This document shows, one piece after another, positions 1-64,000 of a DNA stretch of 64,000 nucleotides (within the stretch, counting starts at the first letter, position 1; each line of letters begins with the position of its first letter). This DNA is from an uncultured Acidobacteriia bacterium (lineage in GTDB: Bacteria; Acidobacteriota; Terriglobia; Bryobacterales; Bryobacteraceae): NCBI GenBank assembly GCA_903851195.1, contig CAINNJ010000008.1, positions 124,001 through 188,000 on the forward strand, read 5' to 3'. A program made the translations under genes and the position numbers. The notes beneath the pieces are model-generated. The model was not told the origin of the DNA, ran no database searches, and saw only the letters and a program-made list of their open reading frames with translations.

Positions 1-1355
1 TCCGCGATCCGGTTCTTGATGTCCTGTCTCGCATCGCACAGGTACTTCAGCGCCACGCGTTTGAAGACCTGTTTCTTCAGCGTCGGGGAGTCAATCCCCA
101 GATTCAGCAGATTCTGCGCGTCCTTTGCCTCCGAGCTGAAGTCCGCGATATCGAATTCGTCCAGGCCGGAAGCGTCGATCTGCAGATCGTCCAGCCTCGC
201 CGCCGCGACTGCAGTCAGCACGTTCCGCATGGAATCTTTCATGGTGTCCCCATAGGCCCGGAGGATTTCCTGCGTAACACTGAAATCCCACTGTTTGCTC
301 AGACCCGATTGCGCTGATCCGGAAGCATCCCCGGCCTGCTGCAACAGGTACGACACCCGATAGATCTCGTCTTTCAGCCGCGACAGATTTTCCGCCGCGA
401 TCTGGTAAACCTTGCCTTCCGGCTCGGACCAGCCAAAATTATCCTGCGGACCGAGTTGCACGTAGTAACTCTCGCCCACGATCTGGCTCCATTCCCGGTC
501 CGAATAAACCACCGGAGTAGCGAACAGCCCCATCGTCAATGCCCACCCAAGCGCATTGGCCTTATTGAAATGCTCCAGCTGCAGCAGCGCGGCTTTGTTC
601 GTCAGCCAAAGACCTTCGCTGACCCGAACCTCAAAAACCGGAACGCGTCCGATGCCCGCGAACCCGTGTCGACCCTGATCGATCAGCTCGACCTTGTTCC
701 CGGCGTTCGCGTCCTGCTGTTCGTAGATCTCATACTGTTCGCGATCGTAATAAATCCAGCGGGTCTTTTTCGTCCAGCCGAACGACCGCACGCTGTCCTG
801 CTTCAGACAGGAGGTGCGAATCACCACCCAGTCGAACGCGCCGTTCTCGTTCAGGCTCCAGTTGATGACTTCGTCGGCCGTGTAGCTCATCAGATACGCC
901 CGGCTTCGGCCCACAGCATCCTCTTCCGCTCTCGACAAAACAGGCTTGTCGGTTTTCGGAAAATCCACCACCACATAAGACTTCCCGCAAACCAATGCTT
1001 CGGTAATCTGATCCCTGAAGAACTGCGTCAGCGTCGTGCCGCGCAGGTCGCAGTTCTGCACGAACTGGCTGAAGAAACTCTTCGCCGGTTCACTTGCGCC
1101 CGTAAACTCCAGCACCGGCTCCTTCCGAACCAGCGTCGCCGTATACCAGTCGACAATCGACCCGATATAGTTCTCGTAAAAGACCCGCGTGAGCCGTTCG
1201 TGGTAGACTTCCATCGGCTCTTTATGCCGCCGCACCAGATACTCGGCCGCGTGCTGCCGGAACTGCTCTCCGCCCGCATACAGATCCCTGTAGCGGCGCC
1301 ACATCCCCGACTTCGCCGAGTAATCCGGATGTTCCTGTTCTATGTGTGAATTCAC
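1..1355 (-). CDS. Phage portal-like protein, C-terminus beyond window edge
   Basis: An open frame of 451 codons runs without a stop from a GTG at 1353-1355 to the left edge, so the C-terminus is missing. A CAGGG stretch lies just upstream of the GTG. The N-terminal part (YENYIGSIVDWY around residues 63-74, then alternating helical and beta stretches with many aromatic residues) has the look of tailed-phage portal proteins, which form the dodecameric ring through which DNA enters the capsid. Position is the stronger argument: it lies 30 nt after a clear large terminase on the same strand, the usual terminase-portal order. I recognise the family by context more than by a diagnostic motif; another structural protein is possible. 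Confidence 0.65.
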   Translation of the reverse strand, partial: MNSHIEQEHPDYSAKSGMWRRYRDLYAGGEQFRQHAAEYLVRRHKEPMEVYHERLTRVFYENYIGSIVDWYTATLVRKEPVLEFTGASEPAKSFFSQFVQNCDLRGTTLTQFFRDQITEALVCGKSYVVVDFPKTDKPVLSRAEEDAVGRSRAYLMSYTADEVINWSLNENGAFDWVVIRTSCLKQDSVRSFGWTKKTRWIYYDREQYEIYEQQDANAGNKVELIDQGRHGFAGIGRVPVFEVRVSEGLWLTNKAALLQLEHFNKANALGWALTMGLFATPVVYSDREWSQIVGESYYVQLGPQDNFGWSEPEGKVYQIAAENLSRLKDEIYRVSYLLQQAGDASGSAQSGLSKQWDFSVTQEILRAYGDTMKDSMRNVLTAVAAARLDDLQIDASGLDEFDIADFSSEAKDAQNLLNLGIDSPTLKKQVFKRVALKYLCDARQDIKNRIA

Positions 1356-1385
1356 TTATCTACCCTGAAATTGATCTCTCACTTC

Positions 1386-2666
1386 TCAAATCAACCGCAT
1401 TCCCCGCTCGCCGATCGTGTTCGTGGTGCTTTCCTGCCAGATCAGATATCCAAGAGCGTCCGACAGATGAGTCCTTCTTCGGTCCTTATCCTTATCAACC
1501 TGCACCGAATCTTCCTTGTAAGACACCTGCTCGAAATCCGCGATCAGTTCTTTGCATTTCGGATCCACCAGCAGCCTGACGTCCCCATACGCGTTCCGCA
1601 ACCGCGCATTCATCGCCGCTACGCGCTCGCGGACCGGTGGATTCGCCTTCGGCACGCGATACGTCACCTTCGCGCTGCGCGAACCGAAGAAATTCCGGAT
1701 CACCTGATAATCGGAAAACCCGGTCGTCTGCATCGCCGACCCGGCCGCGTCCCCGAAGACCACGATGCCGGAACGCGGAATGCCGAAGCGCCTTTCGAAC
1801 TCCTCGCACGCCTGCTCCGTCGACGCCCGGTGCAGCACAATCTCATCCAGCACCCGGATCTCGTCGTCCTTCATCTGCACCACCATGGAAGACATCGGGT
1901 CCACGTTGAAATCCACCGCCCAGCAGATCGCTCTGCCGGGGTCCGCGCCTATTCGCTTCACGTTCGTCTCCCGCGAAAAGGCCGTGTAAACCAGACCGCC
2001 CTTTTGATTCAGATAATCGCCCAGCACTTCCTGCCGGAAAAAGTTGTCGTCGTAACTCCCTTTCAAACGCTCATAAAAATCCGGAACCTGTCCCAGCAGA
2101 AAGCGGTTCTCATACGGCTTAGCCAGAATCGCCGCATAACCGGCCACCGGGTTCTGGATGAACTTCCTGTACACCCAATCAAAACCCTTCGGCGTCCACA
2201 CGGCGAACCCGCGCCGCACCGTCGCTTTCGGATCCCGCAAACGGCCTTCGAGCCGCAGCCAGGCGCCCTCCTGCGTGTAGGTCAGTTCGTCCAGTCCGAA
2301 CCAGGCCAGATTGGTGCCGCGCAACCGCTCGAACTCATCCACGGAACGCAGCAAAATCCGCGAACCGGTATCGCGCATGACAAGAATGAACTCCGACTTA
2401 TTCAGTTCGTAAGGAACATCATTCTCGTTCAGCACCTCCGTCAGCGACGCCAGCGTTGCATCCCGCAGCATCGGATAAGTCGGCGCGCCGATCAGCCCCG
2501 TCCGTCCCGGGTTCAAATAGCTCAGCCGGATCGCTTCCTGACAAAGCGCCTGACTCTTGCCGGAACCGATCGGTCCGGAAAATCCCTTAAAGGTTGCCTC
2601 GCAACTGTGAAACTCTTTCTGGCTTGGAAGAGGCGTGTACTTTATGAGTCGCTCAGAGTCTCGCAC
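1386..2666 (-). CDS. Phage terminase large subunit
   Basis: A 426-residue DNA-packaging motor subunit: the ATPase drives DNA into the prohead and the nuclease cuts it. The N-terminal ATPase has a Walker A motif GPIGSGKS (31-38, Lys37) and a Walker B segment LAWFGLDELTY (120-130) with Asp126-Glu127. The C-terminal half has an RNase H-like nuclease layout with acidic residues in AVDFNVDP (Asp252), VVFGDAAGS (Asp306) and HLSDALGY (Asp403). Length is typical of complete large terminases, so the gene looks intact. The start is GTG at 2664-2666, inside the end of the upstream small gene. With the portal-like gene it indicates a prophage or phage-derived module continuing leftward out of view. Confidence 0.9.
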   Translation of the reverse strand: MRDSERLIKYTPLPSQKEFHSCEATFKGFSGPIGSGKSQALCQEAIRLSYLNPGRTGLIGAPTYPMLRDATLASLTEVLNENDVPYELNKSEFILVMRDTGSRILLRSVDEFERLRGTNLAWFGLDELTYTQEGAWLRLEGRLRDPKATVRRGFAVWTPKGFDWVYRKFIQNPVAGYAAILAKPYENRFLLGQVPDFYERLKGSYDDNFFRQEVLGDYLNQKGGLVYTAFSRETNVKRIGADPGRAICWAVDFNVDPMSSMVVQMKDDEIRVLDEIVLHRASTEQACEEFERRFGIPRSGIVVFGDAAGSAMQTTGFSDYQVIRNFFGSRSAKVTYRVPKANPPVRERVAAMNARLRNAYGDVRLLVDPKCKELIADFEQVSYKEDSVQVDKDKDRRRTHLSDALGYLIWQESTTNTIGERGMRLI

Positions 2667-2878
2667 TCTTCACTCCATCGGACATTTATATGGACTGGCG
2701 GCTCCTCATTCGTCTCCTCCCGAATTTCCAGCAACCGGATGTAATCGGCTGCCTTCAGGCTCTCTCCTTCTTCCAGACTCTCCTCGAACCCGGCCATCGA
2801 ATCCGCGGCCAGACTCTCCGCCAACGAATCGATCGCCTCCGGTCCGGCAGTTTCCTGTATCCGGTGTTTTCCTCTCAT
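2642..2878 (-). CDS. Small hypothetical protein preceding the terminase
   Basis: A 78-residue acidic protein, rich in Glu and Ala, whose last 25 nt overlap the start of the large terminase, suggesting translational coupling. I chose the ATG at 2876-2878 because an AAGGGCGGAG purine-rich stretch lies directly upstream; the frame stays open to a TTG at 2905 (87 residues). Its place before a large terminase is where a small terminase subunit often sits, but no helix-turn-helix is obvious, so this is not asserted. Short length and biased composition leave some chance that it is spurious. Confidence 0.45.
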   Translation of the reverse strand: MRGKHRIQETAGPEAIDSLAESLAADSMAGFEESLEEGESLKAADYIRLLEIREETNEEPPVHINVRWSEECETLSDS

Positions 2879-3132
2879 CTCCGCCCTTAGTTCCTGCGAC
2901 CTCAAGGTGTTGTTCGGGGCGCAAACTCGCTTCCCTGATCGAAAGCTAACATCGAGGGTGGATAAAGCACCCCAGGCGGCCCCAGCTAAGTGGTTGATTT
3001 GAAAAGGAAAATTTCTGAAAGATTTTTGTTATCGTGTTACGGGACGAAAAACGGAGGTTAAAGCGGGCGGCTCAAAACATTGAGGAATCGGGCAGACGCC
3101 GAAGAGTGCGCCTGCCCGCGGGGAGGCGATTC
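2879..3132. other. Intergenic boundary between phage genes and chromosomal genes
   Basis: About 250 bases without a convincing gene, separating the phage packaging genes from an exported chromosomal protein. It contains a locally AT-rich patch around 2998-3040 in otherwise GC-rich surroundings, and the hairpin listed at 3090-3117. No tRNA, integrase fragment or direct repeat that could be an attachment site was recognised. Confidence 0.5.
3090..3117 (-). terminator. Hairpin after the Tat-exported propeller gene
   Basis: The arms 3090-3099 and 3108-3117 pair as a 10-bp GC-rich stem with one A-C mismatch and an 8-nt loop, 15 bases past the stop of the minus-strand gene ending at 3133. No T-run follows on the minus strand, so it is a weak terminator candidate. 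Confidence 0.35.
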
Positions 3133-4023
3133 TTACAACTTGAAATTACAGATATACCCGACGTCGTCGCTGAACCACATATAGCCGTCGTGGGTGGTGA
3201 CGCCGTGAATCAGCGGATCTTTTTCCGTGAGCTGGATCTTCTCGACGATCTCACCGGTCTTTCGGTCATGCCGGAAGAACGCGCGCCAGTTGCTGTCCGA
3301 GATCCAAAGGGAATCGCCCTCCCAGCCCACGCCATGAGCCCGGTTGCCCGGCAGATTCCACATCGCCTTCACGCGCCATGTTTTCGGATCCAGCACATAC
3401 GCGCGCCGTGAGGGCAGACAGGCATAGTAAAGCAGCCCGTCACGAATCTCCATTCCCTGCCCGCCCTCGCCGGAAAGACCGGTCGTTGCATCCGGCGCAA
3501 GCTGCCCGGGAGCCCGGCGAGGCCGATTGGCGCCGTTTGCCGCAACCGGTGCGGGAGCAGCCGCCGGCACAGCCGCCGCAAAGGGCGACTTCAACGGACT
3601 ACGCGCAGCCGGCGGATCGCCTTCCAGCGGATACGTCCGGCCCGCGCCCGGACACCAGTATTTCCCCAGGATCTTCCCGTCGCGAACATCGCAGCTGACA
3701 ATCAGACTGTTGTGAGTATCGTTGATCCACATCACCCCATCGGGATCGACAGTCAGTCCGCTGGCGCCGGCCAGTCCCGGCACCTGAAATTCGCGAATCA
3801 CCTTCCCGTCGCCAAACCCGATCAGAGAAACATAGTTCTCTTTCCCCTGATCGAGAACCCAAAGTCCCTCGCTGGTTGCCTGCAGACCATTGGGCGTGGG
3901 GTGAGGCGACCGGTAGACAATCTCCACCTTCCTCGATCCGCGCGATGGAATACCAGCCACGTCGATCCCCGAGGCAACGGCGGGAGCCGCTGCGGCGGCA
4001 AGCAAAAAATCTCTTCTCTTCAT
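3133..4023 (-). CDS. Tat-exported SMP-30/NHL-like beta-propeller protein
   Basis: A 296-residue protein with a twin-arginine signal at the extreme N-terminus (MKRRDF followed by an Ala-rich hydrophobic stretch to about residue 20), so it should be exported folded to the periplasm. The rest shows repeating propeller blades (GLWVLDQG, GVMWINDTHNS, GDSLWISDSNW, GYMWFSDD) of the kind seen in SMP-30/gluconolactonase and NHL-like proteins. A low-complexity Ala/Pro linker at about 150-180 interrupts the blades. No catalytic residues can be assigned with confidence, so substrate and activity are unknown; a lactonase or a purely binding propeller are both possible. It follows Oar-like receptor 1 by 36 bases and may be co-transcribed. 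Confidence 0.7.
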   Translation of the reverse strand: MKRRDFLLAAAAAPAVASGIDVAGIPSRGSRKVEIVYRSPHPTPNGLQATSEGLWVLDQGKENYVSLIGFGDGKVIREFQVPGLAGASGLTVDPDGVMWINDTHNSLIVSCDVRDGKILGKYWCPGAGRTYPLEGDPPAARSPLKSPFAAAVPAAAPAPVAANGANRPRRAPGQLAPDATTGLSGEGGQGMEIRDGLLYYACLPSRRAYVLDPKTWRVKAMWNLPGNRAHGVGWEGDSLWISDSNWRAFFRHDRKTGEIVEKIQLTEKDPLIHGVTTHDGYMWFSDDVGYICNFKL

Positions 4024-4059
4024 CGTGAACGGCTCCTGTGCCGCGGTTGTTACGAAAAC

Positions 4060-7000
4060 TCAGAAAGTCAGTTTCATCGACGCCTGCAGAATACGCGGAT
4101 CGCTGGCCGACGTAATCTGACCGAAATTACTGGACGAAATATTTGCCACCGGCAAGTTAAAGTTCAGGTGGTTCAGCAGATTGAACGCCTCCGCCCGCGC
4201 ATGCAGCGTAAGCCTCTCGCGCAGCCGGAATTCCCGGCTCAGCGCCAGATCCACGTCGAAGTAACCGGGCCCGCGCAGACTGTTATGCCCCGCGTTTCCA
4301 TACGTGCCCGTCAGGTTCGGCGCGAACAGCGAGGGATTGATGAACTGATACACCTTCCCATGGCTCTGACCCGTATAGGCCGTTGTCGAAACCACATTCG
4401 GGCGGTCGTTCCCGACACCCGTCAGCGAGTTATCTTTCCCGGAAACCGGATTGACCGGCAGACCGCTCTGATACCGCGCCAGCGGAGCCAGATTCCAGTG
4501 GCTGAGCAGATTAGACAGTATCCCGCCGTGCCCGTACTGGCTCACGTAAACCATGCTGAAGTTGAAAAGATGCGGAGCGTCGTAGCTGCACGGACCGTAG
4601 TCCCCGCGAACGTTGTTAGGATCCTGCACCACGCCGCCGCCCAGCGAAGTAACGGGAGCGATACCGAGGCATTTCGACCATGTGTAGTTCGCCAGCACCG
4701 TATAATTGTGCGCAAACCGGTGTTCGATGGACGTGAGCAAGCCATTGTAATTGGCATTGATTCCGTCATCCGCGATCACCATGGTCGAGTAATACTGGCC
4801 AACCGTCGGATTCGCCAGGGACAGCACGCGCCGGGCCTGCGTGTTACTGGTGCTGGAACACGCTTTGCCCGCGCACAGCCCGGGTATGTACACCGCGGGA
4901 TTCGTCTCATTCCCAATCCACAGATGCGACGTCTTGTTACCCAGGTAAGTCACCGACAACACCCAGTTATCGGCCAGACGATGCTGCACGCTCGCATTCC
5001 ACTGCACCACGTTCGGCGGCTGAATATTCGGCGGCAGAAAGACTTCCGCATTCGCCGGCGGGAAAGCGATGTTCTTACCGGGCGCCGGGAGCGGAAACGG
5101 ATTGCCGCCCGGAACGCTGCCCCACGGATTGCTGAACTGATACGGGCCGTTCGTATTCGTCACCTGCGGTCCGAACGGAGGATTCTGCGCCACCATGCGG
5201 TACGGAATAAATGTCGCCACCGAGTCGTACAGGATGCCCGCGCCCGCGCGCAGCGTCGTGTGGCCGTTCCCGTCGGGGTTGTAAACAAGCCCCAGACGCG
5301 GAGAGAAGTTATTCAGCTTACGCGCGGTAAACGAATTCGGAATTCCAGGATCGCCGTAAAAGAGAGATCCGGCCGGAGCGTTCACGTAAACCTGACTGAC
5401 TTTACCCGCATCGAACGCCGCGCGCGAAAAGGTGCTGCCCCGATTGAAGTGATCGTATTCCGGCAGAGTCGGCTCCCAGCGCAGCCCGGCATTCACCACC
5501 ATGCGGGAAGTCAAATGGAAAGTATCCTGCGCATACAGGCCGAACACGGTCTGGCGCAGGTCATTCAGTTGCGGCCCGCTCTGGCTGAAGGAATTCATCT
5601 TCCCGGTCAGGAAGTCCAGCAGCGGATCGTTGCTGTACTGGCCGGAAAAATTAAACACACCGTCGTCCTGATAGTGATTATTCTGCGTATCGCGCGTGCG
5701 CAGCAGATCGACTCCGAACGCAATCTGGTGCCTGCCGCGCACAATATCCACATCGTCCGCTTCCTGGAAACTGGTGATATTAAAGCTGCCCAGCGCGCAG
5801 GTCCCGCAACCCACCGCGAAGCCGCCGTTGCTCACCGCGACCTGGAGAAAGTCTTTCGTGCCCTGGTAAAGATTGGAAACACCAAGCGCGGTCGCGTTCA
5901 CGCCGTTCGAATTGGGTCCGCGGTCGTCCCGCCGGCGGCCCACCGTGAAGTGAAACGAATTCACCGTCGAAGGATTAATCGTGAACGTGTGCCCCAGAAC
6001 GAACGTTTGCGCCCGCTCTTCATTGCCGGACACGCTGGTGACCAGAATGTCATGCGGATCGAAGAATGCCGCCAGATGGTAGCCATCGAGGAAGTAACGG
6101 CCGTAAAGTGACTGCCGCGGGCTGATCACCCAATCGACGCGCGCCACATACTGCGATTCGTTCGATTGCACCGGAATCCCGTAGGAGGTCTTACCGCACG
6201 GATCCTGCGCGGCGGGGAGATATTTAGCCAGCGCGAGAGAAGCGGGATCGAAGCGGCTCACGGCGATCTGCTGTCCCGGCAGAGGCTGTCCGGTAGTCGG
6301 ATCGAGGATGGCGCGCGCCACTCCCTTGGCCTGACAGCCGGCGCCGTCCAGACCGCTGAAATCGCCCTGCAGCGCGGCGGCGGTTGGCACGAAAGCCGTG
6401 CTCGACGACGGATCCTGCCGGATGTCGGATTGCTGAAAGCCGCCAAAAAAGAACAGTTTGTCGCGGATGATTTTGCCGCCGATGGTGCCGCCGAACTGAT
6501 TGCGTTTGAGGCTGTCCTGGCGGGGCGCGAAGTAATTTATCGCATTCGCCTGCCCGTTGCGGATAAACTCGAACAGCCCGCCGTGCCAGAGGTTCGTGCC
6601 GGACTTCGTCACCGCATTCACCACGCCTCCGGGGTGCAGACCGTTGCGCGCCGGCAGCGTGCTCGTTTCCACGCTGAATTCCTGCAGCGCGTCGGGGAAC
6701 GGGAATGGCATGTTCACGTTTGTGAAGCTGTCGTTGTTATCGCCGCCATCCAGCAGATAGTTGGTCGAATTCCCCGCGCTGCCCGCGATGGAGATCGATT
6801 GCGAACTGAAGAAGCTCTTACTGCCCGTGTTCGTGCCGTCGCTGTGATTAATCGACGCGCCGGAGATCGTGATCAGCTGCGTCGGATCCCGGCCGTTCAG
6901 AGGCAGATCGACAATGCGCTGCTGGTCCACCACCTGCGAAATACTGCTCTGCTGCGTCTGCACCAGCGCGGCGCTCGCCTGCACTTCCACGCGTTCGGAT

Positions 7001-7356
7001 ACCGACCCGACCTTCATGTCGATATTGATCTGCACCTGATCGCCGACGCGCAGCAGGATGCCGTTCTGCACGTACGTCTGAAAGCCGGCGCTGGTCGCCT
7101 GCAAAGTATAGGCTCCAATGGCCAGACTCGGGATGGTGTACACGCCGTCCGCATTGCTTACCGCGGTGGACACCGACCCCGTCTCCACGCCGGTCATCCG
7201 GATCTGCGCCCCGGCGACGGAAGCCCCCTGTTCATCGGCAACACGGCCGTTGACCGAAGCGATGGACACCGCCTGCGCCAATACCGCGGGAGCCATTGCC
7301 AGCGCCGCGGCCAACGTAAACAATCTCACAGCAACAATCGAATTCCTCTTGAGCAT
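4060..7356 (-). CDS. Oar-like TonB-dependent outer-membrane receptor 1
   Basis: A 1098-residue outer-membrane protein. Residues 1-27 are a signal peptide ending ...PAVLAQ. A carboxypeptidase-regulatory-like (Cna-B type) domain follows at about 32-115 (VNGRVADEQGASVAGA), then a TonB plug-like region at about 130-240 (RIVDLPLNGRDPTQLI) and a long beta-barrel region ending in SMKLTF with a C-terminal Phe, as usual for barrel insertion. Such Oar-like receptors are numerous in Acidobacteria; their ligands are mostly unknown, and polymers or polysaccharides are often suggested. The start ATG has GGAGG 13 nt upstream, and a TACAAT on the minus strand (7399-7394) could be a -10 box. No adjacent exbB/exbD or binding protein is present. 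Ligand cannot be told from sequence. Confidence 0.85.
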   Translation of the reverse strand: MLKRNSIVAVRLFTLAAALAMAPAVLAQAVSIASVNGRVADEQGASVAGAQIRMTGVETGSVSTAVSNADGVYTIPSLAIGAYTLQATSAGFQTYVQNGILLRVGDQVQINIDMKVGSVSERVEVQASAALVQTQQSSISQVVDQQRIVDLPLNGRDPTQLITISGASINHSDGTNTGSKSFFSSQSISIAGSAGNSTNYLLDGGDNNDSFTNVNMPFPFPDALQEFSVETSTLPARNGLHPGGVVNAVTKSGTNLWHGGLFEFIRNGQANAINYFAPRQDSLKRNQFGGTIGGKIIRDKLFFFGGFQQSDIRQDPSSSTAFVPTAAALQGDFSGLDGAGCQAKGVARAILDPTTGQPLPGQQIAVSRFDPASLALAKYLPAAQDPCGKTSYGIPVQSNESQYVARVDWVISPRQSLYGRYFLDGYHLAAFFDPHDILVTSVSGNEERAQTFVLGHTFTINPSTVNSFHFTVGRRRDDRGPNSNGVNATALGVSNLYQGTKDFLQVAVSNGGFAVGCGTCALGSFNITSFQEADDVDIVRGRHQIAFGVDLLRTRDTQNNHYQDDGVFNFSGQYSNDPLLDFLTGKMNSFSQSGPQLNDLRQTVFGLYAQDTFHLTSRMVVNAGLRWEPTLPEYDHFNRGSTFSRAAFDAGKVSQVYVNAPAGSLFYGDPGIPNSFTARKLNNFSPRLGLVYNPDGNGHTTLRAGAGILYDSVATFIPYRMVAQNPPFGPQVTNTNGPYQFSNPWGSVPGGNPFPLPAPGKNIAFPPANAEVFLPPNIQPPNVVQWNASVQHRLADNWVLSVTYLGNKTSHLWIGNETNPAVYIPGLCAGKACSSTSNTQARRVLSLANPTVGQYYSTMVIADDGINANYNGLLTSIEHRFAHNYTVLANYTWSKCLGIAPVTSLGGGVVQDPNNVRGDYGPCSYDAPHLFNFSMVYVSQYGHGGILSNLLSHWNLAPLARYQSGLPVNPVSGKDNSLTGVGNDRPNVVSTTAYTGQSHGKVYQFINPSLFAPNLTGTYGNAGHNSLRGPGYFDVDLALSREFRLRERLTLHARAEAFNLLNHLNFNLPVANISSSNFGQITSASDPRILQASMKLTF

Positions 7357-7429
7357 AGGGAACCAGAAACCTCCGGGTGCTATCTGGGGAACGATTGTAT
7401 ATCGAACGGTACCGCGCTGTGTTGTTTTG

Positions 7430-8584
7430 TTAAAGCGCCGCCCGCAGCACGTCGCTAAGCTCGTCCTGTGTCAGCGGCAGAGGGTTCGCTTTCATACTGC
7501 CCGCCCGCTCCGCTTTGGCGCACAAATCGGGAATATCGTTTTCCCGGATTCCGTAAGTGCGCAGAGGCGGAATATCCAGTTGCCGCACCAGTGCCCGCAC
7601 CCACTCCACGCCCTCTTCCGGAGCCGCGGCTGCGTTGCCCGTGAAGATCGACGCGATCTCGCCGTACCGAACCAGCGCGGTGCTCTCCGGAGCGCGTTCC
7701 CGAAGGGCGCGGATGTTGGCCGCCATGCCGTGTGGCAGCAACGCCGCGCAGACCGCCCCGTGCGGCGCGGGAAACATGCCGCCCACCGGCGCCGCGAAAC
7801 CATGCACCACGCCGAGTCCCGCATTCGCCAGAGCAAGTCCCCCCAACAGACTCGCATAAGACATCCCGACCCTCGCCTCGGCATCGCGACCCTGCGCGCA
7901 AGCTCTCGGCAGAAAGCGCGCCGCCATCGCCAAACCATCGCGGCAGAATCCGTCTGTCATAGGATTCGCGCGCGCGCAAACGAACGGTTCCACTAACTGC
8001 GTCAGCGCGTCCAGTCCCGTCGAAGCCGTGTTGTCGCGCGGCAGTCCCAAAGTCAGATCGGGATCCACCAGCGCGATCCTCGGCAACATCAGCGGACTCC
8101 GCAGACTCACCTTGACACCATGCTCCGGCGAGCCGAGCACCGCATTGCGCGTCACTTCCGATCCCGTCCCCGCTGTCGTCGGGACCGCAATCACAGGCGC
8201 CGGAGCATTCGGCAGCGGCTTCCCGTGCCCGATGATTTCCAGATACTCGAAAATATCGCCGGAATTCGGCGCCAGCGCGGCAATGGCTTTCGCCGCGTCG
8301 ATCACGCTGCCGCCTCCGATCGCAATCACCACGTTCGATGCGGAAGCCCGAAGCAGTTCCGCGCCCTCCCGCGCCCGCGCCACGGTCGGCTCGCCCGCCA
8401 CGCCGAACAGGCTGCAGGTGAAGCCCGCGCCTTCCAGATCGGCGACAATGCCTGCGCGGCGGATCTTATCCCGACCGGTCACCACAAAGGCGCGCTTTCC
8501 GAATGGCTTCGCGAGCGCGGGCAGATCGCCGATTGTCTTTTGCCCGAAGACAATGCGTGTGGCCGTGGCGAACTCGAATCGCAT
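7430..8584 (-). CDS. Iron-type alcohol dehydrogenase family protein
   Basis: A 384-residue member of the iron-containing (group III) alcohol dehydrogenase family. The Rossmann-like N-terminal half carries GGGSVID (90-96) and PTTAGTGSE (135-143). In the helical half, metal ligands are normally Asp-x3-His...His...His; here Asp192, His261 (VVHGF) and His275 (PHGA) are visible, but the first His position is Gln196 (DALTQ). This Gln-bearing form occurs in some subgroups, so the enzyme need not be inactive, but metal and cofactor use may differ. Likely an NAD(P)-dependent alcohol/aldehyde oxidoreductase of unknown substrate; maleylacetate-reductase-like activity is an alternative. It starts 6 bases after the stop of the LsrG-like monooxygenase, so the two form an operon. 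Confidence 0.85.
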   Translation of the reverse strand: MRFEFATATRIVFGQKTIGDLPALAKPFGKRAFVVTGRDKIRRAGIVADLEGAGFTCSLFGVAGEPTVARAREGAELLRASASNVVIAIGGGSVIDAAKAIAALAPNSGDIFEYLEIIGHGKPLPNAPAPVIAVPTTAGTGSEVTRNAVLGSPEHGVKVSLRSPLMLPRIALVDPDLTLGLPRDNTASTGLDALTQLVEPFVCARANPMTDGFCRDGLAMAARFLPRACAQGRDAEARVGMSYASLLGGLALANAGLGVVHGFAAPVGGMFPAPHGAVCAALLPHGMAANIRALRERAPESTALVRYGEIASIFTGNAAAAPEEGVEWVRALVRQLDIPPLRTYGIRENDIPDLCAKAERAGSMKANPLPLTQDELSDVLRAAL

Positions 8585-8590
8585 GCGCGC

Positions 8591-8896
8591 CTACCAACTC
8601 TCGTCGCCAGGGAAAACGTTCTTGTACCAGCTGCGCGTGCGCGGCTCGGCCATCATCGGCGTCACCGTCTCGCTCCACCGGACGTAGTGCGCGGTCAGTT
8701 TATGGTCGGCCACCGCATCGTCGTCTTTATAAACTTCCCAGAGACTGAAACGATTCGGATCGTCGGCGTGCTGCAGAAAATCGAATCGCGCGATACCGGC
8801 TTCCTGCGCGCTGGCGCGAGCGTTCTCAATTGTCGCGGCGCGGAATGCTTCAAGGTATTCCGGTTTCACATGGATATTCACGTGGAGAATCAACAT
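8591..8896 (-). CDS. LsrG-like antibiotic-biosynthesis-monooxygenase (ABM) domain protein
   Basis: A 101-residue single-domain ABM protein, a dimeric ferredoxin-like fold. The pattern FDFLQ...DPNRFSLWEVYKDDDAVADHKLTAHY matches the LsrG/YgiN group, which includes the isomerase acting on phosphorylated AI-2 breakdown products and quinol monooxygenases. No lsrB, lsrK or lsrF genes are in view, so an AI-2 role cannot be claimed; a general quinone or aldehyde-processing role with the following alcohol dehydrogenase is equally possible. The ATG at 8894-8896 is preceded by GAGG at short spacing. It is the first gene of the pair with the dehydrogenase at 7430-8584. Confidence 0.75.
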   Translation of the reverse strand: MLILHVNIHVKPEYLEAFRAATIENARASAQEAGIARFDFLQHADDPNRFSLWEVYKDDDAVADHKLTAHYVRWSETVTPMMAEPRTRSWYKNVFPGDESW

Positions 8897-8930
8897 ACCT
8901 CATCATGATCCTACGCGCGAATCGCCGGTC

Positions 8931-9836
8931 TTACGCACGACGGAAACGCAGTGTCACGACAACTCCCGCAAGCACCAGTGCCCCGCCGGCGATCTGCGCG
9001 GGAGCGAGCCGTTCCCCGGCGACCACCGCCCCCAGCACCACCGCGATCAGCGGATTGACATACGCGTAGCTCGCCACGCTGCCGGAGGGTTCATGATCGA
9101 TCAGCCAGAGATACGCGAGAAACGCCGCAATGGACGCCGCCCCGATCAGATACGCCATGTCGAAGGTCAGCCGAAGGTTCCAGATCCGCGCGGTTTCGCC
9201 GAACCTCCACAGATCGCCGGAAACCGCGGACAGGACCAGCAACATCAGCCCCCCGAACCACATCTGCAACCCCGCGCTGACGTGCCGCGAACGGGGCATG
9301 GGGATGCGGAGGCTAAGCAACGTCCCGCCCGCCCAGCAGATCGCGCCGACCAGCAGCGCCAGCGCGGCGAAAGTCCATTCTCCCCCGGAACCGGGCAACA
9401 CGAGCAGAGCCACGCCGGAAATACCGAACACCATCCCCGTGATCGCCGCCGCCGAAGGTCGAAAGGCCCGCAGCACCAGCCACTCGCCGGCGAAGACCCA
9501 CACGGGCACCGTCGCGGAAATCACCGCCGCGTAGCCGGACGCCACCCGCTGCTCCGCCCAGAACAGGCACGCGTAGTTGATCGCGAACAGGATCAGACCC
9601 AGCAGTGCGGTGGAGCCGATTTCCCGCCGCGTGGGAATCGGCGCCCGAATCGCTCGCCCCCAGACAATCAGCACCAGACCGGCGATCAGAAACCGGACAC
9701 TCGCCGCCAGAAACGGCGGGGCGGCCACCACGATCTCGCGGACCGCCAGAAACGAACCGCCCCACAGAACGTAAACCGCCGTATAAGCGAGAATCCGCGT
9801 GATGCGGTGCCCGCTTCCCGCTACTTCGCGCCCCAT
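8931..9836 (-). CDS. EamA/DMT-superfamily inner-membrane transporter
   Basis: A 301-residue, very hydrophobic protein with about ten predicted membrane segments arranged as two EamA repeats (roughly 15-140 and 155-300), like YedA/RhaT-type drug/metabolite transporters. The first repeat begins with the typical AVYVLWGGSFLAVRE. Substrate cannot be told; amino-acid or metabolite export is common in the family. Its ATG lies inside the last codons of the upstream phosphorylase gene (16-nt overlap), so translation is probably coupled, though no functional link to glycogen is obvious. Confidence 0.85.
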   Translation of the reverse strand: MGREVAGSGHRITRILAYTAVYVLWGGSFLAVREIVVAAPPFLAASVRFLIAGLVLIVWGRAIRAPIPTRREIGSTALLGLILFAINYACLFWAEQRVASGYAAVISATVPVWVFAGEWLVLRAFRPSAAAITGMVFGISGVALLVLPGSGGEWTFAALALLVGAICWAGGTLLSLRIPMPRSRHVSAGLQMWFGGLMLLVLSAVSGDLWRFGETARIWNLRLTFDMAYLIGAASIAAFLAYLWLIDHEPSGSVASYAYVNPLIAVVLGAVVAGERLAPAQIAGGALVLAGVVVTLRFRRA

Positions 9837-12373
9837 TTGATCAGGCTCGTCACCGGCCTTGTCAGAGGGTCGTCGTTGTGATTCGGGCTGACGCGCAGCG
9901 CGTAGCCCAGCCGCCCGGTCTGCGCGGGAATCACTTCCTTTTCGAAGAACGTCACGTGATCGCGTTTTTCTTTGAAAGGAAGCACAATCACTTCGGTTTC
10001 TTCAAGCCCGCCGCTCGATCCGATTCGCCCGATCACGCATTCCACGCGCACATCGCGCGGCTGCAGCCCCGCCAGATCGAGACCCGCCGGAACCAGAATC
10101 GGCTTGCCGCTCATCAGCGGGCCACTCGGCGACGGTCCCAGATCCACGAACCGTACCTGCGCCCAGATGTCCCGAACCTGCGCATTCCACTTCGCCCGGT
10201 CGCGAGCCTCTTCAAACTCGCCCGCCGCCACGCGGGACCAGTTCCGGTGAGCCGGATCGTAAAGGCGCTCCGTGTACTCCTGAACCATCCGCCTCGCATC
10301 GAAGCGCGGCGTGAGATTCATCATGCACTCCTTCATGCGCCGCGTCCACTCCGAGGAAATCGCGCCCTCGGACTGGGCGTAGAACATCGGCACAATCTCG
10401 CTCTCCAGCAGGTAGTAAATATTGCTCGCGTGAATCGCGTCCTGCTCTTCGGAATACTCTTCCCGGTCGCCGATCGCCCAGCCGCCCGAAATCTCGTAGG
10501 CCTCGTCGAACCAGCCATCCAGCACGGAAAGATTCAGCACGCCGTTCATCGCCGCCTTCATGCCGCTGGTGCCGCACGCTTCCTCGCCGCGCCGCGGATT
10601 ATTCAGCCAGAGGTCGACGCCTTGCACCAGTTCGCGCGCGACCTTCATGTCGTAATCTTCCACGAACACAATGTGCTTCCAGAGTTCCGGATCCCGCGAA
10701 AGCTGCACAATTTCCCGAATAAACGCCTTGCCCGGCTGGTCTTTCGGATGCGCTTTTCCGGCAATCAGAATCTGCACCGGGCGCTCCCGGTTGCAGAGAA
10801 TCTTCTTGAGCCGGGTCACATCGCGGAACAGCAGCGTCGCGCGCTTATACGTGGCGAAACGACGCGCAAATCCGATGGTCAGCGCATGCGGATCCAGCAC
10901 TTCAGCGGAATAGCGGAGTTCCGCCGCCGCCGCCTTCCGGCGCGAAGCCGAAGCGGTCTGCCGCTCGCGGATAAAAGCGATCAGCCGACGCTTGCGCCGC
11001 CGATGGACTTCCAGCAGTTCCTCATCCGGAATATCTTTGACCTGCCGCCACATCGCCGGATCGTTCCACCGCTTTCGCCAGTCCGGCTCCAGATACTGGT
11101 CGTAAAGATCCGCCAGATCGCCATTCACCCAGCTGGGAACGTGCACGCCGTTGGTAACCGAAGTAATTGGCGTTTCCCAGATCGGCAGCGTGGGCCAAAG
11201 GCTGTGCCACATCTCCTGCGAAACATCGCGATGCAGCCGGCTCACCGCATTGCGATAAGCCGAGGTATTCAGCGCCAGAATCGCCATGGAAAGCGGTTCG
11301 CCGCCGTCCTGCGGATTCTTGCGGCCGAGCGCCATGAAGCTCTCAAAATCGATCTTCGCGGCCCGGCAAAAGTCGTTGAAGTAGTGATAAACCATGCCAG
11401 GACCGAACAGATCGATCCCCGCGGGCACCGGCGTATGCGTCGTGAAAACGTTGTTGACGCGCGTCGCTTCCAGCGCCTCTTCGAAGGTAAGGCCCTGTTG
11501 CTCAATGAACAGCCGGATGCGTTCGATGGCGAGGAACGCCGAATGGCCCTCGTTCATGTGGAACACCGTGGGCTTGTAGTTCAGCGCTTCCAGCGCGCGC
11601 AAACCCCCGATGCCAAGCACGATCTCCTGGCGAATCCGCGTATCGTTATCGCCCCCGTACAGCTGACTCGTGATGTTCCGATCCTCTGCCCGGGCGTTAT
11701 CGGGCGTGTTGGTGTCGAGGAACAGCATCTTGATCCGGCCGACATCCATCGTCCAGATCCGGATCAGAACCGGGCCCTCCGGAAGCTTCACCGCAACCGT
11801 GTGCTGCCGGCCGTCCGGATCGAGCGCCGGCTGAATCGGCAGAGAGTAAAAATCGTTCTCGAGATAACGCTCCTGCTGCCACCCGTCCGCGTTCAGATGC
11901 TGCCGGAAGTACCCCAACTGGTAAAGCAGCGCCACGCCCACCAGCGGCAAATCGTTGTCGCTGGAAGACTTCATATGGTCGCCCGAGAGCACGCCCAGGC
12001 CGCCGGAATATACCGGCATGCACTCGGTGAGACCATACTCGGCCGAAAAATAGGCGACCAGTTTCCCGTCGCTCTTCCTGCCCGCGGTGCCCATGTGGGC
12101 GTCGAAGCTCTGGCACGCAAGCTGGTACTGCGCCAGATACCGGGCGTCAGAGGCCGCGCGTTCCAGCGTCGCCTGGGAAACCCTGCCCAGCATCACGACC
12201 GGGTTGTAGCCGCTTTCTTTCCAAAGCGCGGGGTCCAGCCTGCGGAACAGCGTCCGGATGGATGGTTCCCACGCCCAGAGTATGTTGTAAGCCAATTCCG
12301 GCATACGAGCCAGTTGGACCGGTAACGCGGGACGTACGACGAATTCCCGGACGGGTTGAATGGTGAACGGCAT
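9821..12373 (-). CDS. glgP: Alpha-glucan (glycogen) phosphorylase
   Basis: An 850-residue GT35 phosphorylase releasing glucose-1-phosphate from alpha-1,4-glucans. It is the form with an extended N-terminal part (residues 1-100, PVREFVVRP...[11 protein letters not shown]), then GLGVLSGDH and [17 protein letters not shown] in the glucan-binding core, and [15 protein letters not shown] near the end with the PLP-binding lysine Lys606. Length agrees with the Thermotoga/Mycobacterium-type bacterial enzymes rather than E. coli MalP/GlgP. Cytoplasmic, with no signal peptide. A TACAAT ends only 3 nt before the ATG on the minus strand. The gene end overlaps the EamA transporter. Confidence 0.93.
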
Positions 12374-12484
12374 GTAATTGTAATAAGATCGTTACGCAAC
12401 GTCATGCCGTAGAGGCTGGGGCGTGCTGTTTCCAGTGTAAGCGAGTAACGCTATTTTCTGTTTTCCCGCGCGTGCCCGCTCGCT

Positions 12485-13480
12485 TCAGAGTCCAACGGGG
12501 GCTTGCCAGCATCCGGCCGCCGAGGAGCGCAGCATCGCGTCGATCACCGCCATGTTCCGGATCGCGTCCTCAAGGGAAACCGGAACGTCCCCGTCCTCCA
12601 GAATCGCTCGGGAAAACGCATCGCCCTGCAGGGTGTACTGGTCGCATACCGGCACGCTTTCGGTCCGAAGTTCCGTGGTCTGCACCAGAATCTTCGCCGG
12701 CTGATCCGGCAGGGCGTTCACCGGAATCTCCAGTTCGATTCGCCCTTTCGTGCCGAACAACAGCGCCCGCTGATAAGGCCCCATCTGCGTGCTGCAGGTC
12801 AATACGGCGTGGCCCTGCGGATAGTCCAGAATGGCGGAGCTCAGACGGTCGGTGCCGAACTCCGGGTCGTTCTCGATCAGCGCCGAAACGCGCCGCGGTT
12901 CCGCCCCGAACATCCATCGCGACGTATGAATCGGATAGCAGCCGATGTCCATGATCGCGCCGCCACCCATGGCCGGATTGTTCCGGATATTATGCGGATC
13001 CCGGTTGTTGTAACTGAACACGAAATGGAAAGCCCGCAGTTCCCCGATCTCGCCCGACTGCAGAATGTCCTGCGCGCGCAGCCATTGCGGATGCACATGC
13101 ACCATGAACGCCTCGCCCATCTTCACCCCGGTCCGGTCCCGCGCCGCCAGCAGTTCCCTCGCTTCTTCCACCGTCAGCGCGATGGGCTTTTCACACAGCA
13201 CATGCTTTCCCGCCTCGGCCGCCTGGATCGACAACGGCACATGCAGGTGATTGGGAAGCGGATTGTAGACCGCGTCGATTTCCGGATCCGCCAGCAACTC
13301 TTCATAGGATCCGTAAGCCTTCGCGATCCCCAGGTCCTTCGCCGCCTGCGCGGCTTTCGCCCCGTCCCGCGACGCAATGGCCGTCACCTCGGAGAGCACC
13401 CCCCGCTGCATCGCAGGTATCACCTTGACCGTCGCGATTCTCGCGACACCCAGCACGCCCCATCTGATTTTGTTTGCCAT
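12485..13480 (-). CDS. Gfo/Idh/MocA-family NAD(P)-dependent oxidoreductase
   Basis: A 331-residue two-domain oxidoreductase. The Rossmann domain starts WGVLGVARIA (7-16) and contains the family hallmark EKP (Glu97-Lys98-Pro99). The C-terminal alpha/beta domain includes MDIGCYPIH (177-185), where Asp178 and His185 are the likely catalytic positions. Closest in pattern to glucose-fructose oxidoreductase and xylose/trans-dihydrodiol dehydrogenase types, so a sugar or cyclic diol substrate is likely but not determinable. Intact. It stands alone, 111 bases after the phosphorylase start on the same strand. Confidence 0.88.
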   Translation of the reverse strand: MANKIRWGVLGVARIATVKVIPAMQRGVLSEVTAIASRDGAKAAQAAKDLGIAKAYGSYEELLADPEIDAVYNPLPNHLHVPLSIQAAEAGKHVLCEKPIALTVEEARELLAARDRTGVKMGEAFMVHVHPQWLRAQDILQSGEIGELRAFHFVFSYNNRDPHNIRNNPAMGGGAIMDIGCYPIHTSRWMFGAEPRRVSALIENDPEFGTDRLSSAILDYPQGHAVLTCSTQMGPYQRALLFGTKGRIELEIPVNALPDQPAKILVQTTELRTESVPVCDQYTLQGDAFSRAILEDGDVPVSLEDAIRNMAVIDAMLRSSAAGCWQAPVGL

Positions 13481-13570
13481 GAACCCGCTACTTTAACGCG
13501 GAACGCCGCCGCGCGCACGCGATATCTGAACCGGATTCTGCTCACAGCCAGGGCGGCATCAATCGCGTGA

Positions 13571-13576
13571 TAAAAT
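13571..13576 (+). promoter_or_regulatory. -10 box of a probable leaderless transcript (deacetylase operon)
   Basis: TAAAAT ends 6 nt before the ATG at 13583, with no Shine-Dalgarno sequence between; transcription would start at or next to the start codon. No good -35 box was found. Confidence 0.45.
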
Positions 13577-13582
13577 TCCCAA

Positions 13583-14290
13583 ATGTCTTCTGGCGCCACG
13601 GCCACGCTCGCCGCGGGCACCGCAATCTCCGCCATGGCCTGGGCCGTGCGCGGTCGCTCTTCCTCCGTTTTCGCGCCTTCGGTCTGGCGCATCCCGGCCG
13701 GCCGCCATTCCATCGCGCTCACGTTTGACGACGGGCCTTCTCCCGCCACCCTCCCGCTCCTGAAACTGCTGCAGCAACACCGGGTCCCCGCCACTTTCTT
13801 TCAGATCGGACAGAATGTCGCCCGATTCCCCGAAATCTCCCGCCAGGTGATCGCCGAAGGCCACGAAGTCGGCAATCATTCCCAGACCCACCCGAACTTC
13901 GCGCTGCGCCCCCCTTCGTTCATCGCCGCGGAATTTTCCCGCGCCCAGCACACAATTGCCGAAGTCACCGGGCACACGCCCACCCTGGTGCGCGCCCCGT
14001 TCGGCGTCCGCTGGTTCGGATTCCGCGCCATGCAGCGCCGGCTTGGCCTCATGGGTGTGATGTGGTCCATCATCGGACTCGACTGGAAACTGCCCGCCGC
14101 CGCCATTGCCGCGCGCGTCGCTTCCCGCGTGCGGGACGGCGATATCATCTGTCTTCACGACGGGCGCGGTACGCTGAAAGATCCTGACGTGGGGCCGACC
14201 CTGGAGGCCGTCGCGCGATTATTACCAATCCTGATCGGGAAGGGTTATCATTTTGAAACCGTCACTCAACTCTTATGCCCGTTGAAATGA
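13583..14290 (+). CDS. NodB-homology polysaccharide deacetylase
   Basis: A 235-residue carbohydrate esterase family 4 protein. One N-terminal hydrophobic segment (about 5-25) suggests membrane anchoring or export. NodB motifs are complete: TFDDGP (47-52, metal ligand Asp50), HEVGNHSQTH (94-103, ligands His99 and His103), RAPFG (137-141) and ICLHDG (189-194, His192). It should remove N-acetyl (or O-acetyl) groups from an amino-sugar polymer or lipid-linked sugar at the cell envelope. It is the first gene of a three-gene unit with an acyl carrier protein and a ketosynthase, its stop overlapping the next gene. It lacks the extra domains of large peptidoglycan deacetylases. Confidence 0.9.
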   Translation: MSSGATATLAAGTAISAMAWAVRGRSSSVFAPSVWRIPAGRHSIALTFDDGPSPATLPLLKLLQQHRVPATFFQIGQNVARFPEISRQVIAEGHEVGNHSQTHPNFALRPPSFIAAEFSRAQHTIAEVTGHTPTLVRAPFGVRWFGFRAMQRRLGLMGVMWSIIGLDWKLPAAAIAARVASRVRDGDIICLHDGRGTLKDPDVGPTLEAVARLLPILIGKGYHFETVTQLLCPLK

Positions 14291-14580
14291 GCCCGGCCTC
14301 CGGCGCCGGCGACGACCTGACCAGCCGCGTTCTGCGAATTATCGCCGAGACGCAACGAAAAGACCCCTCGCAGGTCACCATCGACAGCAGCTTCGAGGAA
14401 CTCGGCATCGATTCGATGGACGGCGTGAACATCATCTTCGCGCTGGAAAACGAGTTCAATATCAATGTTCCCGACGACGAAGTGAAAAATATTCGCTCCG
14501 TTCGCGACATGGTGGAAGGAGTGCGCAGACTGGTCGGCCACGCAGATTCGACTGGCGATACCGCGCCCGCCGCCTCCTGA
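14275..14580 (+). CDS. Acyl carrier protein
   Basis: A 101-residue dedicated acyl carrier protein with the phosphopantetheine attachment motif GIDSMD (44-49, Ser47) in the expected helical context (SSFEELGIDSMDGVNIIFALE). It is longer than housekeeping AcpP, with a disordered Ser/Pro-rich N-terminus and an Ala/Pro tail. The listed ATG overlaps the deacetylase by 16 nt; an in-frame ATG at 14287 would give a tight ATGA stop-start overlap and is an equally good start (97 residues). Its stop overlaps the ketosynthase start (TGATG). It should carry the acyl chain made or elongated by the following ketosynthase. Confidence 0.9.
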   Translation: MPVEMSPASGAGDDLTSRVLRIIAETQRKDPSQVTIDSSFEELGIDSMDGVNIIFALENEFNINVPDDEVKNIRSVRDMVEGVRRLVGHADSTGDTAPAAS

Positions 14581-15788
14581 TGAGAAGAGTCGTTGTAACG
14601 GGCATCGGAGTCATCTGCGCATCGGGACGGAATCGCGACGAATTCCTCCAGTCCCTGCAAACGGGCCGCAACGGGATCCAGACCCTCGCCCGCAATGCGG
14701 AATGGGGGTTGCGCTTTCAGTCCGGTGGTGAAGTCGCCGGCTACTGCCAGGCGGAGCACTTCGCGCCGAAAGAGGCCGACATGATGGATCGCTTCGCGCA
14801 ATTCGCCGTGATTGCGTCGCGCGAGGCGGTGCGTCAAAGCGGCATCGATTGGACCCCGGAACTGCTGGCCGACACCGCCATCGTCACCGGTTCCTGCATC
14901 GGCGGCCAGGCGACCGAAGATCAGGGCTTTCAGGACGTCTATAAAATGGGCAAGCCCCGCGTCCATCCCATGACCATTCCGAAAACCATGGCGAACGCGG
15001 GAGCCAGTGCCGTTTCGCTGGAATTCGGAATTACCGGACCGGCGTTCACCATCGCCACCGCCTGCTCGTCATCCGCGCATGCCATCGGCCAGGCTTTCAC
15101 CATGGTTCGGTCCGGCATGACCGATTTCGCCATCACCGGCGGCAGCGAAGCGCCCTTCAGCTACGGGCTTCTGAAAGCGTGGGAAGCCATGCGCGTCGTT
15201 TCGCCCACCGTGTGCCGGCCTTTCTCGAAGGATCGCAACGGCATGATCCTGGGCGAAGGCGCCGCCATGATGACCATCGAGTCGCTCGACCACGCCCTGT
15301 CCCGCGGCGCGAAACCGATCGCCGAAATCGTCGGCTTCGGCATGTCGGCCGACGCGCACCACATCACCCAGCCTTCCGCGGAAGGCGCCGCCAAAGCCGT
15401 CCGCATGGCGCTGAAGGATGCCGGCATCGGCCCGGAACAGGTCGGCTACATCAATTCTCACGGCACCGGCACCTCGGTCAACGACTCCACCGAAACCCGC
15501 GCTCTGAAACTGGTGTTCGGACCGAACGCATCGAAGATCGTCATGTCGTCCACCAAAGCGATGCATGGCCACACGCTCGGCGCCGCCGGAGCCCTCGAAT
15601 CCACCGCCGCCATCCTGGCGCTGACGAACAACTTCATTCCGCCGACCATCAACTACAGCGAACCCGACCCGGAATGCGATCTGGATTGCGTCCCGAACGT
15701 CGCGAGACAGGCCGATTTCGAGTACACGATCTCGAACTCCTTCGCCTTTGGCGGCCTGAACGCCGTGCTGGCTTTCCGCAGAATCTGA
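14580..15788 (+). CDS. Beta-ketoacyl-ACP synthase, FabF/NodE type
   Basis: A 402-residue ketosynthase of the KAS I/II fold. The catalytic triad is intact: Cys162 (TACSSSAHAIG), His294 (NSHGTGTSVND) and His331 (MHGHTLGAAG), with Lys326. It condenses malonyl-ACP with an acyl chain in the cytoplasm. It is probably not the housekeeping FabF, because it is translationally coupled to its own acyl carrier protein and to a NodB-type deacetylase and has no other fab genes beside it; specialised acyl-chain synthesis is more likely. The start is fixed by the TGATG overlap with the carrier protein. Confidence 0.9.
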   Translation: MRRVVVTGIGVICASGRNRDEFLQSLQTGRNGIQTLARNAEWGLRFQSGGEVAGYCQAEHFAPKEADMMDRFAQFAVIASREAVRQSGIDWTPELLADTAIVTGSCIGGQATEDQGFQDVYKMGKPRVHPMTIPKTMANAGASAVSLEFGITGPAFTIATACSSSAHAIGQAFTMVRSGMTDFAITGGSEAPFSYGLLKAWEAMRVVSPTVCRPFSKDRNGMILGEGAAMMTIESLDHALSRGAKPIAEIVGFGMSADAHHITQPSAEGAAKAVRMALKDAGIGPEQVGYINSHGTGTSVNDSTETRALKLVFGPNASKIVMSSTKAMHGHTLGAAGALESTAAILALTNNFIPPTINYSEPDPECDLDCVPNVARQADFEYTISNSFAFGGLNAVLAFRRI

Positions 15789-15820
15789 GGCGGCGCACCG
15801 CGTACAAACGCCCGCCGCGT

Positions 15821-15826
15821 TAACAT
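15821..15826 (+). promoter_or_regulatory. -10 box of a probable leaderless transcript (aldo/keto reductase)
   Basis: TAACAT ends 7 nt before the ATG at 15834. The bases between (CGGAAGC) could alternatively be a weak Shine-Dalgarno for a transcript starting further upstream. Confidence 0.35.
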
Positions 15827-15833
15827 CGGAAGC

Positions 15834-16679
<846 letters not shown>

Positions 16680-16685
16680 CGATGA

Positions 16686-16691
16686 TATAAC
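16686..16691 (+). promoter_or_regulatory. -10 box of a probable leaderless transcript
   Basis: TATAAC ends 6 nt before the ATG at 16698. No Shine-Dalgarno sequence lies between, and no clear -35 box was seen. Confidence 0.45.
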
Positions 16692-16697
16692 TGCGCT

Positions 16698-18608
16698 ATG
16701 GTGCGTCCGGGATTCGCCCTGTTGCTGGCCGCTGCGTGGTGCCAGGCAGAGCCCATTCCCGCAACCTGGGGGCTCAATCCCGAGGCTCTCCGGGCAGGCT
16801 TCCGGCTGGAAACCCGCTTCGAAGGCACCACGCCCTGCGCCGTGGTCGTCTCGCCGGACAAGTCCGAATCCCCGGCCAGCCTCTCGCAAACTCTCGACGC
16901 CGCCCCCTACCGCGGCAAGACGGTGCGCTTCAGTGCGACCCTGCGCACCGAACAGCGCCCCGGACAAACGAACGGAGGCGCGAAATTGTGGATTCATCTC
17001 AACCGGCCGGCACAAACCCTTGGCCTGTTCGACAATCCGGAAGACCACCCGGTCCGAACCTTCGAATGGACCCGGTCGGAAATCGCGCTCACCGTGAATT
17101 CCGACGCCGAAACCGTCACGTTCGGAATCACCTCGGATCAAACCGGCGCCGCATGGGTCAAAGATGTCTCGCTACTCGTCATCACCGGCGCGGAATCTGT
17201 CCTGCTGCCGCGCGATCCACTCAATCTCGGTTTCGCGGACGGATCGGGAAGCGGAACACCCCTGAACTGGACACTCCTCGCGGACAATCCCGGGCGCAGC
17301 CGCTACAAAGCCGAGGTTGTTCACCGGGGCTGCCACGTGGGACCGCCCTGTGTGTCTCTCGCTTCTCTGCCCGGCACACCCTCGGACGAGAGGGTCGTGC
17401 TTCTTCAGGACTTCAGCGCGGCGAACTATCGCGGCAAAACCGTCCGTTTCCGCGGTTTATTGCGCCTGCAGAGCGCGGGTTCCGGAATCCACGCGCGCCT
17501 CTTTCTCCGCACCGGACGGCCAGGCGAAAACATCAACCCGGTCACCCTGGAAGACCACCTCGATTACAGGGAAATTCGCACCAGCGACTGGACTCCCGCC
17601 GAGGTCATCCGAAAAATCGACGACGACGTGCAGGATATCGCCATCGGAATTATCCTGACCGGCGGCGGACGCGTCTGGATCGACGAAGTCGCTTTTGCCG
17701 TGCTCCCTGACGCCACTACCGCCCTGCCTGCGGTTCCGACATCGGTATCCCTCAAATCGGCCGGAACTTCTCTGATTCCCGAAGCTCTGATTCCCAAAGC
17801 TCTGATTCCCGAAGCTCCCTCCCTGTCCGCGGTCGCGACGGAGACCGCTGTCGTGCTCCCTGCCCTCCCGGATTCCGGCTGGCCCTCCCTGCCGAAGCCG
17901 GCGTTCGGAGCACAATCGCAGTCTCTGAACGCAGCCTCCGGTCTGGCCGCTGCCTACGTTCGCGATCTGCCGAACTTCCTCTGCACCCTTCTGATTCGCC
18001 GCGCCGAGAACCTCAATGACAGCGGCTGGAAAGGCCGCGATTCCCTCCGGGTCCAGCTGGGATTCGCCGACGGCCGGGAGCATTACCGGCTCCTCTCCGT
18101 AAACGAAATGCCGGTGAACCGGCCCTACCGTTCCATTGGGGGCGCGATCTCGGAAGGAGATTTCGGCAGCCTGCTCGCCGAAATCTTCCGCCCCCGCTCG
18201 GCGGAGTTCCACTGGGATCACTGGGCGCGCCTGCGCAACCGCATCGTTCAGGTGTACCGGTACGAAATCACGCAACCCAAATCCGCCTACGAACTGCAGT
18301 TTGCCGGAGCGAAGGGCCAGCCGCTCACCGCCGTCACCGCCCATCACGGCTACGTCTACATTGAGCGGGATTCCAGCTACATTCTCCGCATCGAGCAGGT
18401 GGCCGATCCGCCGGCGAAGTTCCCCATACGGGCCGCCAATACCGTGATCGATTACGACTGGAATGACGTCGGCGGCCAACAGTATCTGCTGCCCCTCCGG
18501 GCGGAAGTCACCATGGACACTTCGGCTCTCCGCAGTCTGAACGTCGTCGAGTTCCGCGATTACCGGAAATTCACCGCCGACACACAGATCCGTTTCGACG
18601 AGCCGTAA
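16698..18608 (+). CDS. Large exported protein with two carbohydrate-binding-like modules
   Basis: A 636-residue protein, function not recognised. A signal peptide (about 1-18, ending ...WCQAEP) exports it. Two similar jelly-roll-like modules follow (about 30-170 and 180-335); each has a YRGKTVRF core strand and ends with a VWI/AWVKD strand, resembling carbohydrate-binding or galactose-binding folds. A short repeated linker (LIPEA/LIPKA/LIPEA, about 359-373) joins them to a C-terminal domain (about 410-636) rich in beta strands (AYVRDLPNFLCTLLIRR, NRIVQVYRYEI, YVYIERDSSYILRI, FRDYRKFTADTQIRF), reminiscent of a LolA-like clam fold. Probably a periplasmic or surface carbohydrate-associated protein; this is inference. 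Confidence 0.6.
   Translation: MVRPGFALLLAAAWCQAEPIPATWGLNPEALRAGFRLETRFEGTTPCAVVVSPDKSESPASLSQTLDAAPYRGKTVRFSATLRTEQRPGQTNGGAKLWIHLNRPAQTLGLFDNPEDHPVRTFEWTRSEIALTVNSDAETVTFGITSDQTGAAWVKDVSLLVITGAESVLLPRDPLNLGFADGSGSGTPLNWTLLADNPGRSRYKAEVVHRGCHVGPPCVSLASLPGTPSDERVVLLQDFSAANYRGKTVRFRGLLRLQSAGSGIHARLFLRTGRPGENINPVTLEDHLDYREIRTSDWTPAEVIRKIDDDVQDIAIGIILTGGGRVWIDEVAFAVLPDATTALPAVPTSVSLKSAGTSLIPEALIPKALIPEAPSLSAVATETAVVLPALPDSGWPSLPKPAFGAQSQSLNAASGLAAAYVRDLPNFLCTLLIRRAENLNDSGWKGRDSLRVQLGFADGREHYRLLSVNEMPVNRPYRSIGGAISEGDFGSLLAEIFRPRSAEFHWDHWARLRNRIVQVYRYEITQPKSAYELQFAGAKGQPLTAVTAHHGYVYIERDSSYILRIEQVADPPAKFPIRAANTVIDYDWNDVGGQQYLLPLRAEVTMDTSALRSLNVVEFRDYRKFTADTQIRFDEP
17771..17815 (+). repeat. Three tandem 15-bp units inside a linker
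   Basis: Three copies of TCTGATTCCCGAAGC; the middle copy has AA in place of GA. They encode LIPEA-LIPKA-LIPEA in the linker of the 16698-18608 protein. In-frame unit length means copy-number change would only alter linker length. Confidence 0.85.
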
Positions 18609-18620
18609 AAAATACCGGAA

Positions 18621-20885
18621 CTACTGCACCGAAACCGTGGCGGTCGCCTGACTCGCCTGTCCGGCGATCGTCAAGATGATCGGCACCGTCCCGGTAACGT
18701 CGTCCGGCATTTCCAGATTCAGCTGGACCGCCCCCGCCACTTCCCCGCCCGCGTTCCCGGCATACAGAATCTTCACCGGCTTGCCGCCGGCCGTCACCGT
18801 AACCTCCGACGCCAGCGCCGTGGCGGAAGACGTCAGAGACCCCGTGGCTGCGGGCGGATCGGTTTGCCCGCCCCCCGTAGCGTAGACGATCACCACGCCT
18901 CCATGCGGCGATGGGTTGTCCGGAGAATTCAGGCTGTAATCCCCGTTCAGAATCGCGCCGGGCCCGCTGCCGGAAGCGTTCGCCGTAAAGATGCCCGGGG
19001 AGGCGGCCACCACCGGCATCGTGACCGGTCCCGACGATTGACCGTTAAACGTCACCTTCACGCTCACCGAATCCGCCCCGGCGACCTCGTACGGCACAAT
19101 CGCCGCGATAGCGCCCGCGGACGTGTAGATCAGCGGCGCGGGAATCCCGTCGAACGTGACCTCCGTAGCAGCCAGTTGGCTGCCAATGAAGCCGTTCACG
19201 TCGAAACTCCCCGTCTGAATCTCCGCGGGACCAAGATTGGCGCCGAACACCGCTACGATCTCGCCTGCGGCGATCGGACCGTTCGCGTAGCTCGCCGCGT
19301 TGACGATACCCGTCACCACAGGCGACGAAACGGAAGCACCTGTGGACGCAGGCGGACCGTAGACCGCCAGTTCATTCGACGCCGTCGCCAGATACACTTT
19401 GCCGTTGGCCACCGTGGGATTCACGAACTTTACGAAATCCCCCGGCGCATCGGCTCCGGTCATCTCACTGTTCCAGATTTCGCTCAGATCTTCCGCGTTG
19501 TACGCATGCAGCACTGCTCGGGCCGGCAAGGGATACGACACCGGAGCGGTCACCCAGAGCACGCCCGATCCGGGAGTGACCCCGTTCGCCGAAACCGCCA
19601 TGCCCTGAAACGGCACATTAAATCCGTTCATGCTTCGCGCCACGGGACTCTCCGTGAACTTGCCGTCCTGCATCCGGTAAGCGGTGACTGGGGCATTGAC
19701 CGTATGAACGTAAAGCAGTGGCCCGTCCGGACGGTTCCAGAGCGCCATGTTGAAAATGCCGAAAAGATTGGTATTGACGCTTTGCAGAATCTCGCCGTCG
19801 GCGGCGCCGACATGGCCAAAATCCGTGGAGTCCAGCAGATAGAACACGCCCTGTTTGCCGCCCGTCACCAGCCGGTTCTGGCCTTCGATCAGGATCGCTC
19901 CACAGGATCCGAGATCGTCGTCGGTATCGTTCAGAAACTGGAAGTTGAACGGCGCGAACCAGTCGGTCACCGCCAGCGTCGCCGGATCCAGTTTCAACAC
20001 GTTCTCGGAATAAGCGGTCGTCTCGTCGGTGTCGCCATTACTGGAAACCGCGTAGATATTGCCGTCCGAATCGGCCGCCGGACCGCGCCCCGATTGCCAG
20101 AAAGCGCCCCCGCTTCCGTTCGGCGTTACGTTAAAAACCGCCACCTGCTTTTGCACATCCGACGCGCTGTAACCAACCAGCCAGCCATGGTACGGAACCG
20201 CGTCGCCGTGCGAGCCGAACGAGACGTAAACCACGCCGTTGCTCAGCAATAAGGCGGGCCGCTGCAGATGCTGGGAAGCGTCGAATGCAACCGTCGCGTT
20301 GACGCTGCCGTCGCCGATGCCGGGAACCTGCGGCGTAATCTCCGCCGGGCCGTTAAACCGCTCCGCGCCGCTTCCGGTATCGAGGGCGTGCAGCCGGTAA
20401 ATATAACGGGAATTCTCGTAAGTCGCCGCAACAACGTACAGAGTGCCGGTTATCGCGTCAATTACGGGAGTTCCGAGGATCCCGTTCTCGTTCGCGATAT
20501 CCGTGAACGCACCGGTATCCGACTGATAGTTTTGCGCCGGAACCGCCGGACCCAGGTTCACGCTCCACAAAGGCGTCGCGGGCACATCGGCGTCGAAAGC
20601 GTAAACCGTGTTGTGCATGGTCGCGACAAACACCACGTTGTGCGTCCCTTTACCCGGAATACTCAGACCCTGCTGATACAAAGGTTGCGCGTAAATCTGC
20701 CCGTCCACCGATAAAGAGAACAGCTTTTGAAACGAACCGGTTTTGACGCTCGACGGCGCCAGCACGGTTTCGGAGAGATTCGCGTTGGTTCGCGCGTTAT
20801 CGTAATTTCCGGTAAGCACATTCTGCGCCTGTGCCGGAAGTAACATCCAGCAGATCAGCGCCGCGATTCCGATACAACGAGGCAT
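18621..20885 (-). CDS. Secreted PQQ-like beta-propeller with Solibacter-type C-terminal domain
   Basis: A 754-residue exported protein. A signal peptide (1-21, ...LLPAQAQ) is followed by a propeller of PQQ/YVTN-like blades (about 25-505; VFVATMHNTVYAFDAD, GTLYVVAATYEN, GKVYLATASNELAVYG). A C-terminal domain at about 520-754 begins VTGIVNAASYANGPIAAGEIVAVFG and contains VQLNLEMP; this matches the Solibacter uncharacterised C-terminal domain (TIGR03437), which is greatly expanded in Solibacter and relatives. Typical PQQ-dehydrogenase catalytic residues and a haem motif are not evident, so it is more likely a structural or binding protein than a quinoprotein dehydrogenase. It supports the lineage assignment. 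Confidence 0.82.
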   Translation of the reverse strand: MPRCIGIAALICWMLLPAQAQNVLTGNYDNARTNANLSETVLAPSSVKTGSFQKLFSLSVDGQIYAQPLYQQGLSIPGKGTHNVVFVATMHNTVYAFDADVPATPLWSVNLGPAVPAQNYQSDTGAFTDIANENGILGTPVIDAITGTLYVVAATYENSRYIYRLHALDTGSGAERFNGPAEITPQVPGIGDGSVNATVAFDASQHLQRPALLLSNGVVYVSFGSHGDAVPYHGWLVGYSASDVQKQVAVFNVTPNGSGGAFWQSGRGPAADSDGNIYAVSSNGDTDETTAYSENVLKLDPATLAVTDWFAPFNFQFLNDTDDDLGSCGAILIEGQNRLVTGGKQGVFYLLDSTDFGHVGAADGEILQSVNTNLFGIFNMALWNRPDGPLLYVHTVNAPVTAYRMQDGKFTESPVARSMNGFNVPFQGMAVSANGVTPGSGVLWVTAPVSYPLPARAVLHAYNAEDLSEIWNSEMTGADAPGDFVKFVNPTVANGKVYLATASNELAVYGPPASTGASVSSPVVTGIVNAASYANGPIAAGEIVAVFGANLGPAEIQTGSFDVNGFIGSQLAATEVTFDGIPAPLIYTSAGAIAAIVPYEVAGADSVSVKVTFNGQSSGPVTMPVVAASPGIFTANASGSGPGAILNGDYSLNSPDNPSPHGGVVIVYATGGGQTDPPAATGSLTSSATALASEVTVTAGGKPVKILYAGNAGGEVAGAVQLNLEMPDDVTGTVPIILTIAGQASQATATVSVQ

Positions 20886-20949
20886 CTGTCTACTTAAACG
20901 CCGCCGATATCGGAGAGTTGCGAGGAAATGTTAAGGAACTGTATGGAAG

Positions 20950-21423
20950 TTAGGGAAGCGTTACGGGAGAGAGGATGCTCACCGGTGACAGCGAAGTAAT
21001 GCGCCACTTACCCCGGAATAACTTCATCTTCAGAGTTACCCGTTCCCGGCGGCGTTCCACGCGCCCGGCGTCCCCCTGGGGTTTTAACTGCATATACCAG
21101 TCGACATCCACCGTGTGAACCCCGTCCGCCTCCATGTCCGACACAACATCCAGCGCGCAAAGAATATCGGTCTGCGCCGTCAATGCGGTAAGATTGGCCT
21201 CCAGACCCGCATATCCCGGCAGGGAGGAATCGAAGACTTCGAGAGCGGAAACAGAGTCGTTCCGGCTGAGCGCCGAGGCGAGCCGTGCCAGTGAGGGGAC
21301 CGGCGATTCCTCCGCCGCCGGGCACAATGCGGCGCAGAAAACGTACAGCAAAACAGCGCGAAGCGCGGCCCGCCGGTTGCCGGCCGCGCTCTCAAAAATC
21401 CGGTTAGGTCCGGTAATTCGCAT
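20950..21423 (-). CDS. Small exported NTF2-like protein
   Basis: A 157-residue protein with an N-terminal hydrophobic export signal (about 20-38, ALRAVLLYVFCAALCPAAEE). The rest has an NTF2/SnoaL-like pattern: a helical start (ARLASALSRNDSVSALEVFD) followed by strands (HTVDVDWYMQLKP, RVTLKMKLFRGKWRITSLSPV). Function unknown. Its ATG lies inside the end of argJ (20-nt overlap), so it is read after argJ. Confidence 0.6.
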   Translation of the reverse strand: MRITGPNRIFESAAGNRRAALRAVLLYVFCAALCPAAEESPVPSLARLASALSRNDSVSALEVFDSSLPGYAGLEANLTALTAQTDILCALDVVSDMEADGVHTVDVDWYMQLKPQGDAGRVERRRERVTLKMKLFRGKWRITSLSPVSILSPVTLP

Positions 21424-22591
21424 TGATGTGAATATAGTCTTCGGTCAGATCGCACGTCCAGAAAGTCGCGGTGCCCTTCCCTTTCCCTGCGATCCGGAAG
21501 ACGATCGACACATCGGTGTCGTCCAGCCGGAGTTTCATATCGCCTTCGTCGAACGGCGCCGCCAGCCCGCTGCGGCAGACCTTCACGTCCTGCAGCGTGA
21601 TATCCACGGTCGTCGGGTCGAAATTGACGCCCGAATTTCCCGCCGCTGAAAGAATTCTGCCCCAGTTCGGATCGGACCCCGCGATCGCCGTCTTCACCAG
21701 CGGCGAATTCGAAATCGAACGCGCGATCGAAGCCGCCGATGCGTCGCTCAGCGCCCCGTGCACTTCCACGGAAATCAGCTTCCTGGCGCCTTCTCCGTCG
21801 CGCACGATCTGCCGCGCCAGAGACTGCAGAGTTTCCGTCAGCGACTCCTCGAAAACACTCATTTCCTTCGGATCGGGACGCACGCCGGAAGCGCCGTTCG
21901 CCATCACGATCAGTGTGTCGTTCGTCGACGTGTCCCCATCCACCGAAATCCGGTTGTAGCTCAGTTCCGCTGCCCGCACCAGCATCCGGCGCAACAGCGT
22001 CTGCGGAATCACCGCATCCGTCATCACGAAACCGAGTGTGGTCGCCATCCGCGGATGGATCATCCCCGACCCCTTCGTCACGCCGGCAATCCGCACAATA
22101 CCGCGCCGCAGCGTCACTTCACGCGACGCGCCCTTGGCCTGCAGATCGGTCGTCAGGATGGCCCGCGCCACCTCCGGCAGCGCCGTGTCGCTCAGATTGT
22201 CCACCAGGGCCTGCAGTTTGGACAGGATCAGGTTTTCGTCCAGTTCCACGCCGATTACACCCGTCGAAGCCGGCAGCACCTGGTTCGGCTGCAGTTTCAG
22301 AAGCTTCGCCAGCGTCTTCGTCGTGTTGGCGGCCACGCGGTCGCCCGATTTCGTGGCGCAGTTGGCATTGCCGGCATTGACGAGGATAGCCCCGCACACC
22401 CCTTTGGAGGCGCGCATGTTCGCGCGGGCCAGACGGACAGGCGCGGCCTGTACCTTATTTGTAGTAAAGACGGCGGCTGCCGCGGCCGGGACGGCTGAAA
22501 TGATCAGCGCAAGATCGTCCTTCTCCTGTTTTCGGATGCCACCGTAAGCAGTGGCGTATTTGTATCCAAGCGGTAAGTCGAAAGGTCTCAT
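21404..22591 (-). CDS. argJ: Bifunctional ornithine acetyltransferase / N-acetylglutamate synthase
   Basis: A 395-residue ArgJ for arginine synthesis: it moves the acetyl group from N-acetylornithine to glutamate, recycling it, and in bifunctional forms also acetylates glutamate with acetyl-CoA. The autoprocessing site is present: KGSGMIHPRMATTL (173-186), where cleavage between Ala183 and Thr184 would expose the nucleophilic Thr184. TKSGDRVAANT and SDPNWGRIL are other family signatures. Length is normal. Cytoplasmic. It lies 15 bases after fmt on the same strand, within an aroC-def-fmt-argJ unit, with an NTF2-like gene overlapping its end. Confidence 0.95.
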   Translation of the reverse strand: MRPFDLPLGYKYATAYGGIRKQEKDDLALIISAVPAAAAAVFTTNKVQAAPVRLARANMRASKGVCGAILVNAGNANCATKSGDRVAANTTKTLAKLLKLQPNQVLPASTGVIGVELDENLILSKLQALVDNLSDTALPEVARAILTTDLQAKGASREVTLRRGIVRIAGVTKGSGMIHPRMATTLGFVMTDAVIPQTLLRRMLVRAAELSYNRISVDGDTSTNDTLIVMANGASGVRPDPKEMSVFEESLTETLQSLARQIVRDGEGARKLISVEVHGALSDASAASIARSISNSPLVKTAIAGSDPNWGRILSAAGNSGVNFDPTTVDITLQDVKVCRSGLAAPFDEGDMKLRLDDTDVSIVFRIAGKGKGTATFWTCDLTEDYIHINANYRT

Positions 22592-22606
22592 CTCTGATTT
22601 AAATGT

Positions 22607-23551
22607 CTACGTAAGTACGTCTTGCTGCGTCAGGCGATGGCCGTTGGCAAAAACATCCGCCGCCATTCTTTTTCGGCCTTCGAGTTGAACTTCCAGTAAC
22701 TCAAGAGCCATCCCGTCCCCGCCAATCGCGAAGACACCCTGCTGCTCCTGAACAACCGCCCCCGGGGCGGGAATAAAATCGGGCGAAAACGTGACGTGTC
22801 CCGCCGGCCGCGCGCGCCAGATATGCAGCGACTGGCCCCGGAACGAGGTATGCGCACCCGGCCACGGCTGAAGGCCACGGATCAGATCGTGTATCTGCTG
22901 AGCGGGCGAGTGCCAGTCGATCCGGCCGTCCTCTTTCTTCAGGATGGGCGCGAAGGTCGCGCGCGCGCTGTCCTGAGGAACAGGCTTCGCTTCGCCAAGT
23001 TCCAAGTGTGACAGAGTTTGAACCAAAATGGTGGCGCCCGCTTCCGCCAGCCGGATCGAGAGTTCCGGCGCCGTTTCTTCCGGGCCGATCGCGGTCTCCC
23101 ACGTGTCGAGAATATCGCCGGTATCCAGCCCCGCGTCGATCCGCATCGTCGTCACGCCCGTGCGCGCGAATCCCCGCGCCACGGACCATTGAATCGGAGC
23201 CGCCCCGCGCAGTTCCGGCAACAGCGACGCATGCACGTTGATAATTCCCAGAGGCGCAATGTCGATAATGCTCTGCGGAATAATCTGCCCGTACCCCACG
23301 ATCACCATCACCCGCGGCGCCAGCGCCCGCAGATGTTCCACGCACTCCGGTCTCCGGATCCGCTCCGGCTGATATACCGGCAGCCCGTGGCGCAACGCGG
23401 CCATCTTCACCGGCGAGGCATGCAGTTCCTGCCGCCGCCCCTTGGGCCGGTCCGGCTGGGTAATCACTTCCTGCACGCGATGTCCCGCCGCAATCACTTT
23501 TTCCAGCGTGGGAACGGCGAATTCGGGAGTGCCTAAAAACACGACGTCCAA
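22607..23551 (-). CDS. fmt: Methionyl-tRNA formyltransferase
   Basis: A 314-residue enzyme that formylates Met on initiator tRNA using 10-formyl-tetrahydrofolate. Family motifs: FLGTPEFAVP (5-14), catalytic Asn105 and His107 in INVHASLLPELRGAAPIQW, and Asp143 in DAGLDTGDIL. The C-terminal tRNA-binding domain (about 205-314) is present. It starts 3 bases after the stop of def; this def-fmt pairing is widespread and links addition and removal of the formyl group. Confidence 0.96.
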   Translation of the reverse strand: MDVVFLGTPEFAVPTLEKVIAAGHRVQEVITQPDRPKGRRQELHASPVKMAALRHGLPVYQPERIRRPECVEHLRALAPRVMVIVGYGQIIPQSIIDIAPLGIINVHASLLPELRGAAPIQWSVARGFARTGVTTMRIDAGLDTGDILDTWETAIGPEETAPELSIRLAEAGATILVQTLSHLELGEAKPVPQDSARATFAPILKKEDGRIDWHSPAQQIHDLIRGLQPWPGAHTSFRGQSLHIWRARPAGHVTFSPDFIPAPGAVVQEQQGVFAIGGDGMALELLEVQLEGRKRMAADVFANGHRLTQQDVLT

Positions 23552-23554
23552 TCG

Positions 23555-24094
23555 CTACTCCCACTCCCCGGCTTTTTGGAGTTTGCGGATTTTGCGCTTG
23601 ATCAGATCGCGCTTCAGCGAACTCAGGTGGCTGAGGAACAGGATGCCGTTCAGGTGATCGATCTCATGCTGCATGGCGCGCGCCAGCAAATCTTCACCGG
23701 TTATCTCAAACCACTCGCCCTTCACGTTCTGCGCCCGCACGGTGGCCTTCTTTGCCCGGGAAACCGGCTCCCGAAAGCCGGGAATACTCAGACAGCCCTC
23801 TTCACCGGTCTGCTTGCCCTCTTTCCCGATCACTTCCGGGTTGATCAGAACAATCTGTTCCGGCTCCGGGTCGTCCGGCTCTTCCTTCTTTTCGCCGCCC
23901 GAGATATCGATCACCGTCAGCCGCTTCGAAATATCGATCTGCGGCGCGGCCAGCCCGACGCCGTGCGACGCGTACATCGTCTCGAACATGTCCTCGATCA
24001 GCTGATGCAGTTCCGGTGTGTCGAACTCCGTAATCAGCTCGGCCGGCTTTTCCAGCACCGGATTGTTGAGATATCGAACAACTTTATGCAGCAT
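23555..24094 (-). CDS. def: Peptide deformylase
   Basis: A 179-residue metalloenzyme that removes the formyl group from nascent proteins. The three motifs are intact: GVGLAAPQ (45-52), EGCLSIPG (99-106, metal ligand Cys101) and QHEIDHLNG (142-150, ligands His143 and His147, catalytic Glu144). A Lys/Glu-rich insertion at about 67-80 is somewhat longer than usual. The ATG at 24092-24094 forms an ATGA overlap with the aroC stop; the frame is open further upstream, but that extension is antisense-like Gly/Arg-rich sequence inside aroC. Confidence 0.96.
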   Translation of the reverse strand: MLHKVVRYLNNPVLEKPAELITEFDTPELHQLIEDMFETMYASHGVGLAAPQIDISKRLTVIDISGGEKKEEPDDPEPEQIVLINPEVIGKEGKQTGEEGCLSIPGFREPVSRAKKATVRAQNVKGEWFEITGEDLLARAMQHEIDHLNGILFLSHLSSLKRDLIKRKIRKLQKAGEWE

Positions 24095-25260
24095 CAGAAG
24101 TTCCGGACCTGCTCGAGATAGCCGTCGAAGTTGCGCTTCGCTTCGCGCAACGAATCGCCCCCGAACTTTCCCAGCATCGCGCCTGCCAGAACAATCGCCA
24201 CCATCGCCTCTCCAATCACCCCCGCCGCCGGAACCACGCACACATCCGAACGTTCATAAGCGGCTTTCGCGGATTCCCGCGTCTCCAGATCCACCGACTC
24301 CAGCGGCCGCCGCAGCGTCGAAATCGGCTTTAGAAAGCCGCGCACCCGCAGATCCTCGCCGTTCGTCATCCCGCCTTCAATGCCGCCCGCCCGGTTGTTG
24401 CCCCGGAAGAACTGCCGTTCCTCGCGGTTGTAATGAATCGTATCCTGCACTTTCGAACCGAAACTCTGCGAACCTTCTTCGGCGAAACCGACTTCCACAC
24501 CCTTTACCGCCTGCATGGAAACGATGGCCTGCGCGAGCTTTCCGTCCAGCCGGGAGTCCCACGTAATGTGCGATCCCAAACCCGCCGGCAGACCATGCGC
24601 CACCACCTCGAAGATGCCTCCGACCGTGTCCCCGGTCCGGTAGGCCTCGTCGACAATTGCCTTCATCTCCTGCTCGGTAGCCGGATCCACGCAGCCCAGC
24701 AGCACTTCCGTCTTCCGGCTGTGCTCCACAATCTCTTCCCACGCCGCCACCCGCTCCAGCCGTTTCCAGCCGACCGCGATCACGTGACTCAGCACCTCGA
24801 TCCCGAAGTTCGCCAGAAACTGCTTCGCCACGGCGCCGACCGCCACCCGCGCCGTCGTCTCCCGCGCGCTCGCCCGTTCCAGAATGTAGCGGGCATCGGG
24901 AAAATCGTACTTGATCGCGCCGCTGAGATCGGCATGGCCCGGGCGCGGCCGCGAAACCGGCTTATGATGCGCCATGTCCCCTGCCTCGACCGGCAGCGAC
25001 TCGGTCCAGTTCTTCCAGTCCGCGTTGGCAATGATCATCCCGATCGGCGAACCGATCGTCTGTCCATGGCGGACGCCGGAGACGATGGACACGCGATCCG
25101 TCTCGATCTTCATGCGGCCGCCGCGGCCGAAGCCTTGCTGCCTGCGCCAGAGTTCATGGTTAATCGCGTCGGGCGCGATGGGTATACCGGCCGGGAGCCC
25201 CGTCAGTGTGGCGAGCAGGCACTCGCCGTGGGACTCGCCCGCGGTTTCAAAGCGAAACAT
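24094..25260 (-). CDS. aroC: Chorismate synthase
   Basis: A 388-residue FMN-dependent enzyme making chorismate from EPSP, the last step of the shikimate pathway. It starts FRFETAGESHGECL, the normal N-terminus, and contains DRVSIVSGVRHGQTIGSPIG, the SRPRPGHAD motif, RASARETTARVAVGA and the GGMTNGE segment. Complete length. First gene of a minus-strand unit aroC-def-fmt-argJ; the TAAACT near the ATG may be part of a promoter. The 145 bases upstream (25261-25405) hold no gene. Confidence 0.96.
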   Translation of the reverse strand: MFRFETAGESHGECLLATLTGLPAGIPIAPDAINHELWRRQQGFGRGGRMKIETDRVSIVSGVRHGQTIGSPIGMIIANADWKNWTESLPVEAGDMAHHKPVSRPRPGHADLSGAIKYDFPDARYILERASARETTARVAVGAVAKQFLANFGIEVLSHVIAVGWKRLERVAAWEEIVEHSRKTEVLLGCVDPATEQEMKAIVDEAYRTGDTVGGIFEVVAHGLPAGLGSHITWDSRLDGKLAQAIVSMQAVKGVEVGFAEEGSQSFGSKVQDTIHYNREERQFFRGNNRAGGIEGGMTNGEDLRVRGFLKPISTLRRPLESVDLETRESAKAAYERSDVCVVPAAGVIGEAMVAIVLAGAMLGKFGGDSLREAKRNFDGYLEQVRNF

Positions 25261-25405
25261 TGTAGTTTAAGTACTATCGTGACAGAAAAGACAGGGTTTC
25301 CGCTACTCAGGGCGCGTTTTTAGGTCGCCCGAATTCCCCTCCCGGAAGGCCCGAAAATCCGCCTAAGCGATTTAATTTGTTACGATTGCGGGAGCATCGG
25401 GAAAC
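25261..25405. other. Divergent intergenic region
   Basis: Separates aroC (minus) from the TMEM175-like gene (plus). It contains a TACGAT at 25381-25386 as a possible -10 box for the plus-strand gene, and an imperfect GGGCG/CGCCC hairpin around 25310 with no evident role. Confidence 0.4.
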
Positions 25406-26032
25406 ATGACGGCAGATCCGCTAAATCGGGAAGAAGAGAAAGAAACCGGACGAATTGAAGCGTTCAGCGACGGCGTCTTCGGAATTGCCGTCACACTGCT
25501 CATTCTCGAAATCAAAATTCCGCAACTGGCGGACGTCCCCGGCAAGGGCAGTCTGGCGCAGGCATTGGCCCGGCAGTGGCCCGCGTACCTCTCCTACCTG
25601 ACGAGCTTCCTCACCGTCCTCATCATGTGGGTCAACCACCATCGCCTCTTTCGCCACATCCGGCGGTCCGATGACAGTTTTCTGGTTCTCAACGGACTGC
25701 TGCTCATGGCCGTCACGGTGGTTCCGTTCCCCACAGCCGTGCTGTCTCTCTGGTTCCGGACGCCGGAAACCCAAACCGCCGCCGCCCTCTACAGCGGCGT
25801 GTTCGTGGCCATCGCGGTTCTGTACAACGTGCTCTGGGGCTACGCCGCCCGCCGCGGCCGTCTCCTCGGGAAAGATCACAACCGGGCGGAAGTGGCTGCC
25901 ATCACCCGGCAATACCGGCTCGGTCCCCTACTCTACCTGATCGCCTTTGGACTGGCTTTCGTGAGTTCGGCCGCCAGCGTCGGCGTATGCGCGGCGCTGG
26001 CGATTTACTTCGCCCTGCCCGGCCGCAAGTAG
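25406..26032 (+). CDS. TMEM175-family (DUF1211) membrane channel protein
   Basis: A 208-residue integral membrane protein with about six hydrophobic segments. Near the N-terminus, RIEAFSDGVFGIAVTLLILEIK (16-37) carries the FSDG motif (20-23) that marks TMEM175/DUF1211 proteins; bacterial members form tetrameric potassium channels, with the first helix lining the pore. A conserved WVNHHRLFRHI segment follows at about 75-85. It likely conducts K+ across the inner membrane, although not all bacterial members have been tested. It stands alone, ending 8 bases before a convergent small gene. Confidence 0.85.
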   Translation: MTADPLNREEEKETGRIEAFSDGVFGIAVTLLILEIKIPQLADVPGKGSLAQALARQWPAYLSYLTSFLTVLIMWVNHHRLFRHIRRSDDSFLVLNGLLLMAVTVVPFPTAVLSLWFRTPETQTAAALYSGVFVAIAVLYNVLWGYAARRGRLLGKDHNRAEVAAITRQYRLGPLLYLIAFGLAFVSSAASVGVCAALAIYFALPGRK

Positions 26033-26039
26033 CGCTGAG

Positions 26040-26480
26040 CTATTCCGGGCCCCTCACCGGAGCCGGACCCCGGACCATTGCAATTCTCCACCCGGCACCC
26101 TCCTTTTTCAGGATCAGCACCTCCACGGTTGCCGTTTGGTGGACGGACGAATTCACGACCTCCGCTACGGCAACGTCCGGTGTCACGAAAATCAGCTCGC
26201 GCAGAGCGGCGTGGGGCATCATGACCTCGGACATCGGCTGCCTGGCCACAGCAGTCAACTCGCTTTCGAAACGGATCAGGAGGTTGCGCTCTGCCGGGCT
26301 GATATCGCTCGCCAGAAGCGCCGAAAGTCCCGCGCCATCCTTCAGACGGCGCGCATCGTTGAGCGCACTGACAGCCGTCTCGATACCAGCCCGATCCCGC
26401 GCGTCCGCGGCCCGAACAGGCGCAACGGACCACAGAAGCAGCATCGCCGGCAAAATTAAACAAAGCTTGCGGATCCGCAT
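26040..26480 (-). CDS. Small exported NTF2/SnoaL-like protein
   Basis: A 146-residue protein with a signal peptide (1-24, MRIRKLCLILPAMLLLWSVAPVRA), which is why I place the start at 26478-26480 rather than at 26555. The mature part reads like an NTF2-like domain used in SnoaL or stress-linked proteins: helices ETAVSALNDARRLKDGAGLSALLA, then strands LREL IFVTPDVAVAEVV and TVEVLILKKEGAGWRIAMVRG. Function unknown; periplasmic. A strong terminator upstream (26523-26569) separates it from Oar-like receptor 2, so it needs its own promoter. Confidence 0.6.
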   Translation of the reverse strand: MRIRKLCLILPAMLLLWSVAPVRAADARDRAGIETAVSALNDARRLKDGAGLSALLASDISPAERNLLIRFESELTAVARQPMSEVMMPHAALRELIFVTPDVAVAEVVNSSVHQTATVEVLILKKEGAGWRIAMVRGPAPVRGPE

Positions 26481-26522
26481 CGGCCTGTTAGACGCCTGAC
26501 CGGAGATTGAGTCACGCCCGCC

Positions 26523-26569
26523 AAAAAGCCAAACGGGGGATGAGCTTTCGCCCATCCCCCGTTTTGGCT
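26523..26569 (-). terminator. Rho-independent terminator of Oar-like receptor 2
   Basis: Arms 26527-26542 and 26553-26569 pair almost perfectly (16 bp, one bulged base) and extend into the loop; on the minus strand a run of five T (26527-26523) follows. It lies 16 bases past the receptor stop at 26585. The plus-strand side has no T-run. Confidence 0.85.
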
Positions 26570-26584
26570 AACCACGCGCGACGA

Positions 26585-29500
26585 TCAGAAAAACAGCTTG
26601 GCCGAAATCTGCAGCTGTCTCGCCCCGTACAGATTGTTGCTCGTCGAAGTCGGCGCCATGAACGCCGGATTCACCGCCAGGCAACCGTTCGTGTGGCCCG
26701 CGCAAACGCCCGACCCGGCGGCCGTATAGTTATACGCGGTCGTGTTCACTCCCAGAATGTTCGTAAAATTCAGGACGTTGAACGCCTCGCCCAAAACGCT
26801 GAAGCGAACTTTCTCGAAGATTTTGAACTCCCGGCCAATCCGGAAATCCACCGTCTTGAAGTCCGGCCCGCTGTACAGATTTCTTGTCAGCCAGGGAGCA
26901 CGTCCCCCGTTGCCCGTCCCGGAGTTGTTGACCACGGCGCCGGTCGGACCGCCATCCGGCGCGCCCGCCACGCTGCTCATATTCAGGAACGGCGTGATCG
27001 GGAATCCCGTACCCACCGTCACGATCGTCGCGAAATTAAACCCGTCCAGAATCAGCCGCGCCGGTTTCGGCAGGCTCTTCGTGAACTGCGGGAAATAGAT
27101 CGCGTTCGCCACGAACCGGTGACGCTGATCCAGATCGGAAAGCGCATATTCCAGTTTGCGGTTATTCGGATCCACCGAGTAATCCGTTCCGTTGAACGTG
27201 CCGTTGGCGCCGGCTACCTGACCGCCGTCAATCGCTTTCGCCAGCGTGTAGTTCGCCGTGAACTCCAGCCCTTTGCTCATCTGCTTGTGGAAGGTGAGCA
27301 CGAAACTGTTGTACCAGGAATTCACGTCGCTGTAGCCGGTCAGGATCGGACCGGTCGGGTCCACGCGCGAGGTATAGAAAGGAACCGAGATGGTCTGCGA
27401 AGTCGCGCCGGTCGCGCTGGTCACGTCATAAGCCTTCGTCGAGGTCGAAGGCGCAAGATTGGAATCGACGAAAATCGGCAGGCGCAGACCGCGGCTGACC
27501 ACATAACCGGCCGAAACGCTGATCGCGCCCGGCAGGCGGTGTTCCACCGTCACTTCGCCTTCATGCACCTGCGGGTTCACCCAGTTGGGCGACTGACCGC
27601 GCGTGGTGGCCGTGTTGGAACCCGGCTTGAAAGCGACCACCTGCGGCGTCAATGCGCCAGCAAACGGAGCCGTCGGCGTGGTGCCCGGCGGCGTGAAAAT
27701 CAGGTTCGGGAACGTCAGCAGCGGGCAGGTCGCCGCCGTGCAGTTGTAGGTCTGCTGGAAAGAGCCGTTTTCCACGCGCGTTGCGTAGTAGGTGCTGTTG
27801 GAAGTCTTCGCGTAGAAAATACCGTAGCCGCCGCGAACCACCGTGTTCTTGCCAACCGACCAGGCAGCGCCAATACGCGGAGCCAGTTCTTTCTTATCGA
27901 TGTGGATCGTCGACGTGTAAAGCGTGGTCAGCGGCGTCGCCGTATTCGGCTTCGGCGGCTGCGGAATCAGCTGAATGTCGTAGCGCACGCCCAGGTTCAG
28001 CGTCAGATTCGGACGGACCTTCCACGTGTCCTCGGCGAACGCGTCGAAATCGTTGTCGCGGAAATCGTCTTTGCCGACGCCGGTAACCGGATCCGTCACC
28101 TGCACGAAAGAGCCGAAGTGCCGCCCGGTCAAACCGTCGCCCAGATTGATCCCTGCAGCGTCCGCAACCCAGTTGCTGAACGCGCTGCTGCCCGTGTAAC
28201 TGTAAACGCCGCCGCCCTGGAACAGGTTGATCAGCAGTTCATGAATCGAGTTAACGTCGCCGCCGAACTTCAGCGTGTGGCGGCCGCGCGTCATCGAAAG
28301 AACGTCGGAAAACTGCAGGCGATGCTCATCGGGAAACGCGGGGCGCGGCAGCGCGTTCGGCAGTCCGTACCCGAGGGTATTCGCCACGCTGACACTCGGA
28401 CCGCCGGCATTGGCCGACGTGGTTTCCAGATCGCGCGACCACTGGAACCGGAAATTGTTGACCATCGAACTGGTCAGAATCGAATCCCAGCTCGCGACAA
28501 AAATGCGCTCATGGATGATGTTGGTGCCGTTCGCCGTCAGCGAACTGTTGGAAACCGTCGGCGACGACTGATACGAATTCAGCGCCTTGAAATTGTCCAT
28601 GTTGTAAGAAGCATTCACATGGTTCTTATCGTTGACCTGATAATCCAGTTTGCCGAAACCGACATCCAGATTCGCGTTGCGCGCATAAGAGCCCAGAATC
28701 GACTTCGCATAAGCATTCGCAGCCGCGCAAGTCGCCGTTGGAATCGCCGCCGCGCAGGTCTGCGGGAACGTCGAACTGCTCAGATAGCTGATCGGATTCA
28801 CCTTGCGCGAACCGTCGTAGGTCAGATAGTAGAAGAGTTTGTCTTTCCGGATCGGCCCGCCCACGCTGCCGCCAAACTGCTGCTGCTGGTGCGTCGGCTG
28901 CGTATAATTCCCGGCCGCCTTATTCAGCGGATCGAGCGCGTTCAGCGTCGGATACCGGAGGTAATAGAACAGATCGCCGGTCGTCGAGTTGGTCCCCGAC
29001 TTCGTCACGGCATTCACCTGTCCGCCCGCGGCCTGTCCGAACTCGGCGCTGTAATTCGCCGCGCTTACCTGAAATTCGCGAATGGAATCGAGACTGTAAA
29101 CATACGGGATTCCCGTTACCGTGCGGCCCTTGGATTCCGAGAAAAACGCCTGCTGGTTGTTCGCGCCGTCCACGGAATTGTTGTTATACAGACCGGAAAT
29201 GCCGCGGTAAGAAACCAGGCCCGTGCCGCCGTCTGTCGTGACGTTCGGCGTCAGCAGCACGAAGGCATCCCAGCGACGGCCGTTGATCGGCAGATTGCGC
29301 ACCGCGTTCTCACTCACCACCTGGGAGACTTCGGTCTTCTCCGTATCGACAACCGGCGTCTCCGCGCTTACGGTAACGGTTTCCGCGCTGGTCTGAACCA
29401 TCAGTTTGAAGTCGATGGTAAGAGTGCGGCCCACCTGCACCGCCAGGCCCTTACGTTCGGTCTTCGAAAAGCCCGCTTTGCTCACGGTCACTTCATAAGT

Positions 29501-29740
29501 GCCCGGCTTCAGAAACGGAGCGACGTAAATCCCGGACTCGTTTGTAACCATGCTCTGGTCGATTCCCGTGTCCGCGCTGTGAATCAGCACGGCGGCCGCG
29601 GGAACAACCGAACCCGAGGGATCCGTAATGCTGCCGGTAATGGCGCCGGAACCTGTTGTCTGGGCGAAGGTACCGACGCAGAAAAACGTCAGCAGAAAAG
29701 AAGACACGAATAACGACCGAAGAGGATTTCTTAACTCCAC
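26585..29740 (-). CDS. Oar-like TonB-dependent outer-membrane receptor 2
   Basis: A 1051-residue outer-membrane protein: signal peptide (about 1-26, ...FFCVGTFAQ), carboxypeptidase-regulatory-like domain at about 32-115 (GSITDPSGSVVPAAAVLI), plug-like region at about 140-245 (VRNLPINGRRWDAF, SIREFQVSAANYSAEFG) and a barrel ending SAKLFF. The start is GTG at 29738-29740, chosen because AGGAG lies 7 nt upstream. It is divergent from the purine-degradation operon, sharing a 199-base control region, so uptake of a purine-related or nitrogen-rich compound is conceivable, but the ligand cannot be told from sequence. Confidence 0.86.
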   Translation of the reverse strand: MELRNPLRSLFVSSFLLTFFCVGTFAQTTGSGAITGSITDPSGSVVPAAAVLIHSADTGIDQSMVTNESGIYVAPFLKPGTYEVTVSKAGFSKTERKGLAVQVGRTLTIDFKLMVQTSAETVTVSAETPVVDTEKTEVSQVVSENAVRNLPINGRRWDAFVLLTPNVTTDGGTGLVSYRGISGLYNNNSVDGANNQQAFFSESKGRTVTGIPYVYSLDSIREFQVSAANYSAEFGQAAGGQVNAVTKSGTNSTTGDLFYYLRYPTLNALDPLNKAAGNYTQPTHQQQQFGGSVGGPIRKDKLFYYLTYDGSRKVNPISYLSSSTFPQTCAAAIPTATCAAANAYAKSILGSYARNANLDVGFGKLDYQVNDKNHVNASYNMDNFKALNSYQSSPTVSNSSLTANGTNIIHERIFVASWDSILTSSMVNNFRFQWSRDLETTSANAGGPSVSVANTLGYGLPNALPRPAFPDEHRLQFSDVLSMTRGRHTLKFGGDVNSIHELLINLFQGGGVYSYTGSSAFSNWVADAAGINLGDGLTGRHFGSFVQVTDPVTGVGKDDFRDNDFDAFAEDTWKVRPNLTLNLGVRYDIQLIPQPPKPNTATPLTTLYTSTIHIDKKELAPRIGAAWSVGKNTVVRGGYGIFYAKTSNSTYYATRVENGSFQQTYNCTAATCPLLTFPNLIFTPPGTTPTAPFAGALTPQVVAFKPGSNTATTRGQSPNWVNPQVHEGEVTVEHRLPGAISVSAGYVVSRGLRLPIFVDSNLAPSTSTKAYDVTSATGATSQTISVPFYTSRVDPTGPILTGYSDVNSWYNSFVLTFHKQMSKGLEFTANYTLAKAIDGGQVAGANGTFNGTDYSVDPNNRKLEYALSDLDQRHRFVANAIYFPQFTKSLPKPARLILDGFNFATIVTVGTGFPITPFLNMSSVAGAPDGGPTGAVVNNSGTGNGGRAPWLTRNLYSGPDFKTVDFRIGREFKIFEKVRFSVLGEAFNVLNFTNILGVNTTAYNYTAAGSGVCAGHTNGCLAVNPAFMAPTSTSNNLYGARQLQISAKLFF

Positions 29741-29939
29741 TTTAACGCTCCTGTAAGAATCAAATTTTTATGCCGTCTCGCTAACGAGGGAGCGGCCAAA
29801 TGCAGGGGCAGAGACTTCTGAATAAGCCAGGGCGCAGCAAGCCTCGCGCGCAACTACTCTGAAAGCTTTTGACTAAGCTTAGCACGCGGGCGAAACAGGG
29901 CCTTTCGATACAACCGCGTCTCTGCTGGTAAAATCCATC
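29741..29939. promoter_or_regulatory. Divergent control region, receptor 2 / purine operon
   Basis: The 199 bases hold the Shine-Dalgarno of the receptor (29748-29752), an AT-rich patch CATAAAAAT (minus strand, about 29768-29776) as possible receptor -10, a small inverted repeat CTCG-CTAA-CGAG (29777-29788), and the TAAAAT box before xdhA. No recognised regulator-binding site. Confidence 0.45.
29929..29934 (+). promoter_or_regulatory. -10 box before xdhA, probable leaderless start
   Basis: TAAAAT ends 5 nt before the xdhA ATG at 29940, with no Shine-Dalgarno between. A TTGACT at about 29866 is too far to be its -35 box. Confidence 0.45.
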
Positions 29940-31313
29940 ATGGACGCGGACTGCGCTCAATTCCGGCTGTCACTCAACGGAACCGCCGTGCGAATTCACG
30001 GTCTGCCGCCGCAGACCACGCTGCTGGATTTCGTCCGATCCCAGGGCCTGACCGGCGCGAAGGAAGGCTGCGCCGAAGGAGAATGCGGTGCTTGTGCCGT
30101 CCTCCTGATTTCCCAGTCTCCCGGTGAAAATCGCGCGGTCTGCCGCGCCGTCAACAGCTGTCTGGTGCCCCTCCCCGCCGTCGCGGGACGCGAAGTCTTC
30201 ACCGTCGAAGGGCTGTCCGAAAACGGAACCCTGGCCGAAGTGCAGAACGCCATGGCGGCCGCAGGCGGATCCCAATGCGGATATTGCACGCCTGGCTTCG
30301 TCGTCAGTATGTTCGCGGAACAGCACCGTTGCGACCCGGACCATCGGGACCTTCACGCGCTCGGCGGAAACCTCTGCCGCTGTACCGGCTACCGTCCCAT
30401 CCGCGACGCGTTCCTGTCCCTCGGCCACACTCCCGAAGGGCGGATTCAGCAGCGCCTGCTCGAGCCCGCGTCGCCTCCCCAACGGCTGCGGTACCGGGCC
30501 AACAACGCCGGATTCTCTACCCCGCTCTCGCTGGATGAGGCCCTGCGCCTGGCAGCCGAAACGCCGGATTCCCGCTTCGTCGCCGGCAACACAGACCTCG
30601 GCGTCGTCACCAACCTCCGCGACACCCGCTTCCCGGACCTCATCAGCCTGCAAGCCGTGCCGGAGCTAAAGCACTTTACCGAAACCCCGGATGCCGTTGA
30701 AATCGGCGCGGCCCTCACCCTCACCGAAATCGGAGAACGCTGGCAGACCGCACCGCCGGTATTCCGCGAATGGCTTCCTTTATTCGCCTCGCTGCTGATC
30801 CGGAACAGCGCCACGCTTGGAGGCAATCTCGCCACCGCGTCCCCCATCGGCGACTCCGCGCCCCTGCTCCTCGCGCTCGACGCCGCAGTGCGCATCGCAT
30901 CGTTGCAGGGCGACCGCCTCATCCCCCTGACGGAATTCTTCTGCGGCTACCGGAAAACCGCGCTCAACCCCGGAGAAATCCTCTCGTCCGTCCGGATCCC
31001 GAAACCGTTCCCGCACACCGCGCGTTTCTTCAAAGTGGCGAAGCGGTCCCTCGACGACATCAGCACCGTGGCCGTGTGCATCGCAATTTCCGGCCGCGGC
31101 GCACGCATCGCTCTGGGAGGTGTCGCCGCAACGCCGCTCCGCGTCCTCGAAGCGGAGGACTTCCTGAGCAACGGCGATATAGAAGGCGCACAACAAGCCC
31201 TGGAGCACACCTTGCACCCCCTGAGCGACCACCGCGGCTCCGCGGCCTATCGCCTCGCCATGGCTAAAAGCCTCCTCGCGAAATTCCGCGCCGAACACGA
31301 GGGCCAGATCTAA
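29940..31313 (+). CDS. xdhA: Xanthine dehydrogenase, FAD and iron-sulfur subunit
   Basis: A 457-residue fusion of the small redox domains of xanthine dehydrogenase. The plant-type [2Fe-2S] domain has Cys44, Cys49, Cys52 and Cys74; the second [2Fe-2S] domain has Cys113 and Cys116 (SQCGYCTPG) plus Cys146 and Cys148 (LCRCTGYRP). An FAD-binding domain (about 190-360; RFVAGNTDLGVV, SATLGGNLATASPIGD) and a CO-dehydrogenase flavoprotein C-terminal domain follow. It passes electrons from the molybdenum subunit, encoded immediately downstream, to NAD or another acceptor. The two-subunit XdhA/XdhB arrangement is the common bacterial form. No XdhC maturation gene is in the window. First gene of the purine-degradation operon. 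Confidence 0.93.
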   Translation: MDADCAQFRLSLNGTAVRIHGLPPQTTLLDFVRSQGLTGAKEGCAEGECGACAVLLISQSPGENRAVCRAVNSCLVPLPAVAGREVFTVEGLSENGTLAEVQNAMAAAGGSQCGYCTPGFVVSMFAEQHRCDPDHRDLHALGGNLCRCTGYRPIRDAFLSLGHTPEGRIQQRLLEPASPPQRLRYRANNAGFSTPLSLDEALRLAAETPDSRFVAGNTDLGVVTNLRDTRFPDLISLQAVPELKHFTETPDAVEIGAALTLTEIGERWQTAPPVFREWLPLFASLLIRNSATLGGNLATASPIGDSAPLLLALDAAVRIASLQGDRLIPLTEFFCGYRKTALNPGEILSSVRIPKPFPHTARFFKVAKRSLDDISTVAVCIAISGRGARIALGGVAATPLRVLEAEDFLSNGDIEGAQQALEHTLHPLSDHRGSAAYRLAMAKSLLAKFRAEHEGQI

Positions 31314-33539
31314 ATGGTGCACGAAAGCGCCACCGCGCACGTCACGGGCGAAGCCCTTTACACAGACGATCTGCTCGCGCGCTTCCCCGGCCTTCTGCAC
31401 GCATGGCCTGTCCTCTCGCCGCACGCCCACGCACTCCTGCTTCATCTGAACTGCGCCCCGGCGCTCGAAGAACCGGGCGTCGTCGCCACCCTGGCCGCCG
31501 AAGATGTCCCCGGCGAAGGCAACTCCGGCGCGAACCGCCACGATGAACCTCTCTTCCCGGACGAAGTAACGTTCCACTCGCAACCCGTTGCCTGGGTTCT
31601 CGCGGATTCCCTGGAAGCGGCCAAACTCGGCGCCGCCCGCGTGGAAGCCGGGTACAAGCCTCTTCCCCACATCCTTTCCATCGCCGACGCCATCGGCGCG
31701 CAAAGCTTCCACTCCGGGCCTCACCGCATTCAGCGCGGCAACTCCACGGAAGCCATCGACGCCGCCCCCCACGCGCTTTCCGGCGAACTGCACATCGGCG
31801 GCCAGGAGCACTTCTATCTCGAAACGCAGTGCGCCATTTCAAGGCTCGATGACTCCGGCGGCATCCTCGTCGATTCCTCCACCCAGCACCCCAGCGAAAC
31901 CCAGGAAGTCGTCGCGCGGGTTCTCGGCATCCCGCGCCACCTCGTTACCGTGCAGTGCCTCCGCATGGGCGGCGCGTTCGGCGGTAAAGAAGTCCAGGCA
32001 AATCCGTGGGCGGCCATCGCGGCACTGGGCACGTGGAAAACCCAACGCCCCGTCCGTGTCCGCCTGCCACGCTGGCTCGACATGGCGCTCACCGGCAAGC
32101 GCCACCCCTTCTTCGCGAAATTCCGCGCCGGCTTCGAAGACGATGGACGCCTCCGCGGCATCGAACTGCAACTCTACTCGGACGGCGGCTGGAGCCTCGA
32201 CCTCTCCGACCCCGTCCTCTGGCGCGCCCTCTTCCACTGCGACAACGCCTACCTCATCCCCGCCCTCGACGCCACCGGCTGGGTCTGCCAGACCAACAAG
32301 ACCTCCCAAACCGCCTTCCGCGGCTTTGGCGGACCCCAGGGCATGATCGTGATCGAAGACATTCTCGATCGCATCGCGCGCCGCCTCGGACTCGCGCCGC
32401 ACCTGGTTCGCGAGCGCAACTTCTACCGCGAAGGCGATGTGACCCACTACGGCCAAACGGTGAAAGATGCGTCCCGCATCGCCCGCATCTGGGACGAACT
32501 GAAAATCTCCAGCGATTTCGACCAGCGCCGCGAAGCCATCGCCCAGTACAACCGGACGCATCGCCACACCAAACGCGGTCTCGCCATCACCCCCGTGAAA
32601 TTCGGTATCTCCTTCACCGCCACCTTCTTCAACCAGGCCGGCGCTCTGGTGCTCGTCTACCGCGATGGCAGCGTCCAGGTGAACCACGGCGGTACGGAAA
32701 TGGGTCAGGGACTGCACACCAAGATCCGGCGCATCGCCGCCGAAGCCCTGGGCGTGGATCCCGAAGCCGTCCGCATCATGACCACCAGCACCGACAAAGT
32801 CCCGAATACCTCCGCCACGGCCGCCTCCGCCGGCACGGACCTCAACGGTGCAGCGGTCTTCGACGCCTGCCGCCAGATCAAAGAACGCCTCCGCGGGGTC
32901 GAACAGGATCTCGCCGCCGAAGGACAACTGAACCTGACGTTCGCACAGCTAACGGAAGCCGCCTATCGCCGCCGCGTTTCCCTCTTCGCCCACGGTTTCT
33001 ACCGCACCCCCGATATCCACTTCGACCCCAAAACGGCCACCGGCAAACCCTTCCACTACTTCGCTTACGGCGCCGCCGTGGCCGAAGTGGAGATCGACGG
33101 CTTCACCGGCCAGAACCGTACCCTGCGCGTAGACATCCTGCAGGATGTTGGCGATTCCCTCGCGCCCGTCGTGGACCGCGGCCAGGTGGAAGGCGGCTTC
33201 ATCCAGGGCCTCGGCTGGCTGACCCTGGAAGAACTGATCTGGGACGAGAACGGTCGCCTTGCCACCGGCGGCGCGTCCACTTATAAACTGCCCTCGTGGC
33301 CCGAAATGCCGCCCGTCTTCAACGTTGCGTTCCTCTCGCGCGCCGCCGAACCGGACGTCATCCACGGCAGCAAAGCCATCGGCGAACCGCCGCTGATGCT
33401 TGCCTTCGCGGTGCGCGAGGCCATCCGCGACGCCATCGCCGCTTTCGGAGCGGACAGCCCGTCCGGCGGCGTCGTCACCCTCGATAGCCCCGCCACGCCC
33501 GAGCGAATCTTCTGGGCCTTACAGCGAGCCGCCAACTGA
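31314..33539 (+). CDS. xdhB: Xanthine dehydrogenase, molybdenum subunit
   Basis: A 741-residue molybdopterin subunit oxidising hypoxanthine and xanthine to urate. Typical motifs: ATGEALYTDD-like start (HVTGEALYTDDLL), MGGAFGGKE, TAFRGFGGPQGM, GTEMGQGLHTK, QGLGWLTLEEL and near the end AIGEPPLML, whose Glu is the catalytic base equivalent. The ATG follows the xdhA stop directly; its own stop overlaps the guanine deaminase start (TGATG). A neighbouring xanthine permease is not seen. Confidence 0.93.
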   Translation: MVHESATAHVTGEALYTDDLLARFPGLLHAWPVLSPHAHALLLHLNCAPALEEPGVVATLAAEDVPGEGNSGANRHDEPLFPDEVTFHSQPVAWVLADSLEAAKLGAARVEAGYKPLPHILSIADAIGAQSFHSGPHRIQRGNSTEAIDAAPHALSGELHIGGQEHFYLETQCAISRLDDSGGILVDSSTQHPSETQEVVARVLGIPRHLVTVQCLRMGGAFGGKEVQANPWAAIAALGTWKTQRPVRVRLPRWLDMALTGKRHPFFAKFRAGFEDDGRLRGIELQLYSDGGWSLDLSDPVLWRALFHCDNAYLIPALDATGWVCQTNKTSQTAFRGFGGPQGMIVIEDILDRIARRLGLAPHLVRERNFYREGDVTHYGQTVKDASRIARIWDELKISSDFDQRREAIAQYNRTHRHTKRGLAITPVKFGISFTATFFNQAGALVLVYRDGSVQVNHGGTEMGQGLHTKIRRIAAEALGVDPEAVRIMTTSTDKVPNTSATAASAGTDLNGAAVFDACRQIKERLRGVEQDLAAEGQLNLTFAQLTEAAYRRRVSLFAHGFYRTPDIHFDPKTATGKPFHYFAYGAAVAEVEIDGFTGQNRTLRVDILQDVGDSLAPVVDRGQVEGGFIQGLGWLTLEELIWDENGRLATGGASTYKLPSWPEMPPVFNVAFLSRAAEPDVIHGSKAIGEPPLMLAFAVREAIRDAIAAFGADSPSGGVVTLDSPATPERIFWALQRAAN

Positions 33540-34840
33540 TGGAAATCCTGCGCGCCTGCATCTTCCACACCCCGCGGAACGCCTTCGATCATCCGGACTC
33601 GCTGATCGCGCTGCCGGACGGAGGCCTGCTGACAAGCGAAGGCAAAGTGCTCGCCTGTGGGGACTTCAGCGCTGTCCGCGCAGCCTCGCCCGAAGCACCT
33701 GTTCGCGACCTCCGCGGCAGCTACCTTCTGCCCGGCTTCATCGACACCCATATTCATTTCCCCCAGGTCCGCATTTTGGGAGGCCTCGGTTACTCCCTGC
33801 TCGACTGGCTCGACCACCTGACCCTGCCCGAAGAAGCCCGCCTGTCTGACGACACCTATGCCACGGTCATCGCACGGGAATTCGTGCACCAACTCGCCGC
33901 CCACGGCACCACCACATCCCTCGTCTTCGGAGCGCATTTTGCGCCCGCCATGGCCGCGCTGTTCGAAGCCGCCGCGACATCCGGTCTGCGCGTCATCAGC
34001 GGCCTGGTTCTTGCCGACCGCCTCCTGCGCCCGGAACTGCACGTCACTCCGGAACAGGCCTTCGAAGCCTCAAAATTACTCCTCGGTCGCTACCACGGCC
34101 ACGGCCGGATCCGCTACGCCGTGATCCCGCGATTCGCGTTATCCGCCAGCGAGCCGATGCTCGAAGTCTGCCACACCCTGCTGCGCGAAAACCCCACGCT
34201 GCACTTCACCTCGCACATCAACGAGAATCCGCTCGAAGTCACCGAGGTCGCGCGCCTCTTCCCGTGGGCTGCCGATTACCTCGCCGTCTACGAACGCTTC
34301 GGACTCATCGGCCGCCGCTCCGTCCTCGCCCACAACGTTCAGGCAACCGCCCCCGAACTGCACCGCCTCGCCGCCAGCCAGTGTTCCATCGCGCACTGCC
34401 CGGCGAGCAACGCAGCCCTGGGCAGTGGCATCTTTCCCATGCGCCGTCACCTCGAAGCGCGAGTCCATTTCGCCCTCGGCACGGACGTCGGTGGCGGCAC
34501 CGGCTTCGGCATGATGAAGGAAGCGCTGCTCGCCTATCTGCTGCAGCGAGTCGCGCCGGATCCCCTCACCCTCAGCCCCGCGCAGATGCTCTACCTCGCC
34601 ACAAGAGCCGGCGCGGAAGCCCTGGCACTCGACGAAACCCTCGGCGATTTCACCCCCGGAAAATCCGCGGACTTCGTCTGCCTGAATCCCCCCGGCGACT
34701 CTGCATTGGCCGGCGTGCTCAGGCGCCTCGAAGATCCCGAACGAATCCTCGCCGCCATCCTGACCATGGCGGGCCCCGAAACCATCCGTGAAGTCCGCGT
34801 CGCCGGAGACCTGATCTTTGAAAATCAACTCACTCACTAA
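33539..34840 (+). CDS. guaD: Guanine deaminase
   Basis: A 433-residue zinc amidohydrolase converting guanine to xanthine and ammonia, feeding the adjacent xanthine dehydrogenase. Metal ligands of the amidohydrolase fold: His71 and His73 (DTHIHFPQ), His226 with Glu229 (SHINEN), His265 (LAHN) and Asp316 (GTDVGGG). The DTHIHFPQ and DVGGG forms are those of GuaD rather than cytosine or adenosine deaminases. Start fixed by the TGATG overlap with xdhB; its end overlaps uraD by 23 nt. Confidence 0.92.
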   Translation: MEILRACIFHTPRNAFDHPDSLIALPDGGLLTSEGKVLACGDFSAVRAASPEAPVRDLRGSYLLPGFIDTHIHFPQVRILGGLGYSLLDWLDHLTLPEEARLSDDTYATVIAREFVHQLAAHGTTTSLVFGAHFAPAMAALFEAAATSGLRVISGLVLADRLLRPELHVTPEQAFEASKLLLGRYHGHGRIRYAVIPRFALSASEPMLEVCHTLLRENPTLHFTSHINENPLEVTEVARLFPWAADYLAVYERFGLIGRRSVLAHNVQATAPELHRLAASQCSIAHCPASNAALGSGIFPMRRHLEARVHFALGTDVGGGTGFGMMKEALLAYLLQRVAPDPLTLSPAQMLYLATRAGAEALALDETLGDFTPGKSADFVCLNPPGDSALAGVLRRLEDPERILAAILTMAGPETIREVRVAGDLIFENQLTH

Positions 34841-35300
34841 GGAAGAATTCGTCTCGGCGCTGGGCTGGATATTCGAGCACTCCCCCTGGGTGGCGGAACG
34901 CGCCTGGGCCGGCCGCCCTTTCCAGTCTCGCGAGGAACTCCACGCCCACTTGACGCAAATCGTCGCAAAGGCCAGCTACGAGGAACAACTGGCCTTACTC
35001 CGCGCGCATCCCGACCTCGGCACGAAAGCTCAAGTCAGCCCCATTTCCGCCCGGGAGCAAGCAGGCGTCGGACTCGACAACCTCACCGAATCCGAATATG
35101 AGCACCTCTTACAACTGAATGCCGAATACAAATCCCGCTTCGGCTTCCCGTTTCTCTATGCCGTGAAGGGCAGTGATAAATTTCAAATACTGGCGGCGCT
35201 GGAACGGCGGCTCCAATCGTCGCCGGAGACCGAATTTCAAACCGCCCTCGAACAGGTTTACCGGATCGCGCTCTTCCGGCTGGAAAATACGAACTTATGA
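34818..35300 (+). CDS. uraD: OHCU decarboxylase
   Basis: A 160-residue all-helical enzyme decarboxylating 2-oxo-4-hydroxy-4-carboxy-5-ureidoimidazoline to S-allantoin, which prevents racemic breakdown. The signature HPDLG (64-68) contains catalytic His64, and SREQAGVGLD-type sequence (SAREQAGVGLDNLTESEYEHL) follows, as in the family. The ATG lies within guaD and the stop overlaps the urate oxidase start (ATGA), so expression is coupled to both. Cytoplasmic; no peroxisome-like tag or signal. Confidence 0.93.
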   Translation: MKINSLTKEEFVSALGWIFEHSPWVAERAWAGRPFQSREELHAHLTQIVAKASYEEQLALLRAHPDLGTKAQVSPISAREQAGVGLDNLTESEYEHLLQLNAEYKSRFGFPFLYAVKGSDKFQILAALERRLQSSPETEFQTALEQVYRIALFRLENTNL

Positions 35301-36151
35301 ACAACTTCGCAAGCGGTCCGAAACAGAGTTACTACGGCAAAGGCGATGTCATCGCCTACCGCCTGCTGCGGGAAGGTCAGCAGGCCGCCAATGAAAGTCC
35401 GGTCTTCGGCGTCAATGCAAAAATCCTGATCTACGGCGACGCCTTCTGGCCCACTTACACCACCGGCGACAACACCGGTCTCATCGCCACGGACTCAATG
35501 AAGAATTTCATCCAGCGCGAGACCCTCAAGTTCACGGGTTACGATCTGGAGTCTTACTGTCAGTTCCTCGCCTCGAAGTTCCTGAGCATCTACCCGCAAG
35601 CCACCGGCGTGCAACTCTCCGCCGAAGAAATCCCGTATGATCTGCTGGCCGGCGCATGGCAGCCCGGCGGCCCGGAACGCGCCCATGCCTGCATCGAACT
35701 GGTGCGCGACGGCGAAGCCATTCAGACGGCCGAAGCGCGTTCCGGCATCGGCGGCTTCCGCCTGCTCCGTCTGAACGGCAGCGCCTTCAAGGGCTTTGTG
35801 CGCGACGAGTACACCACACTCCCCGACATCGCCAACCGCCCGCTCCACATGTGGCTCGATCTCGACTGGACCTACACCAGCACGGACGCCGCCTTCAGCA
35901 GCGGCCTGATCACGAAACAGGTCCGCAAAGCCGTGCACGAAGTCTTCGGCAACTTCACTTCGGGCAGCATCCAGCAGATCATTTATCAGATCGGCGAGAA
36001 GATGCTGGCCACCATCCCGGCCATTGCCGAAATCCGCCTCGAAGCCAACAACCGCACCTGGGATACTATCGCCGAACAGGGCGATTCGATCGGCGTTTAC
36101 ACCGATGCCCGGCCTCCGTACGGCTGCCTGGGCCTCACAATGAAGAGGTAG
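35297..36151 (+). CDS. Urate oxidase (uricase)
   Basis: A 284-residue cofactor-free uricase turning urate and O2 into 5-hydroxyisourate and H2O2. The catalytic Lys-Thr pair is visible: Lys15 (YYGKGDV) and Thr65 (ATDSMKN). The two tandem T-fold halves (about 10-140 and 150-284) match normal length. The ending LTMKR lacks a targeting signal, as expected for a bacterial cytoplasmic enzyme. ATGA overlap with uraD. Its H2O2 is relevant to the AhpD-like protein at the end of the operon. Confidence 0.93.
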   Translation: MNNFASGPKQSYYGKGDVIAYRLLREGQQAANESPVFGVNAKILIYGDAFWPTYTTGDNTGLIATDSMKNFIQRETLKFTGYDLESYCQFLASKFLSIYPQATGVQLSAEEIPYDLLAGAWQPGGPERAHACIELVRDGEAIQTAEARSGIGGFRLLRLNGSAFKGFVRDEYTTLPDIANRPLHMWLDLDWTYTSTDAAFSSGLITKQVRKAVHEVFGNFTSGSIQQIIYQIGEKMLATIPAIAEIRLEANNRTWDTIAEQGDSIGVYTDARPPYGCLGLTMKR

Positions 36152-36152
36152 A

Positions 36153-36482
36153 CTGGCGCGCATTTCCACGCACGTTCTCGACATCGCCAGGGGCCGTCCA
36201 GCCGCGGGTATCGCCGTCAGTCTGACCTCCGCCGGCCACCCCGGGGCCTTCGCCACAACAAACGCCGACGGCCGTACCGATGCACCTCTGGTCAGCGAAC
36301 CGGAACTGCAGTCCGGCGCGTGGGAACTGCGCTTCAACGTAGGCGACTACTTTCGCGCCAATGGAGACGAAGCCTTCTTCGAACAAATCACCATCAGCTT
36401 CGTGGTCCGTGACGGGTCCGCCAACCACCACGTACCGCTGCTGCTCGCGCCGCACGCCTACAGCACGTACCGGGGCTCATGA
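36153..36482 (+). CDS. hiuH: 5-hydroxyisourate hydrolase, probable CTG start
   Basis: A 109-residue transthyretin-like enzyme hydrolysing 5-hydroxyisourate to OHCU. The frame reads ISTHVLDIARGRPAAG at the N-terminus and ends in YRGS, the C-terminal tetrapeptide that marks the family. Catalytic positions: His7 (STHVLD), Arg41 (NADGR), His93 (NHHVPLLL) and Ser109. No ATG, GTG or TTG is available at the right place: the frame opens after a TGA at 36141-36143. CTG at 36153-36155 gives the expected N-terminus (M-A-R-I-S-T-H), 4 nt after AGAGG; ATT at 36162 is the alternative. Its stop overlaps allC (ATGA). It fills the one step otherwise missing from the operon. Confidence 0.88.
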   Translation: MARISTHVLDIARGRPAAGIAVSLTSAGHPGAFATTNADGRTDAPLVSEPELQSGAWELRFNVGDYFRANGDEAFFEQITISFVVRDGSANHHVPLLLAPHAYSTYRGS

Positions 36483-37648
36483 ACAAACTCGCGCAATGGA
36501 TCCTCGATTGCTGCCGGGACCTCGCGAAGTTCACCGAAGAGCCCGGCCGCATCACCCGCACATTCCTCTCGCCGCCCATGAAGCAGGCGCACGCTTTTCT
36601 GGGCAGCTGGATGGAAGAGATCGGCATGCGCGTCAGCCTCGACGCTGCCGGCAACCTGCGCGCTCTCTACGGCCGTGAAGACGCGCCCCGCCTCATCATC
36701 GGCTCGCACCTCGACACCGTGCCCAATGCCGGAGCCTTCGATGGTATTCTCGGCGTTGCTCTGGGCATCGCGATGGCCGAACTCCAGCCGGATCTCGCCC
36801 TCGAAGTCATTGGCTTTTCCGAAGAAGAAGGCGTCCGCTTCGGCGTGCCGTTCATCGGCAGCAAGGCAGTTACCGGCGAACTCGATCAGGCACTCCTGGC
36901 GCGTACCGACGCCCACGGCATTTCCGTCACGGAAGCCATCCGGGCCTTTGGCCTGAACCTCGCCGAACTCCCCGCCGCGCGCTTTTCACCCCACGCGATC
37001 GGCTATTTCGAATTCCACATCGAGCAGGGCCCGGTTCTGGAAAGCCTGTGCCTTCCACTGGGCGTTGTCGAAGCCATCGCCGGCCAAAGCCGATGGACCG
37101 TCGGCTTTACCGGCCAGGCCAATCACGCCGGTACCACGCCGATGAACCTCCGCCGCGACGCCCTGGTCTCCGCCGCGCGCTGGATCCTCAACGTGGAATC
37201 CTACGCCGCCGCCGTGCCGGGCCTTGTCGCCACGGTAGGCGCGCTGACCGTGTCCCCCAATGCCGGAAACGTCATCCCGGGCGAAGTTCGCGCCAGCCTC
37301 GATGTCCGCCATCCCGACGACGCGGTGCGCCTACATGCCGTGCGTGAAATCCTCGCGAAAGCCCCCGCCGAGGCCATAGAACGGCTCAACCAGAGCGCGG
37401 TGCGCATGGACGAAGCCCTGACCACGGCTCTCGCCGACGCAGTCGGCCCCGGCGCGCATCGCATGACCAGCGGCGCCGGCCATGACGCCATGATCTTCGC
37501 CCCGCACCTCCCCTCAACCATGCTGTTTCTGCGAAGCCCCGGCGGCATCAGCCACCACCCCGACGAAGCCGTGCTCCTCGAAGACGTGGAAGCCGCCCTG
37601 ATCGCCGGCGCCCGCTTCATCGAAACTCTGGGAGCCGTTCATGCCTGA
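36479..37648 (+). CDS. allC: Allantoate amidohydrolase
   Basis: A 389-residue M20-family metallohydrolase converting allantoate to ureidoglycine, CO2 and ammonia. Metal ligands: His77 (GSHLDTVPNAG), Asp88 (FDGILGV), Glu116/Glu117 (SEEEG), a His in FEFHIEQGPVLE and a His in SHHPDE near the end. The GSHLDTVPNAGAFDG form is that of AllC and related N-carbamoyl hydrolases; a hydantoinase-type carbamoylase is the alternative, but the operon decides for allantoate. ATGA overlap with hiuH; its end overlaps allB by 8 nt. Confidence 0.88.
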   Translation: MNKLAQWILDCCRDLAKFTEEPGRITRTFLSPPMKQAHAFLGSWMEEIGMRVSLDAAGNLRALYGREDAPRLIIGSHLDTVPNAGAFDGILGVALGIAMAELQPDLALEVIGFSEEEGVRFGVPFIGSKAVTGELDQALLARTDAHGISVTEAIRAFGLNLAELPAARFSPHAIGYFEFHIEQGPVLESLCLPLGVVEAIAGQSRWTVGFTGQANHAGTTPMNLRRDALVSAARWILNVESYAAAVPGLVATVGALTVSPNAGNVIPGEVRASLDVRHPDDAVRLHAVREILAKAPAEAIERLNQSAVRMDEALTTALADAVGPGAHRMTSGAGHDAMIFAPHLPSTMLFLRSPGGISHHPDEAVLLEDVEAALIAGARFIETLGAVHA

Positions 37649-38996
37649 CCTGCTCATACGAGGCGGCGCGGTCGTCACGCACTCCGGCCTCCTTGCGGCG
37701 GACATCGCCATCGAAGACGGCTGCATCGCCGCCATCGGCCCCGATCTCCCCGGCGCCGCCAACGAAATCGACGCCTGCGGTCTGGTCGTCCTGCCCGGCC
37801 TGATCGACGTCCACGTGCACTTCAACGAGCCCGGCCGCACGGACTGGGAAGGCGCGCGCACCGGCAGCCACGCTCTCGCGGCGGGCGGCGGAACCACGTT
37901 CCTCGACATGCCGCTCAACTCCGCGCCCTGCACCACGGACGCAGCCGCATTCGACCAGAAGCGTGCCGCCGTGGAAGCGGCATCCATCGCCGATTTCGCG
38001 CTGTGGGGCGGCCTGATTCCCGGCAACCTGCCCCAAATGGCGGAACTCGCCGACCGTGGCGTCATCGGCTTCAAAGCCTTCCTCTGCGATTCCGGCCTGC
38101 CCGAGTTCCCCCGCGCCGACGACCTGACCCTCTTCGAAGGCATGCAGGAAGCCGCCCGCCTTGGCCTCCCGGTCGCGGTCCATGCCGAAAGCGACGAGAT
38201 CACGCAGCGCCTCTCCGCGCGTATGCAGGCTCTGGGCCGCCACGATATCCCGGCATTCCTCGAATCCCGCCCCGTCATCGCCGAAGTCGAAGCGATCCAT
38301 CGCGCGGGCCTGCTCGCCCGCCAGACCGGCTGCAGTCTCCACATCGTTCACATCAGTTCCGGCAGCGGTATCGCCGCCGCGCTCGAAGCGCGGGCATCCG
38401 GCGCTGACATCACCATCGAAACCTGTCCGCACTACCTGTTTTTCTCCGAAGCAGATCTCGAACAAATCGGCGCTCTCGCGAAATGCGCGCCGCCGCTGCG
38501 CCACCGCGCCGAACAGGATTCCCTCTGGGCCGCTCTGCTGCGCGGCGAAGTCGGTATCGTCGGTTCCGATCACTCCCCCTGCCCGCCGGAGTTAAAAACA
38601 TTCGAGAACTTTTTCCAAATCTGGGGAGGCATCGCCGGCGTTCAATCCACCCTGCCCGTGCTGCTCGACGCAGGCCACCACCAGCGCGGACTCCCTCTCG
38701 AACAGATCGCCGCGCTCACCGCCACCAACGGCGCAAACCGCTTCCGCCTCCCCCTAAAAGGAACCGTCACCGTCGGCGCCGATGCCGACCTCACCCTCAT
38801 CGACCTCAACGCCACCACCCACATCGACGACCGCACCCTGCTGCACCGGCACCGCGCCAGCCCGTACTCCGGGCACAGCCTGCGCGGCGCGATTACGAAG
38901 ACGCTCCGCCGGGGTGAGATCATCTGCTCCAATGGCGCCATCACCGCCCGAACCAACGGCCGATTCATCCGGCCACACGGAAACCGCAATGCATAA
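37641..38996 (+). CDS. allB: Allantoinase
   Basis: A 451-residue binuclear amidohydrolase opening the allantoin ring to allantoate. Metal ligands His58 and His60 (DVHVHFNEPGR), and Lys145 (GFKAFLC), which is carboxylated to bridge the metals; VHAES, HIVHISS and GSDHSPC supply the remaining ligands. The GFKAFLC segment separates it from dihydroorotase and hydantoinase. Starts inside the end of allC and ends over the start of allE (8-nt overlaps). Confidence 0.94.
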   Translation: MPDLLIRGGAVVTHSGLLAADIAIEDGCIAAIGPDLPGAANEIDACGLVVLPGLIDVHVHFNEPGRTDWEGARTGSHALAAGGGTTFLDMPLNSAPCTTDAAAFDQKRAAVEAASIADFALWGGLIPGNLPQMAELADRGVIGFKAFLCDSGLPEFPRADDLTLFEGMQEAARLGLPVAVHAESDEITQRLSARMQALGRHDIPAFLESRPVIAEVEAIHRAGLLARQTGCSLHIVHISSGSGIAAALEARASGADITIETCPHYLFFSEADLEQIGALAKCAPPLRHRAEQDSLWAALLRGEVGIVGSDHSPCPPELKTFENFFQIWGGIAGVQSTLPVLLDAGHHQRGLPLEQIAALTATNGANRFRLPLKGTVTVGADADLTLIDLNATTHIDDRTLLHRHRASPYSGHSLRGAITKTLRRGEIICSNGAITARTNGRFIRPHGNRNA

Positions 38997-39711
38997 CCTC
39001 GGACACACCCGCAGCAGCAGCCAGCGCGACCATTTCCTCCTCACCCCGGACACCTTCGTCCGCGCGCCGCTGCCTGGCATGACGAACGCCACCGCCATCG
39101 TCCACGCCGCCCCCGCGCACGGAGCCGCCTTCACCGAATACACCGTGGAATTCGAGCCCGGCGGCACGATGCAGGCAGGTGCGGCCCAGACGTTTCTCTA
39201 CGTTCTGGATGGTTCCGTCAACGTCAATGGGCAGACGCTCTCGCCCGCGCAGTACGCCTACATCCCCGCTAACCGCGGCGCCCGCATCCTCTCCGAATCC
39301 GGCGGCCGCGCCGTGGTCATCGAAAAGCCGCTTCTGGACCTCAACTCCTCCACTCTCGAACCGTTCACGGGCGATGAACGTACCCTCGCGCCCAGGCCCC
39401 TCGGCGGCGACGAAGCCCTCGAAGTCCGCACCCTGATCCCCCCCGACTTCGCCTTCGATTTCGCCGTGAACACCATGACTTTTCTCCCCGGCGCCACCCT
39501 GCCGATGGTCGAAATCCACGTCATGGAACACGGCCTTCTCATGGTCGAAGGCGGCGGCATCTATCGCCTCAACGACCACTGGTATCCCGTCACCGCCGGC
39601 GACTTCATCTGGATGGGCCCCTACTGCCCCCAATGGTTCGGCGCGCTGGGCAAGAAGCCCGCAAAATACCTGCTGTACAAAGACTGGAACCGGCATCCGC
39701 TCCACCGCTAA
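38989..39711 (+). CDS. allE: (S)-ureidoglycine aminohydrolase
   Basis: A 240-residue bicupin Mn2+ enzyme converting S-ureidoglycine to S-ureidoglycolate and ammonia. Two cupin halves are seen (about 45-105, QTFLYVLDGSVNVNG; about 150-225, LPMVEIHVMEHGLLMVEGGGIYRL), the second with the metal-binding Glu-His-His pattern. The N-terminus MHNLGHTRSS resembles YlbA. The frame remains open upstream, but the ATG at 38989 is supported by the family start and the 8-nt overlap with allB. Confidence 0.92.
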   Translation: MHNLGHTRSSSQRDHFLLTPDTFVRAPLPGMTNATAIVHAAPAHGAAFTEYTVEFEPGGTMQAGAAQTFLYVLDGSVNVNGQTLSPAQYAYIPANRGARILSESGGRAVVIEKPLLDLNSSTLEPFTGDERTLAPRPLGGDEALEVRTLIPPDFAFDFAVNTMTFLPGATLPMVEIHVMEHGLLMVEGGGIYRLNDHWYPVTAGDFIWMGPYCPQWFGALGKKPAKYLLYKDWNRHPLHR

Positions 39712-39723
39712 GAACGCACCATC

Positions 39724-40965
39724 ATGAAAATCGACATCGATCAGAACCGACTCACCCGCGAACTCAACGAACTCGCCGCCTTCTCCGACGTCCCCGCCCC
39801 CGCCGTCAGCCGCATCGTCTTCTCCGACCAGGATCTGCGCGCCCGCGCCTGGCTCAAAGACCTCTGCGCCAAGGCGAATCTCGACGTAAGGGAAGACGCC
39901 GTCGGCAACACTTTCGCCCGCTGGCACGGTTCCGAACCCGCCGCCCCCGCCGTCGGCACGGGCTCCCATATCGACGCCATTCCGCACTCCGGCCGCTACG
40001 ACGGCACGGTCGGCGTGCTCGGCGGCCTCGAAGCCATACGCGCTCTTCAGGCCAGCGGATTCCAGCCTCGCCGTTCCCTCGAACTCCTGCTGTTTACTTC
40101 CGAAGAGCCCACCCGCTTCGGACTCGGCTGCCTCGGCTCCCGCCTGCTCGCCGGAACGCTGGACCCCGCCGCCGACGAAACGCTCCGCGACAGCGAAGGT
40201 TCTTCGCTGCAGGAAATCCGCACCCGCGCGGGCTTCCACGGACCCCTGTCGTCCGTGCTTCTCACGCCCGGCTACTACGATGCCTTCGTCGAACTTCACA
40301 TCGAACAGGGCCCGCTTCTCGAAAACCGGGGCGTGCCGCTCGGAGCCGTGACCGCCATCGCCGCGCCCGCCAGCCTCCGCATCGACATTCAGGGACAGGG
40401 CGGACACGCCGGCGCCGTCCTCATGCCCGACCGCCACGACGCCTTTCTCGCCGCCGCCGAGATCGCTCTCGCGCTGGAACAGGCCGCCCGCTCCACCGGA
40501 GCGATTGACAGCGTCGCCACCACCGGCGTCTGCGATATCTTTCCCCGCGTCATCAACGGCATCCCCAGCCGCGTCAATCTCGAAGCCGACATCCGCGATA
40601 TCGACGCCGACCGCCGCGACCGCATGCTCGTTCATCTCGAACAAACCTGCACGGAGATCGCCGCCCGTCGCGGTGTCACCATCACACCCGAATTCATCAA
40701 TCGTGACGCCCCGGCCACCTGCGATCCCCGCATCGTCTCCGCCATTGCCGCCGTCTGCGACGAGAACGGCTTCCGCTTCGACCGCATGGTGAGCCGCGCC
40801 TATCACGACTCTCTGTTCATGTCCCGCATTTGCCCCGCCGCGATGCTCTTCATCCCCTGCCGCGCGGGCGTGAGCCATCTCCCCGACGAGTACTCCTCGC
40901 CCGAAGCCATCGCCCAGGGAACGCTGGTCCTCGCGCAAACCCTCGCCAAACTGGCAAACTCGTAG
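39724..40965 (+). CDS. Probable ureidoglycolate amidohydrolase
   Basis: A 413-residue second M20-family hydrolase, distinct from the AllC-like one. Ligands: His82 and Asp93 (GSHIDAIPHSGRYDG), Glu127/Glu128 (FTSEEPTRFG), a His in ELHIEQGPLLE, and HLPDEYSS near the end. The combination GSHIDAIP-SGRYDG-VGVLGGLEAI and FTSEEPTRFGLGCLGSR matches plant-type ureidoglycolate amidohydrolase, which releases glyoxylate, CO2 and two ammonia. This would finish purine breakdown without the ureidoglycolate dehydrogenase or lyase used elsewhere. A second allantoate hydrolase or carbamoylase is the alternative. It starts 12 bases after allE. Confidence 0.8.
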   Translation: MKIDIDQNRLTRELNELAAFSDVPAPAVSRIVFSDQDLRARAWLKDLCAKANLDVREDAVGNTFARWHGSEPAAPAVGTGSHIDAIPHSGRYDGTVGVLGGLEAIRALQASGFQPRRSLELLLFTSEEPTRFGLGCLGSRLLAGTLDPAADETLRDSEGSSLQEIRTRAGFHGPLSSVLLTPGYYDAFVELHIEQGPLLENRGVPLGAVTAIAAPASLRIDIQGQGGHAGAVLMPDRHDAFLAAAEIALALEQAARSTGAIDSVATTGVCDIFPRVINGIPSRVNLEADIRDIDADRRDRMLVHLEQTCTEIAARRGVTITPEFINRDAPATCDPRIVSAIAAVCDENGFRFDRMVSRAYHDSLFMSRICPAAMLFIPCRAGVSHLPDEYSSPEAIAQGTLVLAQTLAKLANS

Positions 40966-40967
40966 AT

Positions 40968-41564
40968 ATGGAACCGATGTTCTTGCCCGAAGTCGAAAAC
41001 AACCCGCAACCGGGTCCCTTTGCAGATCTGCTGCGGCAAATGCAAAGCGCCGGCGGCGAATACCCGCAAATCTGGCACCTTTTCGCCTATAAGCCGGCAG
41101 CTACCGAGCACCTCGCCCGCTTCACGCAGGAGATTTTGCGCGAACCTTCCCCGCTGAGTCCCGGCTTTCGCGAACTGATCGCCGCATGGACCGCCGCCGG
41201 GAACCACTGCCCGTTCTGAACGAAATCGCACGCCGCGGTCGCGGCGGAACTACTCGGGGATGAAGCGCTGGTGGAGAGCGTCCTGCTCGACATGGAAGCC
41301 TCGCCCTTGCCCGAAGACCAGAAGGCCCTGCTCCGGTTTGTCACGAAGATGAACCACCAGACGGCGCACATCACAGCCGCTGATCTGCAGTCCCTGCGCG
41401 ATCTGGGCTGGACGGACGAGGCGCTCTATTACGCCATCACCGTCTGCGCACTGTTCAATTTCTACACCCGCTGGGTGGATGCCACCGGCGTGCATGCCAT
41501 GTCCGACGAAGCCCACCGCAAGCGCGGCAAGACCAGCGCGAGCACCGGTTACATCAAAAAATAA
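40968..41564 (+). CDS. AhpD-like peroxidase-family protein, candidate selenoprotein (TGA = Sec84)
   Basis: One frame runs 198 codons from ATG at 40968 to TAA at 41562, broken only by a TGA at 41217-41219. On both sides the translation is a normal carboxymuconolactone-decarboxylase/AhpD-type protein (HLFAYKPAATEHLARFTQEIL before; AITVCALFNFYTRWVDATGVH after). In AhpD the redox motif is CxxC-xxx-His. Here it reads Cys81-Pro-Phe-TGA-Thr-Lys-Ser-His88, so the TGA takes the peroxidatic Cys position and would give CxxU. A hairpin at 41231-41246 has SECIS-like spacing. AhpD-like proteins with CxxU have been reported among bacterial selenoproteins. Two bases after the ureidoglycolate hydrolase, it ends the purine operon; probable role is removing peroxide from urate oxidation. 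A nonsense mutation or sequencing error is the alternative. Confidence 0.78.
41217..41246 (+). promoter_or_regulatory. SECIS-like hairpin directly after the in-frame TGA
   Basis: The arms 41231-41236 (CGCCGC) and 41241-41246 (GCGGCG) form a perfect 6-bp stem closing a GGTC loop (41237-41240). The loop starts 17 nt after the TGA and opens with G, within the spacing and loop pattern known for bacterial SECIS elements. GC-rich coding DNA makes such hairpins common, so this supports but does not prove selenocysteine insertion. Confidence 0.5.
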
Positions 41565-41590
41565 CCGGCGCTCGCACTGGAAACTACCCG

Positions 41591-44527
41591 TTAAAATACC
41601 AGCCGCAAACCCAGCTGCGCCTGTCGCGGATCCCCCAACCCGCTTTGCACCGTGCCATCGAAGTTAAACAGCAAACCGGTCGTCTCCGGACGCTTCGGAT
41701 TCGCCCGGTTCGTCAGATTGAACGCATCCACGCTGGCCTGCAGCCGGTACCGCTCGGAAAGCTTAAAATTCTTCGCGGCCCGGAAATCCAGCGTAAAAAG
41801 CGTGTTGTCCTTCCACAGCGTATTGCGTTTCACAATATAGCCGTTCGCCAGCAGACGGTTGTCCACCGAAACCGGCTGCGGCGTGTGGAAGCTGATCGCC
41901 GGCGAAAACTCGATCCCGAACGGCGCTTCCCACAACCCGAACGAGTTAAACCGGTGCCGCTCATTCCGGTTGGAAAAACCATACTCCGGCTTGAAATTAT
42001 TCGCCACCACATACCGGTAGCTGAACGGATCGCGCTCGTTATCGTCGTCCGCCAGATCCTCGGAAAGCTGATAATTCATCTGGAACTGGAAGTGGCGCGT
42101 AAACTGTTTCTGCATCCCCAGCGTCAGCCCCCGGAACAACGACTTCGCTGAACTCTCCAGTGTCGTCAGCTGTCCGATTCCGTTCGTCCCGTCCGAACCC
42201 AGACCCGTGCTCCACGGCGAGTGGAACACCGCATCGTTGCGGTCCACGAAACGGCTGCCATGCACGCCCTTGGCATAGTTGAAGCCCGCGGTTACCTTCA
42301 GATCCGAAGTCAGCGCCTGCTCCACCGTCAGAGACCAGCTGTAAGTGCGCGGATTCGTGAAATTCTTGTCGGTCACATAAACCTGCGGGTCCGAAGGCGG
42401 CAGGTTGCTGGCGTTCGGCACCAGCTGGTTATAGGCGGGCGGCGTCAGGCCGAAACCGTTGAACGTGGAATCCCGATAAATCGATTGCCCCACGCTGCCA
42501 TTCGTCGACCGTGTGCTGGCGAAATCGAGGCCGGGCGTGCGCGCATAGAAAATCCCGCCGCCCAGCCGCACCAGAGTCTTCCCCTTGCCCATCGGATCCC
42601 ACACGATTCCGACGCGCGGCTGGAACTGCTTCCAGGACGAAGGAATCGTGCCGTTCGACGGGAATCCCGGCTTTCCGATGAATTTCGAGAAAAACACCTG
42701 ACCGGGCGCCGTGAGCACCGGCGGTTCCACCTGCGCATCCCAGCGCAGTCCATAGCTGATCGTCAGATTCGGACGCACCTTCCACTTGTCCTGCGCGAAC
42801 AGCGCCGGCTCCCACTGCACCAGATTCTGCGTGCCCGCCGCGTCCGTGCTCAGCCCGTTCACGCCCGCGAACTGCAGAAACAGCACCAGCGGACCGGTAA
42901 TCGTCGTCCCCGCCGGGCATTTACCGAAATTGTTCGTCGTGCCGTTCGAGCACTCCACGAAAGTCGGCCCGATATTCACATAATTCTCGAAGCCCTGAAC
43001 ACTGTCGAAGATATAGCGACCGTTTGAAAACCCGATAAACGTCTGTGTTGTCGCCGTGCGATTGATCTCCGCCCCGAATTTAAAGGTATGCGCGCCGCGC
43101 ACCAGCGACAGATTGTCGTTCAACTGGAAGCGCGTGTCATGGTCCTTGGTTGGAATAAAGAATGGCTCGCCGAAGCGATACTGGCCGCCGAAATCAATAC
43201 CAGTGTCCGGCAGCGGGCGGCTCTGTCCCGGCAGGCTCGGTCCCGAATACGTGCGCGGACGATCCTCCCGCGCGAACTGGAAACGCATCTCGTTCAGCAT
43301 GGATGGCGAGAGCGTGCTGTTCAGCTGGAGACTGATCGAATTGGAAAAGTCGATCTCCACCGCGTTCGCGCTGCGTCCCCACTGCTCCACGTCGAACGTG
43401 CCGTTCGGCTGGCTCGCGTGAGCGTAGTTATAACGCGCGGTAAACAGATTTTTCGCGCTCTGGTACCAGTCCACCTTCCCCAGCACCGCCACCGCATTGT
43501 TCTTCCGCGTAATGGGACCGTTCTCGCCCGGGTCGCCCAGTTTCGTCGCGAAAAAATTCACCAGACCGGCGTCGATCCGGTTCGGATTATTCTGTTTCGT
43601 CTGCGTGAAAAACTGCTGGTCGTCGCCCACGAAATAGAAGAGCTTGTCTTTCTTAATCGCGCCGCCCACCGTGCCGCCGAACTGCTCCTGCGAAAAACCG
43701 CTTAGCCGCGTGCCGTCTTTCAGCCGGGACGTCAGGCCCGTCCACTTCTGATACTCGTGCAAAGTGCCGTGCAGATCGTTGGTCCCGGACTTCGTCACCA
43801 CATTGATGAACCCGCCGGAACTGCGCCCGAACTCGGCAGGCGCGTTGTCGGACACCACCTGAAACTCTTTAATCGCATCCAGGCTGACCGTAAACGCCGG
43901 CCGCTGCCCCCCGCGCTGTTCGCCGAAAAACGGGTTATTGTTATCCGCGCCGTCGATGGACACATTGTTATTGATGCCCTTCTGCCCGTTGATCGAAATC
44001 TCATCCCCGTCCGGTCCCTGCACAATGGACACACCCGGAGTCAGCGTCGCGAGACTCAGATAATTTCGTCCGTTGTTCGGCAAATCCCGCACCGACCGCG
44101 TGTTGAGATAGGTGGAATTCTCGATCCGTTCGCTCTCCAGAACCGGCGCGTCCGTCGTGACCGTCACCACCTGATCCACCTGCGAAATACTCAGACTCAC
44201 GGGCAGCGAGATCGCCTGCCCTACCGCGAGATCCAGCCCCTGCAGCACCGCCACGCCGAAATTCGCGGCCTTGACGGTCACCTTATACTCGCCCAAAGGC
44301 AGCAGCAGCCCGAGAAAACGCCCGGCGTCGTCCGTCTCCGTCGCGCGCGTAAAGTTCGTGCCGGTGTTCGTGAGCGTCACCGACGCTTTGGGTACCGGGC
44401 GGCCGGAAGGATCCGTAACCGTGCCCTCGATGGTTCCCGTATTCGCCTGCGACTGCGCGAACAACCCTGCGGCAGACAGCAGAATACAGGCGAAAAAGCG
44501 AGTTGCCCCGCTGCTTTTGAAATTCAT
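41591..44527 (-). CDS. Oar-like TonB-dependent outer-membrane receptor 3
   Basis: A 978-residue outer-membrane receptor: signal peptide (about 1-25, ...AAGLFAQ), carboxypeptidase-regulatory-like domain at about 30-115 (GTVTDPSGRPVPKASVTL), plug-like region at about 135-235 (VRDLPNNGRNYLSLATL, AIKEFQVVSDNAPAEFGRSSGG) and barrel ending QLGLRLVF. A TACAAT on the minus strand (44552-44547) may be its -10 box and GAGGT precedes the ATG. It converges on the purine operon, ending 26 bases from the selenoprotein candidate. Ligand unknown. It is shorter than the other two receptors and not a close copy of either by eye. Confidence 0.86.
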   Translation of the reverse strand: MNFKSSGATRFFACILLSAAGLFAQSQANTGTIEGTVTDPSGRPVPKASVTLTNTGTNFTRATETDDAGRFLGLLLPLGEYKVTVKAANFGVAVLQGLDLAVGQAISLPVSLSISQVDQVVTVTTDAPVLESERIENSTYLNTRSVRDLPNNGRNYLSLATLTPGVSIVQGPDGDEISINGQKGINNNVSIDGADNNNPFFGEQRGGQRPAFTVSLDAIKEFQVVSDNAPAEFGRSSGGFINVVTKSGTNDLHGTLHEYQKWTGLTSRLKDGTRLSGFSQEQFGGTVGGAIKKDKLFYFVGDDQQFFTQTKQNNPNRIDAGLVNFFATKLGDPGENGPITRKNNAVAVLGKVDWYQSAKNLFTARYNYAHASQPNGTFDVEQWGRSANAVEIDFSNSISLQLNSTLSPSMLNEMRFQFAREDRPRTYSGPSLPGQSRPLPDTGIDFGGQYRFGEPFFIPTKDHDTRFQLNDNLSLVRGAHTFKFGAEINRTATTQTFIGFSNGRYIFDSVQGFENYVNIGPTFVECSNGTTNNFGKCPAGTTITGPLVLFLQFAGVNGLSTDAAGTQNLVQWEPALFAQDKWKVRPNLTISYGLRWDAQVEPPVLTAPGQVFFSKFIGKPGFPSNGTIPSSWKQFQPRVGIVWDPMGKGKTLVRLGGGIFYARTPGLDFASTRSTNGSVGQSIYRDSTFNGFGLTPPAYNQLVPNASNLPPSDPQVYVTDKNFTNPRTYSWSLTVEQALTSDLKVTAGFNYAKGVHGSRFVDRNDAVFHSPWSTGLGSDGTNGIGQLTTLESSAKSLFRGLTLGMQKQFTRHFQFQMNYQLSEDLADDDNERDPFSYRYVVANNFKPEYGFSNRNERHRFNSFGLWEAPFGIEFSPAISFHTPQPVSVDNRLLANGYIVKRNTLWKDNTLFTLDFRAAKNFKLSERYRLQASVDAFNLTNRANPKRPETTGLLFNFDGTVQSGLGDPRQAQLGLRLVF

Positions 44528-44611
44528 CCCTGACCTCGTTCTCTCGATTGTAATAGTTATGGTCGAGCGACAGGGCTCAAGGCGTGAGTATGCTGCGGCA
44601 CTCTCCGAATG

Positions 44612-44995
44612 TCAAGACGGTTTCAAAGCCGGTGGCTTTTCGTCCGGAACCGGCAGGCCATGCATTCTTAAGAACGAAAGCTTGTCCCAGTATCCCCGCT
44701 GGAAGACAATCCGCCCGTCGCGCACATGAAAAAATCCGCAGCCGCGCAATCCCCTGGGATCCCGCCATTCGAGAATCGCCCATTCGCCGTCCTCGAAGAT
44801 CTGCTCCACCAGACAAACCATCTCCGCCGCTTCGAAACCATTTCGAAACATTCGCCGGATCGCCTCGCGGCCCTCGACCGGGCTCTCCGCCACCTGATGA
44901 TTCACCGCGTTCTCCTCATAGAAGTCCGCCAGTTCATCGGCGTCTGCCCGGTTAAAGGCCTCCACCCATCGCTGCACCAGTTCACGCGGTCGCAT
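44612..44995 (-). CDS. SnoaL/NTF2-like cytoplasmic protein
   Basis: A 127-residue single-domain protein of the SnoaL-like group: helix RELVQRWVEAFNRADADELADFYEENAVNH, then strands WAILEWRDPRGLRGCGFFHVRDGRIVFQRGYWD. The final DGRIV-x-x-RGYWD strand is characteristic. No signal peptide. Members include ketosteroid-isomerase-like enzymes and many proteins of unknown function, so no reaction is assigned. It lies upstream of receptor 3 on the same strand and is divergent from hemC. Confidence 0.75.
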   Translation of the reverse strand: MRPRELVQRWVEAFNRADADELADFYEENAVNHQVAESPVEGREAIRRMFRNGFEAAEMVCLVEQIFEDGEWAILEWRDPRGLRGCGFFHVRDGRIVFQRGYWDKLSFLRMHGLPVPDEKPPALKPS

Positions 44996-45038
44996 CTGCT
45001 TCTCAGATCGTAGCCCAAATCTCCGCCATACCGCCCGC

Positions 45039-45044
45039 TACACT
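45039..45044 (+). promoter_or_regulatory. -10 box before hemC, probable leaderless start
   Basis: TACACT ends 8 nt before the hemC ATG at 45053; the bases between (GAACTTAT) contain no Shine-Dalgarno sequence. Confidence 0.4.
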
Positions 45045-45052
45045 GAACTTAT

Positions 45053-45949
45053 ATGTTGGTGATCGGGTCCAGAGGGTCTCAACTTGCTCTCTGGCAGGCA
45101 AATTACACAAAAGACCGTCTCGAAGCAAGAGGCGTTGAAACCAGGATTGAAATCATCCATACCAAAGGTGACAAAGTCCTCGACGTGCCTCTCAGCAAGG
45201 TAGGCGGCAAAGGGCTGTTCACGAAAGAAATTGAGGAGGCTCTTCTCGATCGCCGCATCGACCTCGCGGTCCACAGCCTCAAAGATCTTCCCACCGAACT
45301 TCCCGCCGGGCTGATGATTGCCGCCATCCCGCAGCGCGCCGAACCTCTCGACGCCATTATCGGAGGCAAACTCCGCGAACTCAAATTCGGCGCCGTCGTC
45401 GGCACCAGTTCGCTCCGCCGCGTCGCGCAGCTCAAGAGAATTCGTCCCGATCTCGACCTGCAGTCCATCCGCGGCAACGTGGACACGCGCATCAACAAGG
45501 TGGAAAAAGGGCACTACGACGCCATCGTGCTCGCCGCCGCAGGACTGCGCCGCCTCGGCTGGGGCGACATCATCAGCGAAACCTTCCGCGCCGACATCAT
45601 GCTCCCCGCCGTCGGCCAGGGCGCTCTGGCGATCGAAACTCTCACCAGCGGCGCCGGCTTCGAAGCCTGCCGCCCGCTCGACGACCCGTGGACCCACTTC
45701 GCCATCACCGCCGAACGCGCCATGCTCGCCGAACTGGGCGGCGGCTGCCAGGTCCCCATCGGCGCCTATGCCACGCTCGAAAACACCGAACTGTTCCTCA
45801 CCGGCGGCGTCTTCTCGCCCGACGGCAGCGTCATGATCCGCTACACCGCCACCGGCGACTGCACCCGCGCCGCGGAACTGGGCCGCAACGTGGCGAAGGT
45901 GCTGCTGCAGCGCGGCGCAGGCAGTATCCTCGAATCGGTCTACGAATGA
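45053..45949 (+). CDS. hemC: Hydroxymethylbilane synthase (porphobilinogen deaminase)
   Basis: A 298-residue enzyme joining four porphobilinogens into hydroxymethylbilane for haem, sirohaem and cobalamin synthesis. Landmarks: GSRGSQLALWQA (5-16), AVHSLKDLPTELP (72-84, with the catalytic Asp78), TSSLRRVAQL and GNVDTR (substrate and cofactor Arg residues), and Cys232 in GGGCQVPIG, which holds the dipyrromethane cofactor. Complete. Its stop overlaps the next gene (ATGA), placing the three steps to uroporphyrinogen III and precorrin-2 together. Confidence 0.96.
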   Translation: MLVIGSRGSQLALWQANYTKDRLEARGVETRIEIIHTKGDKVLDVPLSKVGGKGLFTKEIEEALLDRRIDLAVHSLKDLPTELPAGLMIAAIPQRAEPLDAIIGGKLRELKFGAVVGTSSLRRVAQLKRIRPDLDLQSIRGNVDTRINKVEKGHYDAIVLAAAGLRRLGWGDIISETFRADIMLPAVGQGALAIETLTSGAGFEACRPLDDPWTHFAITAERAMLAELGGGCQVPIGAYATLENTELFLTGGVFSPDGSVMIRYTATGDCTRAAELGRNVAKVLLQRGAGSILESVYE

Positions 45950-47463
45950 AAAAGGTTTACCTGGTCGGGGCTGGCCCGGGCGATCCTGAACTCCTCACCC
46001 TCAAAGGCCGCCGTCTTCTGGAACAGGCCGACTGTATCCTCTACGACCATCTCGCCGGCTCCGAACTCCTCGACCTCGCGCCCGCCGAGGCCGAACGCAT
46101 CTACGTCGGCAAAAAAAAGTCCGACCATGCCATGTCGCAGCAGGAGATCTGCGACCTTCTCGTGGAACGCGGCAGGCAGGGCCTCAATGTCGTCCGTCTC
46201 AAAGGCGGCGACCCGTTTATCTTCGGCCGCGGCGGCGAGGAAGCCGAAGCCCTCGCGCTCGCCGGCCTCCCCTTCGAAGTGGTCCCCGGAGTCACCTCGC
46301 CCCTCGGCATCGCCGCCTACACCGGCGTTCCGCTCACGCATCGCGATCACACCTCCGTCGTCACGTTCATCACCGGCCATGACGTCGAGACCATCGACTG
46401 GACCAAAGTGGGCACCTCCGAGACGCTGGTAATCTTCATGGGTCTCTCCAATTTCGACACCATCGCCCAACGCGTCATCGCAGGCGGCCGGGCCGCCTCC
46501 ACCCCCGCCATGGCCGTACGCTGGGGCACCCGCCCGGATCAGGAAGTCGTCACCGGCACCCTCGAAACGCTCCCGCTCCGGATCCGCGAACGTGGTCTGA
46601 AGCCGCCCGCCACCATCATCGTGGGCGATGTCGTCAGTCTCCGCGACAAGCTGAGCTGGTACGAAAAACTCCCCCTTTTCGGACAGTCCATCGTCGTCAC
46701 CAGAGCGCGCGATCAGGCCGGCACCCTTTCCACCCGTTTGCGCCAGTTGGGCGCGCATGTGGTGGAACTCCCGACCATCGCCATCCAGCCGGCGGCGGAC
46801 TACCGCCCGCTCGACAACGCCATCGCCGCCCTGCCCTCGTACGACTGGCTGATCTTCACCAGCGCGAACGGTGTCCGCTGCTTTCTGGAACGTCTCGACG
46901 CCTCGCCCGCGGACCTTCGTGCCATTCGCGGCCGCATCTGCGCCATCGGCCCGGCCACCCGTGACGCCCTGGAATGCTTCCACATCAAAGTGGATGTCCT
47001 CGCCGAACAGTACGTCGCCGAGGGTCTTCTCCGGACGCTTGCCGCTTTTGACCTCGCCGGCTCCAGAATCCTGATCGCCCGCGCCGCCGTCGCCCGCGAT
47101 GTTCTCCCCGACGAGCTTCGCCGCCGCGGCGCTTATGTCGATGTCTGCGAAGCCTATCGCACGGTCCCCCCCGCCGAACTCGCCGGTCGCGTGGCCGCCG
47201 TCCTGAGCGCCCGGCCAGACTGGATCACCTTCACCAGTTCCTCCACGGTGGAAAACCTCATGACTGCGCTCGGTCCCCGTGCCGCCGACGCCCTGACCGG
47301 AGTCCAAACCGCCAGCATCGGGCCCATCACGAGCGACACACTCAGGAAATATAAGATCCCGGTGAGCATGCAGGCATCCGTTTATACAGTTCCGGGTCTC
47401 ATCGATGCGATTCTGGCTTCCGCCGGAGCCGTTTCAGTACCTCATCCGGAGGAGCGGGTATAA
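45946..47463 (+). CDS. cobA-hemD: Uroporphyrinogen-III C-methyltransferase / uroporphyrinogen-III synthase fusion
   Basis: A 505-residue two-domain enzyme. Residues 1-245 are the SUMT (CobA) domain ([52 protein letters not shown]), methylating uroporphyrinogen III to precorrin-2. Residues about 250-500 are the HemD domain ([42 protein letters not shown]), which cyclises hydroxymethylbilane. Such fusions occur in several phyla. It both makes and can divert uroporphyrinogen III towards sirohaem/cobalamin. The true start is the ATGA overlap with hemC; sequence upstream in the same frame is out-of-frame hemC. Confidence 0.94.
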
Positions 47464-47464
47464 T
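47459..47464 (+). promoter_or_regulatory. Consensus -10 box before the lipoprotein gene, leaderless
   Basis: A perfect TATAAT overlaps the stop of cobA-hemD and ends 6 nt before the GTG at 47471. No Shine-Dalgarno lies between. This is the clearest leaderless-type start in the window. Confidence 0.55.
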
Positions 47465-47470
47465 CGGACA

Positions 47471-47956
47471 GTGAAATCAGCTTTTATCGGCGCTCTGGCC
47501 GTCGCGACCGTCAGCCTGGTCACCCTGACAGGGTGCTCGAAGAACATCGATAACCTCGAAGCCGTCAAACAGGGCGTGCTTCGCGATATTCCAAAAGACG
47601 TGAATGTCGGCGCGATGGACGTCAATGTCGTCTCCGTTTCCTTCCGCGGCCAGGAGGCCGACGCGGTAGTTTCCTTTGCTCCTAAGGGCGGCCCGCCCAT
47701 GATGAGCATGAACTACACCATGGAACGGAAAAGCAACGAGTGGCACATTAAGAAACGCGCCAACGGAGACATCCAGAAACATGCCGGACAAGCTGCAGGC
47801 GCGGCCGGAACAGCCGGACCGCTCAGTGGTGACTCTGCCCAACTGCCTCCCGGCCATCCGTCCACCGGTGCCGCACAACCCAACACAGCCCCGCCCATCA
47901 GTGGCGATTCACAACTGCCCCCGGGCCACCCCCCGCTCGATGGCTCGAAAAAGTAA
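47471..47956 (+). CDS. Exported lipoprotein of unknown function
   Basis: A 161-residue lipoprotein: signal peptide with lipobox LTGC (19-22), lipid attached to Cys22. The mature domain (about 25-105; NLEAVKQGVLRDIPKDVNVGAMDVNVVSVSFRGQEADAVVSF, then WHIKKR) is a small alpha/beta unit of no family I recognise. The tail holds two copies of a short motif, SGDSAQLPPGHP and SGDSQLPPGHP, separated by an Ala/Pro linker. I start it at GTG 47471 because the signal peptide begins there and a TATAAT lies 6 nt upstream; the open frame reaches back into cobA-hemD. Confidence 0.75.
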   Translation: MKSAFIGALAVATVSLVTLTGCSKNIDNLEAVKQGVLRDIPKDVNVGAMDVNVVSVSFRGQEADAVVSFAPKGGPPMMSMNYTMERKSNEWHIKKRANGDIQKHAGQAAGAAGTAGPLSGDSAQLPPGHPSTGAAQPNTAPPISGDSQLPPGHPPLDGSKK

Positions 47957-47971
47957 GGAAACCAACAAAAC

Positions 47972-49144
47972 ATGAAGGTCGCGATTCTCGGAGGTGGGCC
48001 CTCGGGCGCATTTGCCGCGGAACGGCTTGCATCCGCGGGCGTCCGAACGGTCGTGTTCGACGAGAAACTCGCATGGGAAAAGCCTTGCGGAGGCGGCCTT
48101 ACATGGAAGGCCTACTCCCAGTATCCCTTTCTGCAACAGAACGACACGCCGAAGAAGATCGTCACCGAAACGAACCTCTCCGCCCCGAAGAGTCAGCCGG
48201 TCACCCTCGCGCTCGACCGCCCGCTTCTCATCTACTCCCGTTTCGACCTGAACAACCTCCTGCTCGACCGCGCGCAACACGCCGGCGCGCAGATTGAAAA
48301 AGATCGCGTCCTGAATATCGAACGCACCGGCTCGGGCTGGAACCTGCGCACCAAAACCGGCACCGTGGACGCCGACTATTGCATCCTCGCCACCGGCGCC
48401 CGCAACCCGCTCAGGGACTTCGGCACGGAATTAACCGCCAGCGACACCATGAGCGCGCTCGGCTACTATGTCCCGGGCGACCGCCAGAAGATCGACATCC
48501 AGTTCTTACCTGGCCTCGAGGGCTATATCTGGGTCTTCCCTCGCTGCGGACACCTGTCCGTGGGTATCTGCGGCAAGGGCGAGACCGCGGCAGCCCTGCG
48601 CGTGCGGCTCGAACGCTACATGGCCGAACAGGGCATCTCTCGCGACGGCGCCACGTTCTACAGCCACCTTCTCCCCTGCCTCGACACCCCGGCCTGGAAG
48701 CGCAACCGCGTCGCGGGCGACGGCTGGCTGGCCGTGGGCGACGCCGCCGGCCTGGTCGATCCCATCACCGGCGAAGGCTTGTATTACGCCATGCGCTCCG
48801 CCGACCTCGCTACCCAGGCGATTCTCGCCGATACGTCCGAAGACATCGGACTCGCTTACCGGAAAGCCCTACGCCGGGATTTCGTGCACGACCTGGAATT
48901 CGGCTCCCGCCTCGCCAACCGCGTCTTTCACGGCACTTTCCTCTGGGGCGCCGTCACCAGCCGCATGGTCCAGTTCACCCGCCTGAGCCCGAAATTCCGC
49001 GATGTCATGCAGGACCTGTTCGCTGGCACCCAGCCCTACGTGGGTCTGAAAAAGCGCCTGTTCCGAAACCTGAACGGCAGCCTCATCGAAATCGTCTGCA
49101 ATCTCGGCTTCGGACGCCTGGTCCCCGGCCGCGACCCGGCTTAA
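47972..49144 (+). CDS. Geranylgeranyl-reductase-like FAD-dependent oxidoreductase
   Basis: A 390-residue flavoprotein. The N-terminal FAD-binding motif GGGPSGAFAAERLA (7-20) is followed by the PCGGGLT segment and later by GDGWLAVGDAAGLVDPITGEGLYYAM (about 249-274), the pattern of the geranylgeranyl reductase/digeranylgeranylglycerophospholipid reductase group. In bacteria members reduce isoprenoid side chains, for example of menaquinone or hopanoid precursors, or other double bonds. Substrate not determinable. It follows the lipoprotein by 15 bases; its stop overlaps the convergent propeller gene by 4 nt. Confidence 0.85.
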   Translation: MKVAILGGGPSGAFAAERLASAGVRTVVFDEKLAWEKPCGGGLTWKAYSQYPFLQQNDTPKKIVTETNLSAPKSQPVTLALDRPLLIYSRFDLNNLLLDRAQHAGAQIEKDRVLNIERTGSGWNLRTKTGTVDADYCILATGARNPLRDFGTELTASDTMSALGYYVPGDRQKIDIQFLPGLEGYIWVFPRCGHLSVGICGKGETAAALRVRLERYMAEQGISRDGATFYSHLLPCLDTPAWKRNRVAGDGWLAVGDAAGLVDPITGEGLYYAMRSADLATQAILADTSEDIGLAYRKALRRDFVHDLEFGSRLANRVFHGTFLWGAVTSRMVQFTRLSPKFRDVMQDLFAGTQPYVGLKKRLFRNLNGSLIEIVCNLGFGRLVPGRDPA

Positions 49145-50277
49145 GCCTCTTTCGGGACAATCACCGCCGACTGCGGATTCCCGCCCATCGGGAACACCGT
49201 AAACAGCGGTTTCGTTCTGACCGAACGGTCGAGCACCGTCGGCATCCGGATCACCGATACATCGCCGGAATCCTGCCCCAGCACCAGCGCGTATTCCTCA
49301 TCGGGCGTGAGCAGTACCTCACCGGGCCTTCCCCCCATGTGAACGGACGCCGAAAGTTTCCGGGTCTCGATATCGAGAATCGTCAGATCGCCGCTGCCCG
49401 GATTGGTCACCAGCAGCAGATTGCGCGTGAAGGAAACCGCCATCCCGTGCGGCGTTCGTCCGGCCACGATCGTCTGGTCCACTTCGCTCTGGTAAGGATT
49501 GACGATCGCGATCACGTCCTGATCCGCCGCCCCGCCACCCGTCACGAACATCTGCCCGCCGTTGTCGTTAAAGGTGAATCGCGATGGCGCGAACGACAAC
49601 GGCAGCCGCGCGATCAGGGCACCGGTGACAGAATCCAGTGTGACCACCTGCTTCAGGTCGCCGAGTCCCGCCAGAATCATCTTCCCGTCGTTCCGGAACT
49701 GCACGACGCCGCATCGCGACCCGACCTCGGTAGTTCCCAACACACGGCAATCCGGCAACCCCACCCGGCTGATTCCTCGCGATTCCAGTGACACCACCGC
49801 CATGGACTCCGCGATCGCAAGCCCCGTGGGAGTCTCGGGCAGCGCAGCCTGCTTCTTCACCCGGAACGTGTTCGTATCCACGACGCAGATCGTCGAGGGT
49901 TGTTCCGTGATAACGACCAGCGACTTCCCGTCCGCCTGCGGCGCGGCAGCCACGATCTTCCCGGCCAAAACCAGTTTCCGCGAAGGCTTCCAGTGCGCCA
50001 GATCCAGTTCGACCAGTGTCCGCGCATCCGGACACGTCACGAACACCCGAGCCCCGGCCCGCAGCACCTGAGCCGGCATCTGATCGAGCGGGATCGTCGC
50101 GGCGTGGCGAAACTCCGCCAGATCCGCCACCGCGATGCCACGCTCCGCGGCGCTCGCCACAAACAGCCAGCCAAAATACCGCCTGGCCAGTTTGCGGCCG
50201 CAACCGGCAAGCAGCGCCGTCGCCAGAAGTGTTCGTCGGGTCAAAGCCGAGTTTACCAACCGAACGGAAACAAACAT
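49141..50277 (-). CDS. YVTN-type beta-propeller lipoprotein
   Basis: A 378-residue exported propeller. The N-terminus has TRRTLL followed by ATALLAGC (about 13-26): a lipobox with Cys26, possibly Tat-dependent. Repeats typical of YVTN/lactonase-like seven-blade propellers run through the mature part (RVFVTCPDARTLVELDL, KSLVVITEQPSTICVVDT, GQMFVTGGG, LLLVTNPGSGDLTILDIET, EYALVLGQDSGDVSVIRM). No enzyme motif seen. It starts right after the sulfite-oxidase-like gene ends (stop at 50278), so the two are one transcription unit and may work together at the membrane; this pairing is inference. Confidence 0.75.
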   Translation of the reverse strand: MFVSVRLVNSALTRRTLLATALLAGCGRKLARRYFGWLFVASAAERGIAVADLAEFRHAATIPLDQMPAQVLRAGARVFVTCPDARTLVELDLAHWKPSRKLVLAGKIVAAAPQADGKSLVVITEQPSTICVVDTNTFRVKKQAALPETPTGLAIAESMAVVSLESRGISRVGLPDCRVLGTTEVGSRCGVVQFRNDGKMILAGLGDLKQVVTLDSVTGALIARLPLSFAPSRFTFNDNGGQMFVTGGGAADQDVIAIVNPYQSEVDQTIVAGRTPHGMAVSFTRNLLLVTNPGSGDLTILDIETRKLSASVHMGGRPGEVLLTPDEEYALVLGQDSGDVSVIRMPTVLDRSVRTKPLFTVFPMGGNPQSAVIVPKEA

Positions 50278-50958
50278 TCAGGGCAACCGGGGCGCAGTCC
50301 AGCTGTGCCGCTCTTCGGCCCAGGGATCCCCGCGCCTGTGATACCCGTTCCGTTCCCAAAAGCCCGGCCGGTCCGCGGGAAGAAATTCCAGCCCGGAAAT
50401 CCACTTGGCGCTTTTCCAGGCATACAGCCTCGGAATAATCAGACGAGCCGGACCGCCATGATCGGTCGAGATCGGGTCGCCGTCGTGCGTAGTCGCCACC
50501 AATGCATCTTCGCCGAGAAAGTCGTCCAGCGGCAGGTTCGTCGTAAAACCACGGTCGTAGCCATGTGCCAGAACGAAAGCAGCGCCCTCCCGCAAACCAC
50601 CCGCCCGCGCCAGCAGGTCCCGCGTCGCGACGCCCTCCCAGAGATTCCCCAGCCGGCTCCACCGTGTGACGCAGTGGAAATCCGCAAAAACCTTCGTCCG
50701 CGGCAGCGTTCGAAACTCCGCCCAGGACAACTCGACCGGCTCCTTAACCAAACCGAATAGCCGCAACTTCCACTCCGCCAAGTCGATCGCCGGCGGCCCG
50801 CTCGCATCCAGCACCGGCCACTTCTTCGTTCGGGACTGCCCGGGCGGAAGCCGCTTCTCCCGCACCACGTCCGAACTCACCACAACTCCCTCCGGCAGTT
50901 CCCCGGCGACGGCAATCCGATCCGGCTGATCTTTGCTTCGGTCCATAAAAAAGCTCAT
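50278..50958 (-). CDS. Sulfite-oxidase-like molybdopterin oxidoreductase
   Basis: A 226-residue protein consisting essentially of the molybdopterin-binding domain of the sulfite oxidase/MsrP family. The molybdenum ligand Cys96 lies in FADFHCVTRWS, followed by LWEGVATRDLL and GPARLIIPRLYAWKSAKWISGLEFL, standard for the stand-alone sulfite-oxidase-like group. No signal peptide is visible, so it appears cytoplasmic, unlike periplasmic MsrP; substrate unknown. First gene of a pair with the propeller lipoprotein. A divergent promoter region (50959-51115) lies upstream. Confidence 0.88.
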   Translation of the reverse strand: MSFFMDRSKDQPDRIAVAGELPEGVVVSSDVVREKRLPPGQSRTKKWPVLDASGPPAIDLAEWKLRLFGLVKEPVELSWAEFRTLPRTKVFADFHCVTRWSRLGNLWEGVATRDLLARAGGLREGAAFVLAHGYDRGFTTNLPLDDFLGEDALVATTHDGDPISTDHGGPARLIIPRLYAWKSAKWISGLEFLPADRPGFWERNGYHRRGDPWAEERHSWTAPRLP

Positions 50959-51057
50959 TCCCCGACGCCGATCCCAGGTGTCAGATCTTCCTGGTCATGA
51001 ATCAACGCTCCAAAAAATGGTATTGCGCTTGCAAACAAACGGCCGGGAAGAATCTGT

Positions 51058-51086
51058 TTGATGTCAACCATTTTGCGGTGTACCAT
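51058..51086 (+). promoter_or_regulatory. Sigma-70-like promoter for the 51116 gene
   Basis: TTGATG (51058-51063) and TACCAT (51081-51086) are separated by exactly 17 bases in the 157-base divergent region 50959-51115. Transcription would start near 51093, leaving room for the GGAG at 51107-51110. Confidence 0.5.
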
Positions 51087-51115
51087 GATATTCATCTTCT
51101 TCTCACGGAGACCGG

Positions 51116-52366
51116 GTGGCAATGAATCCGTTTAATGGAAGAACGGGCAGCAGGCCGGGAATGGCCCTCGCTCTGACAATTGTAGCGGCGCTGCCTCCGC
51201 TTGCCTGTCCGCAAAACCTGATGCAGGGACTCGCTTCCAAAGGCTCTGTCCAGCTGCTGATGTCGGATGCCGCGGTCCTTGAGACCGAAGAAACCCGCAA
51301 AGATCTTCCCTGCACCGTCACTTCTATCAAACCCGTCCTCGGTTTCGACCTTCGCTTCCACACCGGCTACGACATCGTGATGCCGCTCCGTGAACTGGCC
51401 GGCGAAGGCGACCAGTTGACCATTGTCTTCAAGGTCACCTCGAATAACTCGAAGGATACTCCCAGTTATTTTTCGCAGAAGTACAACGTGCCCTCCATCG
51501 AGACCGATGCGAAGGGCGACGCCTATCTGCAGGGCAGTTTCGACGTCGGCGAAGGCGGCTACCACGTTGCCTGGATGATGCGCGACCGCATGGAGCGCGT
51601 TTGCGCCTCCGGCTGGGATATCACGGCCACCCTGCCCGCCAAAGATCAGGGAATCAAAATGGCGATTCCTGCCAGCGCCATCGATGTCTCCGAACGCGAA
51701 TTCTTTAAGGATGAGCCCCCCGTCACCCGCCTGTCGACCGCCGAAGATCAGCTCAACGTCAAAGTCCTGATCAATTTCGCCCCCCAGCGCTCTTCCGCTG
51801 CCGCCATGCAGCCCATCGACACCAGTGCGCTGGTTTCGATCCTTCGTAACATCTCGCGGGAACCGCGCATCCGCAAATTTTCCGTGGTCGCGTTCAACAT
51901 GAACGACCAGCGCGTGGTCTATCGCCAGGAAAACACCGACCAGATCGACTTCCCCGAACTGGGAAAAGCCCTCGCCACCCTCAAGCTCGGCATGGTGGAC
52001 TACAAGAAGCTCACCGACAAGCGCAGTGAGACCGACTTCCTCACCAAGCTGATACAGGACGAACTCGGCCACAACACCTCCGACGCCGTCATCTTCGCCG
52101 GCCCCAAGGTGATGCTCGACGAGCCCCCGTCACCCGACAGCTACAAGGAAATCGCCGCCACGCCCTTTCCGGTCTTCTACATGAACTACAACCTGATGCC
52201 GCAGCAAAACCCCTGGCGGGATTCCATCGGAACCGTGGTAAAGCGGCTGCGCGGCTATGAATACACCATCAGCCGTCCCCGGGATTTATGGACGGCCTGG
52301 ACTGATATCATGGGCCGTATCGCAAAATTGAAACTGGTTGCCGGCGGACCAACGTCCTCACAATAG
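51116..52366 (+). CDS. Exported protein of unknown function
   Basis: A 416-residue protein, family not recognised. A signal peptide spans about 1-32 (MALALTIVAALPPLACPQ). The middle (about 50-170) is beta-rich and begins with SVQLLMSDAAVLETEETRKDLPCTVTSIKPVLGFDLRF; the C-terminal part (about 215-405) alternates helices and strands (VKVLINFAPQRS, RIRKFSVVAFNMNDQRVVY, SDAVIFAGPKVML) and looks like a Rossmann or von Willebrand A-like fold without a clear MIDAS motif. I take the GTG at 51116 as start since GGAG lies 5 nt upstream; the ATG at 51122 is the alternative. The exported methyltransferase-like gene follows after 2 bases. Confidence 0.65.
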   Translation: MAMNPFNGRTGSRPGMALALTIVAALPPLACPQNLMQGLASKGSVQLLMSDAAVLETEETRKDLPCTVTSIKPVLGFDLRFHTGYDIVMPLRELAGEGDQLTIVFKVTSNNSKDTPSYFSQKYNVPSIETDAKGDAYLQGSFDVGEGGYHVAWMMRDRMERVCASGWDITATLPAKDQGIKMAIPASAIDVSEREFFKDEPPVTRLSTAEDQLNVKVLINFAPQRSSAAAMQPIDTSALVSILRNISREPRIRKFSVVAFNMNDQRVVYRQENTDQIDFPELGKALATLKLGMVDYKKLTDKRSETDFLTKLIQDELGHNTSDAVIFAGPKVMLDEPPSPDSYKEIAATPFPVFYMNYNLMPQQNPWRDSIGTVVKRLRGYEYTISRPRDLWTAWTDIMGRIAKLKLVAGGPTSSQ

Positions 52367-52368
52367 AC

Positions 52369-52944
52369 ATGAACTTCAGCTTTGGTGGCGTCGTGGCGAT
52401 TCTCCCGGTCCTGGTCCTTCTGGCGTCCACGGATGCTCCGGCCCAGCGGTACACCGATCCGGACACCCTCGCCCCGGCCTTCCCCACGCCCCAGGTGGTG
52501 GTGGACCACATGCTCGAACTGGCGCAGGTCAAACCGAACGAAACCGTCTACGATCTCGGCTGTGGCGATGGCCGTATCGTCATCACCGCCGCACAGAAGT
52601 TCAAAGCGCACGGCGTCGGTATTGAGATCCGTCGCGACATTTACGAAACCACACTGGGAAAAGTCAACTCCCTCGGCCTGAACGACCAGGTAAAAATTAT
52701 CCACGGCAACGCCCTGAAGACCGATCTCGCCCCCGCCGATGTCGTCACGCTCTACCTGCTCACGAGTTCCAACGAAAAACTGCGCCCCGTCCTCGAAAAA
52801 GGTCTTCGCCCTAATGCGCGCGTCGTCTCACACGATTTCGAGATCCGCGGCTGGAAACCGGTCACCGTCGAGAAAATGATGGTGGAAGGCCGCCCCCACA
52901 TGATTTACCTGTATCGCGTCGGTGCCAAGTACGATACCAGGTAA
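52369..52944 (+). CDS. SAM-dependent methyltransferase with N-terminal export/anchor segment
   Basis: A 191-residue class I methyltransferase. SAM-binding motif YDLGCGDGRI (61-70) opens the Rossmann fold, followed by acidic VGIEIRRD and ADVVTLYLL. The DLGCGDGRIV form resembles small methyltransferases such as the ATPSCKMT/FAM173 group, which methylate proteins. Unusually, residues 1-26 (hydrophobic, ending ...DAPAQ) look like a signal peptide or membrane anchor. SAM is cytoplasmic, so a retained anchor with the domain inside is more plausible than secretion; family homologues are also membrane-anchored. Coupled to the exported 51116 protein (2-base gap). Confidence 0.75.
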   Translation: MNFSFGGVVAILPVLVLLASTDAPAQRYTDPDTLAPAFPTPQVVVDHMLELAQVKPNETVYDLGCGDGRIVITAAQKFKAHGVGIEIRRDIYETTLGKVNSLGLNDQVKIIHGNALKTDLAPADVVTLYLLTSSNEKLRPVLEKGLRPNARVVSHDFEIRGWKPVTVEKMMVEGRPHMIYLYRVGAKYDTR

Positions 52945-52960
52945 GATAAGCTGATCGGCA

Positions 52961-53674
52961 ATGCGATATTTGCCGCTCTGCGCCGTCTTCTTCTTTGCCC
53001 CTCAACTGCTCGCACAACCCCCGCTCCCGCGCTACGAAGTCAAAAGAGCCGCCACGCCCATCGTCATCGACGGCAAGCCTGACGACAAAGCCTGGGCCGC
53101 CGCCGGCAAAATCGAACTGATCTTCCCGTGGGACGCCCAGACCGGCGCCAAACAGAAAACCACCGCCCGTCTGCTCTGGGACGATCAATACCTCTACGTC
53201 GCCTATGAATGCGAGGACGCCGACATCGTCGCCTTCCACACCGAGCGTGACGACCCCACCTACCTCGACGACGCCGTCGAAATCTTCCTCAACCCCATGC
53301 CCTCCCAGACCGGGATCTACTACGGTCTCGAAATGAACGCCCGCGCCACTCTGTACGACTACACCATGTACCAGTCCCGCTACCTCTTCAAACAGTTCAA
53401 TCTGCAGGGCGTGAAACTCGCGACGTTCATCGACGGCACCCTGAACCTCCGCGGCGATCAGGACAAAGGCTGGAGCCTCGAAGTCGCCATCCCCTGGGCG
53501 AACTTCGACGCGCTTTCGAAACGCCCCGTCCCCGGCGCCGTCTGGTCCGCCAACGTCAACCGCTGGGACGGCGTGGAACCCAACCGCCGCATGAGCAACT
53601 GGTCGGACCCCGTGCAGCCCACCCCGAATCCCCACGTCCCCGCGCGCTTTGGCCAGCTGGTTTTCGTCCAGTAA
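52961..53674 (+). CDS. Exported CBM9-like domain protein
   Basis: A 237-residue protein: signal peptide (1-18, ...APQLLAQ) and a single carbohydrate-binding-module-9-like domain (about 28-237), recognised by IVIDGKPDDKAWAAA, LLWDDQYLYVAYECEDADI, DDAVEIFLNP and the closing WSANVNRWDG. Such stand-alone domains bind sugars or serve as lipid/haem-associated modules in Acidobacteria and Bacteroidetes; ligand unknown. Its stop overlaps the next gene (TAATG). Confidence 0.82.
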   Translation: MRYLPLCAVFFFAPQLLAQPPLPRYEVKRAATPIVIDGKPDDKAWAAAGKIELIFPWDAQTGAKQKTTARLLWDDQYLYVAYECEDADIVAFHTERDDPTYLDDAVEIFLNPMPSQTGIYYGLEMNARATLYDYTMYQSRYLFKQFNLQGVKLATFIDGTLNLRGDQDKGWSLEVAIPWANFDALSKRPVPGAVWSANVNRWDGVEPNRRMSNWSDPVQPTPNPHVPARFGQLVFVQ

Positions 53675-54456
53675 TGCAGGCGATTCTTCGCCATCTGCCC
53701 GCCGGCGCCCGCGTCCTCGACCTCGGCTGCCGCGACGGGAGTTTCCCCCGCACTGACTATCCCGGTCTCCGCTTCACAGCCCTCGACCGCGAAGCCGGCG
53801 CCGCGGAGGTCCAGGCCGACGCCGCTGCCCTGCCCTTTCAGGACGCGGCGTTCCACGCCGTGATCGCCAACCACTCGCTGGAACATATGGAAGCCCTTGA
53901 CGCCGTCCTGTCCGAAATGGGCCGGGTCCTCCGTCCCGATGGCAGCATCTACGTCTCCGTCCCCGACGCCTCCACCTTTTCCGACCGCCTCTATCGCTGG
54001 ATCTACCACGGCGGCGGTCACGTCAACCTGTTCCGAAACCCGGCCGAACTCACCGGCCGGATCACAAGCGCCACCGGCCTGCCTCTGCGAGCCACCCGCG
54101 TCCTCCACGCGTCGTTCCTTTACCTCGAACGCCGCCACTTCCGCCCGCGCCCGCCCCGCCGCATGTGGCTCTTCGCGAACGGCGACGGCCGGGTCATCCT
54201 CGCACTGTCTTTTCTCCTGCGAACCGTCGATCGTCTCGCCTCCACCCGCCTGAGCGTCTACGGTTGGGCCTTCTGGTTCGGCAATCTGCGCGAACCGGTT
54301 GATACATTGGCATGGACGAACGTGTGTGTCCATTGCGGCAGCGGAACCCCCGCCGAACTCCTGCCCGTCCGCCGCCGATTTCTCTTGCGCTCCTATGACT
54401 GCGCGAGTTGCGGCGCCTCGAACCTGTACACACCGGACCGTCCGGAGAGGACTTAA
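53674..54456 (+). CDS. Type-11 methyltransferase with C-terminal zinc-ribbon-like tail
   Basis: A 260-residue class I methyltransferase. SAM motifs: RVLDLGCRDGSFP (about 12-24), FTALDRE, and IANHSLEHM...MGRVLRPDGSIYVSVPD in the usual order of the methyltransferase-11 group. Past the fold, the last 43 residues hold two CxxC pairs (Cys218/Cys221 and Cys243/Cys246), spaced like a zinc ribbon that could bind RNA, DNA or protein. Substrate unknown. Start fixed by TAATG overlap with the CBM9-like gene; the SDR gene follows 3 bases later. Confidence 0.8.
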   Translation: MQAILRHLPAGARVLDLGCRDGSFPRTDYPGLRFTALDREAGAAEVQADAAALPFQDAAFHAVIANHSLEHMEALDAVLSEMGRVLRPDGSIYVSVPDASTFSDRLYRWIYHGGGHVNLFRNPAELTGRITSATGLPLRATRVLHASFLYLERRHFRPRPPRRMWLFANGDGRVILALSFLLRTVDRLASTRLSVYGWAFWFGNLREPVDTLAWTNVCVHCGSGTPAELLPVRRRFLLRSYDCASCGASNLYTPDRPERT

Positions 54457-54459
54457 CGA

Positions 54460-55170
54460 ATGCCGGTATCGCTGAAAGATCAGGTCGTGATTGTCGTGGG
54501 TGCGTCGAGTGGCATGGGCCGGGACACGGCCCTCCTGTTCGCGAAGGAAGGCGCAAAGGTGATGGCGTCCGCGCGCCGCGCCGACCGCCTGGCCGAACTG
54601 GAACGCCACGGCATCGCCATCCACCCGGCGGACGCCACCGACGCCGCCGCCATGGAAGCCCTCGCGCAGGCGACGCTGCAGCGCTTCGGCCGCATCGACA
54701 TCCTGGTCTTCGCGACCGGCACGAACATCCCGGACCGCGCCCTCACCCGCCTCACGCCCGAACTCTGGAACATGATGGTGAGCGTCAATCTGAACGGTGC
54801 GTACTACGCCACCCGCGCCGTCCTGCCCGCCATGCGAGAACAGAAGGCCGGATCGATTTACTACATCTCTTCGAAGTCCGCCGTCGTACCCGACGAATCG
54901 GGTGCCGCCTATCAGGCCGCCAAACGGGGTCTCGCTGGCCTCTCCCAGGCCATTCGCGTCGAAGAAAAAGACAACGGCATCCGCACCTGCGTCGTCTGCC
55001 CTGGCCTCACCGATACCGAGATCCTCCTCAAGCGTCCCGTCAAAACTCCCGCCGAAACACTGGCGAAGGCGCTGCAGTCGGAAGACGTCGCGGAACTGGT
55101 TCTCTCCCTGGCAAAGCTTCCGGCCCGCTGCTGGGTCCCGGAAGTACACCTCTTCCCTTCCGCGATCTAA
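54460..55170 (+). CDS. Short-chain dehydrogenase/reductase
   Basis: A 236-residue classical SDR. Cofactor motif GASSGMG (14-20), NAG-equivalent replaced by FATGTN (84-89), catalytic Ser in YYISSKS (134-140), Tyr151 and Lys155 (YQAAK). The Arg-rich stretch after the second strand (SARRADRL) suggests NADP(H). Similar to YdfG/3-oxoacyl-ACP reductase-like enzymes; substrate unknown. Last gene of the run starting at 51116; 50 bases separate it from the convergent pal. Confidence 0.88.
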   Translation: MPVSLKDQVVIVVGASSGMGRDTALLFAKEGAKVMASARRADRLAELERHGIAIHPADATDAAAMEALAQATLQRFGRIDILVFATGTNIPDRALTRLTPELWNMMVSVNLNGAYYATRAVLPAMREQKAGSIYYISSKSAVVPDESGAAYQAAKRGLAGLSQAIRVEEKDNGIRTCVVCPGLTDTEILLKRPVKTPAETLAKALQSEDVAELVLSLAKLPARCWVPEVHLFPSAI

Positions 55171-55220
55171 CACCGGCATTCGGGGGCGAACGGAACCAAC
55201 CGGCCGCCCCCAATCCCGCA

Positions 55221-55817
55221 CTACTTCAAAGCAATAATGTGGACCCGGCGATTCTTCGACCAGCAAGCCTCGTCATGGTCGTCGCAAATCTGTTTTTCCT
55301 TCCCGTAACTCACGGTGGAAAGCTGATCGCCCGAAACCCCGACCGAAACCAGATAATCCTTCGCCGCCTTCGCCCGGGCTTCCCCGAGCGCCATGTTGTA
55401 TTCCGCCGATCCGCGCTCGTCGCAATACCCTTCCACGCGAATCTTGTAGTCCGGATACTGATTCAGAATCACGGCCAACTCTTTCGAATCGCCGCTCAGC
55501 GTCTTCACCGCGACATCGCTTAACGTATGCCTGTCGTAATCGAAATAGGCGTCCTGAATCCGTCCCAGCAATTCATCGATGCGAGCCCTCGTGGCCGCAT
55601 CGGGATAGCGGGGCGTGGCCGCCGCGGGAGCCGCAGGAGCCGTCTCACGCGGAGTCGCCCGCGCCACGGTGCGTTCCGGCGCCGGACTCGGCGCAGCCGC
55701 CGCCACCGGTGCCGGAGCGGCCGGTGTGGTCACCGCAACTTTCTTCTTCGCGCAGGCCGATCCAAAAACCGTCAGGGCGCCGGCCGCGACAATACTCAAA
55801 TAAAGCTTTCTGTTCAC
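55221..55817 (-). CDS. pal: Peptidoglycan-associated lipoprotein
   Basis: A 198-residue outer-membrane lipoprotein of the Tol-Pal system. Signal peptide with lipobox ending at Cys22 (VFGSAC), an Ala/Pro/Thr-rich linker (about 28-75) and an OmpA-like peptidoglycan-binding domain (about 88-198): YFDYDRHTLSDVA, IRVEGYCDERGSAEYNMALGEARAKAAKDYL and NRRVHI, with the Asp and Arg that hold diaminopimelate. The GTG at 55815-55817 is chosen because the signal peptide starts there; the frame runs open far upstream but is antisense to the histidine kinase. No tolAB genes are in view. Confidence 0.93.
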   Translation of the reverse strand: MNRKLYLSIVAAGALTVFGSACAKKKVAVTTPAAPAPVAAAAPSPAPERTVARATPRETAPAAPAAATPRYPDAATRARIDELLGRIQDAYFDYDRHTLSDVAVKTLSGDSKELAVILNQYPDYKIRVEGYCDERGSAEYNMALGEARAKAAKDYLVSVGVSGDQLSTVSYGKEKQICDDHDEACWSKNRRVHIIALK

Positions 55818-55925
55818 AACGTAATCCCTCTGTGTGGATTGTGCCCCTTCCGACGGCCCCGGCACCATCCTGTCGGGACAGGATTTTGCGCCCCCGCCCC
55901 GTCGCATACACTGAGCAGGAACCCG

Positions 55926-57263
55926 TTGCTTTCCCTCTCCGCCACCTCGCGCAAACTCCGCCCGCCCCTCCTTCTCCTCGCGGGCTTCGGCGGCCTGCTC
56001 GCCTTCCTCCTCGCCGCCGCCATCGGCACCCTCGTCATGCTCGATCGCGTCCGGAACGACGACAAACGCCTCCGCCAGGCCTCCATCGAACGCCTCGCCG
56101 GACTCGAACAGATTCGCGCCCAGATCTATCTCTCCGGCGCCTGGGTGCGCGATTTCCTCCTCTCCCCGGACCCCTCCGGCACCGAAGAACAGCGCGCCCG
56201 CCTCTCCGGTATCGAGAGCGAGACCCGCGCCATGCTCGATCGCTACGCCCGCTCTCTCGACCCCGGCGAACAAGGTCCCTTCCAGGCCCTCCGCGGTGAG
56301 ATAGACGCCTACTGGCAGGTCCTCCAAACCACCTTCGACTGGACGCCGCGCGAGCGCGACCGGCTCCGTTACTCCTTCTTCTACGAACAACTTGTCCCGC
56401 GCCGCACCACCATGCTCCAGATTGCAGATCAGATCGGCTCCATTGACCAGCGCGGCCTCGCCGCCGCCGAAGACCGTTTCGCCCGCTCCGCCCTCAACCT
56501 CCGCTGGTCGCTCATCATGACCTTCACGCTCGCGCTGCTCGGTGGTTCGGCCCTCGCGCTCATGACGGGCGCCCTCACTATCCGCCTCGGCCGGGAACTC
56601 GAAAAACGCGGGCAGGATCTTCAGGAACTCTCCGGCCGCCTCGTTCGCGCCCAGGAGGAAGAACGCCGCATGCTCGCCCGCGAACTGCATGACGAAGTGG
56701 GCCAGTCCCTCTCCGCCATCATGATGGAAGCCGGCAACGCCGAACTGGCCGGAAACCCCGCCGAAGTACAGGACCGCCTGCGCGCTATCTCCGCCCTCGC
56801 CGGCAAAACCCTGAATATGGTCCGCGACCTCGCCCTCCTGCTCCGCCCCTCCATGCTGGACGACTTCGGCCTCGTCCCCGCCCTCAACTGGCACGCCCGC
56901 GAAATGGCCAAACGCACAGGCCTCGCCGTTCGCGTCACCGCCGGCGACGATTGCGACCACCTCCCCGAGGAACACAAAACCTGCATCTACCGTCTGGTCC
57001 AGGAGGCGCTGAACAATGCCGCCCGCCATGCCGGCGCGCACAACCTCCAGGTGTCCGTCCGGCGCGCCGGCGATCGGGTACTCTTCTCCGTCCAGGACGA
57101 TGGCGTGGGCTTCGACAAGAAAGTGGTGCACGGGCTCGGCCTGCTCGGCATGGAAGAGCGCGTGCGCCGTCTCGGCGGCAGGCTGAGGATCGATTCCAGC
57201 CCAGGCCGCGGCACCGGCATCGCCGCCGAACTGCCGCTCGCGAAAGAGGCAACCCGCTCATGA
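55926..57263 (+). CDS. NarL-type sensor histidine kinase
   Basis: A 445-residue membrane sensor. Two membrane segments (about 12-37 and 196-220) bracket a periplasmic four-helix-like sensor (VRNDDKRLRQASIERLAGLEQIRAQIYLSGAWVRDFLL). The HisKA_3 dimerisation domain carries phospho-acceptor His255 in ARELHDEVGQSL, and a HATPase domain follows (VQEALNNAARHAGAHN, VQDDGVGFD, GLGLLGMEERVRRLGG). The start is TTG at 55926, supported by AGGA 5 nt upstream and by the signal-anchor position. Its stop overlaps the response regulator (ATGA). Signal unknown. Confidence 0.9.
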   Translation: MLSLSATSRKLRPPLLLLAGFGGLLAFLLAAAIGTLVMLDRVRNDDKRLRQASIERLAGLEQIRAQIYLSGAWVRDFLLSPDPSGTEEQRARLSGIESETRAMLDRYARSLDPGEQGPFQALRGEIDAYWQVLQTTFDWTPRERDRLRYSFFYEQLVPRRTTMLQIADQIGSIDQRGLAAAEDRFARSALNLRWSLIMTFTLALLGGSALALMTGALTIRLGRELEKRGQDLQELSGRLVRAQEEERRMLARELHDEVGQSLSAIMMEAGNAELAGNPAEVQDRLRAISALAGKTLNMVRDLALLLRPSMLDDFGLVPALNWHAREMAKRTGLAVRVTAGDDCDHLPEEHKTCIYRLVQEALNNAARHAGAHNLQVSVRRAGDRVLFSVQDDGVGFDKKVVHGLGLLGMEERVRRLGGRLRIDSSPGRGTGIAAELPLAKEATRS

Positions 57264-57904
57264 TCCGAATTCTGATCGCCGACGACCACACCGTGGTGCG
57301 CGACGGCCTCCGCGCCCTGCTGGAACGGCAACCCGATATGGAAGTCGTGGCCGAAGCCGGCGACGGCCGCGAATGCGTCCAGCTCGCCGAAAAGCACCTG
57401 CCCGACGTCATCATGATGGACGTCGCCATGCCGGAGATGAACGGCATCGAGGCCGCCCGTCGCATCCTGGCCGCCACCACCGCGACCGCCGTCGTCATGC
57501 TCAGCATGCACCAGGACGAAAGCTATGTCCTCCGTTCGCTGCGTGCCGGAGCCAAAGGCTATCTCCTCAAAGACTCCCCCCGGGAAGACGTCCTGGCCGC
57601 CGTCCGCGCCGCCGCCGCGGGCAGGTCGTTCCTCAGCCGCCGCATCAGCCTCATGCTCCAGGAGGACTACATGCAGCAACTCGAATCGAAGGGCCTCGAA
57701 GACAGCTACGAACTGCTCACCAGCCGCGAACGCGAGATCCTCCAGTTACTCGCCGAGGGCAAAGCGAACAAAGAAGTAGCCGCCGTCCTCAATATCAGCC
57801 TCACCACCGTGGAAACTCATCGCGGCCATATTCTGCAGAAGCTCTCTCTCCACAGCACAGCCGACCTCATCCTGTACGCCGTCCGAAAGAAGATCATCTG
57901 TTAA
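57260..57904 (+). CDS. NarL/FixJ-family response regulator
   Basis: A 214-residue transcription regulator: receiver domain (1-120) with Asp8, Asp9, phospho-acceptor Asp54 (MMDVAMPEMNG) and Lys104 (LLKDS), then a LuxR-type helix-turn-helix (about 147-210; LTSREREILQLLAEGKANKEVAAVLNISLTTVETHRGHILQKL). Partner of the kinase with which it overlaps. Target genes are unknown; the downstream CHAD gene, 59 bases away, is one candidate. Confidence 0.94.
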   Translation: MIRILIADDHTVVRDGLRALLERQPDMEVVAEAGDGRECVQLAEKHLPDVIMMDVAMPEMNGIEAARRILAATTATAVVMLSMHQDESYVLRSLRAGAKGYLLKDSPREDVLAAVRAAAAGRSFLSRRISLMLQEDYMQQLESKGLEDSYELLTSREREILQLLAEGKANKEVAAVLNISLTTVETHRGHILQKLSLHSTADLILYAVRKKIIC

Positions 57905-57963
57905 CTCATCTGTCATAATGTGGCTTACATGTTTCAATTTGGTGATACCGTGCGGGAGACTCC

Positions 57964-58923
57964 GTGCCCTACCGCCTAGCGCAGGACGAGGGAGTTGTCC
58001 AGGGTCTCCGGCGCATCGCCTCCGAAGAGATCGATTCCGCCATCGCACACCTGCGCAAAGAAGACGAAGCCGCACGCGACAAGGGCATCCATGAAGCGCG
58101 CAAAAGCATCAAGAAGCTCCGGGGACTCGTCCGCATCCTGATGCCCGGTCTGGGCGAAGCCGGCTCGCGCGAGAACCTGCGCCTTCGCAACACCGGACGC
58201 GCACTCTCCAACCTGCGCGACGCCGCCGCCCTGATCGAAACTGTCGAAACCCTCAGTGAACAGCACTCCGCGGACCCCGCGATGGAACAACTCTCCGTCG
58301 TCCGCTCCGCTCTTCGCCGCCGCCTCGAACAAACGGTTCGGGGCGAGGACTGCCGCACCATCATCGGCGGCGCAGTCGCCTCTCTCAAGGAAGTGAAGCG
58401 CCGAATGAATCGCTGGCAGCTGGCAGAAGGCGAATTCAGCGTCCTGGCGCCGGGCATCGAACGCACCTATCGCCGCGGCAGGAAAGCCCTCCGGAAAGCC
58501 GAAGAGAATCCCGGAGCCGAAACCCTGCATACGCTCCGCCGTCGCGCGAAGGATCACTGGTATCACGTGCGTCTGCTCGAAGGCGCGTGGAAACGCGATG
58601 CCGGCAATCGCGAAAAGCGGCTGGAAGAGTTGCAGGAGTGGCTGGGCGACGACCACAATCTGACCGTCCTGCAGGAGGCTCTGGAGTCCGATCCCGCCTC
58701 CTTCGGCGGCAAACGCTGTGTGACCGCGGTCCTGGACCTGATCTCCAGGGCGCGCCGCGACGTCCGCGAACCGGCCCTGCAGTCCGCGGCCGAACTCTAC
58801 TCCGGAACGCCCAAACAGCACCTCCGAAAGTCCGCCGAATGCTGGGAAAACTGGCGCGCCGGAGCCAAGCCCGCGAAGGCGTCGTCCGGCAGTCACGCAA
58901 AACGACGCACTTCCGCGGCATAA
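57964..58923 (+). CDS. CHAD-domain protein
   Basis: A 319-residue helical protein. It contains the conserved His/basic helices of CHAD domains: IHEARKSIKKLRGLVRIL (about 40-57), TLHTLRRRAKDHWYHVRLLEGAW (about 184-206) and LGDDHNLTVLQEAL (about 221-234). CHAD domains bind inorganic polyphosphate and often associate with polyphosphate granules. No CYTH domain is fused here. Starts at GTG 57964 after the two-component genes; the TAA is followed immediately by the start region of the phosphofructokinase-like gene. Confidence 0.88.
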   Translation: MPYRLAQDEGVVQGLRRIASEEIDSAIAHLRKEDEAARDKGIHEARKSIKKLRGLVRILMPGLGEAGSRENLRLRNTGRALSNLRDAAALIETVETLSEQHSADPAMEQLSVVRSALRRRLEQTVRGEDCRTIIGGAVASLKEVKRRMNRWQLAEGEFSVLAPGIERTYRRGRKALRKAEENPGAETLHTLRRRAKDHWYHVRLLEGAWKRDAGNREKRLEELQEWLGDDHNLTVLQEALESDPASFGGKRCVTAVLDLISRARRDVREPALQSAAELYSGTPKQHLRKSAECWENWRAGAKPAKASSGSHAKRRTSAA

Positions 58924-58924
58924 T
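58919..58924 (+). promoter_or_regulatory. Possible -10 box before the phosphofructokinase-like gene
   Basis: CATAAT overlaps the CHAD stop and ends 8 nt before GTG 58933. It departs from TAnnnT at the first base, and read-through from the CHAD gene is equally likely. Confidence 0.3.
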
Positions 58925-58932
58925 TGCGCTCA

Positions 58933-60081
58933 GTGAGCGCGAATCTACCAAAAGCCGTCATAGCCCACGGCGGCGGACCCACCGCCGTCCTCAACTCCAG
59001 CCTCGCCGGAGCAGTCACCGCCGCCCGCGAACACTGCTCCGCCCTTTACGCCTCCCGCTTCGGCCTGGGCGGCATTCTCACCAGCGAGATGCCCGATCTG
59101 CTGCAAATCCCGCCGGCCCGAATCGCCGAAATCGCGCAGTCGCCCGGCTCCGCCATCCACTCCAGCCGTCGGAAGCTCACCGAAGACGATTTCGCCGCCA
59201 TCCTCCGCGAACTCCGCCGTCAGGACATCCGCGCCGTCTTCTACACCGGCGGCAACGGTTCCATGCAGACCGCCCTCGACCTGCTCGGGCACGCCCGCAA
59301 CGCCGATTATGACCTGCAAGTCGTCGGCATCCCCAAGACCATCGACAACGATCTGCTGGTCACCCACCACACCCCGGGCTACGCTTCTACCGCGTACTTC
59401 TTCGCCTGCGCCGCGCGCGACGTCGGTGAGGACTGCCGGTCCCTCCCTTCGCCCATCTGCATTCTCGAAACCCTCGGCCGGAACGCCGGCTGGATCGTCG
59501 CGGCCACCTCCCTCGCGCGCAAACATCCCGATGACCCGCCGCACATCATCTGTTTTCCCGAGCACCCGCGCAGTCTGGACGCCATCGCGGCGGACGTCGA
59601 AGCCGTCTACCGGCGTCTCGGTTACGTGGTCATCGCCGTCTGCGAAGGCCAGCTGGACGAGCGCGGAACGCCCTTCGGAGCCGAACTCGATCGTCCGGAC
59701 AGTGCCGTGCACAAACTCGCCTCCAACCTCGGCCACACCCTGGCTCGCCGCCTCACGGAGAAACTCGGTCTGCGTGCCCGCGCCGAAAAGCCTGGCCTGC
59801 TCGGCCGTTCCTGCGGACCCTTCGCCCGCCCGCGCGATCGCGCCGAAGCCTTCGATTGCGGCTTCGCGGCCGTCGTCGCGGCGTCGGAGGGCCACTCCGG
59901 CGTCATGGTCGCGCTTGACCAGGATGGCGGACCCTTCCTCACGCCCCTCGACTCCGTCGCCCGGCAGGAACGCCTGCTCCCCCGCCACTGGATCGTCCCC
60001 GCCGGCAACAACGTGACACCCGCCTTCACCGCCTACGCGGCGCCCCTTACCGGCGACGTTCCCGGCTATACCCACCTCTAA
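58933..60081 (+). CDS. Phosphofructokinase-family protein with mixed ATP/PPi signature
   Basis: A 382-residue member of the PfkA family, phosphorylating fructose-6-phosphate or acting in reverse. Landmarks: HGGGPTAVLN (12-21), TGGNGSM (105-111) and PKTIDND (134-140, catalytic Asp138). Lys135 matches the lysine of PPi-dependent enzymes, whereas Gly109 matches ATP-dependent ones, and Asn108 replaces the Mg-binding Asp, so the phosphoryl donor is uncertain; PPi is my first guess. GTG 58933 is chosen as start by alignment of the N-terminal strand; a TTG at 58924 directly after the CHAD stop is the alternative (385 residues). It neighbours a polyphosphate-binding CHAD protein. Confidence 0.85.
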   Translation: MSANLPKAVIAHGGGPTAVLNSSLAGAVTAAREHCSALYASRFGLGGILTSEMPDLLQIPPARIAEIAQSPGSAIHSSRRKLTEDDFAAILRELRRQDIRAVFYTGGNGSMQTALDLLGHARNADYDLQVVGIPKTIDNDLLVTHHTPGYASTAYFFACAARDVGEDCRSLPSPICILETLGRNAGWIVAATSLARKHPDDPPHIICFPEHPRSLDAIAADVEAVYRRLGYVVIAVCEGQLDERGTPFGAELDRPDSAVHKLASNLGHTLARRLTEKLGLRARAEKPGLLGRSCGPFARPRDRAEAFDCGFAAVVAASEGHSGVMVALDQDGGPFLTPLDSVARQERLLPRHWIVPAGNNVTPAFTAYAAPLTGDVPGYTHL

Positions 60082-60092
60082 GGAAACGAGCC

Positions 60093-61937
60093 TCAGTCCC
60101 GCGCCGCGGCCACACTCCCCGCCATCGCCTGATCCACCAGGACATGATTGGTGTCGAGCGTCTCCCCCAGCACCTGATCCAGCGAAACCCGCGCATGCGC
60201 AAACGTCGCCAGAGCCGTAATCTCCGCGGTTCGCGCCGTCACCAGCGCCCGCTGCGTCGTAATCAGTCCCGTGATCGTGGTCTTGCCGAACGCAAACTTC
60301 TCCTGCTCGGCTTTCAATAACTGCTCCTGCAACTCCCGCGTATTCACGGCCGCCGCGAACCGCGACCGCGCCTGCCGCAGGGCAATTACCTGGTTCGAAA
60401 TATCCACCGCGATCTGGTTCGTGTTGCGTTGCCCCTGCACCGCCGCCTGCCGCAACTGCAACTGATCGATCCCGTAATCCGCCTGCGCCTGTCGGTTCCC
60501 CAGCGGCGCCGAAACGTAAACTGAGGCCGATTCATTCGGAAAATCACGCCGCAGAATCTGCCCCAGGGCCTTCACGCTCCCGCCGACAAAATAAGGTTTG
60601 GCGGTCCCTCCCGAAGCCTGCGGTGTCCCCGCCACGCCCCGGTTGTACGTCTGCGCCACCACCCCCAGCGTTGGCAGCAGCGGATTCGTCGTGCCGATCG
60701 CGTTCAGTTCCGCCGCCTGATCCCGAATCTTCGACAACGCCACATCCGGCCGCTTCTTCATCGCGGACGCCACCAGTTCCCGCACCGGCGGCAGGTTGTC
60801 CGGATCCGGAGCCGGCACCTTGTCCAGAGGCACAACACCGGCGGCATCCAGTTCCGGATCCTCGCTGCGCGTGAACGCTTCCTTCAGCCGGTTCTCCTGC
60901 TGCCGCGCCGTCGTCTGCGCGATCAGCAGATCCTGTTTCCGCCCCGCCAGTTCCGCCGCCGCGCGTGGCAACTCGATTCGCGCCAGCGCCCCGATCTCGA
61001 TCCGCGCCTTCGTGTCCTCGTAAAACTTCTGCGCGATATCCACCGCCGCCTGCCGCGCCTGAATCACATCGTCCGCCGTCACCAGATCCCAATACAGATT
61101 GCTCACACTCGCCACCAGGTCGATTACCTCCGACCGGAAGGCCTCCCCCGACCCCTTCACGTTCATCTCCGCAATCCGGATCGACCGGCTGTTCAGCTTC
61201 ACGCCGAACCCCTGCAGCAGGTTGTGCCGCAGATAAACATCCGCATGCGGCCCGTAAGCCGGATTCAGCGCGTCACTCGGCGCGTTCTCTTTCAGATACT
61301 GCGAGTAATCCCGCAACTGGATATAGCCGCCTGTAATCAGACCCTGCTGGAACACCGTGTTATACGTGCGCTCGTTCTGCACCAGCGCGGAGGTCTGGCT
61401 GAGCACCGTGTTGGCCTGCGGCTGCGTCAGGTGCGAAAACGTGGTCGAATTCTGCAGAATCGGATCCAGATTCGGCACCACCTGCCCGATCTGCTGCACC
61501 GCGACGCCGCCCGCGTTCCCGCCGCCCTGGCCGTTATTGCCGCCGCCCAGACCCGCGCTGGCGATGGTTCCGCTGACGCCCACGCCACTGTTCACGCTCG
61601 ACACCTGCGCGCTCGCGCTCGGCACGCCGCGAATCGGCCCGCCCGCCTGATTTCGCTTCAGAGCCCACTCGGAAAGCAGCGGACCATAGCGGCTCGATTC
61701 CAGCCCGAGATTATTCTCAATCGCCAGCGCGATCGCATCCTGCAGCGTCAGATACAAATTCCCCGACCGCAGCACCGTATGCAGCCGGCTTGAATTCCCC
61801 AGCCGGATCGGCGGAATCTCCGGCGCCTGATAGGTCCGGATCCCGACGGGACCGGTCGGCGCCCGCACCGCAATCTCCTCCGGCTGCGCGAAGAGCCCAC
61901 AGGCCGTCAACACCGCCGTGCCAAGCAACTTCTTCAC
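60093..61937 (-). CDS. TolC-like outer-membrane efflux protein, second of pair
   Basis: A 614-residue outer-membrane factor. Signal peptide (1-18, ...CGLFAQ), then SGNLYLTLQDAIALAIENNLGLE (about 53-75), the start of the first TolC repeat, and long amphipathic helices of both repeats (VSNLYWDLVTADDVIQARQAAVDIAQKFYEDTKARIEIGALARIEL; QGQRNTNQIAVDISNQVIALRQARSRFAAAV). A Gly/Asn-rich insertion (about 120-155) is longer than in TolC. It would form the outer-membrane tunnel of a tripartite exporter. Start is GTG at 61935-61937, overlapping the upstream homologue (GTGA). No adaptor or pump gene is in the window. Confidence 0.88.
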   Translation of the reverse strand: MKKLLGTAVLTACGLFAQPEEIAVRAPTGPVGIRTYQAPEIPPIRLGNSSRLHTVLRSGNLYLTLQDAIALAIENNLGLESSRYGPLLSEWALKRNQAGGPIRGVPSASAQVSSVNSGVGVSGTIASAGLGGGNNGQGGGNAGGVAVQQIGQVVPNLDPILQNSTTFSHLTQPQANTVLSQTSALVQNERTYNTVFQQGLITGGYIQLRDYSQYLKENAPSDALNPAYGPHADVYLRHNLLQGFGVKLNSRSIRIAEMNVKGSGEAFRSEVIDLVASVSNLYWDLVTADDVIQARQAAVDIAQKFYEDTKARIEIGALARIELPRAAAELAGRKQDLLIAQTTARQQENRLKEAFTRSEDPELDAAGVVPLDKVPAPDPDNLPPVRELVASAMKKRPDVALSKIRDQAAELNAIGTTNPLLPTLGVVAQTYNRGVAGTPQASGGTAKPYFVGGSVKALGQILRRDFPNESASVYVSAPLGNRQAQADYGIDQLQLRQAAVQGQRNTNQIAVDISNQVIALRQARSRFAAAVNTRELQEQLLKAEQEKFAFGKTTITGLITTQRALVTARTAEITALATFAHARVSLDQVLGETLDTNHVLVDQAMAGSVAAARD

Positions 61938-63868
61938 GGCGTCTTCCCCTTCGCGGTTCCCTGTACAACGGACTCCGGAATTGCCGATTCCCGCGCGACT
62001 TTGCCCGCCTCAGCCTCCGCCATCGACACATGGTTCACATCCAGCGTGCGCCCCACCGCATCGTCGAACGCGATCTTCGCGTGCGTGTAATTCGCGGTCG
62101 CCTGCACCTCCGCGCTCTGGTCCGTCGCCAGATCCTTCTGGGCCTGAATCACCAGCGTGGCGTCGGGCACCGCGCCATACTTGAAGCGATTCTGTTCCGC
62201 TTCCAGACTCTGCTCCGCCAGGGCGCGCGTATTCACCGCGGTCTCATAACGCGCCCGTGCCTGCTGCAGTCCGATCACCGCATTCTTCACTTCCACGCTC
62301 ACCTGATTCAGCGCCCTCTTCAGTTGCAGTTCGTTCTGCCGCAACTGCAGCTGGTCCGTCACATAATCCGCCTGCGCGGCCCGGTTGCGAAAAGGAATAT
62401 TCAGCGAAAAGCCCGCCGAATAATCGGGAAAACTGCGCCGGAACACCTGCGACGCCAGGTTCCCGTAGCCGCCCACGAAATAAGGATCCGGCGATCCGCA
62501 GCAGTTGTTATACAGAGGATTCGGCGAGCCGCTGAGACCGTGATTCGTAAACTCCGCGAAAGCGCTCAGAATCGGCAGCAAACCATTGCGGTCGCCGCGG
62601 ATCAGAATCTTATTGCTCTCCAGATTAATCCGCGTCTGCTCCAGTTCCGGCCGGTTCTCCACCGCCTCCCGAATCAGTTCCGCCGCCGGTCTCAGATCTT
62701 CCGTCTTCGGCACTTCGATATGGTCCAGCGGAATAATATGCGCTTCATCGAGCCACGCGCTGTCGGACCCGTTGCGGCTCAGCGCGTTCTTCAGCACCGT
62801 TTCCTGCTGCGCCACATTGGTCTGCGCGATCAGCAGATCTTCCTTCGCCGTCGACACCGCCGCCGCCGCGCGCGTCACTTCAATCGGAGCCAGCGCGCCC
62901 AGCCGCGCCTGATTCCGGTTATCCTCATAAAGCTTTTCCGCCGTCGAGACCGCCCGCTCCGTAATCCGCAGACCGTCCTGAAAGCTCACCAGATCCCAAT
63001 AAAGATTCAGCGCGGCGGATATCGTCGTAATCACCTGCCGCTTCAGTTGCAGCGCGCTGACCTTCTGGTTATTCCGCGCCACCCGAATATCCCGGTTATT
63101 CACCGCGATATGAAATCCCTGCAGCAGATTCTGATTAATGGTCAGATCCAGATAACCGTTGGTGGAAGGATTCAGCAGCGGTGTCGGACTGTTTAATTTA
63201 TTCCTGCCGCTCACGTAAGTCATCTGACCGCTGGTGCCCGTGATGAACTGCTGCGAATACTGCAGCACATACTGCCGGTAATCGTTCGTCAGCGCCGTCG
63301 TCTGATTAAGCAGCGTATTCGTCTGCGGCGTGGTGCTGTGTCCGAACTGGAAGCTCGCATAGAGACTCGGATCCAGACTCGGCGGCACCGGCCCGATCTG
63401 AGAAACATATCCGCCTCCCGACCCCACGCCGGCCCCGCCCGCCAGCCCGTTCGCATTCACGTTCACGCCCGCCAGACTCACGCTCTGCGGCCCCTGCAGA
63501 ACGCCCGTATCCACCGCGCGCAAAAACCCGCCGCCTTCGGTGCGCCGCTGTACCTCCCGCGCCAGAAAAGGCCCGTAACGCTGGATGTCGATATCGAGAT
63601 TGTTCTCGAGCACCAGCGCCACCACATCCTGCGCCGTCAGATACAGATTGCCGCCGCGCACCAGCGATTCCAGCCGCGGGCTATCCGTCACCCGCGCCGG
63701 CGACACCACCCGCTTATCGATATGAAAAGGACGCAGCAAAGGCCCCACAATTCGCGGCGGCGGTGGCGACGTGATGGTGATTTCCGGCTGCCCGTAAACC
63801 GCGCCGGAACCGGCGATAAACAGGAGGCTGAGAGGACACAAATATAGTGCTCGGGCGCGTTTGAGCAT
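61934..63868 (-). CDS. TolC-like outer-membrane efflux protein, first of pair
   Basis: A 644-residue homologue of the next gene. Signal peptide (1-26, LYLCPLSLLFIAGSGAVYGQ) sets the start at ATG 63866-63868; the frame extends to a GTG at 63913. It has the same opening RGGNLYLTAQDVVALVLENNLDI (about 74-96), the Gly/Asn-rich insertion and the two helical repeats (ISAALNLYWDLVSFQDGLRITERAVSTAEKLYEDNRNQARLGALAPIEV). The shared order and coupling indicate an old tandem duplication. The partner pump and membrane-fusion genes may lie beyond 64000. Confidence 0.87.
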   Translation of the reverse strand: MLKRARALYLCPLSLLFIAGSGAVYGQPEITITSPPPPRIVGPLLRPFHIDKRVVSPARVTDSPRLESLVRGGNLYLTAQDVVALVLENNLDIDIQRYGPFLAREVQRRTEGGGFLRAVDTGVLQGPQSVSLAGVNVNANGLAGGAGVGSGGGYVSQIGPVPPSLDPSLYASFQFGHSTTPQTNTLLNQTTALTNDYRQYVLQYSQQFITGTSGQMTYVSGRNKLNSPTPLLNPSTNGYLDLTINQNLLQGFHIAVNNRDIRVARNNQKVSALQLKRQVITTISAALNLYWDLVSFQDGLRITERAVSTAEKLYEDNRNQARLGALAPIEVTRAAAAVSTAKEDLLIAQTNVAQQETVLKNALSRNGSDSAWLDEAHIIPLDHIEVPKTEDLRPAAELIREAVENRPELEQTRINLESNKILIRGDRNGLLPILSAFAEFTNHGLSGSPNPLYNNCCGSPDPYFVGGYGNLASQVFRRSFPDYSAGFSLNIPFRNRAAQADYVTDQLQLRQNELQLKRALNQVSVEVKNAVIGLQQARARYETAVNTRALAEQSLEAEQNRFKYGAVPDATLVIQAQKDLATDQSAEVQATANYTHAKIAFDDAVGRTLDVNHVSMAEAEAGKVARESAIPESVVQGTAKGKTP

Positions 63869-64000
63869 GGGCGTGGCGTTCCTCTGCCCGGTGCATGTGC
63901 CGGACCACTTCACGCCGCCCGCAACTCTCTCATTCAGAACGGGATGCGGCCCGCGCCAAGCCGCGCGCGGTGTTCGCTTGCGGAAACAAAGTGTCCGTTT
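63869..64000. other. Upstream region of the TolC-like pair, window edge
   Basis: 132 bases with no gene recognised. AGAGGA (minus strand, 11 nt before the ATG at 63868) may be the ribosome binding site. Confidence 0.35.

Follow-up and report, generated by a model that had tools for sequence, protein, structure and literature searches.

An AhpD-like gene with a probable selenocysteine codon at the end of an acidobacterial purine-degradation cluster

The frame at positions 40968-41564 (+) of the 64,000-nucleotide acidobacterial stretch of DNA analysed here (the window) almost certainly codes for an AhpD-like selenoprotein (family TIGR01926), the insertion of selenocysteine (Sec) at an in-frame TGA being deduced from comparative evidence. 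AhpD-like selenoproteins with a CxxU motif are already known, as the first-pass annotation of this DNA had stated: a 2026 review names an "AhpD-like protein, TIGR01926, CxxU" among the known prokaryotic selenoproteins (PMC13188914), and a 2005 survey of the Sargasso Sea reported 27 CxxU sequences in an AhpD-like COG2128 family (PMC1088965). For Acidobacteria, three selenoprotein families have been counted (PMC1794560), and an acidobacterium with three known selenoprotein genes has been described (PMC12013277). The family itself is not new, and what sets the window copy apart is chiefly its place at the end of a purine-breakdown cluster; an open-access-weighted literature search of titles returned none on an acidobacterial set of AhpD-like selenoproteins or on a link with purines. 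From its position, a connection of this selenoenzyme with the breakdown of purines can be put to the test.

Translation yields one frame of 198 residues followed by TAA, and its sole internal stop is the TGA at 41217-41219 (+), residue 84, in agreement with the earlier description. The active-site motif reads Cys81-Pro-Phe-TGA84-Thr-Lys-Ser-His88, so that the TGA occupies the second-cysteine position of the AhpD/CMD CxxC motif, again as first described. Open reading frame calling with table 11 breaks the frame into 40830-41219 and 41271-41564, which is the split that had been predicted for standard annotation; annotation of this kind, without selenoprotein rules, halves the enzyme and loses the catalytic residue, here and in each TGA-bearing relative. 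The TIGR01926 profile (peroxidase-related enzyme) aligns over the TGA, from residue 6 to residue 174 (6-174), and scores 92.3 bits against a curated cut-off of 81.8, and the CMD profile PF02627 matches residues 43-95 with 37.2 bits (gathering score 23); both halves of the split frame therefore represent one protein family, as had been claimed. Within the window, Rfam at gathering thresholds gave no match and ARAGORN found no tRNA. The features of the gene are as follows.

40968..41564 (+): AhpD-like (TIGR01926) gene, very probably for a selenoprotein, 198 codons read through TGA (translation, profile matches, homologue alignment)
41172..41174 (+): Glu69 codon, by spacing the counterpart of Glu118 of M. 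tuberculosis AhpD (translation, alignments, PMC3141380)
41208..41210 (+): Cys81 codon, partner of Sec84 (translation, alignments)
41217..41219 (+): in-frame TGA, proposed selenocysteine 84, second position of CxxC (translation, homologue column)
41229..41231 (+): His88 codon, invariant in both protein alignments, A1 and A2 (translation, alignments)
41231..41246 (+): SECIS-like hairpin CGCCGC-GGUC-GCGGCG, with a six-pair stem (41231-41236/41241-41246) and apical GGUC (41237-41240) (folding, covariation, published constraints)

Homologues were collected by a search of 101 genomes, part of the places being fetched and the site being read where tblastn aligned. Among the 77 homologues read, the column of residue 84 holds TGA in 51 and a Cys codon in 26; this count takes identical aligned sequences once and omits one fragment without the column, three loci without a usable alignment (L093, L094, L104) and about ten unfetched TGA-bearing distant places. 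Close homologues (at least 49% identity, n = 46) have 39 TGA and 7 TGC/TGT codons, and distant ones (n = 31) have 12 and 19 in the same column. No stop occurs elsewhere in the aligned part of any of the 77; over a longer search span, three distant places (G090:C16, G091:C16 and G064) contain a further in-frame stop. A close TGA copy is present in 37 of the 101 genomes examined, the window genome included, and two of these 37 carry two copies; once the gene is recognised, many acidobacterial genomes are seen to have a redox enzyme with selenocysteine. A separate scan of named genomes found a single TGA in this column in the best 80 of 239 relatives, loci that were chosen by similarity, come partly from the same genomes as the set of 101 and do not give an unbiased rate. 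A sample of 297 genomes from across the phylum includes 10 with a relative at E 1e-30 or better; of the 11 places concerned, nine have one TGA and two have no stop. Outside the phylum, a TGA copy with 66% identity resides on plasmid 2 of Gemmatirosa kalamazoonensis (Gemmatimonadota).

An early TGA usually marks a gene that has decayed, and the table-11 calls do split the frame, but a pseudogene or sequencing error, with a nonsense mutation landing by chance in the active-site codon, is scarcely credible and was rejected on the conservation of the TGA across species, in most close homologues, where the frame is open before and after it, and in all of the best 80 of 239 relatives (partly from the same genomes), and on the codon constraint downstream of it that is described below. 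The first-pass argument that random nonsense mutation would rarely strike this codon is borne out by the close and distant counts alike; the relatives have either TGA or Cys exactly at residue 84, not stops at random positions, and the recurrence of the same TGA in many other genomes rules out a sequencing error. When the refuting outcomes named in the first-pass annotation were looked for, none spoke against its reading.

A gene tree of 71 rows requires six changes between Sec and Cys, at least four of them forced by well supported branches; because long branches may join falsely in this tree, the near clade alone was relied on. In the tree, the Cys forms of three genomes (G032, G054 and G048) are nested in a supported clade of Sec forms, an arrangement that fits loss of Sec. 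Two loci, L070 (G032) and L074 (G048), represent genomes with both Sec and Cys copies of the close clade, the Cys copies being nested among the Sec forms, which suggests that Sec may be lost from one copy while the machinery stays. A separate, distant TGA-bearing clade from another family of the order (L080, L082, L084, L085 and L086) reads CHYU, then VD-S/A-HWHDL.

The AhpD-like gene is the last of a co-directional run of purine-degradation genes that extends from 29940 to 41564 and includes, upstream of it, the following.

29940-31313 and 31314-33539 (+): xanthine-dehydrogenase-type subunits (profile matches)
33539-34840 (+): amidohydrolase (profile match)
34827..35285 (+): OHCU decarboxylase (PF09349 match span, C8:158827-159285)
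35297..36151 (+): urate oxidase, the H2O2 source in the proposed role (TIGR03383)
36162..36476 (+): transthyretin-like protein of hydroxyisourate hydrolase type (PF00576 match span, C8:160162-160476)
36479..37648 (+): allantoate amidohydrolase (NF006775, just over cut-off)
37641..38996 (+): allantoinase AllB (TIGR03178)
38989..39711 (+): (S)-ureidoglycine aminohydrolase (TIGR03214)
39724..40965 (+): M20 hydantoinase/carbamoylase-family amidase, its end separated by 2 bases from the start of the selenoprotein gene (TIGR01879)

By family matches the run is apparently complete, with the M20 amidase (39724..40965) inferred to act as a ureidoglycolate or allantoate amidohydrolase, and 29940-41564 may well be a single transcript. 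The position within the cluster, and a CMD family named after a decarboxylase, might invite the idea that the AhpD-like protein replaces a missing hydroxyisourate hydrolase or OHCU decarboxylase, but this is very improbable and was rejected, as matches to both candidate enzymes (PF00576 and PF09349) lie in the same cluster.

Directly after the UGA, the transcript can form the SECIS-like hairpin listed above, the apical loop of which lies 17 nt from the UGA, with a minimum free energy (MFE) of -12.4 kcal/mol. The published model of the bacterial SECIS element specifies a loop of 3-9 nt, a stem of 4-16 bp, a spacing of 16-37 nt, an MFE of -7.5 or lower and, among the first two bases of the loop, one G or more, in most cases with G or U next to it on the 3' side (PMC13188914). 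With a 4-nt loop, six pairs, G as the second loop base and the distance and energy just given, the window hairpin lies within all of these constraints. In 102 distinct close sequences the loop is GGUC in 53, AGUU in 39 and CGGU, AGGU or GGGU in 10; the second base is G in all of them, and the outer loop bases covary as G-C or A-U in most. The full six pairs are present in 35 of the 39 close TGA genes, as against 7.1 on average and 16 at most over 1000 synonymous recodings; none of the seven close Cys genes has them all. Among the distant TGA homologues read, different hairpins occur at or near the same place; in the CHYU clade, the loop of the strongest hairpin lies about 24 nt past the UGA, as against 17.

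Covariation was evaluated over 80 distinct rows. In the six-pair stem 98.8% of the cells are paired, and there are 10 two-sided changes as against 1.0 in shuffled alignments (0/500 as high), with a covariation score of 0.103 against 0.070 (0/500). When the partner strand is slid by up to three columns, at most 81.5% of the cells are paired; the slide of -2 has a covariation score of 0.143, above the 0.103 of the true register, yet only 50% of its cells pair. The number of pairs with two-sided changes and the number of pair types were equalled by 99 of the 500 shuffles. With the outer loop bases (positions 21-24) as an added pair, there are 44 two-sided cells against 14.6 (0/500), and the covariation score rises to 0.227, the highest of all registers. 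Synonymous constraint over 105 columns is strongest at hairpin codons 92, 93 and 89, in that order, with the other hairpin codons 91, 88 and 90 ranking 10th, 15th and 30th. The folding-energy signal of single genes against synonymous recoding is weak: for the 39 nt past the codon, 4 of 51 TGA genes reach p <= 0.05 (mean z -0.85), compared with 1 of 24 TGC genes (mean z +0.35).

Like the AhpD-like CxxU selenoprotein of the review (example MCB9421940.1), the window gene scores over the TIGR01926 cut-off, has the CxxU motif and is provided with a SECIS-like hairpin with an apical G directly after the UGA; unlike it, the window member is acidobacterial and ends a purine-degradation cluster. This comparison was made by profile, motif and hairpin. 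The gene also resembles NF041238 (AhpD_rel_CFYUT) and NF041047 (GSU3128), CMD/AhpD relatives that are modelled as (seleno)proteins and are both entered as CxxU in the review (PMC13188914), but it is a member of neither, with 42.7 bits against a cut-off of 175 for the former and 14.7 against 110 for the latter.

The window genome possesses the machinery that such a gene would need, and the search that the first-pass annotation had proposed recovered all of it: profile matches to selA (491 bits), selB (347 bits) and selD (356 bits), and a tRNA-Sec with a UCA anticodon (69 bits, gathering score 47), which ARAGORN likewise calls as tRNA-SeC, anticodon tca. The selD gene itself (L041:1501-2421, -) has an in-frame TGA near its start, in the context AAGUASK, and SelD of this genome is probably a selenoprotein too. 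Across the 101 genomes, with the machinery called strictly (selB over cut-off or tRNA-Sec of at least 55 bits), a close TGA copy occurs in 35 of 91 genomes with the machinery versus 2 of 10 without (p 0.32). The two exceptions, G024 and G063, have selB in pieces; counting them among the genomes with the machinery, a step taken after the data had been seen, changes the figures to 37 of 93 and 0 of 8 (p 0.025). The association is suggestive only. Two genomes each contain two tRNA-Sec-like genes, all scoring over 60 bits: G084 (C2:1112064-1112158 and 1115713-1115807) and G009 (C100:257-347 and C126:70431-70521). At two loci, AhpD-like genes share a contig with tRNA-Sec and selB at a distance of no more than about 5 kb: with TGA in L065 (G008:C120), and one Cys and one TGA gene in L083 (G098:C258).

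The residue inserted at a UGA cannot be told from sequence alone, which leaves some room for a reading of the codon as Trp or Cys, by reassignment of the code or by plain read-through, with no selenium involved. We regard this as very improbable in view of the full Sec system, the SECIS-like hairpin and the 77 homologues, which alternate solely between TGA and Cys codons. As TGA is the stop codon of 6 of the 16 window genes checked, the code is not reassigned, and that form of the explanation was rejected. Under selenocysteine insertion, ribosomes would arrive at UGA 84, where SelB carrying Sec-tRNA(UCA) would bind the downstream hairpin and insert selenocysteine, and translation would run on to the TAA at 41562-41564.

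The predicted structure of the product (AF2, pLDDT 93.8, pTM 0.91) is all-helical. Its best Foldseek matches in the PDB are 6k40, 2prr, 3c1l and 2pfx, at E 2.1e-8 or lower, with 2oyo also among the solved relatives. By Foldseek and profile, the model shares its fold with the TIGR01926-type structures 2pfx, 2prr, 3c1l and 2oyo and with D. radiodurans AhpD (6k40), at 21-27% identity; unlike the window gene, 2pfx and 6k40 both have Cys at the position of the TGA. The four residues Glu69, Cys81, Sec84 and His88, spaced by 12, 3 and 4 positions, are invariant in both protein alignments; in a wider set, Cys81 is absent from two Cys-form genes of G057 and from two distant ones. The same spacing, Glu-x11-Cys-x2-Cys-x3-His, is found in M. 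tuberculosis AhpD, the proton relay of which consists of Glu118, Cys130, His132, Cys133 and His137 (PMC3141380). Unlike that enzyme, with which the structural score is weak (TMq 0.43-0.52), the window protein has Phe83 ahead of Sec84 in place of His132 or Tyr, so that the fifth relay residue is missing; this residue before the second Cys (His/Tyr) is not absolutely conserved (PMC3141380).

By its family the product is likely to be a thiol/selenol peroxidase or disulfide reductase. In the predicted fold, Sec84 and Cys81 would form the CxxU pair, and Glu69 and His88 are spaced from them as in the AhpD relay. By analogy with AhpD and its family, the Sec84 selenolate would most likely attack a peroxide or disulfide, Cys81 would then resolve it as a selenenylsulfide, and a cellular dithiol would reduce the selenenylsulfide again.

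Of 80 fetched loci, of which 77 extend at least 1.3 kb upstream of the gene and 62 extend 6 kb, two show a link to purines, and both belong to the same genus as the window: L105 has amidohydrolase and M20 neighbours on a contig that ends 3.7 kb upstream, and L106 has the genes from uricase to M20. The genes of these two loci (G009 and G011) and the window gene form a clade with support 100/93. At 2 of 80 loci, a general tie of the AhpD-like selenoprotein to purine breakdown was rejected, and uricase H2O2 cannot be the general substrate.

The window genome has a second TGA copy (L045:7808-8398, -; G000:C58:165810-166397), 63% identical, that is flanked by genes for an Oar-type outer-membrane receptor and an MFS transporter; a PAP2-domain protein is encoded further out. 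Among the 80 loci, 28 have an MFS gene directly downstream on the same strand (25 of these belong to the 74 loci with 1.5 kb or more of downstream sequence), 12 have an Oar-type receptor upstream (each of them one of the 76 loci with 1.5 kb of upstream sequence), and eight have both. The same Oar and MFS queries matched at 34 and 29 AhpD-like loci, respectively, in 887 kb, and in a small control of 18 partly overlapping loci (92 kb, retrieved by Sec-machinery queries) they gave one Oar match and no MFS match.

These surroundings bear on the strongest alternative, in which the gene does encode a selenoprotein but one that serves a peroxiredoxin as its AhpD-type disulfide reductase, or acts in a redox step tied to a compound imported through the Oar and MFS proteins, and not in the removal of peroxide from purine breakdown. 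We give it a chance only a little short of even. It draws on the order Oar-type receptor, AhpD-U, MFS transporter around the second Sec copy, on the frequency of a downstream MFS gene, on the resemblance of the fold to that of the debrominase Bmp8, by which other reductions are possible, and on the M. tuberculosis precedent, where AhpD is an adaptor for AhpC (PMC3141380). Against it stands the location of the window copy itself in a purine cluster. The adaptor form of this alternative is made somewhat less likely by the 1-cysPrx_C profile, which had no match in the window genome, unlike the M. tuberculosis system, and as a control query matched in 8 of 14 genomes. This profile (PF10417) presumably marks AhpC.

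The purine-linked role, which we put forward tentatively and hold to be less likely than not, is that in one acidobacterial genus a copy of the AhpD-like selenoprotein left the receptor/transporter neighbourhood of other copies and was recruited as the final enzyme in purine breakdown, where it would be a dedicated peroxidase for the H2O2 of urate oxidase. Within that genus, the position at the end of a cluster that includes uricase would make uricase H2O2 the likeliest substrate, although the presence of a catalase in the window genome and the rarity of purine loci count against this role. If it were true, a dedicated selenium peroxidase would tie selenium supply to the scavenging of nitrogen from purines. 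The placement in the purine cluster seems to reflect the later relocation of a paralogue, the order of events being our reconstruction. Elsewhere in the window genome, a 33-kb contig (G000:C37; L046 and L047) carries five CxxC AhpD-like paralogues, which adjoin Oar-type receptors, MFS transporters and an ASPIC/UnbV FG-GAP protein; the Cys version of the enzyme is here part of a cassette that is repeated.
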